A stretch of 64,000 nt of DNA from Sialis fuliginosa (Eukaryota; Arthropoda; Insecta; Megaloptera; Sialidae): positions 16,368,001 to 16,432,000 of the forward strand of contig OY540812.1 of NCBI GenBank assembly GCA_961205875.1, given 5' to 3'. Position 1 is the first letter of the stretch, and every line of letters begins with the position of its first letter. The notes under the pieces are model-generated. The model saw nothing but the letters and a program-made list of their open reading frames with translations. It was not told the origin of the DNA and did not search any database. Made by a program: the position numbers and the translations under genes. Shown here piece after piece: positions 1 through 64,000 of this stretch.

Positions 1-258
1 GTTTGTTTTTTTTTTTACGAATTCGATATTAAGTAATTCTACGTACGTGCTTAATATAATTGTAATTGTTACATGATAGTATCTAGCCTTAACTAATTCA
101 GAAGTTTGGGCTTTCTAATAGTGAAAGTCCAATCAAAATAAGAATTTAATAAATAATCTGAATAAAAAATTCAGATAGAAAGACAAATAAGAACTATCAA
201 AATGGATTATATTTTCTGTTCAATTATAGAGCCTATTGATTTATGTATATATTAGTAT
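1..258. other. AT-rich sequence, nothing recognised
   Basis: Intron downstream of the TM4 exon on the minus strand. I see no exon, TIR or coding segment here. Confidence 0.6.
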
Positions 259-730
259 CTGGGACTTGAACCGGAATTTATTTATGATTCGGGTTCCGTT
301 ATTTTTTAGGGTGGAGGTTCGGGTTCAAGTTTGTAATTGTAGGAAGAAAATTATTTTGTTCGAAAAAAATTATAGTTAACAAATATAACAATTTTTGATC
401 AAGGAAAAAACATTAATAGCCATTAAAATATAGCTAGAAAAAGTGGGGGGGGGAGCAAAAAATAAAAATACATTTTAAAGATTTAAATATTTATTTTTCA
501 GATTTTTTTTGCAAATTGAAATGTAATTCAGTTATAGAATTTAAAAATATATAAATTTTAGTATTTGACTTGATAACTCACATAAATAATACCATAAAAT
601 TCAAACAGATTTCAAGTTAGTACATTTTATAATCTCTTGGTTACCGATTATCCATAAAAAGGTTCGGGTTGAGGTTAATGAAAAATACTGTTTTTCGGGT
701 TTACGGTTCGGGGTAAGGTTTAAGTCCCTG
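259..730. mobile_element. hAT-like MITE, GGTTCGG family, copy 1
   Basis: Ends CTGGGACTTGAACC and AAGTCCCTG form a terminal inverted repeat. Flanks ATTAGTAT / ATTATTAT are a near-perfect 8-bp target duplication, the hAT signature. Subterminal GGTTCGGGTT-type repeats occur at both ends. It has the same orientation as the longer copy at 56663-57293 and shares its internal sequence (GGAAGAAAATTATTTTG). No coding capacity, so non-autonomous. Confidence 0.7.
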
Positions 731-976
731 ATTATTATGATATAAGATTTACAAAATTATAGAAAAATGATAGAAATTATTAACTACAGTACCACTTAAA
801 ATAATAAACTAATTAATAAAACTTTGGGAAAGTTTACAAAACGTAAGAAAATATAAATTACAGTAGGTTTAATTGTATGTTAATTTACATAAACTTAAGA
901 TTTTAAAATTACTATGTATTCGACAGTTATATCCATTATATTATTAGATTTTGTATGTATATTAAGGAAAACTTAC

Positions 977-1205
977 CATCCGAATATTGGTGGACACGTA
1001 ATAGCTGCCGCGGCCAACCAAACGACAACAATCATTGCCAGAGCAAGTCGCTTAGAGCGTCTTCTCCTGGAGTAGTTGAGAGGCTGCGTGACTGCCAAAT
1101 AACGGTCTACGCTGATGGCGCATAGAGATAAGATGCTAGCTGTGCATAGCAGAATGTCCAGTGATACCCAAACGTCGCATAGTGCGCGACCCAACTGCCA
1201 AGAAC
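977..1205 (-). CDS. Biogenic-amine GPCR, second coding exon (TM3, DRY, TM4)
   Basis: Second coding exon of the same receptor, residues 122-197 plus two bases of the next codon. It carries SWQLG, then the disulphide cysteine C131, TM3 with the amine-binding aspartate D138 (seven residues after the cysteine, as in all aminergic receptors), TASILSLCAIS, and the G-protein-coupling DRY at 155-157. A basic second intracellular loop (SRRRRSKR) follows, then TM4 with its conserved Trp at 184, ending CPPIFGW. The acceptor is TTTCAG (AG at 1206-1207) and the donor GTAAGT (971-976, phase 2). TM5, the third loop, TM6 and TM7 must lie beyond the window's left edge, since 1-970 holds no continuation. The D, DRY and NYS..RRSKR pattern excludes peptide and opsin receptors. 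D2-like dopamine and Oct-beta receptors fit less well at TM3; TyrR-like versus alpha2-like octopamine type is not settled. Confidence 0.92.
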
Positions 1206-1713
1206 CTGAAATGAGATAAAATGAGATAAAAAGGTTGTTATGTGTAATATGTAGGGGGTATTGTAAAGAATTTTTAGAACTGCGAAATTTGAGTCAAAAA
1301 TTATATATTTAAAAAAATAAATAGGTTTCCATTTGAAAAAAATTATTGACCCCTTCCACTCAAGGTTGAAATTGTTACTTCCATCGGTTTTCTACCAAAC
1401 ATTTTTCGTAAAAGTCCTTAATTTTCCAGATATTTTACAGTCTCAAGATAAAAAAAATCAACCTGTATACTTTACTCTGTATTTTAACGAAATACATGAA
1501 TGTGTATAAAAGATTCCATGTAAACCACAATTATATTTGACGTAATCTAAGGGTTTAACATCCTCTGTCTCTATTCAATCGAAACAAAACTAATTAAGAG
1601 ATTGAAGATTAAGAGATTTGTGTGAAACGAACATGCGTTTTCTATACTTCAAAAGTACATTCTGTTTTCGTTGAATAATATATGAAGTTTATTCGCTTTG
1701 GCACAATATAATG

Positions 1714-2250
1714 TTAAACAGTCTTGGATATAACCCCAGTAATGGCTATTTTTAAATTAATTGTACTGAATTAGAAATATTTGTTGATATTGTTTACTAC
1801 CATTTCTGAATATTAATTTATATACATTTAACTGTATTTCAGAGTGATTTGATGATAATCGGCCATTAGGTATCAAAATAGTGGACATTTAAACTAATTA
1901 TTAGTATAATTTATTAATTATTAATTAATTGTTTCAAATTTGACGATTCTTTATTTTATATCTTTTGTGTCGTAGTACTTATCATTTTGTAATCATTAGC
2001 AAGTGTCCATCACTGCGTGATCATTGCTGGTTTTACTTTATCCATTACTGGAGAAAAAACATAAACAAAATAAAAGGCTATAATTTAAAAAACAACTATA
2101 TTTACGGACTTTGGTAATTAAATTTATTAAATAAAGAATTACTTGTTTTATTAGTAACATGAGTTCATGAGAATTACAAAAAAGAAACCCGTCAATCACA
2201 AAAACACTAACCTTGTTCTTCTAGCGGCCATAAGTGGTGCCAGTACCTTA
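1714..2250. mobile_element. AGGTA..GGCACCAG-ended element, copy A
   Basis: A non-coding repeat whose right end reads GGTGCCAGTACCTTA. It is homologous, in inverted orientation, to 3331-4063: shared stretches include AGAAATATTTGTTGATATT, CCATTTCTGAATATTAAT and the GATTTGATGATAATCGGCC region. Part of its sequence (about 1970-2200) recurs at 56380-56620. The left end is decayed. Probably a TIR DNA transposon derivative. Confidence 0.55.
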
Positions 2251-3328
2251 TGTATTTTTTAGTATTTATTTAATATTTTAAATGTAAAAAAATCATTAAA
2301 TAATTATAACAACGAATACGAAATTAAATATTTTCGACAAAATTTCTTTCATTAGTTTTCTGTTAAAAAAGTTGTTATCTGTACTTGTCAAAGTTTAGAA
2401 GCGATACGAAGTTTGAGATAGTAGCACGTCCCGTGTTTCCTTCTACTGTTTTTGCTCCTCCCCAAGGGCACAAGGGAGCTTCATAGAATAGCTTGAGAAA
2501 GCAATAATTTATACTACGACCTTTAGTTTGGCGCAGATTCTAAATGAAAATATCTATTTGTAGCAATACACAAAACAATCAATAAAAATACTTTTTTTTT
2601 TTGATTTGTGAGTATTGATACTAATCTTTGTTATTCCATAAATATTTTTTATGTGAATAATTGTTTTTCTATTAATATCTCTCTGTATATTGTAGTTAGA
2701 TGTGTAGAAAATAATTATAAAGGCTAATGTAAGTGTACAATAAAGAGTTAAGCAAAAATAGATAGATGATAACCTAGGGCTCAATAAGACGGGATTCATT
2801 TCCCTCTCTAGACCCCCCTTCCGTCGTTTTTAAATGATGTAAAAAATTTATTAAGTACGTTTAAAAATGTATTTTATTATGTTATTATCATCATAAAAAC
2901 TTTACAGAAAAGTTTAAGCGTGTTTTTTATAAACTACGTTTTTCGATCAGGTTTCGATGATGACTTGAAAACATCGATTAAACAAAGTTTTCTATACAAG
3001 TTTTCAGAACCTTGATAATAAAAATATTTGGTTTTTGCACTTCAGAATACAAAGGATGTAATCATGATAACTATTTATTATATTAGAAACATTATATTTA
3101 ATCTAGTTTCAAACGTTGAACCACCCAAAAAATGTTTTTTAAGTAAATTATTAAAAATGAATAACAGAATGTTAATACGCTAATAAATCAATGAGTTAAT
3201 TATTGAAAAGTTGTTATAAAAGAGAATACCTCCTTAAATTTACTATATCTTTATTTGTTAATGATAGTTAATGTTATACTTACTAATATAATAATATAAT
3301 AATACAAATACGTATTTGTATATACATA
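2251..3328. other. AT-rich intronic spacer between two inverted repeat copies
   Basis: No exon, TIR or protein similarity seen. It separates the inverted copies A and B of one element family, so together they could fold as an imperfect hairpin in the pre-mRNA. Confidence 0.5.
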
Positions 3329-3330
3329 TA

Positions 3331-4063
3331 AGGTAAAGGCACCAGTAATGGTCGCTATAAGATGGATATTTGCTAATGATTATAAAACGATAAGTATTAC
3401 GACACAAAAGATATAAAAGAAAGAATCGTCAAATTAGAAACAATGTAAAGCAGTTGCTATGAAAATATAATAATTAATAAATAAATAATACTAAAAATTA
3501 GTGTCCACCATTTTGACACCTATTATTGGCCGATTGTCATCAAATCACGCTGTTAGACAGTTAAATGTATCATCAGTGGCGTAGATAGCTTTTTGCGATG
3601 GGAGGGGGGGGGATATGAGTGGTGGCTGAGGGGCCTCTAAAATATGCGAAATTAAAAAAAATATTATTGTAATTTTGAATTGTAAAATTGAATGACCTTT
3701 TTTTTTTCTTTGATCATATCAACTGTATTTAGTCTACTTCTTATTACTAAAAAAAGGTCATACAAAATTGAAAAATAACTGAAGACCTTTTTTTTTACTC
3801 TTAATTTACCAAATTTTCCCTATTTACTTGTACTATTTTCTTCATACTAGAGGAGTTTAAAAAAATGTCTTTAAATTTTCTCATGAAGTAAAATCATGGG
3901 AGGTGATTGATCATCTTAACCCCCCCCCCCCTTATCTACGCCACTGAAATGTATATAGATTAATATTCAGAAATGGTAATAATCAAATATCAACAAATAT
4001 TTCTAATTCAATACATTTAATTAAAAATTTGCCATTACTTTACCAAGACTGGTGCCACTACCT
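3331..4063. mobile_element. AGGTA..GGCACCAG-ended element, copy B (interrupted)
   Basis: Both ends are visible: AGGTAAAGGCACCAGT at the left and ACTGGTGCCACTACCT at the right, with TA on each side, suggesting a TA target duplication. The interior matches copy A in reverse orientation. It is interrupted by the hAT-like insert at 3574-3945, beyond which the shared sequence (TATATAGATTAATATTCAG) resumes. Confidence 0.65.
3574..3945. mobile_element. hAT-like MITE nested in copy B
   Basis: Ends CAGTGGCGTAGATA and TATCTACGCCACTG are inverted repeats of the common insect hAT MITE type. G- and C-runs lie just inside each end. AAATGTAT occurs next to both ends (three bases out on the left), consistent with an 8-bp duplication with a small later change. 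No coding capacity. Confidence 0.75.
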
Positions 4064-4536
4064 TATTGCAGTAATAACAAATACAATTTAATAAGTATCT
4101 TGAATATATTCGAACGCCTGTTTATTCGCACACATAAATCCATTAAACATATATATATATATATAGCTATAAATTATACGGGAAGTGAAAAGGAACATCA
4201 ATGTTAGAAACATCCATCAAATATTAAGTGTATTGTATCAATAAATAATTCATACTCAAGAAATATGTACATTATAAAGAATATGTTTTCCGATCAGTCG
4301 TTTTGTATTCGTTTAAGACAGGTATCTTTTGTATCATGAACATTTTAACGCTGTAGTGATAGCGTCAAGTTCCACAGACATAATGGAATTTATTTTGTAA
4401 ATAATTTAGTGGTAGAGGATGCTGACATATACGTTAGTTTTACATTAAGCAGAACTCGATCCCCAACTGTCATTCCGAAATTAAATTTTTGTTTGTTAAA
4501 TACATCTTTTGTTATATCTATCCTGGGTCACACTGT

Positions 4537-5378
4537 ATACAGATGTCCAAGATAAGCGTGAGCTGTATGGGGATTTCCTAAACGATAAGAGATACAGATT
4601 CGGTTTAATGAGATGCATGATTTGTAAGAAAGGGGTGAGTATTACTACATCAAAAAATATTAATAATTCTATGTGGTTTAGGTTTTGGCTATAACTTTTT
4701 TGTCAAAGTAGATAAGTACTTTTTGTTTGTGTTTTTTTTTTACTCTACTTTACAACGATATGTAATTTGTCATATTTATTTTCGAAAAAAGTAAGAACTT
4801 TTTTTTTGTAATAGTTTATTGTGTTCAAATATTAATTTGTTCTTTTGATTGTTGTTATTGTGATTTTTGTTTAACAATTTTTGTTTTTCATGGTATACTT
4901 AAATGTTTATAATAAAATACTAAACATCAGTAGTATTTAGTATTTCGATTTATTTTCGAAAATAAATATAACAAACGTCATATCATTGTAAAGTAAAGTA
5001 AAAAACGTTCAAATATGCTATAGCTAACTTAGTGGCCCATAAGAAAAACTAAAATTAAGGCTTGTAACTTGGAAACTAAAAGTGATACACAAATTCTAAA
5101 AACTCCAATCAATTCTACACAAAAAGCGTTTTAAGAATTTGCAAACAAAAAGTACCTATCTATTTTGAAAAAAAAAGTTATAACCATTTAAAGAATTTCC
5201 GAATTTTCAGATTTTTGAGTGTACCGCCTAAACCACATATTAATTATTAATGTTTTTTGATGTATTTAGTAATACTCATCCTTTCTTTATAAATAATTAA
5301 TCTCATTTAACCGAATCTGTATCTCTTACCGTTTAGAATATCCCCATGAATTTCACTCTTATCTTGGACATCCTGTAT
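4537..5378. mobile_element. Foldback repeat, GATGTCCAAGATAAG family, copy 1
   Basis: Termini are inverted (TACAGATGTCCAAGATAAG at left, CTTATCTTGGACATCCTGTA at right). Long arms match each other: 4537-4790 is a shortened version of 4950-5378. Shared blocks include GAGATACAGATTCGGTTTAA and ACTTTTTGTTTG. No coding frame. Related half-copies lie at 18465-18882 and 46960-47090. Superfamily not recognised. Confidence 0.65.
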
Positions 5379-6169
5379 ATATATGTATGTATGTATGTTT
5401 CAATGCTTTAATTTATTTTGGTCTAATTTTTTTATTAACAAAATAGCAGATAACGAACAATTCTGAAAGTAAGAATAATAGAAACTTAATTGAATTTTAA
5501 GGATCAGAGAATGCTGGTATTTTTCTTATTTCATTATCTTGCAGGAAAAAGTTAGGTTGGACAATTTAAAACCACATAAACTTTCAATACGGGCCGACAT
5601 CTCTTTAAACACATTAACAACCTAAACTAAACAATTTTAAACTAAAATAAAAAGACGTGTCTATGGATGAACTTTTTAAATGAAAATCTTTTGATTTAGT
5701 GTTATAAATTATGTAAAAAGTTTAAAAATATTTTTCCATATTCGTATTTATATAGAAATAAATCTTTTGTTATATTGTTCAGAAAGTTATGAATTTAAAA
5801 ATTTCGCTTAAATATGAAAAGAATTAATTACACTAACAAATATTGTTTAACAATACAAGAACCGGTACTGTTGTTATTTTATGGAAATTATTCAACATTT
5901 GGAACTACTTTTATATAAATATATTTGTTACCTATATACATATGTTTTATGTTTTCCAGACGTTGATTGTAAGGATCTATAAAAATTTTAAGATTCGGTA
6001 TAGAAAATGTTTCAATGAAAAAATGATTTACTTACAAATTAATATACAAAATTAATATATATTTTTTTACAATAATAAATATTAAAATGTCCCAGCTTCG
6101 AAGGAACGTCATTTGTTCGAAAACGGCTTTACTTAGAGATATGAAATAAAAGATATTTTCTATGTTTTT
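5379..6169. other. AT-rich spacer, nothing recognised
   Basis: Short open frames here have no domain signature and match the low-complexity composition. I see no repeat ends. Confidence 0.5.
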
Positions 6170-6559
6170 AGGGTTCCGAAGAAACCCTATTAATTGTACT
6201 TTGTCGTCCGTCATATCTTTTAGTTTTTTTCTAAATCAAAAATGGCGCCTGTAGGGAGCTAAAAGCAGTATTTTATTCTGAACCCCCCCCCCCAACTCTT
6301 TAACTACCGGCTCAAAAAATCTGAAAAAAATTTGGTAACGAGGCTTTGGTGGGACTACCAACGACAAATACTAAAGTCAGCAATATAATTTTGAATTTTG
6401 GAATTATAGGGAGGGGCGTCATAGAATTTTTTATTTTATATCTAGGCAAGTGGGGTGTCAAAATATAGAGCTCAATTAGTAGAACTTGACATTTTTTTAT
6501 ATTTTTACTCAAAAATGCATGACTCCAAACATTCCCCGTAGAACGAACTTCGGAACCCT
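6170..6559. mobile_element. AGGGTTCCG-ended MITE
   Basis: Perfect 12-bp terminal inverted repeats, AGGGTTCCGAAG and CTTCGGAACCCT. The interior (AAATGGCGCCTGTAGG, a C-run, GGGAGGGGCGTC, TTGACACCCC-type blocks) recurs in reverse orientation at 63657-64000. The end motif resembles a MITE type widespread in insects. No coding capacity. Confidence 0.7.
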
Positions 6560-7380
6560 TATGGCATACACTCGTGTATGTCTTTCCCGAATTATTTTTA
6601 CTTACTTTTGATGACAGGTATGAATAATTTTTGCGGAATTTCACATAGTTTTACACATCATTGGACATTTGATTTATATTTAATACAACTGAGGTAATAC
6701 AATTTTAATCAAGCCACTCAAATAAGAGATATTTTATCTCCAATTTTTGAGATCACAATTATTTTGTTCAAATTGAAGTAGTTTTATCTTATTCTTATAA
6801 TTCAGACGTTGTTTAGCTATTAGAAAAGGACATTGAAATAAATAAATAAATAAGATTGATTCATACAATCATTTGTATTTATTTAATAATTTATATGCAA
6901 TACAAAAAATGTGGTGCGTCTCACCCGAAATGACCCTATTTTTAATCCAACTATATAATTGTTTTCGTCCGACAATATTGCTTTGAAGAGAAAAAATATA
7001 GTTGGATAAAGAGTAAATTCTTATATTAAGAAAATATTGTTTTCGTTTTATAACAAGGATTTTTAACCTGTGTAGTTGTGTAGTTATACATAATATATGT
7101 AGATCAAATATATCTGATTCGAACAACTCGATTTAAATTTTATTCAGACAGTTGTATTCTGCATAATAACTTTTCAACGATGTGAAAAAAGTACTGGGGT
7201 GTAATTATAAAATACAGTTGATAATGCTGCCGACCTTATTAAATGCCACAAAAAATATCCATACCTAGCATCAAAAGCAGTACAAAAAACATGAATAATC
7301 TTTTAGTTCAGATCACTAAATAAAGCTGTTTTCAAAAACTTTGCCTGATTCTTCGAAGTTGGGATTGTAATTTTGTATAC
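6560..7380. other. AT-rich spacer, nothing recognised
   Basis: Intronic sequence without repeat ends or protein similarity that I can see. Confidence 0.5.
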
Positions 7381-8130
7381 AGGATGATTTAGAACTGGTG
7401 TGCTAAACATTAACAGTTTGAACATGTGTCCGGAAATTCACATGAAGTAATGTAATTTGATAATCGGTATTATTAGGTAAACTCTTTGAAGTGAGCAATA
7501 CCGGCTTTAGAGGGAGACGAACCAGGTGACCGCTCGGGGCGCCATGCAAGGTGGGGCGGCGCAATATAGAGCATAAGTCACTTTTTTGGTTCAAATCAGT
7601 GTACAGGCTGTAATTTTTGAGTAAATTTTTTTTTTATCTTTAAATTTTTTGTCGATCAGTTAAACCCGATTAAGCAACAAATATAGCTAAATATAAACAA
7701 TGTTAATTTGTAAAAAAAAATCGATTATTTGATAGCTGCTAATCCAAAAAACCTTTAATAAGGTATGAGCTGAGATACTAACTAATTAACTTATTTGTTG
7801 ATTTATCAATTTTAATTTGTTCATAGTAGGGGAAGGAGGTCTCGACGATCTTAGGGCATTTGATAGTCTTAAAGTTAATGATGTAAGCTATATTTAAAAA
7901 AAAGGTTTGAGTCTGTAGGATCGCGCCAAGCTGAGATATGAACTATTCAACTTATTTGTTAATTTATCAATTTTAATTGACATTTTCGGTGATTTTTTAA
8001 CATTTTTTTTAGGAGAGAGGGCGGAAAAATAAATTTCGTCCAGGGCGCCAGACTTGCTAAAGCCGGCACTGAGGGTGAGGGTGAGAGCTGTAGTTCCCTC
8101 AGGAAGAATTTTCGGACACATGATCATATA
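7380..8130. mobile_element. TGTGTCCGGAAA-type repeat with nested insert
   Basis: ACATGTGTCCGGAAATT near 7421 and AATTTTCGGACACATG near 8107 form inverted repeats around the nested hAT-like element at 7496-8071. The same motif occurs at 33720 and, reversed, at 36150, so this is a dispersed family with several copies. The outer limits are uncertain. Confidence 0.45.
7496..8071. mobile_element. hAT-like MITE, CCGGCTTTAG family, copy 1
   Basis: Ends CAATACCGGCTTTAG and CTAAAGCCGGCACTG are inverted repeats. Just inside lie GGGGCGCC and AGGGCGCC blocks typical of an insect hAT MITE type. Flanks GAAGTGAG / AGGGTGAG are a decayed 8-bp duplication. It contains an internal direct repeat of about 50 bp (7769 and 7931). 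Related copies: 11491-11758 and a fragment at 34225-34320. Confidence 0.65.
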
Positions 8131-8251
8131 AACTTTTTTTTTAAATAACTACCTCGATCTACTATTAAAGTTTGGTATCACAGTCCTGAGGATCAGGTTA
8201 ATTTTTATTAAAAATTAAGACTAGATTTACTTATATTAAAAATGAAACAAT

Positions 8252-8540
8252 TATGCCCGTTATTACAGCCTATAACTAACGAATATTTGCAAGCTTGCAA
8301 ACACTTTCAAACGGGGTATCGAACAAATATGACAGAGTTTTTGACAGATAGCATGGATAGTAAGTAAAAACAAAGGTATGTAAAGTATATTTATTAAAGT
8401 GTATTTACTAATCTTGAATAAAAATAGTAAAAACCAACTTACTGTGCATGCAACTATCTATCAAAAACTTTGTTTGATACCCCGTTTGAAAGTGTTTACA
8501 AGCTAGCAAATTTTATTATATAGGCTGTAATACCGGGTAT
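8252..8540. mobile_element. Small foldback MITE, GGTATTACAGCC ends
   Basis: Inverted arms run from ATTACAGCCTATA through CACTTTCAAACGGGGTATC and return as GATACCCCGTTTGAAAGTG and TATAGGCTGTAAT. The arms span about 90 bp each around a ~110-bp loop. A degenerate relative is at 58925-59022. No coding frame. Confidence 0.7.
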
Positions 8541-8799
8541 TAATTATGTAGTACGTTTCCACATGAACCATATGATTCTTGTTAGTAAGTATAATATATA
8601 AAACTAATAATATACATGACTGTACATTAAATTTTATTAATTAAATTAAATTGTATTAATTATCAAACTAGCGTGTGAATTTGTGAATATGAGCTCACAA
8701 CAAACACATTAATATACAAACAAATATGTACCTATATGTATTGTATATGTGGTATTTATAATATGTATATATGTATATACATAAAAACAAACTTGTTTG

Positions 8800-8875
8800 T
8801 TTAAACGTCAAAATTTATTAAAGAAGAGGAAACCGCAAGCTTTCGATTCACAGAATCATCGTCAGGCTATTAATA
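8800..8875 (-). ncRNA. Hammerhead-like fold, possible Penelope-type terminal motif
   Basis: On the minus strand CTGACGA is followed by a five-pair stem (GATTC TGT GAATC), then GAAA and a short GC-rich segment. That is the order of hammerhead core strand, stem II, GAAA strand and stem III. One extra U sits between the core A and stem II, so it is not a canonical hammerhead. Penelope-like elements are known to carry hammerhead motifs at their ends. No Penelope coding sequence adjoins this copy. Confidence 0.3.
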
Positions 8876-10804
8876 AAGATATATATATATATACATATAT
8901 ACATTTAACAAAATCTGTATTACAATAGGTTGCTGCATTGTTAATTATATGTTTTAAATTATAGTAATTCAATGTACTACTGTGTTCAACAATAATGATT
9001 GTTTAAAACAATACCAAAATATACAGCTTTAGGAATATTACCTAAAGGTACACTTATAAAAAGTTATAAGAAACAGTACACAAATGAATTTTTTTTATAG
9101 CTTCAAAAGCGTTCGCAGTATTTCTGTGCAAACAATTTTCTTTTATTAACTACATTCTTGTTAACATAAGTGGTGAAGATATTCCAAAAATATAAGACTA
9201 TGTTATTAAGTAATTACAACTGTTTTTGACCAAATTATTTTATGCGTCGTCAATAGAATTTTATATTTATTCTTAAGTTGTTGAGGCTATTTCACTTTCT
9301 CGCGCGGTGATAAATATCCTAATATATCTGCGTCGTTGTAGGATTCCCAAACACAAATATTACTTCTGTACCATAGTTTTTCTTGATCTTTATGTCGTTT
9401 CCCTAACACACAGATATTAAGAGATATTATTGTATATACATATAATACAGTATACGTAGGTATATATGTATACACATATTTTTGTTTTATAAATCCAATA
9501 TTATTTTTAAATATCCTCTCATGAATTGTCCATATACCTACATATATTATATATAGGTACATATTTTAATAGTATTAAAAATATTATAAGTAAATATTCC
9601 AAATATAATTTTGTTTAATGTTTACATTGTAAACTGAAAGGACCCTACAGGCTCTTATGATTCATATATGATCTTTATAACAATCTTAATTTTGTCACAC
9701 AATTTCTGAAAACATATAGATTTTTGTTTTTTTATTTACCTTCGTGGACTCCAACACCGTAGAAATTGGCAACATTTTAACTAGCAACTGACAATACGCA
9801 ATATTATTGCTATATTAACACCGAAGCAACGTGATATCGCTTGTATGAAAAAGGGTTGCCATGTTTTAGCAACACGTATTCCCATTTGTAATTGAAAAGG
9901 GATATTTATCGCTTTTAGTAGAGCAATATTTCATTCGGCACATGGTATGGTTTTATTTATTTTTTTCTGTTTGTTGCTTATTGGTAATTAATCTACAGAG
10001 AAGCCATATATGTAGATCAGTAAGAACGCGAATAATTATAACAGACATCGGTTTACATCTTCCCAGAGCGACGCGTGGAAACCGGTGCTGTTGCCGAGCA
10101 ACACTTGATTTATCAAAACTAATTCTAGCAAACGTCAACGCTTATTTAATTAAGCTACACCTCCTGTACTCAACACTTCACAAGTGATAATATTGTGCAA
10201 TGCGGAATAAAACCCAATAATCGAAACTTTATACAATTGAACAACCGCGAAAGTGTACGTTAAAAAAGTAATTACTAGTTGCAAATTGTCTATTACTCCG
10301 ATGCGAGAGACCACTTCTCTATATTTGCAATATTTTGTGTAATTGTGTTTAAATTAAAAATAAATTGAATTATTTTGACTTAGTGTCCACCATTAGAAAT
10401 CAATCATACCAAATTCATATTGTTTTGTTAAGATAAATGACTTCAAAGTCTCTCGTACGTTATAGAAATTAAAACTTTATATTTTGGTATTTTAGTATCT
10501 ATATGACAATAATGTTAAAAAGTTATTCCTTATAATTTAATTCCATATGACAACATGACCATTGACCATATATATAAGAATCATATAAACCATAGGTAAT
10601 ACAAATGCATATGAATAAATAATATTTTCAATATTATATTATAACAATTTGACTTTTAGTCAAATAACCAATTTTTTTTGTGTGCGGGCGTCGCAAAAAG
10701 CCGTCACAACAGATTATAAAAAATATTTTTAATACCAAAAGTTTAAAATATCACTCTAATTAAGAAAACTAAAGAAGAATATAATAATTAGATTAAAGTT
10801 CTGT
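8876..10804. other. AT-rich spacer with a GC-richer patch at 9990-10140
   Basis: Mostly low-complexity sequence with TATATA runs. The GC-richer patch contains short open frames on both strands, but I recognise no protein in either and see no splice pair that would make it an exon. Confidence 0.45.
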
Positions 10805-11120
10805 TTGATAACGCGTCGAAAAGGTTGTCTAGAATGTTTAAAAAAAGTTTAGTTTATTTTAATAATAATATTGTTAAAACTGTTCTAGGCAACTCTAAAG
10901 ATAAAATTGAATTTAAAGAAAATCGGGTATTTATAAAATCAGCTATAAAAAGATTCGATGAAAGTTTAAAATTCTTAAAGCAGAAGGGTGAGATTTTTAT
11001 TGTGGTACTGGGCCTATTCCAGCTTAAGGCCTTGTACTTTGCTGTTGATTGCTTCGAATTACCGAGGTAACTCCTTTTGGTATATTATTAGGTTTTAATA
11101 AAGACTTTCAGTCTATTCCA
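10805..11120 (+). pseudogene. Penelope-like element relic, 3' part
   Basis: Residues such as NNIVKTVLGNSKDKIEFKE match the segment just before the GIY-YIG endonuclease of Penelope-like retroelements. The DNA aligns with the better copy at 39947-40470 in two blocks: GGGTATTTATAAAAT and the C-terminal block GCTGTTGATTG (GCAGTTGATTG there). The endonuclease in between is largely missing. Broken and old; no function expected. Confidence 0.5.
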
Positions 11121-11490
11121 GAGATCCCTAGATCTGGAGAGATCTATGTAAATCTACATTTTATATTTTGAAAAACATTAGATCTACGCAGATTTTATTT
11201 GACTTACGTAGCTATGTTTCTGAGATCTACATATATGTATACACTTACATCTATGTAGATCTAAGAAACAAATTAGATTTCACGATCTGAAATTAAAATC
11301 TAATTTGATCATTTTTTTTTCCAGAGTAATATTAGTTATGATGAGGATTTTTTTAAGTCGAAACACTTTACTTATGTAGATACATACAACTAAACCACTA
11401 ATGTAGGTATTTATTTAGTTTTGAGTGGTGAATAAATGGATATACCACAGTTTATCCATTTTCTAGCAGTTCTTTTGTTGTATGTATAAA

Positions 11491-11758
11491 TAGTGTCAGA
11501 TTTAGGGGGAGAGGAAGCTGGGCGATCACCCAGGGCGCCAGTTAGAAGGAGCGGTGGACGGCCACTAGGAGAAAAACTTTTGTTGTTGTTTTTAGTTAAA
11601 AAATTATCGTTTAATATTTAAAAAAATTTTTTATTGAATTAAAGTCATAAAAGTAAAGATGTTTATTTTAATGACTTGATTAACTGATCATTCCGGTGAA
11701 GGGGGGGGGGGTGAAAAAAATCTCGTCTAGGGCGACAGATTCGCTTAGACCAACTCTG
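11491..11758. mobile_element. hAT-like MITE, CCGGCTTTAG family, copy 2
   Basis: Left end TAGTGTCAGATTTAGGGG and right end CTTAGACCAACTCTG are degenerate inverted repeats. A CACCCAGGGCGCCAG block lies inside the left end and a G-run near the right. Flanks TGTATAAA / ATTATAAA look like a worn 8-bp target duplication. Confidence 0.6.
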
Positions 11759-11853
11759 ATTATAAAATCGATAAAATGTGGAGTTAGTCGTGTTGTATAT
11801 ATTCTATATTTATGAATAATTTTTAACATAATATCTATAAATATGTATGTGAT

Positions 11854-13050
11854 TAGGGTTTGCAATCCCGCAGACTTTTTTTTCCCGCGGGAATTTTGCG
11901 GGAAATTCTCAAATCCCGCGGGATCCCGCAATTTTTCAAAAAATTTTGTTATTCATACTTAAAGTTACTATTATTTAGTTTACATGACAATTAACTAATG
12001 AAAAATATTTTCATAGTGGTAACATATGATACGTAAACGTAACTCGTATCGTATAAACCGATGTAAACTCCATAAAATACACCTGTAAATAGGAAGTTGT
12101 CTAATATGTTAGGTACAAGGACAAGATGCTTCTAACTACTTTTGTCTTTTTGTTCGATTATCTAAAATCCAATTTTTATGATAATTCATAAAAATTGGAT
12201 TTTACTTTTTATGATAATGTTTAAACGAACATATCTTTAAAAATATTCGATCTATGATTTGAGCACTTGGGATTTTTTTTGTAAGAAATTTAATTCTCTT
12301 TGATATGCTGCTGTAAGAAATTAAAATAAATAAATTTTTCAACGAGATATTCACGCATAAGTAAAAAAGTAATTTGTCCCATGTTAATCAAATGGGAAAA
12401 TGACTCGGTTTGCGCCATCCACAGGTTTGATCTATGAGTCTGAAATTTTGGGACAATTAACTTTTGATCCAAAGCTAAAACATAGGCTAATGGGACCGAA
12501 AAAATAAAAATAAAAATAAATTTTAAAAACACCCAAGTATATACGGTATGTCACGTAAAACTAAACCACTAAATATCATTATTTACAGTTGTATTTTAGG
12601 GACAATACTGTTAAAAAAATATCGTGTAGATCGAATTTTGTGTATTAAATTTTTGTGGTTAACTTTCATTCATCTAAAAATCTTCTTCAAAATTTTTGTA
12701 TTTTGTATTTTTTTATGTTTTTTTTTTTGTAATCTGGGAGCTGTTTGAGCTTCTTTCGTCGCCTAAGTCGCACTCAGTGTAACCATTTAACTAATCGTGA
12801 ATAAGAGATATAATTTACTTCACTAGTTTCATATTCAGTCACCTCAACCATAATTTTTTTTTTCAAAATTGTTACCTTTTTTTATTTATATTTACGCTTT
12901 ACAAGTATTCAAAACGCACGCGACCTACAAATTCAATGTTCAAAAAATTCCGCGCGGATCCCGCACTTTTAGTGCGGGATCCGCAAATCTCCAAAACGTG
13001 CGGGATCCCGCGGGAATGCGGGATCCCGCATTGCGGGATTGCAAACCCTA
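11854..13050. mobile_element. hAT-type element, CCCGCGGGAT family, copy 1
   Basis: Terminal inverted repeats TAGGGTTTGCAATCCCGCA / TGCGGGATTGCAAACCCTA are flanked by a perfect 8-bp duplication TATGTGAT (11846-11853, 13051-13058), diagnostic of the hAT superfamily. Several GGATCCCGC / CCCGCGGGA palindromes lie just inside both ends and stand out in AT-rich DNA; by analogy they may be transposase-binding sites. The 1.2-kb interior has no intact transposase. A shorter copy in opposite orientation is at 53592-54549. Confidence 0.88.
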
Positions 13051-13058
13051 TATGTGAT

Positions 13059-15275
13059 ATATATGCAAAACAAATATTTGAATTTAATTAATTGTAATGT
13101 AATAATTACATCGAATAGAGATCAAAAACTGAATGATAATTGTACCATATACTGGTCAATGTGTCAACACGTATGCATTTTGCAAACAAAGGCAATATTT
13201 CCCCTGTTTTCACCTCACGTTAAATTTGTTTATTACGTATTGTCATTAAATGTTTTATGTTAATATATCCTCTTTCAAACGACCCTACTCACCATTATGC
13301 CCTTTCCCTGACAATCAGTTATTCCAGTACATTAGGTAGTTTTACGTCTGGACTGTTAAAATGTAGTGCAGTTTAACAGTATTTTTTAACTATAATACGT
13401 AAGCAGTAAGCAGAATAAGATTCCGATAAATTCGTATTTGTTCTATTTTTATAATTTATTTATTTATTTCAAGGTTTCAAGGATTACTAATTCTGACATA
13501 GATCTCATTTTGTGTGTTTGTTGCATAACAAAGTCAACTAGAATTATATTATCCTTGTTTTTTTTCCAAATCGATTTAAAATTTGATAATTTCTTAACCA
13601 CACATTTTTTCTATTAGTTTCTTCACAATTTAATATAGACTTTTTGGTTATCATTTTTGTGTATTATATTCATTGCAAATACATTTAGTTATAACAGTTA
13701 TAGTTATAATGAATAAAAAATGTTCAAAAATTAAAAATGTATCATATTATTCATGATTAAAATTTTACAATATTGACGTTTTCTTAGTATATACAGGTTT
13801 TTCTGGGAAATAAATAAAAAATCTAAAACCTACATGAATAATATTAACATTTAAAACATGACACTCGGTGGAATTAACTCATGTTGTGAAAATGATCTCT
13901 CCTATTGCCGACAATTCAGAAAATAAATTTATGTCGTTTTTACACAGCATGACTTGCATTTACTTTATAGTATGGTATTTCTATTTGTAACCATTGGACG
14001 CGTTGCAATCTTGGAGCTTACGGAGAGAAATAAATTACAGCATTTCGTAGACATCTCTACGTATTACATATTTAATATTCACACAAGTTGTAGGAAATTT
14101 TATTTGAGAATTTGAATAAAAAATGACTTGTTTTTTAAAATAGTTTTGCTGTAACTACTGTTCTTTAGTATCAAACATTAACTTTACAGGTGTAGTTTAT
14201 AGAATTTGTTTATTTCCGTCAAAAAATAAGTGAAAAATGACAGAAAGAGTTTTTGTATAGAATTTTTTTTGCACGCATTATGATTGAAAAGTCAATTTAA
14301 ATGAACGCACAAAATAATCGATTTTTTTATTAACAATTATTATTCCTCAAACTTTTACAAGCATTAAAAAAAAATATTGAAAATACCAATAAATATTAGA
14401 GAACCGACTCGTGCAAATCGACTAAAATACGTTAGGATTCATACACACTGACAACCAAAGAATCTCAAACAACTAGGAGAAAATACAAAAATAAAATAAA
14501 TAAAAAACAATCAAATACAAGTAGAAGAAGGGATACTATATGAAGTTGGAATGGCAGATTGAACGTAAGTTTATTAAAAAAAAAATATTCCACAAATTGT
14601 CTTAATAACGACACTTCGAAACTTCAAACGCGTTTTTCTCAAAACTACTTTTTCGATTGCTGTCGGCATTATAACTCGAATAGTTTTCAATATTCTTTAA
14701 AAACTTCAGAATACATTTGTCTATCGTTTGTCAAGTAATTTGTAATTTTTTTTTTCATAATGGTTTTATTAACAATTAAAACTCAAAATTTTGCACGAAA
14801 ATGTGAAACTTAAATTCAAATTGTCATAAAAATTGAACAAATTTTTTTAATTATAAAATGGCTTGACAGACGATAGCGGTAATTTTACTTTACACGAATC
14901 TTTTTGAATTTTTTAAATTCATCAATATTTCAGCGCATTTTTTCAACAGGACCTTCCAAAATGTTATTATATACATTTTTTTTTATAAAAATTATATTTT
15001 GTAAACTATTTTTCAATTATCAATAAATAACATACAATTTTTATTTGATTTAATTGTTAACTTTGTACACCCTAAAAATTAAAAAAAAAACACGTTCATT
15101 TTTAATGCGTTCAGGTAGATGTGACCCCTTGGAATATATTAAAAAGTTTCGTTCTTCTAGTTGTTTTGCTTACTTAAATTTTTTGTAAAGGTATAATATA
15201 TGTATGGCACCCTAGCAAAATGACAGTAAAACTTACAGCAAATACAACAACAAATCATATTGTAATTTGATTATC
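13059..15275. repeat. Intronic AT-rich tract with a diverged hAT-interior segment
   Basis: Around 14500-14660 the sequence (GGAATGGCAGATTGAA, TTTTTCTCAAAACTA) resembles the interior of the hAT element at 53592-54549 (GAATGGCAGATTAAA, GTTTTCTCAAAACTA), so it looks like an older relative. The rest is featureless to me. Confidence 0.4.
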
Positions 15276-15281
15276 ACATAC

Positions 15282-15681
15282 CCATAACATGTACAGCAAC
15301 AGCCGGAGGCATAACAAAGATACCGACTAACCAATCGGCTACTGCAAGGGACATGACAAAACAGTTCGTCACCGTCCTCAGCCTTCTCGTTGTAACAACC
15401 GCCAAGATCACGAGCGTGTTCCCAACGATCGTGACAATGATTAGTATGCAGAGTGCCGCAATTAGTACCATGTCCGGCCACTCCAGACTCCGTGATTCAG
15501 TTGGCGGAGGCGACGTGTCGATGTCGTCTTCAGGGGCCCCGAGTATCGATGTGTTGTTTGCGTTAGAATTACTATTGTCTAGAGACGTGGACATCGTCCC
15601 CGGGAGTAGGCTTGTGAAGATTATCGGTTCGTTGTAGTAGTCCATGGTGATGTTATGGTGTTGATGGGATTGGTGTCATTT
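15282..15681 (-). CDS. Biogenic-amine GPCR, first coding exon (N-terminus, TM1, TM2)
   Basis: First coding exon of a rhodopsin-family amine receptor; coding from the ATG at 15645 to 15282 (121 codons plus one base). Residues 1-56 form an acidic, Ser/Asn-rich extracellular tail with overlapping N-glycosylation sequons at N30 and N31. TM1 is about residues 58-83 with the conserved GN (N76). After a short basic loop ([10 protein letters not shown]), TM2 is about 93-116 with LAVAD, whose D104 is the family sodium-site aspartate. The start has a strong Kozak context (CACCATGG). The exon ends with a GTATGT donor in phase 1 and joins exactly in frame to the exon at 977-1205, restoring a Gly codon. 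An acceptor (TTATTCCAG) ending at 15682 opens the exon, leaving 36 nt of 5' UTR. By resemblance it is an octopamine/tyramine-class receptor (TyrR/TAR2-like or alpha2-adrenergic-like octopamine receptor); exact ligand unproven. Plasma membrane protein; partial in this window. Confidence 0.9.
15653..15679 (-). promoter_or_regulatory. Upstream ORF in the receptor 5' UTR
   Basis: An ATG three bases into the exon opens an eight-codon reading frame (MTPIPSTP) that stops at TAA, seven bases before the receptor ATG. The uORF start has a weaker context than the main start. Such short uORFs can lower main-frame translation or favour reinitiation; that is inference here. It exists in the mRNA only if the acceptor at 15682 is used. 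Confidence 0.55.
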
Positions 15682-15682
15682 C

Positions 15683-18440
15683 TGGAATAAAAATGGTTTT
15701 TAGTTATTTAAATATATATCTAAAAAAAGTTCTTATTGTTATTGTATGTATATAAGAGTGTCTCACATAATTATAACATTCAAGTATTTCTACTTAGATG
15801 TTGTTTTTTACCGGCTTACCCCACTTGTTTGATAAAAAATAATACATCATAATAATAGTACATAAGTACAAACAGTACCTATAACATATTTCTTATTTGT
15901 ATAATTCTGGATGAAATGTTTATAATTCAACTACATACCCCTTTGGGAAATACATGTTATAAAAAAGTAAAATATATCATTTTTAAGACTGAATAGAATG
16001 CTGAAAAATACGCTTTAAAATAATTTTGCCACATTGCAAATACATTTATGTAATATTTTATCTTTACAATAGGTACTAATCACTTTATTTTAAATTAAAA
16101 AAAACTTTCACATTAATGCTTTATACACATACATACTTATTTTAATTTCTACCAAAGAAATATCAGTTGCTAAAAAATACAATTTATCTATATCCGGTGG
16201 AACCGGATGCTGCAATAAAATGATATGCATCAATGTTTCATTGTAATACCAGACCAACGCACAAATGTTCCTAATATCAAATTGTTATATTCAATCGTTT
16301 ATGAGATCATTTTGCTAGTTTGACATACAGCAAATAGACACACAGACCGATTTGGTATGTTTGATCTGTACGACATTTTCTTAAAATTTTTTGCAAAAAT
16401 TATCGGTTTATAGATAAATATTAAAATTTGTATCCATTTCCGGTAAAACCAGAAATCAGATTATGTGTTTTTTTCACTGGGTCAATGCAAGTAAGAAAAA
16501 TACGCAATTAGTTTTTTTTTCATGCAGTCGGTTCCAAGAATTTTCTTTTTTATCACTGACGTGATGAAAATTAAAAACTTAATTAATTAAATAATCTAAG
16601 ATAATTAATCTAACAAAAAACATAGTTACTGTAAGGTTTAAACAGTATTATCAATCTTTTGATGATTTTAATACCTTGCAAAACTTTTAAAATTTAAAAT
16701 GATTGATTCCTTTATGGCGGAATCTTATCACAACTATGTCCGATATTATAATGAATTAGGTTGCAAAAAAATTCTACAAAGTATTTACAATGTGTTTGAC
16801 AGCTGTATCAATGTTATCTATGATTTTAGCAATTTAAGATGTTTTTTCTTTGTATAATAGCGTATACATAAATGTTTTGTAGCGTCTTTAATGAGTTTTA
16901 TTGTTTTGATAATAAACTGTTAACATCGTAAATTACATAAGTATACCTATATAATGTTAATATATTTCCCATCAAATTTTGAATGCATCTCTTGAGAGTG
17001 TAAGCTAAAGATACTCCAATAATGTAATCATTTTTAGCCATACCGGCGGTGACGCGATTTATTAGAAAAATATTTTATGTGTTAATTTTAGTAAGCATAA
17101 AAAAAAATTTAATTGATCATAATGTATGCAGATGAAAAATATATAATACATTTATAATGACTGATAAAATCAGAAATTACGGCTGTGAGTATCACTAAGT
17201 TAATACAATCAATCAGAAATCGATTAGGGCTGTCAGAACTCTTACAATGAGTATCTCTAGTGTAAGAGGGTTCAAGGATGGCGTTACTATTTGAACGCGA
17301 AAATGCATGTTCGACATATTACAATGCAAAAAAGACTTTTTTTAGATTTTACACAGATAAAATACAACAAACACAATTCGGTATCCTCATTGGTAAGCTT
17401 TTAACATACTTGTCAGCAAATTCTTTATATAATAGTTACATACATTATATATTATAATTGTACTGTGGAACTTACTATTAAAAAGTACAATATACGTCCA
17501 ACAGTTCGTATACATACAATTTATCAAATGTATTTTTGTTTGTTTAAAAAAATTATTATAACGCCTCTTAACTACCTACATACATACGTACATAGTTATT
17601 ACATTAATAAATAATTCGTAAAATACTACAAATAATCCATTACTGAATACAACGAACGCAAGCAAACATTACGTTCATGTCAACACAAATTCATTATTGT
17701 TTTTGTAAAAAGTCAACTTCAGCAATTCACAAAATTAAATTAGAACCCCTGTTTAATTAAACATAAATAAATCAAATTTCAAAAATTACGTTTGTTGAAA
17801 AACTGTATAGGTACGTATTTTTTATAAAATACAGTCAAGCGATTATAATATAATTGATTCCATTATTTGAAAAAGGTTAAAACGTCAATTACACATTTGT
17901 AATGTCATGATATTCAGATCATTTGAAGCGGGTGTAATGCTATTTATTTTAAGTTTGGGTCAGCGTTCTTAAATATAAGGAAATATTTATGAAATTGTAC
18001 GTATTTGAGATAAAACATTTTTGATTCAATATCATAATTTTCTCTTTATTTTTAAGTATTTTATATATTGTATATATTTATCAAGAAGAGGTGGGATAAA
18101 ATTATATTAAAATAAAGCGTTATTAAATCTTTATATTTATATTTTTTATTTATTATTTATATATATTTATAACACAGGATTGCGTATTTTTAACAATTAT
18201 ATAAACTATATATATTAATTTGCAGCTATAAATAACGTAAACCTGTATATTTAAAATATATTTTTATTAAGTTGAATCTGCCGTATAATCAGTGTAAAAT
18301 TTGTTTTATATTATATTAAAATCTTTACAAATGCAATCAAAACAGTCGTTAGAAAGGGAAAATTAGCTTCTTATATGTTATAATTTGTATCATTTATAAC
18401 TTCTATTACGAAATTTATAACGCAGATATCAAAATAACAA
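15683..18440. other. Receptor 5' intron or upstream sequence, nothing recognised
   Basis: The acceptor at 15682 means sequence immediately to the right is intron on the minus strand. I could not identify the matching 5' UTR exon or a promoter. The pair CCGGTGGAACCGG near 16195 and CCGGTAAAACCAG near 16441 hints at one more worn repeat. Confidence 0.5.
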
Positions 18441-18464
18441 ATGAATATTTGAAAACAAAAAACT

Positions 18465-18882
18465 ATCTTATTTTTTTCGAAAATAAATTTGACAATCGTA
18501 AAATAGAGTAAAAAACACATTCAAATATATTATAATCAACTTAGTGGCCCATAGGAAAAACTAAAGTGAGGGATTGTAACTCGAAAACTAAAAGTGATAT
18601 AAAAATTCTAAATACACCAATCAATATTACACAAAAAGTGCTTTAAGAAATCGCAAACAAAAAGTACCTGTCTACATTGACAAAAAAGTTATAGCCATTT
18701 AAAGAATTTTCAGATTTTTGGGTATATCGCCTCAACTATATACAAATATGAATATTTTTTGATGTAGTAGTAGGCCCCTTTCTTACAAATAATTAATCTC
18801 ATTTAACCGAATCTGTATCTCTTACCGTTTAGGAAACCATGCATTCTACGCTTATCTTGGACATTCTGTATAATGTTTTTTA
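18465..18882. repeat. GATGTCCAAGATAAG family, copy 2 (half-copy)
   Basis: Co-linear with 4960-5378: shared blocks AACTTAGTGGCCCATA, AACTAAAAGTGATA, AAACAAAAAGTACCT and ACCGAATCTGTATCTCTTAC, ending CTTATCTTGGACATTCTGTA. Only one arm of the foldback is present. Confidence 0.7.
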
Positions 18883-19980
18883 ATCATTCTACATATATAT
18901 ATACTAATACATTTCAATTGAATGGTATTTAATAAATAATGATGTTATGCGGCTAACTAGTGGTTATCAAATAGTTTCGGGTTAGTTTGTCAGAACATTT
19001 TCAACCAATTGTTGACATATGTACAATTACAGAGACAGAATTCCGATTTGCTGACGGTGTATGGTATATTGACAGTTCTATATTCTTTTTTACACAAATG
19101 ATACAACCGTACTAAAGTTTTAATTTAATGTTTTTAGTTTGAATAGTAGTAGAAGATATAGAAAACATTACATTTATGTACGAAAACATTACTATTATAT
19201 TATTATAGCAAATAAGTTACCAGTTTGTTCCTGAACTTAAGATTGTTGATGTTTTCTATTCTGTATGAATATTTTGTAGGCTTTTTGATTCTATACATCG
19301 TTTTATAGGAAGCAAATAGAATCAATTTTGATAACAAGATCTATGATTCTAGATTTCTAGAATATTCAGACTATTAAAACGACATAAATATCATATCGGA
19401 AAATAAAACACTGATAATTTTAGGAATACTGACCCTTTATTTGAGTTGGGTTCAACGACGAACAAATTTAAGTTCGCCCGGTTGTATACGATGGTGCTTC
19501 ACTGTGCTAATATAATTGAATTTGTTGATATCTATTATAACTGGTGTTTGGTACATATGTACAATAAGTGTGGTTACAGCACAAGTACAGATATTATTGT
19601 AATAGTGCTTGAGTTGGATGGGAATACACGAGGACTCTGTTCTCATTGTTAATATAAAAAACTAATATCATTCCTGTAATATGACTGTTAGATTAATTAA
19701 ATTAAATATACTCTAGTTTTACAAATCGTACTATGGTATTACACTTGCTTATAAAATTTTTTTGAGTTGAAAACCATTATTCCTATAGAATTTTGGGGTG
19801 CTGAATTAAGAACTAATATTTTTAAAAATCCATCACGTCAAGTTTTTGTGATATTCTTACTAAAAAGTGCAAAAATTATGATTTTTGTAATTTTTACAAA
19901 TTTATTACCAAGCAAACAATTTTTTTCTAAATTTTTTTTTACCGAGATATATTAGAAGTAGTATAGTCAAATTAGATTTT
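18883..19980. other. AT-rich spacer left of the giant inverted repeat
   Basis: No repeat ends, exon or protein similarity seen. Overlapping short frames on both strands near 19450-19650 have no recognisable domain. Confidence 0.5.
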
Positions 19981-22900
19981 GAGCGGAATTCTCTGGGAAC
20001 AGCAAAATTTTTATGCCATATTGTAGGGGAGACATTGTAGTTTCACCACCCAAAAGTCCCACGAGCTAAACCTTGTGCTAACTCGGGGAGCCCCATTCAA
20101 AGTTGGATTTTGTGCAAATATTTGTTCATTTTCCTAGTTCATAAAAATACAGATATCTCGAGAACAAAAGTAGATATCGAAAAAAATGTTGCTGTTTTAG
20201 AATTGCTATAAAATACCCAACAATATGACTAAATAATATTAGAACCTATACTCAAACGTTTAGGTGTCACGTTCATTTGTTTATCAAAAATCGCTGTAAT
20301 TTTATTGTTTTTTCAATTCCATACTTTTTCGTTACATTATTAAGTATGAAAAAAAAATAGTTTTTTACTTTTTGTAATTTTCATCTTATTCTACGTTTAA
20401 TTTCCTTTAAAAATCTGTCATGGATTTTGATCTAAAAAAATTGTGTGAATACGTAAATAAAATTTCAAAAAAGTATTATTTAGTTTGCAAATTAAATGAA
20501 TGTTAAATTAACTGTATACGGTTTTTCAAAAACATTAAATATTTCATTAACCCGTCATACTATCTGCAAAATTTTAGGCATTTTGGAATCGCTATGAAAT
20601 TTTAATAATATTATAGGTGCACAGAAAAAAATATTTAAACACTGTGAACATATATGGGGCGGTTTTTTAGGAAACTGCATAAAAATTACAGTCTATGAAT
20701 TCATACATGGCTGTGCTCCTTTAAATAATTCCTAGTACTATGATGTCTGTTACATCTATAGTGCCCATGCATATACGTTTATATAAAAAAAAATTCCGCG
20801 ATTAAACCATTCAAAAAAAAATTACAGTCATTTTAACTTGTGAACTGAATTTTATTTTTTCGTAATTTGGTATAATCAAGATATCTCCTAAACAAATGAA
20901 GATACATGCAAGTACCATCACATAAAAATACGTAAAATTTTATGTGCTACAACTTTTATGAAAAGTATTTTTTGTTATCTTTATTCTAAATGGTTAATAA
21001 ATCTACGCGAAAATTTATTTTTAGAGGGACCGACGAAAAATAAGCTAGTTTTGATTTTTTTCTGGCCCTAATGTGAAGAATTGATAAAAAATAAGTAACA
21101 CTAATTTTAGAGGATAATAATTTGCAAGCTCTCTGAAAATTAAATTTTGATAAGATTATATATAACAGAAATATTTAATTTTAAAGTGCTCAAAAAAATG
21201 ACATTTTACATCAAGATTGTTGTACAGAGTAAGCTATGGAAATTAACACTGTGCAGAGAAAAACATTGACGATGTTAAAAATTGGGAAAGATGTTACCAA
21301 ATATCTATAGTTTGTTATAATAAACAATTATCAGTAATACAATTTTTAATTCAACCCCTATATTGAAAAAACTACCCTTAGTGTATAATTCTCAACTTAT
21401 GTTCTCGATTTTCATGAAAACGGTACATCGCACGAAAAAAATGTATGGAACTAATTGTGTAGAGATTAAAATTTGCAATTGATAACAAGTAGCATATTAA
21501 TTGAGTTATTTGAAATTACGGCGTTATTCAAAGGTTTATAAACGAGGCCAAAAAACATATTAAATGTTGGTTATTTCTGAAGGGCACAGACATTTTTTTG
21601 CCAAACTTTGTAAATATAAACTACTTATACTATTATAGAGTCACACCAAAGTCCCAATCGATCAATGCCATAGAAAAAAAGTTATAGCCAGTTTAATTTT
21701 TAAAAAATTTATCAAAAGTGTGAATTTTGTAATATTGATATGCTGTTATAATCAAAATTTACGAAAATTTTTCATAGCAATATCAGTCTCTTAAAAATTC
21801 TGATATTTATTTGAAATTTCACAATAATGATGGCTGTAGTTTAGTTTCAATGCTCAGTAATTAACAATTGTGTATGTTAATTTATAGGGGTTTTACAGCT
21901 CTTCAAGTGCGCAAAAATGAAAAGTGTTAATTTTAAATTCCAAAACAAACATATTCAAAAATTGTTTACACCAAAATGAAGATAAAACTAGCACTTTTAC
22001 ATATTTCATAAAATTATTAGATCCCTTTAGTTTTTGAATGATAACATAATATCAATGTGATATTTAATCTACCCTATGACACCAACCCCTAAACTAAGAT
22101 TATGAGGAATATATGAAGTTGGTCCATAAAATTTCAAAAATCTTGATAAGGTCTTACGAACAAATATAGAGATTGTATATTTATCAATAAAATTTAAAAA
22201 AAATTGAGTAGATACCCCAAATCGTCAAAATTAAAAAAAATATTTTTGAATTCTAAACATTGATTTTGTCTATAAATATTACATTCGCTTTGTTTTAACT
22301 TGTATTGAACCTACTTTCATGGGTTAACATCTCCCATTAAATTTTTTAATTTTTTTATAGATAAGGAATAGTTGAACATATTTTGCATTCAATATTTTGT
22401 TAATTTAACGAATAAATCCATTTTTTATGTCTTCTTATTTAATTAATTTAGTTTCAATAAAAACGGTGTAGTGAATTGAAAGGTTAATAAATAGGTAGTT
22501 ATTAATATTATATTTTGCTTTTATTGATAAATATACAATCTCTATATTTGTTCGTAAGACCTTATCAAGATTTTTGAAATTTTATGGACCAACTTCATAT
22601 ATTCCTCATAATCTTAGTTTAGGGGTTGGTGTCATAGGGTAGATTAAATATCACATTGATATTATGTTATCATTCAAAAACTAAAGGGATCTAATAATTT
22701 TATGAAATATGTAAAAGTGCTAGTTTTATCTTCATTTTGGTGTAAACAATTTTTGAATATGTTTGTTTTGGAATTTAAAATTAACACTTTTCATTTTTGC
22801 GCACTTGAAGAGCTGTAAAACCCCTATAAATTAACATACACAATTGTTAATTACTGAGCATTGAAACTAAACTACAGCCATCATTATTGTGAAATTTCAA

Positions 22901-24730
22901 ATAAATATCAGAATTTTTAAGAGACTGATATTGCTATGAAAAATTTTCGTAAATTTTGATTATAACAGCATATCAATATTACAAAATTCACACTTTTGAT
23001 AAATTTTTTAAAAATTAAACTGGCTATAACTTTTTTTCTATGGCATTGATCGATTGGGACTTTGGTGTGACTCTATAATAGTATAAGTAGTTTATATTTA
23101 CAAAGTTTGGCAAAAAAATGTCTGTGCCCTTCAGAAATAACCAACATTTAATATGTTTTTTGGCCTCGTTTATAAACCTTTGAATAACGCCGTAATTTCA
23201 AATAACTCAATTAATATGCTACTTGTTATCAATTGCAAATTTTAATCTCTACACAATTAGTTCCATACATTTTTTTCGTGCGATGTACCGTTTTCATGAA
23301 AATCGAGAACATAAGTTGAGAATTATACACTAAGGGTAGTTTTTTCAATATAGGGGTTGAATTAAAAATTGTATTACTGATAATTGTTTATTATAACAAA
23401 CTATAGATATTTGGTAACATCTTTCCCAATTTTTAACATCGTCAATGTTTTTCTCTGCACAGTGTTAATTTCCATAGCTTACTCTGTACAACAATCTTGA
23501 TGTAAAATGTCATTTTTTTGAGCACTTTAAAATTAAATATTTCTGTTATATATAATCTTATCAAAATTTAATTTTCAGAGAGCTTGCAAATTATTATCCT
23601 CTAAAATTAGTGTTACTTATTTTTTATCAATTCTTCACATTAGGGCCAGAAAAAAATCAAAACTAGCTTATTTTTCGTCGGTCCCTCTAAAAATAAATTT
23701 TCGCGTAGATTTATTAACCATTTAGAATAAAGATAACAAAAAATACTTTTCATAAAAGTTGTAGCACATAAAATTTTACGTATTTTTATGTGATGGTACT
23801 TGCATGTATCTTCATTTGTTTAGGAGATATCTTGATTATACCAAATTACGAAAAAATAAAATTCAGTTCACAAGTTAAAATGACTGTAATTTTTTTTTGA
23901 ATGGTTTAATCGCGGAATTTTTTTTTATATAAACGTATATGCATGGGCACTATAGATGTAACAGACATCATAGTACTAGGAATTATTTAAAGGAGCACAG
24001 CCATGTATGAATTCATAGACTGTAATTTTTATGCAGTTTCCTAAAAAACCGCCCCATATATGTTCACAGTGTTTAAATATTTTTTTCTGTGCACCTATAA
24101 TATTATTAAAATTTCATAGCGATTCCAAAATGCCTAAAATTTTGCAGATAGTATGACGGGTTAATGAAATATTTAATGTTTTTGAAAAACCGTATACAGT
24201 TAATTTAACATTCATTTAATTTGCAAACTAAATAATACTTTTTTGAAATTTTATTTACGTATTCACACAATTTTTTTAGATCAAAATCCATGACAGATTT
24301 TTAAAGGAAATTAAACGTAGAATAAGATGAAAATTACAAAAAGTAAAAAACTATTTTTTTTTCATACTTAATAATGTAACGAAAAAGTATGGAATTGAAA
24401 AAACAATAAAATTACAGCGATTTTTGATAAACAAATGAACGTGACACCTAAACGTTTGAGTATAGGTTCTAATATTATTTAGTCATATTGTTGGGTATTT
24501 TATAGCAATTCTAAAACAGCAACATTTTTTTCGATATCTACTTTTGTTCTCGAGATATCTGTATTTTTATGAACTAGGAAAATGAACAAATATTTGCACA
24601 AAATCCAACTTTGAATGGGGCTCCCCGAGTTAGCACAAGGTTTAGCTCGTGGGACTTTTGGGTGGTGAAACTACAATGTCTCCCCTACAATATGGAATAA
24701 AAATTTTGCTGTTCCCAGAGAATTCCGCTC
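19981..24730. repeat. Giant inverted repeat, 2.2-kb arms, 326-bp spacer
   Basis: Left arm 19981-22192 and right arm 22519-24730 are reverse complements. Paired coordinates always sum to 44711, at the outer ends and at the inner ends (22151 with 22560), so there is no net length difference. In the segments compared by eye I found one mismatch (20015 versus 24696). The outermost bases are GAGCGGAATT / AATTCCGCTC, and similarity stops abruptly there. Flanks (AGATTTT left, GACGTGT right) show no target duplication. Neither arm encodes a recognisable protein. It could be a very young foldback transposon, an inverted duplication, or an assembly artefact. The unrelated flanks and the unique spacer argue mildly against a simple missed-adapter read. 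Confidence 0.95.
22193..22518. other. Unique spacer (loop) of the giant inverted repeat
   Basis: 326 bp of AT-rich single-copy sequence between the arms; no ORF, TIR or RNA motif recognised. It would be the loop if the structure were transcribed. Confidence 0.7.
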
Positions 24731-26080
24731 GACGTGTTTTTTGAGTTATTTTTACTATACTAAAGATATTGCTTCATTTGCGTGTAGTAAAGTACATTGT
24801 GTCTAACCTGCAATCTTATTTAAAATAATGTCATACTTTTACATATTTTCAAATTAATATATTTTATCGAACAAAACTACTTACTTTGTCATGTTAACCG
24901 TTACTTATCATACAATAACGTTAAAAATATTTAATAAAATTACTTCAAATATCTATATAACTACCCATCAAAAATTTCACAACCAAAACACATGACTACT
25001 CGTTGATTTCTGATATAATGTAGTGAGTTTTCTGTTTGAATTTTTTTCCTATTCTATTAAACTAAACTTTGTATTATCCCATAATAATGCCTGACATGTT
25101 CCATACTTTGTATATAGTTTTAATGGAATAAATTTATTATTATTATAATTTAAGACTAGACTCGTCACGTCTTGAATTTTTAACTGACAGTCTCGTCTTA
25201 GTACACGTGACGTGAGATTTAAATTAAATTATTTTTGTTTATTTATAATAAATAATATTTACATAATATTTTATAGTTATCAGCGAAACTAGAATCATTT
25301 TGAAATATTCGTGTCATGAAAATTTCAGCGCTATTGTATCGATCTGCTCTAATCAAAATTTAAGAGGCGAAAAGTTTTGTCTTGTACCTATGAAGCTCTA
25401 TAGGTATGAAAAACGTAACGATTCAATTATATATAAAATAACTAGTTGCTTATAGAATAGACCAAAATTGGATCTGTAATTGAAAAATGTAATATGAAGT
25501 TATATAAAGTAACATATAACAATGTTTTTTACTTCGTTCGTAATGTAACGAAAACAAATTCTAAATATAACAGAATGAAATGTGAGTGAGTTATCATATT
25601 AATATATTTTATTATAAATAATATACATAAAATGTACATATAAAAAATATTAACAATTGTATATAATATAAATATAAATATAATATAAAATAATTTACAA
25701 ATCTGTTTTTTTTCTATTTTAATATACGTAATTTGTAATTATAATGTAAATATAGCGTTTTAAAATTAATAATAATAATAAAAAATGCTTTTTAATATTT
25801 TCTTTCTTATAAATTCGTACCTGAATATTAATTTACATTAAATATTAATATATTGTTTCATGAAAATGTATTCTGTTTGTAAAGAAGTCCATGAATATAC
25901 ATAAACTTAATCATAAGTGACAAAATACATTCTTTTAAATGATGCATGTAAATATACATTTAATTTCGTGACTACAAAGAAAAAATAATAAAAGCTTCTT
26001 AAAAACAATTAATTATAAAATAAACATGAACTTCATCTGAATGTCACGCAAGTTATACTTATTATACTGAAATATATTTT
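24731..26080. other. AT-rich spacer, nothing recognised
   Basis: Highly AT-rich with AATATA-type simple sequence (25600-25800). No element ends or exons seen. Confidence 0.5.
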
Positions 26081-26743
26081 ACTGGCTGCAGGATCGTCTT
26101 TAACCTATTGAAGGCCCTGGGCACATTAGAATAATGGGGCCCCTATGACCTTGACAGAGCACTATTTTGTTAAAGAAAGTAGATAAGCAAGGTTCTAGAT
26201 TTATTTTTATTTCTTTACAGTCACATTAAATGAATAGATAATATAATATAGTCCACAAAAGTAACTCTTTTAGCATTCTCAGGTTAGTGTTTAAAAATCT
26301 ATGTTGATTGAAGTGGTACCCTTCTGATTTTCGGGCGAGAGTAGAGTAGCTTCGCGTATGCAAAAGATAATAAGCAAGTAGGTATTGTAGTCAGTCATTA
26401 ATGTCATTATCGTTTGATTTTTTTGAAATAAATATGTTTTTCGGTAATAAATATCGGTTATCGTTTGGTGATATGGGATCCCCTATCGATCGCGGGGCCC
26501 TGGGCACGTGCCCAGAGTGCCCAGTGGGAAAGAGGGGCCTGACTGGCTGTTACCTACGATTTCATCCGCGTGGAATTTGTATTTTTTTATATAATTTCAT
26601 ATAGGTAATTTCGGGATAGACAGTAGCCTATGTCCTTTCTCAGGGTGCAAGCTATCTTTCTACCAAATTTCATCAAGATGGTTTAACCGTGGAAAGGTTA
26701 CAGACAGATAGAGTTACTTTCGAATTTATAATATTAGTATGGA
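26081..26743 (-). mobile_element. Short Helitron derivative, split by a hAT MITE
   Basis: On the minus strand the element starts TCCATACTAATATTATAAAT at 26743, preceded by A, a well-known Helitron 5' end in animals. It continues through CTGTCTGTAACC and ACCAAATTTCAT-like blocks to a decayed 3' end with GGTAACAGCCAG (consensus ends CTAGT). Without the inserted hAT MITE it is about 200 bp. Helitron features: TC start, CTRRT-like end, A/T target. Confidence 0.65.
26089..26541. mobile_element. hAT MITE inserted in the Helitron derivative
   Basis: Starts CAGGATCGTC and ends GGGGCCTG, flanked by a perfect 8-bp duplication ACTGGCTG (26081-26088, 26542-26549). Removing it rejoins the Helitron end. 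AAGGCCCTGGGCAC at the left and GGGGCCCTGGGCACGTGCCC at the right are the GC-rich subterminal blocks typical of a large insect hAT MITE group. Confidence 0.85.
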
Positions 26744-28200
26744 TGAAAGATATAGTTTTACTTTATACCATAAGTAAACATTTGATATTGATGCAATTTT
26801 TTGTTAAAACTATATAAAAACTTTATAAAAAATCAACTACGTTATACATATCTCTAATTAATAGAATTTCTTAAAAGTCATTTTTGTCCGTTTCATGACA
26901 CTATTTGCATTGAAAAAGGACAGTGGGTATGATGAAACGGACTAGGGTACATAAGTTGTACTTAAAAAATATGTATAATTTAATTCAAACCTAACAAACA
27001 ATGAGATATATTTTGAGATCTATAATCATTTTTCGATCTAGTATTTGTATTATTAATAAATACTTAAGTACTTAATTAAAAAATGTTGCTTCATCAAGTC
27101 AAATTGTTTATTTAATTATAATTATTGCAAAATAAGTTCTATTTATAGCATTTTAAACATTTCAGCCAGTCAACATTATTATATTACAATCAACATTACT
27201 ATTTAAATAAACGTCCGTTTCAATGAATGGACATCTGTCCGATTCAATGCCTAATAAGTAACCTTTAAAATTATTTGACAAACTTCATCTACACAGTAAC
27301 TTACCATTAACGTTCGACTCAAATAAATGCAATATTACACAAAATATTAAAAATACAATAAGTGTAATATCTCACTTTTGGAATCTTTTTCAAAAAAGTA
27401 TTTTTTTAGTTTTTTTTACGACGAAAACTTATATTGTCAATACAAACATAGCATATGGAACTAAACAAATATCATTTTTATGGAGCTTAGTGATGCTAAT
27501 AACAAAATTTGAATTAATTCCTTCGGATTGTTTCGATGGAACAGACATTAATTGACATAGACAACAGTAATATATTTATAGATATTTATGATTTATCAAT
27601 TTAAAAGTTTTATTTACCTGATATGGAATTGTGTATCACTCATATTTACGTAATAACTTACAAACTCACATTTTATATACAATTTTTTCACATGAAACAT
27701 GATTTTTTATTAAAGAAAATATTTGTTTGCTCTTTAAAATGAGGTTATTTATTGTTTTTGCACCAGTTTTCCAAAAATATTATGTTAATACTACAAAAAT
27801 GCTGGATACATAATACATTATTTCTCAATAAGCTTTACAATAATTCCCTTTCAGTTGTTTTATTTTGTTTGAACTAATACAGTGGATATAAAATTTTATC
27901 GTTTAGATTATTGTGCTTTTAATGGATTAAAGGGATAATTAAAATTATCAGATATTAAATAAAAATCACTTACTTAACTAATATTATAATAACTTTATAT
28001 TTTATAACTTTATATTTATTTTTAGTATCTAACATATTCCATACCTGTACTAGGTGACTGTTTGAATAACTTTTTTTATTATTTATTATTATTATTATTA
28101 TATGTACTAGTTGAAGTTTTAAGAAAATCGTTATAATGAACCTAGATTTGTCTATTTTAAAACGTATGTTTAGGTAAAAAATCCGAAAATTTTAGAATAC
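26744..28200. other. AT-rich spacer, nothing recognised
   Basis: Short repeats of GTCCGTTTCA occur at 26887 and 27212 but no element ends or coding sequence were found. Confidence 0.5.
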
Positions 28201-28204
28201 ACTA

Positions 28205-28823
28205 CATGGGCTGAAAAGTCTTTGGCCTGACTGTTTCACCGCAAAGAAGAATTTTTTCATGCGATTTGTGACAATGGATGAAACATGGATCCATTACTAC
28301 ATACTGGAATCCAATCGGCAGTTAGCAGAATGGTTATTGCTTGATGAAAGCCGTCCGAAACGCCCAAAAACACAACAGTCATGGTAAAACAATCAACAAA
28401 GAATATTACTGTGCATTACTGAATCGATTGGATGATGAAATCAAGGCAAACGGCCGCAAATGGTGACGAAAAAAATACTGTTTCTCCAAGACAAAGCACC
28501 ATCTCACAAGGCTCACGTTACGACCGATAAATTGAAGGAATGGCGCTATGAATTGGTTCTGCACCCACTGTTTTCCCCTTTTTTCCGAAATTAAAAATGT
28601 GGCTCTCTGGAAAAAGATTTTACTCTAATGAAAAGGTTGAGTTAGAAACAAGCGCCTATTTTGAGGGACTACACGCGAACCACTATAAGGCCGGTATCGA
28701 AATGTTAGAGGATCGTTAGAACAAGTGCATTACTGTAGATAGAGATTATGTCAAAGAATAAGAGTTTTTTCATTAAAAAAATAGTTTTTTTTTATTGTTA
28801 GGCCAAACACTTTTCAGCACATG
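28205..28823 (+). pseudogene. Truncated mariner transposon
   Basis: Terminal inverted repeats CATGGGCTGAAAAGTCTTTG and CAAACACTTTTCAGCACATG are bounded by TA on both sides. Inside is the C-terminal ~60% of a mariner transposase: RFVTMDETWIHYY (first catalytic Asp), VLFLQDKAPSHKAHVTTDKL (second Asp region), then LSGKRFYSNEKVELETSAYF and HYKAGIEMLEDR near the C-terminus. The helix-turn-helix half is missing, frames shift between blocks, and the third catalytic Asp region (normally PDLAPSD) is lost. Inactive, but with both ends kept it could have been mobilised in trans. Confidence 0.88.
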
Positions 28824-30285
28824 TAGTTTGTAAATGTTTTCGTCTTATATTAATACCAAAATATCTAATGGTAATTAAAATCAAATTATATGTTAATCTG
28901 TAGGCTCTGTGCAATTAAATATTTTTAGGTTTATTATTTTATTTATTCATATACGATGTTTTACAAATAATACAACACATTTTTATGTTTTGAACTTTTT
29001 ATCTATCTACCTATTTGTTTGTTACGATCAAACTCGAAAACATCCGCCTATGCTTTAATGGAACTTTACTTGTTAGTTTACGTTAGATATTATTAGGTTA
29101 CTATATCAAAAGTTGATATGTTAAATTTAACACGTACCTACCTACAGAGAATTAGTGAATTACTGCCGAATTGATTTTTGTGGGATTTTCATTGCTACAC
29201 AGCGTCGAGGTAGTGATAAAATAAATATTGAGCGGTAGAGATTTGAATAGGGTAGCCAAATAGACGCTAGCGAAGCTGTGATATTAAACTAGTGGAAACT
29301 TCCTTAGTTAATACTAGTCAATAGTTTAGCAATACTATTAGATATGGGTAGATGATAATTTAATTGTTATTATAATAAAGAACTATTATACTAATGTAAT
29401 TACTATTTTCGACAATTTATTAATAAACTTATTGTCAACCACTGTCGTTGTTGAATTATGAATGTAATAAAATACATGTTATTTGCTATACGCAAGGAAA
29501 TGTATCGTGTATCATTATTACGTTAAAGCCACACCTTTGAACAATATAAATATATAGTATGCGCTAAAAGTTATACCTATGTATCTGTCGTGACATTTGT
29601 TTACATGATTTATTTGTTTTTTTCTTTAAAATTCAAAACGTGATAAGTAATAACAGAAAGAGAATAATGGTCCTTGGAGATATAAAAAAACATACAAGTC
29701 TATATCCTTCGGGATTTTACTTCATATTAAATATAAATTTTTAATACTTATTTGCTTTATTAAATTTAAAAAAACGGTAAGTAAAAAATATTTTATTAAC
29801 ATTATATGTATATTTTTTATCTAAAAGACGGTTGTCCTGTTCAGAAAACTTGATTACGTTTTTTCTTTCTTCTTATTATATTTTATTTTTATTTTTCATT
29901 TTATTTTTTTCTCCCTAAGCCTAAATTTTAATTCTAGACATAGACACGGGGGTACGAAGATGGATAGGATTTGCTGGATAGGATACAATTTCGTTATTTC
30001 AGCACTGTTTTTTAGTCGACCTGGTTTGTGAATTATGCATACTTTTGTAAAAAATCAGACATTTATTTTTAATTGGTGAAAAAAAATATCCGAATTAAAT
30101 TATTAATTAAAACAAACCAGCTATGTACCTAAAAGGCTTAGCTTCCGCTTCCTCAGTCGTGCACCCCTGACTCTTCCGCTTAAGACACCATGGAGCGGTA
30201 GGTGATCTAACCTTAGAGAACACAATAATATTTTATTTTAAGTAAGATGAACTCGACATCAGTAATTAACTTTTACTTTGAGATT
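28824..30285. other. AT-rich spacer, nothing recognised
   Basis: No repeat ends or exons seen. The GC-richer stretch near 30120-30210 has no open frame of note. Confidence 0.5.
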
Positions 30286-30928
30286 ATACAGTGCGTTCAC
30301 GATGAAAGGAACAAATTCGTTTAAAATTCAGGTAATTATTTTGTGCAAAAACGCTCGGACCCGTCGATTAGTATTTTTAGTTGCGGATTTTTTGACATAA
30401 GAAAATTGTATACAGGGTGTCTCAGGAAAAACATATGCAGTCATCATTGATTTTTTTAAATGGAACATCCTATATATTATACCAAGAAAAAAAAAAGTTC
30501 AATGTTTTTTTTTTTTTCTTCTTTTTTTCTTTTTTTTGCAATACCAGGATGTTTTTGTTGGCTTTTAAAAAAATGTTCAAAGTTTATTTTTTCAATATAA
30601 ACATTTTATTTGATTTGTGTGTATTTCAAAATGTCAATTTTCAAACGTCATTATTCCAAAAACCACTGATTTTAGAGATATAATATACTGTACAAAAAGT
30701 GTTCAGAATTTATCGCACAATTTAAAAATGGTATAATATATAGGGTGTTCCATTTAAAAAAATCAATGATGACTGCATATGTTTTTCCTGAGACACCCTG
30801 TATACAATTTTCTTATGTCAAAAAATCCGCAACTAAAAATACTAATCGACGGGTCCGAGCGTTTTTGCACAAAATAATTACCTATTTTAAACGAATTTGT
30901 TCCTTTCATCGTGAACGCACTCTGTATA
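30286..30928. mobile_element. Foldback MITE with ~195-bp arms
   Basis: Left arm 30286-30480 and right arm about 30735-30928 are close inverted repeats. Shared blocks include GTGCGTTCACGATGAAAGGA, AAAACGCTCGGACCCGTCGA and CAGGGTGTCTCAGGAAAAAC. The ends are TATACAGTGCG / CGCACTCTGTATA. The short open frame inside (30417-30683) is low-complexity and not a gene. Confidence 0.8.
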
Positions 30929-33640
30929 TAAATTTTATGTTATACAGGAATAATTTAAAAAAAAAATGTATCTGATTTAATCTTTTAGTTTTTTGTGCTT
31001 ACTCCACCATGCTACCACTATTTTATATTTATCATACACCAAATATCATTTTTTTTTTTTATTATTTACGTATAAATTTATTATCATTATTATTATAGTG
31101 GTAAATTGATTAATGTTTGAAATTTCATAAAGCCCATTCTGTCCTGTCATTGTAATTAAATTTTATCTAACCTAATACTCCTGTCACAAGCTAACAAATG
31201 GGTTGGTAAAAGTTTTACAAATAAATAATTTTACCTTCATTCCGTTCGGAAAAATCAACACGAATATAAATTATACTGACGCGGCTGAAAAAAGTTTCAT
31301 ATACGAAATTTTTTTTGTTATTGGAATGCAGATCCCAACGGATAAAATTTTTGATAATAACGGTCAGAAATAAAGTGATCTTTTTTTAAAATAATTTATG
31401 GCGGAAAACTTTTGTGGTAATTGAAGAAAAACGTATAAATGTGTATAACTAACAATAAGTTTGTGTTAATTGCTGAAAATATTTATTTGCTTGTTATAAT
31501 TTTAACTTTATTTTGCACATCGTTCAGTTTGTTACAAGTTCTAATTATTATTTTTTATGTAAAACTGTGAAGACCCGTTTCAAACTTAACTGCATATTCT
31601 TTTATTTAAGACAGTAATTAGGCTAGGATAAAAAAAATTCCTTTTTTTAAATAAAAAATTTTTTGCTGTCGATTTTTTGTGTAGGTATAGTACAATTTTA
31701 TTTATCTTATAAAATATTTTTTCCAAAAACAAATCAAAATTAAATAAAACTAAGCGATTAGGTAATACTGGTCATTTTAAGTTATATAACACTACTTTTC
31801 TTAACGGCTGTAGGAAAAAAAATCAAGGTATATAATGACAAGGTAGTCTCAATAGTTTCTTGACCAATCAGCATTGACGCTGGAATATATTCAAATGTTA
31901 TAAATGTATAATAGAATATCAATTACAAAAATATTTATTTATTATTGTTTTCGTATTTTTTTTGATATTTCAACGACACAATACAAAGTAAAAATTCGAC
32001 ATTGTAAAATTATAAAAAAGCTTTATTACCAAAGTTGTAGAAAATGTTAATTCGAAACAAAAAACATTTTATTGGGTTCGGGACAAATTATATTGTGTTA
32101 CATTTTAACTTCTTTAGTAAATACAATAACTTTATTTGAATGATTAATTTTGTTTTAATTAACTCGAGTCCATGTTATTACTTAACCTACATATATACAA
32201 GGCTCACTTCTCACTGTTTTCTGTAAAACTTTTTGGAGACTTATTGAACTTAAAATATTTAGTATTTTGTTTTGAACAAAGGTTTAAATCCCACCGATTA
32301 ATTCCGGTTCACTAAATACGGAAACAACACAAAGGGAAATTCAACGGAAGTAATAATTATTGTGTTATAGTAAAGTTTACAAAGTATAATTTGTATATTT
32401 TTAGATAAGAATTTCCTGAGGACTTTATATTGAAATTTATTTATTTTATATTAAATTATCAATGTAAGAATATTGAAGACTGTAGCTGTAGACATATGCA
32501 TCCTTAAAATTTTCGAAGTTGAGTTTTTAGTCTTTGAGTCTGTGTCGTTTCACACACGAGATTTTGGAAAATTTGAGAATTATTTATTTATTTTTTTGTT
32601 CTAAGTAAACTCTGTTTTATCTGATAGGAATGTGGTTTTTTAACGTATTTAGAACAGCCGGTCGCGCGACATTCGCCGATTTCAAAATATACAGGTAAAA
32701 AACACATAAATAATCTATTCATTTTTTTGCTGTGATAATATTTTCTGAAGTTATTTAGAATTTTAAGTTGGATACGAGTGATAAAACATTTTGATCAAGT
32801 GATGAGTTACTATCACTTTTTTTTGCCAATTTCGCTGTACAAATATATTTTATATCAATTACATAAATTTTAATTAGCGTTTAAATTAATTTCCTGCTAA
32901 ATTAATCTTTTTTGATTTTAATTGATTTATAAACATTAAACACAATATGGTCATTTTGTTTTCATTATTTGATTTTATAATAATATTTAGATTCAAAAGA
33001 ATTTATTTCAGCCAAAATGTTTCATTTAATTAATAACAAATATAGATATTATTGTATCGTTACGAAATACATATATGTTTAATTGATATTAATATGTTTA
33101 GGTTTTTTTTATAATTTTTCAAATGTGTTTTTGTTTCAAAAATATGTATATGTTATGTTATCATAGTAAAAAGAATTGTTATTACTGTTCAGTGTTTAGT
33201 GATGTTAAAAAATGTAATGCTCTTCATTTATTTGTTAGATCATCATGTTATTTACTTTCTCAGGTTAAATATAAACATTTTAACGATTTTATTAACAAAG
33301 TAAATATTATTTATAAATATAAATGACCTTTATGTTCACGAGTTATGACAATATTATAACATTTCTATTTTTGGTGTACTCAGAAAACGTGGAAACATTG
33401 TCTATTTAAAGTAATAGCTTTAAATTCCTTGAGTCATTTTTTGAACTTATATTATAGGTATAGATAGACATATATTGTTTTTGGATTGAATTTTTTTAAA
33501 GATATTTTATTTAACTTAATTAATTCAATGACTTTAGCTAAAAATTTAAATAATGTTTCTAGCTAAAAACTCAATTTCGAAAATTTTGAGAGTTACTACC
33601 CGTTAATTAGAATAAGAAAAAGGTATATATGTATATGTAT
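30929..33640. other. AT-rich spacer with one possible mini-exon
   Basis: No repeat ends recognised. The only non-random-looking stretch is the small GC-rich segment at 32628-32693, listed separately. Confidence 0.45.
32628..32693 (+). other. Possible mini-exon (unproven)
   Basis: A GC-rich 66-bp stretch sits between an acceptor-like TTTTATCTGATAG and a donor-like ACAG/GTAAAA. It contains ATG and an open frame MWFFNVFRTAGRATFADFKIY up to the donor. The composition contrasts with the surroundings, but the protein is not recognised and no partner exon was found. It could equally be chance. Confidence 0.2.
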
Positions 33641-34470
33641 ACAGCTTGAGTCATATCAGGTAGAACAAACTTGAATAGTTGATCGAGAAAAATATTTTAA
33701 GAAAAAAAGGTCATATAAACATGTGTCCGGAAATTTTCCGTGAGGAAGCAACAGATTCCCAAAGATTTAGATTATAAATTATTGAAATAAGTTTTTATTT
33801 AATATTTTGAGAACCCGTTGTGACACAGTTATGAAATTTTATAATCGGTTTTTATTAAACACATATTAATACTAAACCGATTATAAAATGTGTATATCTG
33901 GACCTGAAACGGAAAGATCGAGTGAAAGTTTTGAAATCGGAGAACAATTTTTCTTTAATAAATGATTGCAAAGCTTCTCGTATCTTCGATAATAAAACAA
34001 ATCATTACAAAGTACAACGCATTTTATTCATCATTGAATAAAAATCACAATTGCCATGGAAAACTAAAATAATATGTTTGTTAGCCGAGACGTCAGCCAA
34101 AACTACAACAATCACTCGTGTGCAATATTATATTCAAATCAAGTGAGCTTTGGAAAAAAGAATGGTTGATGTTTAAAATTTTTATATTTATTAAATTCGT
34201 TGCTTATTTTTTTAATGTATAACAGCAATACCGGCTTTATGGAGGGAGGCTGGGCAACCATTCAGGGTGCTAGTTCAAAAAGGGCGGTGGGTGGCCACAT
34301 CGAGAAAAACTTAAATTCTAGTAGAATTTTTGTCTCTTTAGTTAACGATCACAAAGCTTCTAGTATCTTCGATATGACTAGGACGCAAAATAAATAATTT
34401 CGAATAAGTAAATGGAGAATATATCAGAACAATAAATATCGAAGGTATGAGAAGCTTTGTAATCGTTTAA
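33640..34470. mobile_element. Cluster of nested short inverted-repeat elements
   Basis: Three layers are visible. GAGTCATATCAGGTAGAACA (33648) and CATGTGTCCGGAAATTTTCC (33720) recur inverted at 36140-36240. A 15-bp hairpin TTTTATAATCGGTTT..AAACCGATTATAAAA lies at 33837-33890. AACGATCACAAAGCTTCTAG (34343) pairs with AGAAGCTTTGTAATCGTT (34451), and a direct relative is at 33962. Outer limits uncertain. Confidence 0.5.
34225..34320. repeat. hAT-like MITE fragment, CCGGCTTTAG family
   Basis: Left end CAATACCGGCTTTA followed by GGGAGGCTGGGCAACC and CAGGGTGCTAG matches the copies at 7496 and 11491. No right end was found, so it is truncated. Confidence 0.55.
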
Positions 34471-35022
34471 AAAAAATTATAATTATAGATAGAAAGGCAG
34501 TGTATAGTTTTTAAGTGATCATTTAACAACATTAATATACAATATTAATAATACAATTATTACGTTAATTCTATATTAAGTATTTCGGGGAATTATACAA
34601 TTGCTCAATTTCAATTTAAATTATGAACAGAAACCATATTCTGAAATTAGTTTTGATATAGTAATACAAATGTATATAAGCTGTCTAAAATACTCGTTAC
34701 TAAATGCCTTTAACAAACTTCCGGATTAACAAAATGTAGCTACTTATAAAATTTATTACAGGAAAGGTCGGTACAAAGTATAGAATAAATAAATCTGAAG
34801 TTCTGTACATGAGCATGTAAATTGGTAATTTTCACATACTGACTATGTAACATATTTGGAAGTTATAGTTCCCCATTTTTTAAATTTTCTTTAGGTGCAT
34901 ACATATGTATAATGTATAATATGTACTATGTACCTATATGTATTGATTAATATAGTTCAGAATTGTTTCAATTTAAATTATTGTATAAATAATTTGAGGA
35001 CTTTTCTGAATCGCATACATAT
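34471..35022. other. AT-rich spacer, nothing recognised
   Basis: Contains a TATGTATAATG-type simple stretch near 34900; no genes or element ends. Confidence 0.5.
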
Positions 35023-35256
35023 ACAGGGCCCGGCATAAGTCAGTTATCACTGCCAGAAAACAAAATTGTCGGTTACTGTGGTTATGCCGCCATGGCAGCC
35101 CGTATAAAGTACGGCAGTTTGAACACAGAATGTAACATTTAAACCGTCATTACTTTTGTATCGAAATTACCAATTAATAAACCATGTTTCTTTATGCTCT
35201 TCTTTTCTTTTTGTTCTGTGTGCAAATTGGTTAACTGATTTATTCTGGGCACTGTA
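35023..35256. mobile_element. MITE with TACAGNGCCC ends
   Basis: Inverted ends TACAGGGCCCGGCATAAGTC and GATTTATTCTGGGCACTGTA continue into GTTA / TAAC, about 25 bp with a few mismatches. The ~180-bp interior is non-coding. Confidence 0.65.
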
Positions 35257-36480
35257 TATATTATATGTAATATGTAGAAATTGGAAAAATAGTTGTTATT
35301 TTCAATGAAATAGTTACTAGTTGAATTTTTGGCAAAACTTCAGTATCCGACGTACACTCTGATTTGATATTTTTATTTGGTGGCAATACTGTATTTGGGT
35401 GATGCGCGCGCATATGAGTTGTGTCAGTGACAGAATGGTGCTCAAACGGTGGAATATATGCGACCGCCAATACATTGTAATATAATATTAATAAACTCAT
35501 TATGTTTATCAACATAATATAACTGATTATTATCTTTAGTATATTTTTTACTATTTACATATATATTTTCATTCATTCATTATGTGTATCATGTTGTTAC
35601 TTATTATACATATAGTATATTTTATATATTTTTTTTATAAATACGCGATTTTCACCAATGTAATGTGTAATAACTCTGATTTGATTCGTTTTTGGTCCCT
35701 AGTGGGACCGTCCTGTGATTCAAACTCAGGCATGAAACTGGAGAAAATTAATTAATTAATTATTTAATTTTAAGTTTGATACAGGGTTTAGTATTAATAA
35801 GTGTTATCGATATCCAGTATCAACTAATAGTTATTTTGACCAGGGTTCAGTGGGTCCAGGGGGACCGTCGATTTTTATACTAGCTTTTTGTCTTATTTTT
35901 TGTCATAGAACAAGAATATACATTTATTTTTTGTAATTTGAAGCATCCGTATTAAGTAAAATTCTGTATGCTTTCTTTTGCATCGATATTTCTCGCAAAC
36001 GGTTTATCCTATAATAAATAAGTAAAGTATATTTTTGTGTATTTTGTGCCATACAGTGTTATTCAAATGTCTAACTCAGGAAAAAATTAGAGAACAAAAA
36101 AATACTAGATAAAAATCGAAGGGCCCACTGGGCCACTGGCTCATGAAAAATTTTCGGACACATGTTCATATAATGTTTTTTGCTTAAAATATTTTTCTCA
36201 ATCCACGGTTCAAGTTTGTTCCACCTGATATGACTCACCCTGTATATTGATAAACATAATAATATTTATATATTGATAAACATAATAAGTAAGTTTATTA
36301 ATATAATACAATATTATATTACAATGTATTGGCGGTCGCATATATTCCACCGTTTGAGCACCATTCGGTCACTGACAACTCACATGCGCGCGCATCACTC
36401 AAATACAGTATTGCCACCAAATAAAAATATCAAATCAGAGTGTACGTCGGATACTGAAGTTTTGCCAAAAGTGTCGCAAA
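35257..36480. repeat. Large inverted repeat with ~220-bp arms
   Basis: 35315-35520 and 36250-36475 are reverse complements. Shared blocks include GGCGGTCGCATATATTCCAC and GAGTGTACGTCGGATACTGA, with a GCGCGCAT core. The ~730-bp loop holds GTGGGACCGTCC, GGGGGACCGTCG and GGGCCCACTGGGCC motifs and, near its right side, a TGTGTCCGAAAA-family end. The open frames in the two arms are the same sequence read from each side, not genes. Confidence 0.75.
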
Positions 36481-36896
36481 TAGTTTAAAAATAGTTGGAA
36501 AGGTAGTTGCAAATAAATTTCAAATCGTGTTCAATCAAACCAGTTTTTTGAAAACGGTGGAGATATGTAATAAAAATGACAATAAATGTATTTTTCCGCA
36601 ATAGTTGAAAAACTATGTTTCCAATCTCTAGTAATATGCAATAAATTATTATATGTAGCTACGTAGAAACTCATTCAAAAAGTAAAATATCAATTTTGTC
36701 AACTGTTTTTTTTACTACAATCAATCGTTTTCATACATAGTAATACATAGATATATAATATATAGATTAACCCCCAGTTTTATCAAACTATGTTATTATT
36801 AATAGCCATAAAAATCTCCATATGGACTAATCAGAACCCAGTATTTGCTATTTCACAGATGCGTACCAAGCTGTCAACACAAACAAACTGATAACA

Positions 36897-37012
36897 TATA
36901 CTCTATTTCATTTAAAAATACAGTGGTTGCCGTGATTTTTGACGGTAAAATTAACGATTCGTACCGTCAAAACCCCAGCAATCACTGCATTCTTAAATGA
37001 AATAGAGTATAG
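36897..37012. ncRNA. Compact hairpin, ~50-bp arms (miRNA-like or MITE)
   Basis: Left arm TATACTCTATTTCATTTAAA..GACGGTA and right arm TACCGTC..TTTAAATGAAATAGAGTATA-like pair around a ~15-nt loop with a few bulges. Size and imperfect pairing resemble an animal pre-miRNA, but a tiny foldback MITE fits as well. Repeats of it elsewhere in the window were not seen. Confidence 0.4.
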
Positions 37013-37329
37013 ATAGACATTAGTATATTTTCTAATAGTAAATCGAAAATTTCTCAAAAGAAAATTTTACATAATGTTACAAAATCAATAAAATAAGTTG
37101 CATAAAAGTTTTCTAAATTTTATAACTTATTCAAACAATTGTTTTTCTACTTTCGTAAAATCCAATGCAATGGATTTCAGACATTGCAGACTTACAATTC
37201 TCTGTAAAGCTGTTAAAACAATCTTTATTCTAGAATCGTGAATCAGTAAGTCCTGTACGATTATAAGATATTTTGCAAGAGAACATTTTCTTTGTACCTA
37301 ATTCTTTATGATGCTTATGTACAATTCAG

Positions 37330-37460
37330 ACATTTTATTTCGAAATAAATAATTTTAAACTAAAAATATAAACCTTAACCACAATAAAACAATGTCACGA
37401 CACATGTTTCGACTTCACAAGAAGTCCTCATCAAGAGCCTAAAAGTTCCATTCTGGAACT
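37330..37460 (-). pseudogene. Penelope-like element terminal relic with hammerhead-like fold
   Basis: On the minus strand GGCTCTTGATGAG is followed by a perfect six-pair stem GACTTC TTGT GAAGTC, then GAAA, a short ACA..TGT stem, and CATTGTTTTATT. The same order occurs downstream of the GIY-YIG frame at 40380-40445, tying this piece to Penelope-like elements. In hammerhead terms the core reads UUGAUGA instead of CUGAUGA, with one extra G before stem II. A second small hairpin AGTTCCATTCTGGAACT adjoins it. Confidence 0.5.
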
Positions 37461-37479
37461 GTTTTCAATAATTAACTTT

Positions 37480-37670
37480 TTTTAAATAGAACAAAAATTA
37501 TTTTTACTTTTTGTTCTGATTCGTTTTTGTTAGGTAGGTAATTTAACTGTTGTTTGGTTTTTATGACAATAATAACTAATCGTGTTTGTACTTAATTCAA
37601 CTATATATTTTTTAAATCCTAAACAATAATTCCGTAGTCCACGCGAGCGAAGCCGCGCGGGCCCAGCTAG
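37480..37670 (+). mobile_element. Helitron-type 3' end
   Basis: Ends with GC-rich ACGCGAGCGAAGCCGCGCGG, able to form a small hairpin, followed by CCAGCTAG then T: the CTRRT terminus and A/T target typical of Helitrons. About 150 bp just upstream (TTTTTGTTCTGATTCGTTTTTG onwards) recurs in opposite orientation at 55030-55190, and its last block (CTAAACAATAATTCCGTAG) also at 58719-58750. The 5' end of this copy was not identified. Confidence 0.6.
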
Positions 37671-37845
37671 TATTATATAAAAGATAGTCTATATACTACG
37701 ATCGCCAAATTATATTTAATTTTTTTACTTAATTATTAACAAAGTAAAATCAATTAAAAACTAATTTTTTCGAAATCAAATCTTTTTTTATTGAAAAAAT
37801 ACGGACAGTTCACAACTAAACGAGCGCTAGGCCAATAACCTTTAC

Positions 37846-38190
37846 TCAAAATGAGTTGTTAATTTTGTTCATATTCTTCATGATTTGCTTTAACTTAAAA
37901 ATCCATACATAATACACACATGTCATAGCCCATTCTTTGTGATTACTGTGAATATATTCTGTGTCGAGACAATGACGCACGGCTGACCACGCTTGCAGCT
38001 TGTACTCCCAGCTCTCGGGGATTACCGACCGGAAAATGTTGCGTGAAAAACCGTTTACGGTGGGGGCGTTGTTTCCCCATAAATTGTTGTCCGAGTTTGT
38101 GTGTACCGCTAGTGTCAACGTGCTTTTGTTACGAAAATCATACCGATGTCCGATTGTATACTTTTCTGCGAGGGGAGGGGGATTAATTGA
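37846..38190 (-). other. GC-richer open frame of unknown nature
   Basis: On the minus strand, after an acceptor-like CCCTCCCCTCGCAG near 38170, a frame stays open for about 110 codons (EKYTIGHRYDFRNKST.., later VNGFSRNIFRSVIPESWEYK) to a stop near 37846. Its upstream two thirds is clearly less AT-rich than its surroundings. I recognise no domain, there is no convincing ATG, and no donor was settled. It may be a 5' UTR or first-exon region of the receptor gene (same strand), a decayed gene or a regulatory island. Confidence 0.3.
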
Positions 38191-39440
38191 GTGTTATGAC
38201 ATACTGTTACTGTTTGGCTTCTTTTTGTTGTTGATTTTTGAAAAAATAAGTTTATGGTGTAAACATGAATTATTATTTTATTCATAAAAAGAGACTCCAG
38301 TTAATCTGATATTCGGGAGTAATATCCAACGATGTATCATTCAGACGGCAAAGTGACTGATTTTACTTTTTGTTGATTTTATAATTTTGATCCAGGATAC
38401 TTGATCAGTGAAGTACCAAGCAAATTATAAAATAATTTACTTATGAATAAATTAATAACTTTTAGTTGATGAATCTTTGTTTCAAAAATAAACAAACTAA
38501 TCTCAGCTAGTATGTAAACTTTATATATACATTATACTAAAGAAACATTTATGAAGAATATTTAAGTTGTATCCATTAAGGCAACAAGTTTATTTCTTAT
38601 AGTGTTTGTGCGTAAATAGAAAATATAAACAGTTATTAAGCAACTGCAGTTTAGCTATAGAATTATCCGTTTTGTTCCTATATATTCCTTTGATTTTTGG
38701 AATCGAGTAACAACATTTAATTTTTGCTTATATTATCAACAACAAAAATATATGACTTTTTAGAAAAATAAATGCAATAAATTATTTTTTTTTATTTCAA
38801 TTTTCTCGGGTTTTTTTTAAAACTAACATTATTTTTTCTATATTTTATTATGATTATAATTTTCATTTCGTTCCATAAACAAGGTAATTATATATTCTTA
38901 AATGTTTACGCCGTAACAAATGTAATATACACACATCTGACAAAATTTGCTTTTCACATTTACGATATGAATAATGAATTTGTGTTGGCATGAACATTGC
39001 CTAAATACTCTCATTTTCAACTTTGTACATTAACTCTTATGTACCGAAATAAAGCTAGCGTTAGTCACGCATAATTGTATTTTAAATATAAAACGGAGGG
39101 TTACATCATTTAAGATATTAGTTTTAAAATCTGTTGTAATTATTCGCGTTCTCTTAGACTAAGTTAGGTCAATATTTACAATCGTAATTACCGAATCGAT
39201 GGTATGCTAAAATAAATGGGTTTGAATTTAATATTTTCTTAAGTTAAACAATAAATTAGCACACGCTGGAAAGCTGTTGTAACTTTTGTTGAGTGATTAA
39301 TATTTAATCGAAGCATACACACGTTTATTATTTTCTAATTTGAAAACAAGCTTCGATAATCTCTTGAAACAGTCAATTATTTGGGGCTCTTTACTCTTTC
39401 CGTCACAAACAATTAATTATTTATAATTATTATAATATAA
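38191..39440. other. AT-rich spacer, nothing recognised
   Basis: No element ends, exons or RNA genes recognised. Confidence 0.5.
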
Positions 39441-39449
39441 TTTTTTTCG

Positions 39450-39930
39450 GGGAGAAAAATGCGTCATGCACCGTCAGGGGACCTACGTAGCACCACCTGG
39501 TGTGTCAGACTCTAACCGACTAAAAAACTCCCCGCAACATGCATTCGTTCTCCTCGGAACCGCTGTTTGCATTACTTCGAGGAGGTGTCTCTGTTGAGCC
39601 CTAAGGGAGCTCTCTCCTATATTTTATCCCTGTACGCTCTTCTTTTCTAGGAGCACCTCCTCGATGTAAACGGCGTATTTTCTCCAGGAATCCTCGCTGG
39701 TAAGCATCTTGCTTACTAAGTTGTCGGGAGTGATCCTGCCCACCAGTGTCTGGAGTCTGCGCCTCTTTTCGAGTCACCTGACGCATTCAAAGAATGTGTG
39801 GTTGGCGTCGCGTCGTCCAGAGGCGAGTCCCCGCATTGGTAGGCAGAACTCTCCACCTTCCCCATCCTGTGCAGGTAGGTATTGAAGTACCCGTGCCTAG
39901 TTAAGAACTGGCTGAGGTAGTATATTATAA
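39450..39930 (-). pseudogene. R1-like LINE, 3' end of ORF2 and tail
   Basis: Minus-strand translation gives FLTRHGYFNTYLHRMGKVESSAY and then the C-terminal zinc knuckle CGDSPLDDA / NHTFFEC, followed by RRRLQTLVGRITPDNLVSKM and SWRKYAVYIEEVLL before a stop. That is the end of the reverse-transcriptase ORF of an R1/TRAS-type (I-related) non-LTR retrotransposon. A one-base frame change splits the knuckle and an in-frame stop follows it. The reverse transcriptase itself is absent (5'-truncated). GC content is far above the surroundings. It abuts the Penelope-like relic on its right. Confidence 0.75.
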
Positions 39931-39946
39931 TATAATAATAATAATA

Positions 39947-40470
39947 TTAAAGTTGCTAACCCCAAAGATAAAAAATATTAAATGAAAAATTGGGTATTTA
40001 TAAAATTAACTGCTAAAATTGCGACGAAAGCTACATAGGACAAATTAGGAGATTAATAAACATTAGATTTAAAGAGTACATGGCTCACCTAAAATACAAC
40101 CGGATTGATAAATCCAGCGTAGCTCATCATATGACTACATTAAATCACACAACAGATATAAGTAATTTAAAACTAATTAAAACATGCAGTAATAATAATC
40201 AATTAGACGGAGTAGAAAGCTTAGAAACCTTGAGAGATAAGACTAGGATTTTTAATAGTGGTACCGGACTTATCCCGGCTTCAGTCCTTCTAGACCTTGC
40301 AGTTGATTGGTCAGAATAGAATCATTGAAGCGAGATAAGCCCTTTTAATATAAATATAGGTTTGATCAAGACTGTATCAATTTGGCTCTTGATGAGTACT
40401 ACTTATGAAGTCAACACACATGTCGAGTGGCATTGTTTTATTATATTTAAGGTGTATATTTTTAGTTTAA
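39947..40470 (+). pseudogene. Penelope-like element, GIY-YIG end and terminal repeat
   Basis: The translation contains GIYKINC followed by CDESYIGQ and INIRFKEY, the GIY..YIG and catalytic-Arg blocks of the endonuclease that ends Penelope-like proteins. It runs on to HHMTTLNHTTDISNLKLIK and a natural-looking C-terminus (LLDLAVDWSE). After the stop come TTGGCTCTTGATGAGTAC and a worn hammerhead-like fold, then CATTGTTTTATT. The reverse transcriptase is missing, so this is a 5'-truncated, broken copy. A smaller relative is at 10805-11120 and a terminal piece at 37330-37460. Confidence 0.75.
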
Positions 40471-43201
40471 ATATTCTGTGTAGTGAAACATACTATAAAT
40501 TTTTATTATCGTATAACTAGGAACTTTTACATAAGTCACTTTTGTAATAATTATTGTGAACTAGAAAATTAACGTTTACAAAAAACAAAACATATAATAA
40601 ATCTATTTTCATTTTCTTGTTCATAAAAAAAAGTTTTTCCAAAAAAATTACGTTGTTTTTAATTTTGTTCTTATTTATTTGGAAAATTTTAAACAACAGC
40701 CGTAAAATTCCATATTATTATAGAAAATATTTTTTATCAAACCCACCATTATCGATATCAAATTCAAGGACTACAATCGACGAATTCAAAATTATACAAC
40801 AACAAAAAAGGAGTTTGTTAATAGATCTAAAAACCCGACTAAGTTAAAAGTTGTCACAGAACAGACGTATTTGCATGTCACATAAAGATGCGGAAGGAAC
40901 ACATGAAATTAATTTTAGAGTAGTGCAACTACGTCAGTTCTGTGAAACTTCTTCCTTGTAAAGACAACTTGTTTTTAACTTTTTAGCTAAAATGTTTTAG
41001 CGTAGCTGTGGTTTATTTTAAAAAAACTTTTATTTACTTATTCGTTGATACAATGCTTATTATAAACATAACTTTACAGGCAGTAACACAGAACAAGAGT
41101 AGAAATATGTGTCAACTAACAATAAGTTAAACAAACATGCCAAGTTCCCTCTAGTGTCAGGTGTAATATTATACAATAACATAAATTTAATTATCAACTA
41201 TAAGTTGTAACTCAAAACAACCCACCATGAAAAGAATTAATGTTATTTTCCCGAAATAAAATACTCAGAAATGTTGGTTTTACAAATATTTGAATATAAA
41301 TTGAATATTCATCTAATCAAATACTGTATCTGTATTATATTGTCGAAGCCGAATATAATCGAATAGAATATACGGTGAACTTTTATATTATATGTACATT
41401 CGACTTCTTGGTATAAATTATAATATTTTGTTGTCTTAAATGTAGGCAGATAAATGAACAAAGTAATATTAATTTATTATTATATATAGCTTTTAAAATG
41501 ATAACGTTTTCCTTAAATTTTCAATAATATGAAGAAAGTAGAGCGTGTAAATATTATTAATGCTTATTTTAGCTTGTGATAAAAGTTTGTAATTTGTCTT
41601 TTCTCTCGCTGCTTGGAAAGTGAAATTTAGCATTCATTACTGGAGTGCGAAATTTAATTAGTCAGTTAGAAAACAACGGGACTAATTCTACAAAATTTGT
41701 CTAGAAAATAAATATTTTTATAGAAAAATCATATCAAACATTATGATCTGCTTTAAAGTTTTTTTTCCAGAATTTAAAAATGCAAAACGTCACTTAGCTT
41801 TCTTTAAATTGTATTTTTAGGCCTTAGGGTATGGCTAAACGAGCGTTATAGTGTCGCTTTTTTTTAAAGATCATTCTTACAAACCGTGGCGTTTAAATCT
41901 GGTCTTTTTTTGTACATGTGGAACATCTGAATAATCTTAACATAAATATGACGTAACGAAAGCTTTACAATTAATTTTATTCAAATACTTAGTATCCATG
42001 CATCAACATATACTCTAAGGTCTTCATCCACTCACACCGTTGTTGTTTAATTATATGAGGTGACGATTATATAGAGCGCTATGGAATATTTGTCTAAATG
42101 AAACATTTGAATTGTTCATGTTATTGAGAAATTGGACCTCAGGTTGTCACTAAGACACTAGATCTATAACGTTCACACATTACAGTTATCGTCATAAGAT
42201 AAAGCTCTTTCGCTTATTGCTGGCGCTTCTCGTGGTTTACTCGTTAGTGTACTAGTTTATGTATATATTCATATTAAACATTTATTACCAAACTGTTAAT
42301 AACGCTAGTTATATAACAACAGTTTTAGATTAAAATTCATATTGTCTTTTTACTTTTTTATACATACATGAAATGTACTGTATAATAAAATATAGTGACC
42401 ATGAAAAAATTCGATCTGAGATTTTAACGGAACTACACGTATTGAGAGTCCCTGAATCACGTCCGACTATTATCTCAATGACGTCTGTGTATCTGTAAAC
42501 GCTCTACAGCCAAAACGGTGAGACTTACAAACATTAAATTTTAAACTTAAGGTTTTTGAATACTCATTGTTTAAAAACCATCACTAAACCTGATGAATTT
42601 TTTTTTAATTTTTCGAATTATTTTTGAAAAGGTGCTCAGTAAAAAAATGTTTCGGATTAAAATTATAGAAAATGCTCTTATCTTTAATTTATATTCTGTT
42701 CATTTTCCCCCCAATTTTTTTTTAGGAAATAATCGATAAGGCAGCGCGTAGAAAACTTGCTATATGTATGGCATTATTCTTTGCAATAGTCGGAAATACT
42801 TCTCAAAGAATACTAACAGTTATATGTATAGATAGGTATAGTTGCAAAATATGCTAAATGTAAGTAAAATGTAACAAGTAATATTATTTAGTTTTAACTG
42901 TCTCCTGAAAAAGGTACATATGTATGTGATATAGCAGATTTTGCAAGCTCAACGACGATTAGTAACAAAATCTTTTGTTATTACTAGTAAAAGCAAATAT
43001 AAAGATATTCATATGTTTTTGCTTCCCAATTAATCTTTTTTCGAACCTTAAAAATCTTGTAGTCAATAAAAAAATTTTTAGATACATATATAATAATACT
43101 ATCTACAATATACATAAAGATTATTATTATTATTATTATTAAGTAGTTATAATATACAGTTCATTATTTATTTATTCTGCAAACTATACGTTATTCAGAA
43201 A
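40471..43201. other. AT-rich spacer, nothing recognised
   Basis: One 76-codon open frame near 40617 is Lys/Ile/Phe-rich and shows no domain. No repeat ends recognised. Confidence 0.5.
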
Positions 43202-43203
43202 TA

Positions 43204-44129
43204 CGAGGGTTGCTATTTATATTTCTGGCCTAATAATTAAAAAACGAATATTGATGATCGAAATTGGTTCTATTGTTTTTCAAAATATTCTCCATGAAGA
43301 TCAATACACTTTTGCATGCGTTTAAACTAATTTTCGAAGCACTTTTTTCACTCCGATTGAGGTAAACCTTCTTATGAGCGTTTGTCAGATTATGCGGGAT
43401 CCAACGCAAACAAATCTTTTTTACGGCCATATGATCATGCAATATCTTATTGATGCTTGTTATACTAATTCCCAAAGATGACTCAATATCACGGTACGTT
43501 ACATGACGTTCTTGTTTTATCAGTTCACGCACAGTATCGATGTTTTCTGGCACAACAACTGATTTTAGACGACCTTACGGAATTCGTTCTGGAGCGATTG
43601 AATTCGTTATACCCATAGACATAGAGAATGGACCAGGCATCTGACTCGAACACAGAACCGTGTCAAAAGAAAGAGATAGAAACAGGTATGGAATAACTGT
43701 GTAACTCTATGTCTATGTTCCAAACTACACTGCATCTCTCTCTCCTTTTTTGAACAGATGTTACACCATTGAGTTAATACAGAATGCACTGTCCATTCCT
43801 CTATGTCTATGGTTATACCAGTTTTTTACAGTGCTGTAGGATGGTGCTTTATCACCGTATAAAGAATTAAGTTCATCGATACACTCTTGTCTTGATAATC
43901 CACGTCGAAAGTTATGAAAAATAATCGCACGAAAATGTTCACGAGTTAATTCCATTCTTTGCCCGAGATGACTTTTTCAAGTAACTGTAAACAACACAAA
44001 TCGCGCTCGATTTACAAAATATTCTGAAGAAGGTTATATTCAATAATGTCTAGTTTCCAATGAAAACGACAGATGGCACCTGGTAACACTCAATGTTGCC
44101 AAGGCCAGAAATATGAATAGCAACCCTCG
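43204..44129 (-). pseudogene. Mariner transposon with internal deletion
   Basis: Perfectly placed TA on both sides. Inverted ends are CGAGGGTTGCTATTTATATT and AATATGAATAGCAACCCTCG-type, each followed by TTCTGGCC / GGCCAG. On the minus strand the transposase starts MELTREHFRAIIFHNFRRGL at 43955 (first helix-turn-helix), is interrupted by a 200-bp MITE after NWYN, resumes with EFNR and then PENIDTVRELIKQERHVTYR and LGISITSINKIL (second helix-turn-helix), and reaches RWIPHNL. The whole DDD catalytic region is deleted, and only the C-terminal end is kept in shifted frame. The DNA-binding half is well preserved apart from the insert. Mellifera/cecropia-like mariner by resemblance. Confidence 0.9.
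43613..43812. mobile_element. 200-bp MITE inside the mariner
   Basis: Inverted ends CCATAGACATAGAGAATGG and CCATTCCTCTATGTCTATGG, flanked by a 6-bp duplication TTATAC (43607-43612, 43813-43818). Removing it restores the mariner reading NWYNEFNR. A third copy of the end motif, CTCTATGTCTATG, lies in the interior near 43706. Superfamily not recognised. Confidence 0.85.
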
Positions 44130-44131
44130 TA

Positions 44132-45284
44132 CTATTTACATAACTAACTTAGTAGAGCAAAATGGACGCTAAACTTACGATACAATGATTCCGGGATTGT
44201 TAATGGTGAAGTGACACATACCCTACGTCAGCAGTTATAAAGTAAATTCATACTTATGTATAGATACTATCTATCAAAAACTTTACAATGCTCGTTGTAA
44301 TGATAAATGTTACAAAATAATGTACGTTTTCTAGTTAATCAAAGTAGAACAATGTGGCGTAGACAAAGGGCGGATTTTCAAATTATAAAGAAAAATTTAG
44401 TTCTAATATTTTGATTGATAAATGTTAAAATAAGATTATATATTTTTTTTATACAAACCGTTCTTATGGTATTAAAATAAAAGAACTTTTATTAAATGAG
44501 TTTTGTAATTAATATTAAATACCATAAGTAACATAAAAACTTAAAAACTAAAAACTAACATTTTATATTTTTTTTCCCCATCAATTTGAAATTTGAAAAA
44601 GAGGCTTAAAAATATTCTCTTGTTTGATCTATTAAACATGTACCACTAAAAAACATTTTTTAAAGCTAGTTTATAAAAATATATTGTGCGATAGCAATCA
44701 TTACATTGTCTGGAAGACAAGATTAAATTTAAAAAAGTGCTAAAAGTTAAATTCTATAAACTTTTTGTGATTATTGCTGCTCTTAATATTAATATTCACG
44801 TTAAATTTCACAGGCACTGTGATAATGAGATAGATATAGGTTTAAGTTAAGTGCAACATATACATAATTGCAAGTATACATTTTTGTATTATGACATAAG
44901 TGAATACCTATACATTTTAATGTTTATGTTTAGTGTAATTATTGTTAAACTACCAATGTAAGTGTAATTTAATAAAAAATGCGAATCTAAAAAATTAAGT
45001 TAGCCTAATTTTACTTGGCGTTCTTAAAATTCGAAATTTACTTCAATTTTCTTTAGCTTAAAAAATATCGTATTATTTGTTAAAAATAAATAAATAGAAA
45101 TAGAATTATAGTAATATCCCGAAATATTTTAACATTGGGTCTTATGGAAGAATGCAGGGATCTAAAGAAAGAAAAAAACGTACTAACGAGGTTTCACTGT
45201 ACTCACTATTCATTTTTCTTTATCTCTGATTAGACTCATGGTTACATTTTATAATTTGTTTGTGAACTTTAACATCATTTTACA
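44132..45284. other. AT-rich spacer, nothing recognised
   Basis: No element ends or exons recognised. Confidence 0.5.
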
Positions 45285-45407
45285 AAAAATCTGTTTTCTA
45301 TAATTTTTTTACTCTTAAAAATCCTTTAATTTTGTAAAATGATGTTAAACATTTTACAAAAATTAAAGGATTTTTAAGAGTAAAAAAATCATAGAAAACA
45401 GATTTTT
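45285..45407. repeat. Near-perfect hairpin, ~57-bp arms
   Basis: Arms 45285-45341 and 45350-45407 (ATCTGTTTTCTATAATTTTT.. and its complement) differ by one substitution and one extra A, around an 8-nt loop. A flanking TTAACATCATTTTAC echoes the loop-side sequence. Small foldback element or hairpin RNA source; nothing coding. Confidence 0.75.
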
Positions 45408-45419
45408 ATAATTGCACGT

Positions 45420-45515
45420 CGCTTCAAACTCGCCCTAAAAACAAGATCCAAATTTGAGGAGGGGGGCAAAAAGTAGTAATTAACCCCCCCCCCCCCCCCA
45501 ACTGGCTCCGCCGTA
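45420..45515. repeat. C-run with hAT-like end remnant
   Basis: A run of about 18 C (45484 onward) lies next to AACTGGCTCCGCCGTAACTG, which reversed reads CAGTTACGGCGGAGCCAG, like a hAT MITE end. GGAGGGGGGC lies on the other side. Limits not clear. Confidence 0.4.
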
Positions 45516-46950
45516 ACTGTATGTCAGTCAGCTGTGGAAAGAAAGTTTGTAAAACAACAAAATGAAACAATCTTATTTAAAAAAAAATTGAGACAATATT
45601 TAACTTGATTATGTATATACATATGTATATAACATAGCATATTATGTTATCAAATTTGTAAATGAGGGTAGATGCATATATAATTTCAAAGAAAGTAAAT
45701 TTCATTTCTACATTCTGTACGAAGACGGTGATGTTCTTGTATCGATCTACCTGTTTCATTTTATCTCATTGTCGATAAGAAATTCGTTCTGCTGAATGTA
45801 TATTAGGAAAAAAACATTTATACACCATAGGTTCGAATCAGCAAATGGCCAAAGAATATTTTAACCTGAAAAGAATCAAATCAATCAATTTTCACTAAAA
45901 TGTCGAAGTGAAATATCGTTCTCCCTGAAAAATGTTTACTTGGATCGACAAAAAATGATGTATACATAATTCATATATTATCTAAATGGTTGATTTTACA
46001 AAATGATAGATAGAAAAATGTATTCATTCGTACGAAAAAGTAATCCATAATGTTTAGGTATAAAAATAATATCGTTAGCTTAATTAAATGTTTTGAATGA
46101 CCTAAAAACTTTTTTTAATTTCGGACAATAATTAATATTTCGTTTATTTATAGTTAACCTGAGAATCCAAACATGCAAATTATTAAATTTGAATAATTCA
46201 ATGTAAATATAGATCATACGTAATTTGTAATAATAATAAACTTAAAATCAACGTTATAAAATATACCGGAAACACATATTATTAAAAAAAAAGTTATCAA
46301 ATAAATACCTCAATATTTGTTTAATATTTCATTCAAAAGCAAACTAGGTATTACAACTCATTAGATTCGTATTATATTTTCCAAAAATCGAACAATTGCT
46401 GTGTTCAGTTTGACCACGTCCCCTACCAATTATAAAGGATTACTTTTGTAAAAGCTTAATAGCTTTTTTATTATTCATTTTTAGCAAATATCAGTTGTTT
46501 TAATTGCGCCATGATCTTGTTTTTGCTAATTGCATTTGTACGTGATATTTAAACGATTTACGTAAAAAAGTTTTTATAATTAATTACAGTTTTTAAGAAA
46601 ACTACTTTATGTTCATTATGAAGTGAAAATATTGTTTTATTATTTTAATGGTAGTGGAAGAATACATATAATGAATGAGAATATAATAATTTATTTTTTT
46701 ATTAGGAAATACAATGCAAATATCAGTTTATTACATTTTTGATTGATTTTTGAAAATGAGTACAAAAAATGAAACAAAAATAAAAACATTAAATATACCA
46801 TTACCATGTTTACGCTCCATATGAAAAATCAAACTTAAGGCGTATAATAATAAAACGAAAATTAATATAAAATTTTTCCAAAATACCTTTCAAATCTATA
46901 TAAAAAAATACCCTAATGAATCTTTGGCAAAAATAACTTATCCAATTTAG
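45516..46950. other. AT-rich spacer, nothing recognised
   Basis: No exon, TIR or RNA gene recognised. Confidence 0.5.
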
Positions 46951-46959
46951 CAAAACAAA

Positions 46960-47090
46960 GAAAATCGAAATTTTGATTATTTCAATGTACCGTCTAAACC
47001 ACTAATCCCCTCTCCTATACAAACATTTGATTTAATTTTATCTGAATCTGTATTACTTACTCCTTATTTATAGCAGAAAGACAAAACTGC
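46960..47090. repeat. GATGTCCAAGATAAG family, worn copy 3
   Basis: Blocks AATGTACCGTCTAAACCAC and TCTGAATCTGTATTACTTAC resemble the same positions in copies 1 and 2. The end itself is not preserved. Confidence 0.45.
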
Positions 47091-47589
47091 AAAAAACTCT
47101 ATACATTTTTAATACAAAGTGTTTTTAAAATTTAATTTAAATAATAAAACTAAATATTTAATTAGTGACCAAATAAAGTATTTGATTAATTAACCACGGT
47201 ATTATTTGAAAACACTTCTATGAAATAGTCTGTGTACAATAGTGTACATACAAGTACCTATACATACATATATTCCGGAGATCATAGAAGACTTATAAAT
47301 CCATGTAACTCTAGGACAATCTTGATTAGTTAGCAGTCCTAAATGGATCAATATTTAGGTAATTTTACAAGCGGGATGCCTTGTACAACTTCGGGTTTGC
47401 TATGATGCCTTAAAAGCTATCTACTATAGATATATTTTGAATAGAATATAGTTAACATAGTTGCTGATCAAATAATATTTTAGAGTCTCCGAACATTTTT
47501 CGCAAATAGTTAAAATTCCGGGCTTGTTTGAAGAATTATTCGATTTTATTTTTATAAATTACAAGGCTAAGATGGTTACCAATTTCCCG

Positions 47590-47785
47590 AGAGATTAAGG
47601 CTTTATCTTGGTCTGAACATTGTTAAAACTTGAATCCTATTGAAAATTTTTGGTAGTTCTTGAAGCATGGACTCTTCGGAAGGATGAGACGATAAAAGAA
47701 AATTGTTTAAAGAACGTAGAGACCATATCCAAGAAAAGAATACAAGCTGTTATGGCCGTCAATCGACAAATGACAAAATTTTGAC
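47590..47785 (+). pseudogene. Tc1-like transposase C-terminal relic
   Basis: Broken frames give LSWSEH..NLNPIENFW followed by FLKHGLFGRMR, matching the SPDLNPIENLW..LK motif that carries the third catalytic region of Tc1-type transposases. It is interrupted by stops and a frame change, and no inverted ends were found. Old and inactive. Confidence 0.55.
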
Positions 47786-48825
47786 ATATATCATTAGAAT
47801 ATTTAATATTTAAATTATTCATGCATAACAATAATTGTTCTACTTTAAATATTAGTTAGTTAACCTCTACTTTATTTTACAAATAAATATGTAGCGTTTA
47901 TTTTGTATGAGAGTAAGATGTTTTACATCTTAGAAAATTACAAAAATTGCGAAGTATTGAATGAGTTTCTTATAATATTTTCTTGCAGTTAAAGCTTTAC
48001 TGCAAAAAATTTTATTCTAATTTTAAACATTATAACATTCAAATATTTATCATCAAAAAGATATCCAGAATCTAAATTCACGTTTCATAAAGAAACAATA
48101 CTTTCTGCAGATCCTGGTAGACTTTGTTTGTACTGTAGATGTTTATACTTTCCTTTCCGGCAAACTTGAGTATATATGTAGGTATATTATGAGTAGGTGT
48201 GTTGCGAATATGGGTTAGGTGTGTTGGAACCGCATCGTATATCAACAAGGTGCCAGGAATTCGGTGTCGCCTTATTATCACACCTGTCATCTCTACATGT
48301 CGCGCAGATAATTGCGAGAGTCGCGGATATGTAAATATGTCAACTCCTTATGAATATCAAATTTATACTGGCACACATGTGCAGCAAATAATCATATTTG
48401 TATGTGGAATAAACTGTTAGTATAACCTCTATTCATATATCATGCTTTTTACTTTCTTATACCTATGTATGAAATATACATTAAATTATAAATATATAAA
48501 GCCGATTTTTTTTCAAATTCCGGATTTTTATGGAATTATTCATTCTGACTATTTTTACCATGATGTCTGCATGTCTGTATGTAGACGCTGTAACTCAAAT
48601 ATGACAAATCGTAGAAGGGTGAATTTTTAAATTTAAGATTAATTTTCGTCTCGAAAGAAAACCTCTTACTTTTGAAAACGATTTTTAAACGATCAGGTAA
48701 AAAATTGTAGATAGTATTTTTATCTATAATTTATGTTTTAGTAATTTTTTTCAAAAAAACCAGCAAATTTTGGAAAAAATAATTTTAAATCATATTTCAA
48801 ATTGTTCATAACAGAAAAATATCTA
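47786..48825. other. AT-rich spacer, nothing firm recognised
   Basis: GTCTGCATGTCTGTATGTAG near 48565 is the kind of short CTGT repeat often seen in worn transposon ends, but no boundaries are visible. The antiparallel open frames around 48080-48420 have no domain. Confidence 0.45.
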
Positions 48826-49047
48826 CCATGAGTGTCATGTGACTTTCTTATACGTATTATTAGATTAAACAATGTACGTGTCTGCCATAGGTACCATGGG
48901 ATCTATCTTATACGTAATACTGAGAGTGATCAGTGTGGCTGTTGTTAATTATCTAATTATGTAAAAAAAATCTTTCTGTCTAAATCATAAATGATAGAAA
49001 AAATCACTGTCAGTATTACGTATAAGAAAGTCCCGTGGCACTCATGG
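48826..49047. mobile_element. 222-bp MITE, CCATGAGTG ends
   Basis: Inverted ends CCATGAGTGTCATGTGACTT and AAGTCCCGTGGCACTCATGG extend to CTTATACGTATTA on both sides. A third internal copy of the motif (CCATGGGATCTATCTTATACG) lies at 48893. Non-coding. Confidence 0.75.
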
Positions 49048-50335
49048 ATTTAAAAAAAAATTTAATATTAAGATTTTTAGTAACGACCATTTAGAAATAT
49101 TAAGAGATTTTGTTTCAATAACAAAAATAGATTGATTATTTTTTGATAAAATTGAATTCGATGTTAACATGATAACTGGATAAATATAAATTCTAAGAGA
49201 GCATTTGAAAATTATAAGCGTACCTATTTTGTTCCGATATATCTAAATTACCATTTAATGATTGGTAATTTATTCTTCGAAAATGGCCAAAATATCAGAT
49301 GTCATATTACGAGTTTAAGGAAGGGGGTTTGTTTTTCTGGAAGATATAAATATATATGGAATTTCCAATGTTTCAAGTTCTTAGTAAATTATAGGTAATG
49401 TTATTTTAAGAATGAAAATAATATTAAAATGTAAAAATTCACTAATAATAACGTAGGAGAAAATATTTATTTTGTTTATTTTAATCTAAATATTTAAGGA
49501 AATTTTAAATGTCAGTATGTAAGTAATATCTATAAATAGATTATTTAACAAAACCATATTCCACAGGCGTGATATAAATAATCTGCGTTAAAAAATATCC
49601 AGGAATTGTTCGTAAACAAGTTACCAAAAAAAAGAAAAAAATATAAATCACTTTTGTAACTGTAATTGAAATAAATGATAATATTCAGTGTACACAAACG
49701 TAGCTGCGATCGAAATTTATAAAGAACAGCATAAATTAATCAACGGATTTTCTTTATCCACTGATATATTTTATTTGTAATTATATATCTTACCTCGTTA
49801 CAGATTGTACGGTAAAAGTTGGCAGATGTGAATCAAACTTTTTTAATATTGAAATTTATGAGAAATTAAATTAAATTCTCAGGGAACAGTTTTTCCAATA
49901 ATTTAGAAATTTTGTCGCAAGGAATAATTTATAATACAAAGAACAAAAAATAGGATAACCCAAAACCAAACATATATGTATATTGCTCTCCATCCTTAGC
50001 CAACCAAATACCCCAATCCTGTTAATATGGCCCCCCTGTTCGTCTTATACTGCGATGATCGGCCCATCAGCAACATCCTGCATTATGAATCCAAAAAAAT
50101 ATACACACGTACACACACAACAAAACACGAAGAGCTGTTGGAAGAGGACAAGACCCAGCCGACATATGTGTTTAATAATAAAAAAAATTAAAATAAATAC
50201 GTAAAAATATTATAATAAACATCAACATATCAACATGTACATTGTACAGTATGCTCTTATTATTGGGTAATAATTGATACTGAATAATGTCCACTTTAAA
50301 CAAGGTATAAAACTTAATAACATAAATTAATAAAC
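49048..50335. other. AT-rich spacer, nothing recognised
   Basis: The GC-richer short frame at 49983-50204 (MLSILSQPNTPILLIWPPCS..) has no domain, no splice context and no neighbour; I do not call it a gene. Confidence 0.45.
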
Positions 50336-50340
50336 TTTAT

Positions 50341-50586
50341 GCCCGGTATTATCAACCAATTTAAAGCTACTTTAGCGGAAAATGCTCCTTTAACCTAAAT
50401 TTTGTATATTACAAACGTGATTTAAATCAATATTTAGGCTCTCGATGAAAAATGTATATAATATGAATTGTAAAAACATAGTGTATTAATTAAAAATCCA
50501 TTTAATTAAATGTATTATGCTTGATTCTGTTAATAATATGCCAGTTAGTTAAAGGAGCATTTAGTTAAACTTGGTAATACCGGGCG
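50341..50586. mobile_element. Small TIR element, GCCCGGTATTA ends
   Basis: Inverted ends GCCCGGTATTATCAACC and GGTAATACCGGGC, with a second inverted block AAATGCTCCTTTAAC / GTTAAAGGAGCATTT inside. About 246 bp, non-coding. The end motif resembles that of the foldback at 8252-8540. Confidence 0.7.
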
Positions 50587-50738
50587 TTAGTGTCGGAATT
50601 AAAATTAGTTCAGTAACTCATATACCGGGTTTTGACGTAATTTTAAAGGATATCGAATATTTACATGTAAGTACTCGTACTTATCTAAAATATCATTGAG
50701 TTTATACATAGTATAATATACCTACTACCTAGTATGTA

Positions 50739-51125
50739 CAGTCGCCTGCATTAATGGTCTTGCAGTTTGTATTCATTTTCGTTTATCACAAACGTAGTAG
50801 ACTCCTCCCATTTGATTATTATAATATTTAAATCATTTCTCTATGTATCAAACAAAAACAGATATTTTGAAATTCATTTGCTAGATAAAGAACTACTCTT
50901 CGTTTATAGTACTCATATATATTTGTGCAATTAAATTATTATGTAATCTATTGAAAATTGTATACGTAAATTTTCTGGCAATAAATATTTGATATTCCGA
51001 ATTTTAGTATTTAAATATATTAAACTTGATAGAAAAAGATAACCGATGATGTTTGTCTTTAAATTTGGAATCTGTTGTAAACGATTCTAGCCTTTAGGGT
51101 GCCAGACGAGTTCTGCAGGCGACTG
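50739..51125. mobile_element. TA-flanked MITE, CAGTCGCCTGCA ends
   Basis: Perfect 12-bp inverted ends CAGTCGCCTGCA / TGCAGGCGACTG with TA on each side, as in Tc1/mariner-type non-autonomous elements. The 387-bp body encodes nothing recognisable. Confidence 0.75.
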
Positions 51126-52027
51126 TACATATATATGAGTATAAATAATTTTATTTTAATGAAAGAAATTATATATTCTTGATGATGTATGTATTTCGAT
51201 AACCGATTTTTACGTTGTGTGTGTCATACATTATAAAAACCGATATCGATCGAGTTTACACATTTCTGTTGTATTTTTAACGCTAACGAATCAAATATGT
51301 AAATCAGTAATTGCGATTATGAAAATGATATATTTATTTATGTGGGTTTCATGCATATTCAAATTTATATTAACGTTAAGTTCGAAGGTTAGCTTATCGG
51401 ATTAACAAAACGTTAAAATTTAATGTTGATAAATCAATAACAACAATTATTATTATTGAAATTGTGAATATACGTATTTCAATAATATTATTCATAAGTA
51501 AATATTTTTTTGTTTATACGAGTTTCCAATTTAATACAACTTTATGTACCGTAAAGTGCGCCAACTTTGTGCCAGTGACCCAACTATGTGCCACTGCTGA
51601 TTTTGGACATAAAGGACTCTCTAGCGGAATAGGTTGTTGAGATAAAGCTTCCAAAAAAATACGTAGGACAGTTCTGACATGCGAGATGTGAACTTCCACA
51701 TTCCCAACCTTATCACTCTTATCTTGTGAATACGAAAAATATTTTGGTGATAGTGTTGTTTTTCCAGTTTTCCAAATTTTCGGGGAAGTCTCCTCTGGAA
51801 TACATATTTCGGATTTTTTTTGATTCATTGTAAGTTTATGATTCTATTCCTATACTATTAAAGGTGAAATAGCCGAATCGGCGATTTCTCAAGTTGTTGT
51901 ATTTACTTGTAGTACTAAGATTTTCAAAAAATGAAAGAAACGTGTGACAACTTTGTGCCATTTGTTCTCATCACTGAATCCGTATTATTTCAATAGTTTT
52001 CGTGGTTTTCGTTGTTTTTCTCGGACT

Positions 52028-52205
52028 AAGGTACTGGCACCAGTCTTGTACACATTAAGAGCAAAGTATACTGTTGTTTTTTTTTTTTTGGGGGGGGGGG
52101 GGGATTGATGGGCTTCTTTTTTGTAATTCTCCGCAAATAAAAGAATCGTAAAACAATGTAAATTAGATGCTATGAATATATAATAATTAATAAATATATT
52201 ACATT
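52028..52205. repeat. AGGTA..GGCACCAG family, partial copy
   Basis: Begins AAGGTACTGGCACCAGTCTT, the family end, followed by T- and G-runs. It shares GGGCTTCTTTTTTGTAATTC in inverted orientation with 56560-56585. Nested in the 1.8-kb transposon. Confidence 0.6.
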
Positions 52206-52211
52206 AATAAT

Positions 52212-52879
52212 TAGGACAGGGCCGTTGTATGTTTCTATAAATAAATATAATCTTTTATTTAAATAAAAATTGTATGATAATGAATAGGTACTCGTACATA
52301 TGTTAAACAACGACAGTTTTGATATTGATGTTAACTAATTAAACTAAAATTTAATCTTAAATAATTAGGTCAGGCACGTATTAGGGAGAATTTATAGTTA
52401 ATATTTTCGAGTAAAAATTGTATGAAAATGAATATGATTTTTATTCATTATACAAAATTGTAAATATCTCGGTTTCTATGCAAGATAAGAGGTTGTTTTC
52501 CCCCAAAAAACCCCCTCTCCGTAGTATTTTTTCCGCCGGATCGAATGATTCTTATCACAACTCTTTATATGTAACAAGGGAAGAAATATTAAATTATAAT
52601 ATTTTTATTATTTTTATTTATTATACAAAATCGTAAATATCTCGGTTCCTATGCAAGATAGGGGGTTGTTTCCCCCCCTAAAACGCCCCTCTTCTGTAGT
52701 ATTTTTTCCGCCGGATCGAATTTATGTAACGGGGAATGAAATATTAAATTTTGATATATTTTTTACTTTTTATTATACGAAATCGTAAATACTCGTATCT
52801 ATCATTAATTTTTCTTTTCTTTCTTTATATATTTTTGATAAGATCATTTCAAAATTTTCGTTAATACGGGCCTGTCCAA
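52212..52879. mobile_element. Nested element with ~200-bp tandem units
   Basis: Inverted ends GGACAGGGCCGT and ACGGGCCTGTCC. Inside are at least two units sharing ATCTCGGTTTCTATGCAAGA, CCGTAGTATTTTTTCCGCCG and GATCGAAT. The same unit occurs in the Helitron-linked arrays at 61640-61860 and 63085-63440. Confidence 0.6.
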
Positions 52880-53591
52880 ATTACTATATATTATAAATTG
52901 GTTTAATTATATCAATTAAACAACTTTCTTGAATTATTCATAAATTAGATACGTTGTAAGACAGTTATTACAGTTCTGTATACAGATTAATAAAATTTTG
53001 ATGTTCAAGTGAATTTTTTTATTTCACCAATAACTTGGGAAAAATAATTAAAACTTTTTTTATACTCTTTTGAATCGTGAATAACTGGAGTGTGACGACA
53101 TTGAGCCAGCGCAAGTTTAACACGCATTTTAGATAAGAAAAGAGAATGGCACAAAGTTGGCGCACTTATGTATACAACTTTCTGCTACACGAAAAAAATT
53201 CTCCCCTCCTCCCCATGCTACCTGGATTTTTTTCAGTAACAGGATTATATTCCTGAGATGTGTAGTTATGCTGGGTAAAATGCCCATCCAATTATCTCAA
53301 TAAATAAGGAAGATATGCTTAAAAAACCTCAAAAAGTGGCACAAAGTTGGCGCACTTTACGGTATGCGGTTTCAAATTTTTTTTAAGATTTACATGTGGT
53401 AAGTAAATAGCTGTTTCTGAAAAATAAGTATGATAAGTAACAATATTTGTTTTCGAGAGAATTTTCCCTTTTACCTTTTCATTTCTTTATTTTATTTCAT
53501 CTGTAGTATCCCCCCCGCTCATTCTCTTTCTCACTCCTCCTTTTCCAATTTAATATGCACTGTAATCCTGACAGCGATAATATGTTGCGAT

Positions 53592-54549
53592 TAGGGTTTG
53601 CAATCCCGCACGTTTTGGAGATCTGCGGATCCCGCACTGAAAATGCGGGATCCGCGCGGAATTTTTTGAACATTAAATTTGTAGGTCGTGTGCGTTTTGA
53701 ATACTTATAAAGCGTAAATATGGATAAAAAAGGTAACAATTTTGAAAAAAAAAATTAAGGTTGAGATGAAACTAGTGAAATAAATTATATCTGATTAGTT
53801 ATGTGGTTACATACCTCCAGAATTAAAAAAAAAAACGTTCGAAAAATGTGACCGCACAACCGATTAAAACATGCCAGGATTCGACTCAGGCGACGAAAGA
53901 AGCTCGAACAGCCCGCAGATTACAAAAAAAACATAAAAAATACGAAATACAAAAATTTAGAAGAAGAATGGCAGATTAAATGAAAGTTAACCACAAAAAT
54001 TTAATACACAAAATTCGTGTTTTCTCAAAACTATCTTTTTCTATACGATCTACACGATATTTTTTTAACAGATTGTCCCTAAAATGCAACCGTAAATAAT
54101 GATATTTAGTGGTTTAGTTTTACGTGACATACCGTATATACCAGCGCGGCATAAAAGGCGACCTACGTATAAAACAAGGGCTAATTTATACGCAACGAAG
54201 GACTTAAAAAAATTGAAATGGATAATCGAACAAAAAGACAAAAGTAGTTAGAACATCTTGTACTTGTACCTAACATATTAGACAATCTCCTATTCACAGG
54301 TGTATTTTATGGATTTTACGTCGGTCTATACGGTACATGTTACGTTTATGTATCATATGTTACCGCTATGAAACTATTTTTCATTATTTAATTGTCATGT
54401 TAACTAAATAATAGTAATTTTAAGCATGAATAATAAAAATTTTGGAAAATTTTTGGAAAAACTGCGGGATCCCGCGGGATCCCGCGGGATTTGCAGATTT
54501 CCCGCAAAATTCCCGCGGAAAAAAAAAGTCTGCGGGATTGCAAACCCTA
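53592..54549. mobile_element. hAT-type element, CCCGCGGGAT family, copy 2 (reverse)
   Basis: Same ends as 11854-13050 but inverted, with its own perfect 8-bp duplication GTTGCGAT (53584-53591, 54550-54557). Interior blocks such as GACGAAAGAAGCTCGAACAG match copy 1 in reverse. It is 958 bp against 1197 bp, so one copy has lost or gained internal sequence. No transposase frame survives. Confidence 0.88.
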
Positions 54550-54557
54550 GTTGCGAT

Positions 54558-55000
54558 TTATCCGACTGATCGCTATAAAACACGCATTTAGAAATATATT
54601 CTTTTTTTTTTTTAAATACGTTCTCTCTATCGCCTGCACCCGACTAAACTATTGGATTGTGAATAATATAAAAAATAAGCTATTCAGAAGCCAAAGCATT
54701 AAACGATGTACTTTTTTAAATTTTAACTTGCCGTTTCATAACTTTTTAAATTCAAAAATGTTAACAACTTTTAGTAAATGAAATGTTATAATCATTTTAT
54801 TCTTAAATCAAACTTCAAACAACATTTTTTTATTTTTTTTTAATCGGCACTCACGATATCTCAATAACAGAATTTTTCAGAAAGCTGAAATTTGAACTAA
54901 AGTATTCAAAAGTTCTCTATATCGGACGACATTAGAATATTACACCAACCGGTTGATAGAAAACAATATACGGGTAATTTTCTCGCCATTTTTACACTTT
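54558..55000. other. AT-rich spacer, nothing recognised
   Basis: No element ends or exons recognised. Confidence 0.5.
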
Positions 55001-55004
55001 TGTG

Positions 55005-55200
55005 TCAGCGGCTTCGATCGCGTGAACTATGGAATTATTGTTTAGGATTTTTGAAAAATATAATTAAATTAAGTACAAACACGATTAGTTATTTTTGTAA
55101 TAATAATTAATCAACACTTAAATTACCTAACAAAAACGAATCAGAACAAAAAGTTTAAATAATTTTTGTTCTGTTTAGATTTAAAAGTAAATTACTGAAA
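55005..55200 (-). mobile_element. Helitron-type 3' region, second copy
   Basis: On the minus strand it is co-linear with 37480-37650: GTTCTGATTCGTTTTTGTTAG, ATCCTAAACAATAATTCC, then CACGCGATCGAAGCCGC. The terminal CTAG is not preserved. Confidence 0.5.
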
Positions 55201-56375
55201 ACAAAATAAACAACTAGCTATCAAAAGACAACGGCCGAACCAAGGGAGTCCGAATACCGCCCGAGCGCATGCAAATTATTTCCTCTACCTCACTCCGACG
55301 CGGCACTTATTTAGCGCGTTATTAAACTATTTTACCGTATATAACTTATTTAAAGATATTTCCTAAACTAAACAAACAAATTGGATGCTGCAAAGGGCAA
55401 ATAATATCTACATTAAGTAGTAATGACGATGAAATCATTTATTTCGATAAGAATTAATGTTTTGCAGGTCATAAGTCTACGTAAAAAAAAATCAATAATT
55501 TTTTATTTTGTTTGTAACATAAAAGCAGTCATTGTGGCTTAAATATAAAAGTTAGATACATGGTATCGCGAATGTATTGCAAAAGAGACTATTATCGTCA
55601 CTGCTTATTCCTTATGTTAACTAACCTGGCCAGAGAACATATCTATGAATTAAAAAAAAAACCAACGTAAAACGAGTAAGTGGTTCTCGAGTTATAAACG
55701 CACTAACGGATAGACAGGGAGACGTTGCGCTTTATATTAAGAACGCTTCGTTGTATCTAGAGGATTGTTACCAATAACATGGAAAATGTTAGTTTGCTCC
55801 GAAAGATGCAACTATTTTTAATATTATATTTAAAAAAATATATTTAAAACTTAATTATTAAATATTTTAATAGTTAATACCTTCAATTCTAAATAAACAT
55901 TTTTTCTAACTTTTACCCGTACACCCCTTAATTTTGATATTACTATTCACAGTACAAATACATTTTTATATACCTACATTATTTTTATCTCCTTTAATTA
56001 ACTGGCTTATAAAATTATATTACTTCTAGTTATTACTTTTATATTTGTTTGTTGTTTGGCTCTTGATTGTTTTAATATACAAGATTACAACATATGGGAC
56101 CCTTGCCATATATTAAATTCACGAAGAGATATTGTTCACAAGATGACTATAATTAGTAAATAATTGATCAAGCCCAGCCATTAGTAACTTGTATACTCAC
56201 GCAGTAAACAGGGATGCATCGTGCTATAAATACTAACATTTATTTTATCACAAAATTTTCTTTTTAAACATTACATTTATTAAACTAATTTTACTTATTG
56301 AATTATTATATTATCATAGCATCGCTGCTTAACGTTGTTGCAAATTTTACGATGATTCATTTATAACTTTTGTAT
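55201..56375. other. AT-rich spacer with a short GC-rich patch
   Basis: The GC-rich patch 55230-55320 (GGCCGAACCAAGGGAG, CCGACGCGGCAC) has no frame or RNA fold I recognise. Confidence 0.45.
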
Positions 56376-56625
56376 CGTAGTATTAATCATTTTGTAATCT
56401 TTAGCAAGTGGGTTTCCATCACTGGTTTTACTTTATCTATTATTGGAGAAAAAATTAACAAAATAAAGGGCTATGATTTAAAAAAACAAACTGTATTTGC
56501 GGACTTTGGTAATTGAATTGATTTAATAAAGAGGTACTTATTTTATTAGTAACATGAGTTCATGAGAATTACAAAAAAGAAGCCCATTAATCCCAGAAAA
56601 CAATTGCTCTTAAAGAGACCAAGTA
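56376..56625. repeat. AGGTA..GGCACCAG family, partial copy
   Basis: Co-linear with 1975-2210: CATTTTGTAATC.TTAGCAAG, TGGTTTTACTTTATC, GCGGACTTTGGTAATT and CATGAGTTCATGAGAATTAC. The ends are missing. Confidence 0.65.
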
Positions 56626-56662
56626 CCTATTTTAGCCGGGTAGGCTGATTAGTAGTTATAGG

Positions 56663-57293
56663 CAGGGACTTGAACCGGAATTTATTTATGGTTCGGGTTC
56701 GGTTCGGGTTCAAACATAAATTTCGGTTCGGGTTCGGGTTTGGGTTCAACATGTTGCAAACTATTTGGGTTCAAAAACCGTTATTTTTTTAGGGTTCAGG
56801 TTTGGGTTCGGGTTCAAGTTTGTAATTGAAAGAAAATTATTTTGTTCGAAAAAAAAAATAATTAACAAATACCTAAAACATTTTTTGAAGAAGTAAAAAA
56901 CATTAATAGCATTAATATATTGCTATAAAAAAGGGCAAAAAATAAAATTACATTTTAATGATTGAAATTTCTATTTTTCAGATTTTTTTTGCAAAACTGA
57001 AACGTAATTTAGACTTGATAAATCACATGATACCATAAAATTCAAACAGATTTCCAGTATTAGTACATTTTATAATCTCTTAAAAATTATTGGAGGAAAA
57101 TATTAAAATATAAAAAATAATTTATTGAACCTTTTAGTAAATATATGATTACCGCTTATCCATGAAAAGGTTCGGGTTCAGATTCAGGTTCGTTGACTTT
57201 GAAATATAGCGGTTCGGTTCTGGTTCAGGTTAATGAAAAATACAGGTTTTTTCGGGTTTACGGTTCGGGTTCGGGTTCAGGTTCAAGTCCCTG
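56663..57293. mobile_element. hAT-like MITE, GGTTCGG family, copy 2
   Basis: Inverted ends CAGGGACTTGAACC and GGTTCAAGTCCCTG. Flanks GTTATAGG / GTCATATG agree at six of eight positions. Many GGTTCGGGTTCGGGTT-type repeats lie inside both ends. It is longer and better preserved than the copy at 259-730. Confidence 0.8.
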
Positions 57294-58920
57294 GTCATAT
57301 GTATAGCTCACATTATTAAATTTGAATTATCCAAATTTCAGAAATTCCTAGCTTGAAAATGGATTGAGTTAACTTGACTTAATATTTGTTTGGTCAATTT
57401 TATCCAGTTTTCAGTTGGTTCAAACTATGATAGGTAAATTCAATTATTTCTTTATTTTGTGTACAACACAAAATGTGATTAAGTTTAAGTATTTTTTATA
57501 GATGAAGTGAAAGGGTTACAAATCATAAAAATGTAGTATTTAAAATAACATTTTTTGCGATAACTTTTATGTTATGTGCATTTTAATCACAAAACCAAAC
57601 AAACATTCAAAAATGTATCTATTTATTATTTATTATCAAAAATGCCAATACTATTTAAAAATTAACTCCTTTTTATGTGTCTGCCTGTTTAAAAAAAACA
57701 CAGCGGAGATTGAATCTATTTGTGCAAAACTTTAATGAGATTTACAACACCGCCTTTGTTCTTTGAATGATTTAGTTCTACAGTTACGCTATCGGCATAA
57801 GCAGCTCTAGCCGTTTCATGAAATGTCTAACTAGATTTGACATATGATGTAAACCTTTGGTATTACAGTACAAGCCAAGAAGTTAGTTACAGTTCATGAA
57901 ATGACATTTTTTAATCTCATTAAAGTGTCACGAATCGTTGAACACTGGTCATCACACTATCTGTTCGCATTTCGCATAGTGTCTAGACTTTTGATGAATT
58001 TTTATATGAACTCAAGTTGCCACAAAAGATGTCACACATTTAATATGTACTTTATCACTAGATGATTTTTGTATTTAATTGTTCTCAAAGCTTGTAAAAT
58101 GTTGTATTATTTCTATTGTCAGTATAGAACAGAAATATATGCTGCTAAAATAAAATAGAACGTGTAAACTGAACTATTTTTATAGAAATTAATATATTTT
58201 CACATCCCTGTTGAAAGGTATTAATATAGAATTTGTCGAGGGAACAACTAAAGAGGTTGGCTTGGAATTCCCCTACAAGTCTCACTAATTTATCGGCCTT
58301 ACAGATTTACATATATACGCATACCTATATCACGTTAAATCTGCTCTAAGACAACGGAATATATAAATTAAATTTAAGTTTGGAAATTCTAGGGTTTCAA
58401 AATTATCAATAAGTTATAATTGTTTACGGTAATATTCTGAATGTAATTTTTTTAACTTTTACCTAAGTATGCATTTTTTGTAGTAACAATATTAATAAAG
58501 AGCTTGGTTATTAAATAATAAAATATTCGTGCTTTTCTGCGGTTTTGGAATGTTTACATCAATATACTGTTAAAGCCGTTGAGAATTTCAAGAATGTGAT
58601 GTACACTATCAGAAAAAAGTTTCCGAACGTGATTTTAATTGTTAATTTGTTAAAATACTTTAAAGAACATACTAACATATTTAAATTTATAATATTAATA
58701 AAACCATTTTTACTACGGAATTATTGTTTAGGATTTTTGAAAAATATAAGTAGTTGAATTATTTTAGATCTTTTTTGTCAGTAGTGTATATGTTATTACG
58801 TAAATATTCTCTCCATATTTGGGCACCCTAGATGACGTATTTCCCTCTCTTGTGCCCAGCTACTGTGGCTACTTTGTACTTAAAATACCTTTTGGTTGGT
58901 ATTATAAGGAAATTGAATGA
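57294..58920. other. AT-rich spacer, one weak inverted pair
   Basis: CTTTAATGAGATT (57730) and AATCTCATTAAAG (57913) form a 13-bp inverted pair about 200 bp apart, possibly a small MITE. A Helitron-linked block ATTATTGTTTAGGATTTTTG lies at 58720. Otherwise nothing recognised. Confidence 0.4.
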
Positions 58921-58924
58921 AATC

Positions 58925-59022
58925 TAGCTTGCAAATAATTTGAACGAGGTATCGAATTCTGTTGGATTTGTAGTCATACAACATCAATACCCCGTTCAAA
59001 GTGTTTGCAAGCAAGTAAATTT
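58925..59022. repeat. Short foldback, relative of 8252-8540
   Basis: CTTGCAAATAATTTGAACGA and GTTCAAAGTGTTTGCAAG pair around ~45 bp. CCCCGTTCAAAGTG matches the CCCCGTTTGAAAGTG arm of the element at 8252. Confidence 0.6.
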
Positions 59023-61635
59023 TATTTATTTTTATATAAGTTCGGACATTAGTGCACTATTGTCCGATCTTACTATATTAATCCAAAACCATATAAATAG
59101 TCGTCTATTGTTATCAGCTTTAGGGTCTTTAATTTTATATTTAGTCATAAAATTCATAATTACTTTTATTTTATAAAATACTAAAATGAGACAAATAATA
59201 AATGCATATTTAGATAATAATAAATGGTACCTACTTTGAAAGAAATAGTGTAAAATCATTTATAATTTTACACTGTCGTAAATCGTGGTATTCGTATGAA
59301 AAAATAATTTAAATAATCTATATGTTATTTTCAAGAGTATAATATTGTTAATAGATAAGACATATTTGATTTGATCGGGCTGATCAGTTTTATACTGGTG
59401 CTTCCGTTCAGGATCCCGACAATAACTTTTGTTGGTTAGGGTAATCTCTTTGGCAACCAATTTCCGATGAAGGTAGTTTTAGGTTAAAACATAACTCAAT
59501 CTCTGTGACGATAAACTGTTATTTCGGATTATAAATTGTTGGGATTTTGATACGAATCTGCTAGCTTAAGATTCGACCTTTATAAAGTAAGGAAATTGAA
59601 ACATTTAATGAAAGAAGTAAATTATTTTTGTGTTAGATTTTATTAATGACTTATAAAATAATAAATAAAAATGGTTTGTTTTTGGTAAACACTCGGTTTC
59701 GAAGGAACAATTTCTTAATATTTTGTTATAGTTTTCATTGGTATCTGAATGTAAATCTATATTTTTCTTATAAAGATCTAATTGTAAGCTAAGTATACGT
59801 GAAAAAATAAAATAACTTTTGCCTGGACATTTTTTAATCCGAACCGATTTTTAAAAAGTTTGTTTTTAAGTAAATAACTGCATGGAACGCAAATTCGGAT
59901 TCGATAAAGTTTTGCCATTTGATATTAATTAATTAAGAGAAAAAGCACAACATAAAGGATGTTGTAAACCACGTACAAGTGTAAAAAGAGTTAAAGTTTA
60001 TGTTCAATTTTTTTTTCAGATTTAAGGTAACAAATAGATAAACAAAGATACTTTAAATACTACTGAATTGTGAAAATCAAAAATAATTGTTTATAAACAA
60101 ATTTTGTATTTACATAAATTTTAGCACGTTTTCACATCTTCAAGAAATTATAAACTTACTATTAACATTTTTTTTTTTAATTATAACGACTTATTTTATA
60201 AACATCAGAAAAATAAATATTAATTTCTATAAATAAACAAAAAACTGAGTCATTTATAATATTTAAATAATGAATGTCCAATTAAAAGTTTAAATTTTAT
60301 CTTCTATTCTCTTATGTTGTTGTTTTTCATTAAATGAATTTATTAAAAAAAAATAAAACTAGGTAAAATTTGAAAAATAAACATTATATGAATTAAAAAA
60401 ATCTGTTATATCTAATCTCATGTATATTTGATACATCGGTTGTAAAAAATATTAAAAACTTATAAAAACGCTAGAGTTAGTTTGTTAAATTCAAGTAAAC
60501 ACGTTTGATATTTATTATATTATTTCTTTTTATGAATATTTCGATTATCTATACTTGAAATCTATTTCTAAAAATAAAAATAAATTCCAATAAAATAAAA
60601 GATAAAATAGTAAAAAAGTTACGTAAAAGTGAATAAAGGATATAATATATTATTGTAAACACATGGTAATATGTTATTTGGCATCGAACGAAAAAGCAAA
60701 TATTTTTTGTGTAGGGTAGTGTGGGGCGTTTGTCGAAGAATAGCTTCATTGATTAGTTTCTCGTACGTTTACGACATTCTAACGAAGTGTTTTGCATTGA
60801 ACGACGTACCTATTGTTATGATATAAAGTATGGTTGGAATATTTCATATATTATATTCTGTGTTGGGTAGCGTTAGTGTAGCGTAACAAAATAATGCTAT
60901 TTTTTGCGTTACGGCGAAGTACTTAACCATTGAGTAAAAAATAACAAGAGAAACAACGTATACGGGAGAGTTGAAACGCAGTAGATATATGAACCATGCA
61001 CTATTTAAGCCCCAGGAAGTGCTGGTATCTATTGAAAAAATTATTAATTATACATATGAAATATCTGGTTTTCGACTCTGCTAAATCGTCAGATTTTAAG
61101 CTCCGCCCTTCTGAAATGATTTACGAACGTCTTGTTTACATTATTTTAAGTCGGCTGATACGTGATACAAAGGCGGCAAGAACGTTGCAAGAAATATTCG
61201 TTACTTATTATCTTTTTCTTTTAAATAAAACAAAAAAAATATGTAATGTTAAAATTATTTGAGATAATTGCTGCTATCAATAATATAATAGATTTTTGCT
61301 TTAAAATAGGTTTTTATAAGTTGTAAGAAATTTAAATTTGTGACGCGATGTTACATTACTGATGATATAATTAGTAAAATTAGATTGATCGTTTTATTCA
61401 TTTCAAATTAATATAAAAATATATCAAAACTAAAAATATGGTTCTGCGGTTTTTTGTATCTACATTGCTTTAAACATAGAATATGGATTGTGGACCGATA
61501 CATATTACATATAATAATATATACAAAATAAGTTTTTTTATCTTCTTCAATGAAAATTAAAAATTCTTTTGTTTTTATTTCTCAAATATTATTTATTAAA
61601 ATTACTTTTGACCAAATATCATCGAAATTTTTATT
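59023..61635. other. AT-rich spacer, nothing recognised
   Basis: Open frames near 59032-59460 and 60996-61262 have low-complexity or unrecognised translations without splice or repeat context. Confidence 0.45.
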
Positions 61636-61639
61636 ATTT

Positions 61640-62111
61640 ATGTACATTTTTTTGATATTTTGAAGAAATAAAAATCCTTTTTTTAGGCCGACGCGACGGC
61701 TGGAATGTTTCTACATATAAAGAAAAACAGAAAAAATAATAATTTAATATTGCATCCCCTGTCGCGTATGGAGAGTCGTAATTATTTTCATTCGATCCGG
61801 CGGGAAAAATACTATGGGGAAGTACCCTCTCTCGCATAGGAGCCGAAATATTTACAATTTTTTAAGTTCGGTTAGGTAAATAATACATATAGATAATACA
61901 AATTTTTGTATGATAATCGATAAACAGGTAAAATTTTACACACCCATTTTTTTATCTAATACATTTTTCGGGATACAAAGTAGCATATGTCGTTCTTCAG
62001 GATGCAAGCTATCTTCCAGCCAAATTTCATGAAGATCGGTTCATCGGTTTAGTCGTGAAAAGGTAAAAAAAACAGACAAACACACTTTCGCATATGTAAT
62101 ATTAGTATGGA
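61640..62111 (-). mobile_element. Helitron-like element with tandem-unit block
   Basis: Minus-strand 5' end TCCATACTAATATTACATAT at 62111, preceded by A, followed by CTGTTTTTTTTACC and the conserved ATGAAATTTGG segment. Further in (61740-61860) comes a unit with TCGATCCGGCGGGAAAAATA, shared with the arrays at 52400-52700 and 63100-63440. Short tandem units behind such a 5' end recall non-autonomous Helitron/Helentron relatives. The 3' end was not located. Confidence 0.55.
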
Positions 62112-62124
62112 TTTAAAGCAATGA

Positions 62125-62377
62125 AAAAAAATTGGAATAAAAGATTTCACGATTTCTATTACTAAACATTACATTCTAAAAGGTAAGCTGAAACGTCGAA
62201 AACCACACGTAAAATCTCGGCTTGAAACATTGAAAGCTTGTTCAAATTGTCCAATAAGAACTAGAATATTGTGTAAGGAATGTGACGAGATTTTTCGATG
62301 TGTTTCAAAAACAAAGACTAAAATAAGTCAGCTATCAGAGAGAGGCAAGGGGACTCACAATAAAAAAGCACCCTAAA
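62125..62377 (+). pseudogene. Possible piggyBac-type transposase C-terminal relic
   Basis: An open frame of about 83 codons without a good ATG ends at a TAA. It reads GKLKRRKPHVKSRLETLKAC, SNCPIRTRILCKECDEIFRC, then a basic tail. The CxxC..CxxC cysteine pattern with RTRILCKECD resembles the short zinc-binding tail that ends many piggyBac-family transposases. No TTAA-flanked ends or upstream catalytic region are seen. It begins immediately beside the Helitron 5' end at 62111. Another zinc-ribbon-like gene fragment is possible. Confidence 0.35.
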
Positions 62378-62989
62378 ATGTACACAGTAATTTGAATATG
62401 ACTGAAAGATATAAAACATGTAGTTTATAATGTTTTATCACTAAAAATTCCGAAAAAAATGATGATTTTTAAATTTTTACCCCCACCATATTGAATTAAA
62501 AACGGGGAATGAGTGAAAATATTTACTGTAATAGTGTATTTAACATAGAATTTCACTTTTATTATAAGTAGCTCATAAAAGCATGATACAAAAAAAATCT
62601 TAATTTTAGAATTTTTTTTATTATTTTTACCATTTTGGTGAGTTTTAAATGGTTTAAGGTGACAAAAAAAAATGTTTTCTTAAACTCTGATACCTCCGAT
62701 CACCGTTGATCATAGTTTCAATTCAATTCTGATACTCTTTCGACTTGAAAAAAAGTGAAAATAAAAAATCTCTTATTTTTTGATACTTTTCGATTTAAAA
62801 TCCGCCATATTTTTTTCAGAGCCATAAAAATGCAATTTTGAACCCGGAAATCGAAAGAGCACACTCGAAAATAGTAAAATACATTACTTTTATTTATATT
62901 AGTTCCATTATTCTTAATGAGTTTGGAGCTCAAAGATTGACGAAAAAATTGTTATTTTGGTCCTTAATGGGTTAAATTGCCGTTACCCA

Positions 62990-63081
62990 AAAAAGTGGTA
63001 TTTCATTAAGATCGGTTTAGCTGTGAAAAAGTAACAGACAGAAAGATAGACCCACATTCGCATTTATAATATAAGTACGGA
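62990..63081 (-). mobile_element. Helitron-like 5' end fragment
   Basis: Minus strand starts TCCGTACTTATATTATAAAT, followed by TCTGTCTGTTAC and AGCTAAACCGATCTTAATGA, the same order as the ends at 26743 and 62111. Only about 90 bp is recognisable. Confidence 0.6.
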
Positions 63082-63084
63082 ATA

Positions 63085-63646
63085 TTTCGGTATTTTGGTT
63101 TTCATTCATTGTACAAAATTGTAAATATCTCGACTCCTATGTGAGATAGGGGACTGTTTTTCCCTCTAAACCTCCATTCCCGTAGAAATTTTCCTACCGA
63201 ATCTAATAAAACTAATTACAACCCTCTATATGTGAATATATAGGAGGTAAAATATTAAAAAAAAAATTTTTTTTGGTTTTCATTCATTATACAAAATCGT
63301 AAATATCTCGAATCCTATGCAAGTTAGGGGGTTGATTTTCCCCCTAAAACCCCTACCCACGTAGTATTTTTCCCGCCGGATACAATGAAACCAATTACAA
63401 CTCTTCATATGTGACAGGGGGTGAAATATTAATGACCAAAAAAATGTTCCCATACAAACTTTTCCACCTCCTTGCAATTCCTTAGGGGTTGTTTTTCGGG
63501 AATCGAAGTAGCTTTTATCCTTTCCCAGTATGCAAGCTATCTTACTGTCAAATTTCATCAAGATCGGTTCAGCGGTTTAGCCGTGAAAAGGTAACAAACA
63601 GACAGAGAGACAGACAGACACACTTTCGCATTTATAATATTAGTAT
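63085..63646 (-). mobile_element. Helitron-like element with ~190-bp tandem units
   Basis: The right part (63480-63646) is the 5'-end segment on the minus strand (AATATTATAAATGCGAAAGT, GTCTGTCTGTCTCTC, AGCCGAT-like hinge). The left part holds two tandem units, about 63090-63270 and 63275-63440, each with GTTTTCATTCATT, AAATATCTCG, a C-run and CCCGCCGGAT-like sequence. Similar units occur at 52400-52700 and 61740-61860. Confidence 0.6.
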
Positions 63647-63656
63647 AAAAAAAAAA

Positions 63657-64000
63657 AATTCTACTAATTGATATCTATATTTTGACACCCCACAAATTCT
63701 ATGACGTCCCTCCCTATTATTCCAAAATTTAAAATTATATTGTTGACTTTAGTATTTTTCTTTGGTAGTCTCACCACAGCCTCATTACCAATTTTTTTTC
63801 AGATTTTTTGAGCCAGTAGTTACAAAGTTAGAGGGGGGGGGACAAAATAAAATTTTACTTTTAGCCTCCTACAGGCGCCATTTTTGAGTTAGAAAAAAAA
63901 TAAAAAATATGGTCATATTCTACTAATTGAGATCTACTATATTTCGATAACCCACATGCCTAGATATGAAAATTAAACTTAAAAATTCTGACACCCGTCC
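63657..64000. repeat. AGGGTTCCG-MITE interior, reverse copy, cut by window end
   Basis: Co-linear in reverse with 6220-6490: TTGACACCCCAC, CTATGACGTCCCTCCC, AGATTTTTTGAGCC, CTACAGGCGCCATTTTTGA. From 63910 a second CTACTAATTGA unit begins, so the segment is partly tandem. Confidence 0.65.

Follow-up and report, generated by a model that had tools for sequence, protein, structure and literature searches.

Instability is expected of long palindromes. Foldback elements are already known, as are terminal repeats that are homogenised or that grow by repair. The Drosophila transposon Galileo, a member of the P superfamily, is described as having long terminal inverted repeats and many transposase-free copies, as does the family presented here; the two repeats of one Galileo copy are 98–100% identical, and repair from the other repeat has been proposed as a route of repeat growth (PMC3573991). 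Tetris from Drosophila virilis and Tm1 from root-knot nematodes are also foldback elements with long inverted repeats, and have been put in or near Mutator (PMC4079207, PMC3169594). According to the published account, neither a coding copy nor an autonomous partner was found for Tetris (PMC4079207), which is the situation here as well. Tm1 is described as having composite inverted repeats of variable length and, unlike the present family, transposase-bearing members (PMC3169594). Sex-chromosome palindromes likewise have large inverted arms that are more than 99% alike through gene conversion (PMC8981503). They are large chromosomal structures, which in mice exceed 10 kb and bear genes (PMC5997626), whereas here the palindromes are small mobile copies, so that the conversion process is repeated many times per genome.

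The DNA analysed is a 64,000-nucleotide stretch from Sialis fuliginosa (contig OY540812.1, positions 16,368,001 to 16,432,000; referred to as the window), in which a first-pass annotation had pointed out an almost perfect inverted repeat with 2.2-kb arms. Inverted alignment of the left arm (19981–22192, plus strand) with the right arm (22519–24730, minus strand) bears this description out: over 2,212 positions there are no gaps and a single mismatch, G at 20015 versus T (the complement of A at 24696), at arm position 35. In an inverted-repeat scan, the pair extends to 19967–22204 and 22507–24744 (2,238 nt, 99%, with a 302-nt spacer). The other 24 inverted pairs that are among the longest of 65 in 19000–26000 do not exceed 33 nt, and a chance origin of the 2.2-kb repeat is therefore excluded. 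The repeat is the core of a longer element, 19959–24762 (4,804 bp), whose true ends lie just outside of the arms, 22 and 32 bp beyond them. End A (TAGTATAGTCAAATTAGATTTT, 22 bp) occupies 19959–19980 on the plus strand and end B (32 bp), which reads TAGTATAGTAAAAATAACTCAAAAAACACGTC on the minus strand, occupies 24731–24762. The arms are separated by a loop at 22193–22518 (plus strand; core at 22205–22506). No obvious target duplication had been noticed at first, but once the true ends are recognised the word AAG is found on both sides of the element, at 19956–19958 and 24763–24765; its assignment as the target-site duplication is based on the comparison of duplications among 29 insertions.

Open frames in end A, left arm and loop do not exceed 62 codons. 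Coding arms were thus rejected, the earlier statement that no transposase is present holds for the window copy, and the element is a non-autonomous foldback DNA transposon. Three ORFs of at least 80 aa are present in 15000–30000, none of them inside the element. Elsewhere in the window, a minus-strand open frame at 15274–15645 matches the rhodopsin-like receptor family 7tm_1, an indication of animal DNA.

The search of the genome with one arm that the annotation had proposed was carried out on a 392-Mb assembly of 20 contigs, and revealed dispersed copies with fixed ends A and B. The arm query produced at least 47 matches (the best 40 of 201 candidates were scored). The loop, which had been considered unique, produced 36 matches, 31 of which are near-complete over the 302-base query, at 87–100% identity and on 12 of the 20 contigs; truncated and older copies are present besides. 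When 24 further regions were lined up (11 near-full copies lie outside of the fetched set), homology continued past the arms for 22 bp on one side (end A) and 32 bp on the other (end B). The two ends are unlike, yet their outermost 9 bp, TAGTATAGT, are common to both. Genome-wide, end A has 106 matches with two mismatches or fewer, of which at least some two-mismatch ones are other sequences, while the reversed control pattern has two; end B has 56 matches with three mismatches or fewer, and its control none. Four short derivatives of 171–578 bp (L033, L034, L035, and L036) keep both ends and have lost most of the interior, and six copies (L011, L012, L014, L018, L032, and L038) have pieces deleted at or near the palindrome centre. 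Relatives are also present as fragments, ~78–99% identical to the arm; since some of these older relatives are 15–22% diverged, the sequence of the arms is itself not young.

A matching 3-bp duplication flanks 24 of 29 elements or deletion derivatives and three more have a match of 4 bp only, the two without a matching duplication being the short derivatives L034 and L035. This count leaves out L010, which is truncated and has one arm, and L030, whose right arm is interrupted and whose right end lies outside of the locus. When flanks of different elements were mispaired as a control, 3-bp matches were observed in 70 of 812 pairs (8.6%) and 4-bp matches in 28 of 812 (3.4%). The duplicated words follow no fixed rule (AAG, TTA, CTA, TCA, AGT, ATT, and others). 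Some elements are nested in other repeats, and element-free relatives of those repeats serve as empty sites. A clear empty site was found for L022 (window 61266–61561, 97% over the joined flanks) and for L027; relatives of the L019 site are consistent (compared with L020 and L028), and L018 agrees to within 1 bp. The comparisons also took in L031 versus window 33944–34248 and L019 versus a third relative, window 1763–2031, and weaker spanning matches were obtained for L021, L027, and one more of L019. The target duplications show that the copies arose by insertion.

The inverted repeat in the window is thus one copy of a dispersed, non-coding, non-autonomous family of foldback DNA transposons. 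Long inverted repeats make up most of the element (2.2-kb arms around a 326-bp middle), copies with the same ends and flanking target duplications are dispersed, and the window copy has no transposase, all of which places the family in the foldback (FB-like) class. The annotation's best guess of a foldback-type element is supported by the dispersed loop and arm copies. Its other suggestion was an inverted duplication; the repeat is not a one-off duplication, and the unknown origin assigned to it is narrowed to a non-autonomous transposon family, although the transposase itself was not found. An isolated segmental duplication in inverted orientation, or an error of assembly such as a folded-back read, would be compatible with the almost perfect arms of the window copy, whose near identity, like that of the arms of the other copies, is known from the assembly alone. 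We consider this explanation highly improbable, given 31 near-full loop copies with fixed ends on 12 of 20 contigs and the arm variants and deletions that individual copies have of their own. In particular, the occurrence of the same ends at unrelated sites, with 3–4-bp duplications in 27 of 29 cases and some matching empty sites, makes an artefact a very unlikely source of the repeat in the window.

The first-pass annotation had also raised the possibility that the arms are being homogenised, and the comparison of arms within and between elements argues for this. Arms of the same element differ by 0.05–0.85% in 20 of 23 elements, while between elements the median difference, from 1,200 comparisons of arms, is 3.2%. 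L011 and L012, which have a deletion in one arm, are included in the latter figure and left out of the former, as they were from the window scan, the AU test (which was also done without L037), and the count of private variants. In a tree of 50 arms, constructed without L010 and L030, the two arms of the same element are sisters in 15 of 25 elements. If the similarity of the arms were due to recent common descent only, i.e., to a young inverted duplication without any exchange between arms, separate clades of A-side and B-side arms would be predicted. A clade of 22 A-side arms was rejected by the AU test (p-AU 3.7e-8), as was a clade of 18 arms located on one side of the loop (p-AU 3e-4). Moreover, 122 variants private to one of the 23 elements are present in both arms of their element, compared with 107 present in one arm, and 50 of the latter belong to three elements, L023, L026, and L027. 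Which copies were sampled affects these counts, 11 near-full ones being outside of the sample. In the window copy, nine private variants are present in both arms and one in one arm; six of the nine also occur in truncated L010, which is outside of the count, leaving three. Descent without exchange does agree with L019, L021, L022 and similar clades, where elements differ from each other as little as their arms do (L019 and L021 are 0.23% apart, and the arms of each are 0.41% apart); as a general explanation it is, in view of the AU test, the both-arm variants and the age of the arm sequence shown by the diverged fragments, scarcely credible. The pattern in L019, L021, and L022, together with arms that are 1.8–2.7% apart in L023, L026, and L027, indicates that homogenisation is intermittent. 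The arms therefore evolve in concert within elements, but not all the time. The window copy was probably either inserted or converted recently.

A second type of change concerns the core of the element. Of 19 fetched copies, 12 have the loop in the window orientation relative to ends A and B, and seven have it reversed; the 20th copy, L037, has end B on both sides and hence no orientation state. With the addition of 11 of the 31 near-full copies, scored from coordinates only (C2:14979248 from end B only), the window orientation was observed in 19 of 30 copies, and the opposite orientation in 11. On an element tree that does not include L030 and has several weak forks, at least six orientation changes are required among 18 labelled copies, and L016 and L017, which are only 0.41% apart, have their loops in opposite orientations. 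Arm markers at the loop edge (alignment positions 2221–2226) switch sides together with the loop in flipped copies L009, L016, L024, and L026. In L025, L028, and L031, which are also flipped, the arms do not differ at these positions, so that these copies are uninformative there. When flipped L026 was compared with unflipped L023 and L027, shared differences were opposite-sided in 38 of 42 cases, on the same side in three, and other in one, whereas between the two unflipped copies the side of inner-arm differences agreed in 15 of 15 cases. Opposite-sided differences are expected if a crossover further out in the arms inverted everything inside. The core has thus been flipped repeatedly relative to ends A and B.

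Two copies depart from the two-ended structure. L012 has a deletion in common with L011, to which it is 99.95% identical over 4,261 bp. Its palindrome runs outward: a second end B is followed by an inverted copy of 335 bp from the left host flank, then by end A and TCA. Since TCA is present on both sides, the copied host flank lies inside the duplication. The outer 1,909 bp of the two sides are mismatch-free (1,542 bp of arm, 32 bp of end B, and 335 bp of flank), and all nine mismatches between the sides are confined to the inner part. Such a layout is the residue expected if the left arm served as template for repairing the right side and synthesis continued beyond the element. Thus, the right side of L012 may have been overwritten from the left, in which case the process was caught in the act and the copy would be an example of palindrome arms growing outward into host sequence. 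The structure rests on the assembly, and the extended inverted flank could be a misassembly at this locus, a point that would suit an artefactual origin. L037, with two B ends and the duplication AGT, is a milder case of overrun than L012.

We favour, with a probability of about 0.88, a non-autonomous foldback transposon that is mobilised in trans and whose arms recombine between jumps, either copying each other or flipping the core. A transposase acting in trans would recognise TAGTATAGT-type ends and move the element. Between jumps, the two arms would recombine as inverted repeats: upon hairpin extrusion or at a stalled fork, one arm would invade the other, with a non-crossover outcome copying one arm onto the other and a crossover outcome flipping the core. 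Copying would usually stop short of the unlike ends A and B, which would allow the two-ended structure to persist; an overrun would leave both ends B, as in L037, or a copied host flank, as in L012. In yeast, inversion is reported in half of inverted-repeat recombinants arising at stalled forks (PMC8748988).

Alternatively, each transposition could make the arms anew through a hairpin intermediate that is filled in from one arm; arms would then be born identical and drift later. Such a process would account for the near-identical arms of most copies and would agree with a window copy that inserted recently. It appears improbable, because differences between arms are passed on when the element transposes: L019 and L021, which are separate insertions (TAT and AAT duplications, respectively), carry identical A-versus-B alleles at positions 81 and 100 of the arm, and 14 elements have the loop-edge differences at 2221, 2222, and 2226 in common. 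L012, in turn, copied its own host flank, which places the copying after insertion. The survival of arm differences through transposition implies that copying occurs in place and not at each jump.

Reading inward from unpaired ends A or B revealed no partner that combines these ends with a transposase; most of the loci read are family copies, either truncated or older. L060 and L061 were rejected as autonomous partners, their ends being cut off by other repeats, and L057 retains ~50 bp. Five loci (L039, L040, L041, L046, and L051) have an A-like or B-like end but an unlike interior. The end-like 22-mer of L040 may be a chance likeness, since the other matches of this locus stop short of it. 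A literature text match for the terminal 10-mer gave no transposon title among the matches listed.

L039 was rejected as a family member because it is part of another repeat family in this genome, with ends of its own (TAGTACAGGCAAATT ... CTGTACTA). The two copies read, L039 and L065, are ~85% alike, the family is 1.7–1.9 kb long, and no long arms were seen in L039. The 22-bp terminus of L039 is identical to end A at 20 of 22 positions. L065 is flanked by a 3-bp duplication, TCT, while L039 has no matching duplication. The 20/22 end and the 3-bp duplication in one of two copies suggest that several families may share one mobiliser.

Known superfamilies were compared by their target duplications. 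PIF/Harbinger proper makes a 3-bp duplication, TTA or TAA; it was rejected, since the length fits but the letters differ (AAG, CTA, TCA, AGT, ATT, and others). A TA duplication, as listed for Tc1/mariner (PMC5199201), was rejected because both the empty sites and the matching 3-bp repeats put TA inside the element. The P superfamily, to which Galileo belongs, has a 7–8-bp duplication (PMC5199201) and was rejected against 3–4 bp here. Mutator/MULE was rejected by duplication length only (3 bp in 24 of 29 elements and 4 bp alone in three); duplications of MuDR and IS256 are given as 4–10 bp (PMC10045372). The lengths observed here agree with those given for AcademX, 3 or 4 bp (PMC10045372), and with the 3 bp listed for Academ in iMITEdb (PMC5199201), but the likeness to AcademX is one of duplication length alone, which is not specific to AcademX, and the family here has no transposase for comparison. 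Zator makes 3-bp and the Harbinger relatives (PHIS) 0–4-bp duplications (PMC10045372), and solo repeats of KolobokP have duplications of 3–5 bp (PMC9587614). AcademX, Zator, KolobokP, and Harbinger relatives are thus leads by duplication length, not memberships. It is conceivable, at somewhat less than even odds, that the family represents a foldback lineage outside of Mutator and P, mobilised by a transposase that makes 3–4-bp duplications (AcademX, Zator, KolobokP, a Harbinger relative, or an undescribed one), in which each palindrome is both self-repairing and self-inverting. If so, dozens of mobile palindromes would serve as independent replicates of conversion, core flipping, and overrun into the host.

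Compared with the systems described above, the features that are new here are the 2.2-kb arms, the 3–4-bp duplication, the flips that could be counted, and the copy with an overrun. The longest repeat given for Galileo is 1,260 bp and its duplications are 7 bp, versus 2.2 kb and 3–4 bp here (PMC3573991); for Tetris and Tm1, duplications are 8–10 bp (PMC4079207, PMC3169594). The family thus adds to the foldback elements compared, whose published duplications are 7–10 bp, one with duplications of 3–4 bp. Repeated inversion of the core, a feature of the present family, does not appear in the available text of the Galileo account (PMC3573991), and the accessible portion of the open literature yielded no report of it within a foldback family. 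Here, a mobile palindrome has been kept near-perfect at many sites despite the expected instability. Since flanks and variants differ from insertion to insertion, conversions, flips, centre deletions, and overruns can each be counted separately, something that single sex-chromosome palindromes make difficult.

In another copy of the foldback family in the same genome, L012, the palindrome (L012:1634-6616) reaches outward to take in 335 bp of host flank, with matching TCA duplications enclosing the extended structure. The sequence points to an apparent overrun of arm-to-arm copying. A third copy, L030, carries an insertion of ~2.2 kb in its right arm (L030:4951-7168). For the copy L022, which lies on a different contig, a dispersed repeat at window 61266-61561 has 97% identity to the joined flanks, and this repeat serves as the empty site for the L022 insertion.

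The foldback element is located 4.3 kb upstream of an open frame (window 15274-15645, minus strand) that matches Pfam 7tm_1, the rhodopsin-like receptor family, and is probably an exon.

L046, a locus with a foldback-like end and an unlike interior, shares one repeat with the window (L046:1104-1310 and window 37462-37672, 94% alike). The L046 copy is followed by a G+C-rich stretch and CTAGT, which are reminiscent of Helitron 3' ends.

A second repeat family, represented by L039 (144-1880) and L065 (106-2021), is distinct from the foldback family and high-copy (390 first-look candidates), with 83-91% identity in the 39 other matches listed. L065 has a 3-bp target duplication, TCT, while comparison of the L039 flanks revealed no 3-bp duplication in this one of the two copies. 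The termini of this family, TAGTACAGGCAAATT and CTGTACTA, closely resemble end A, the 22-bp terminus outside the left arm of the foldback element.
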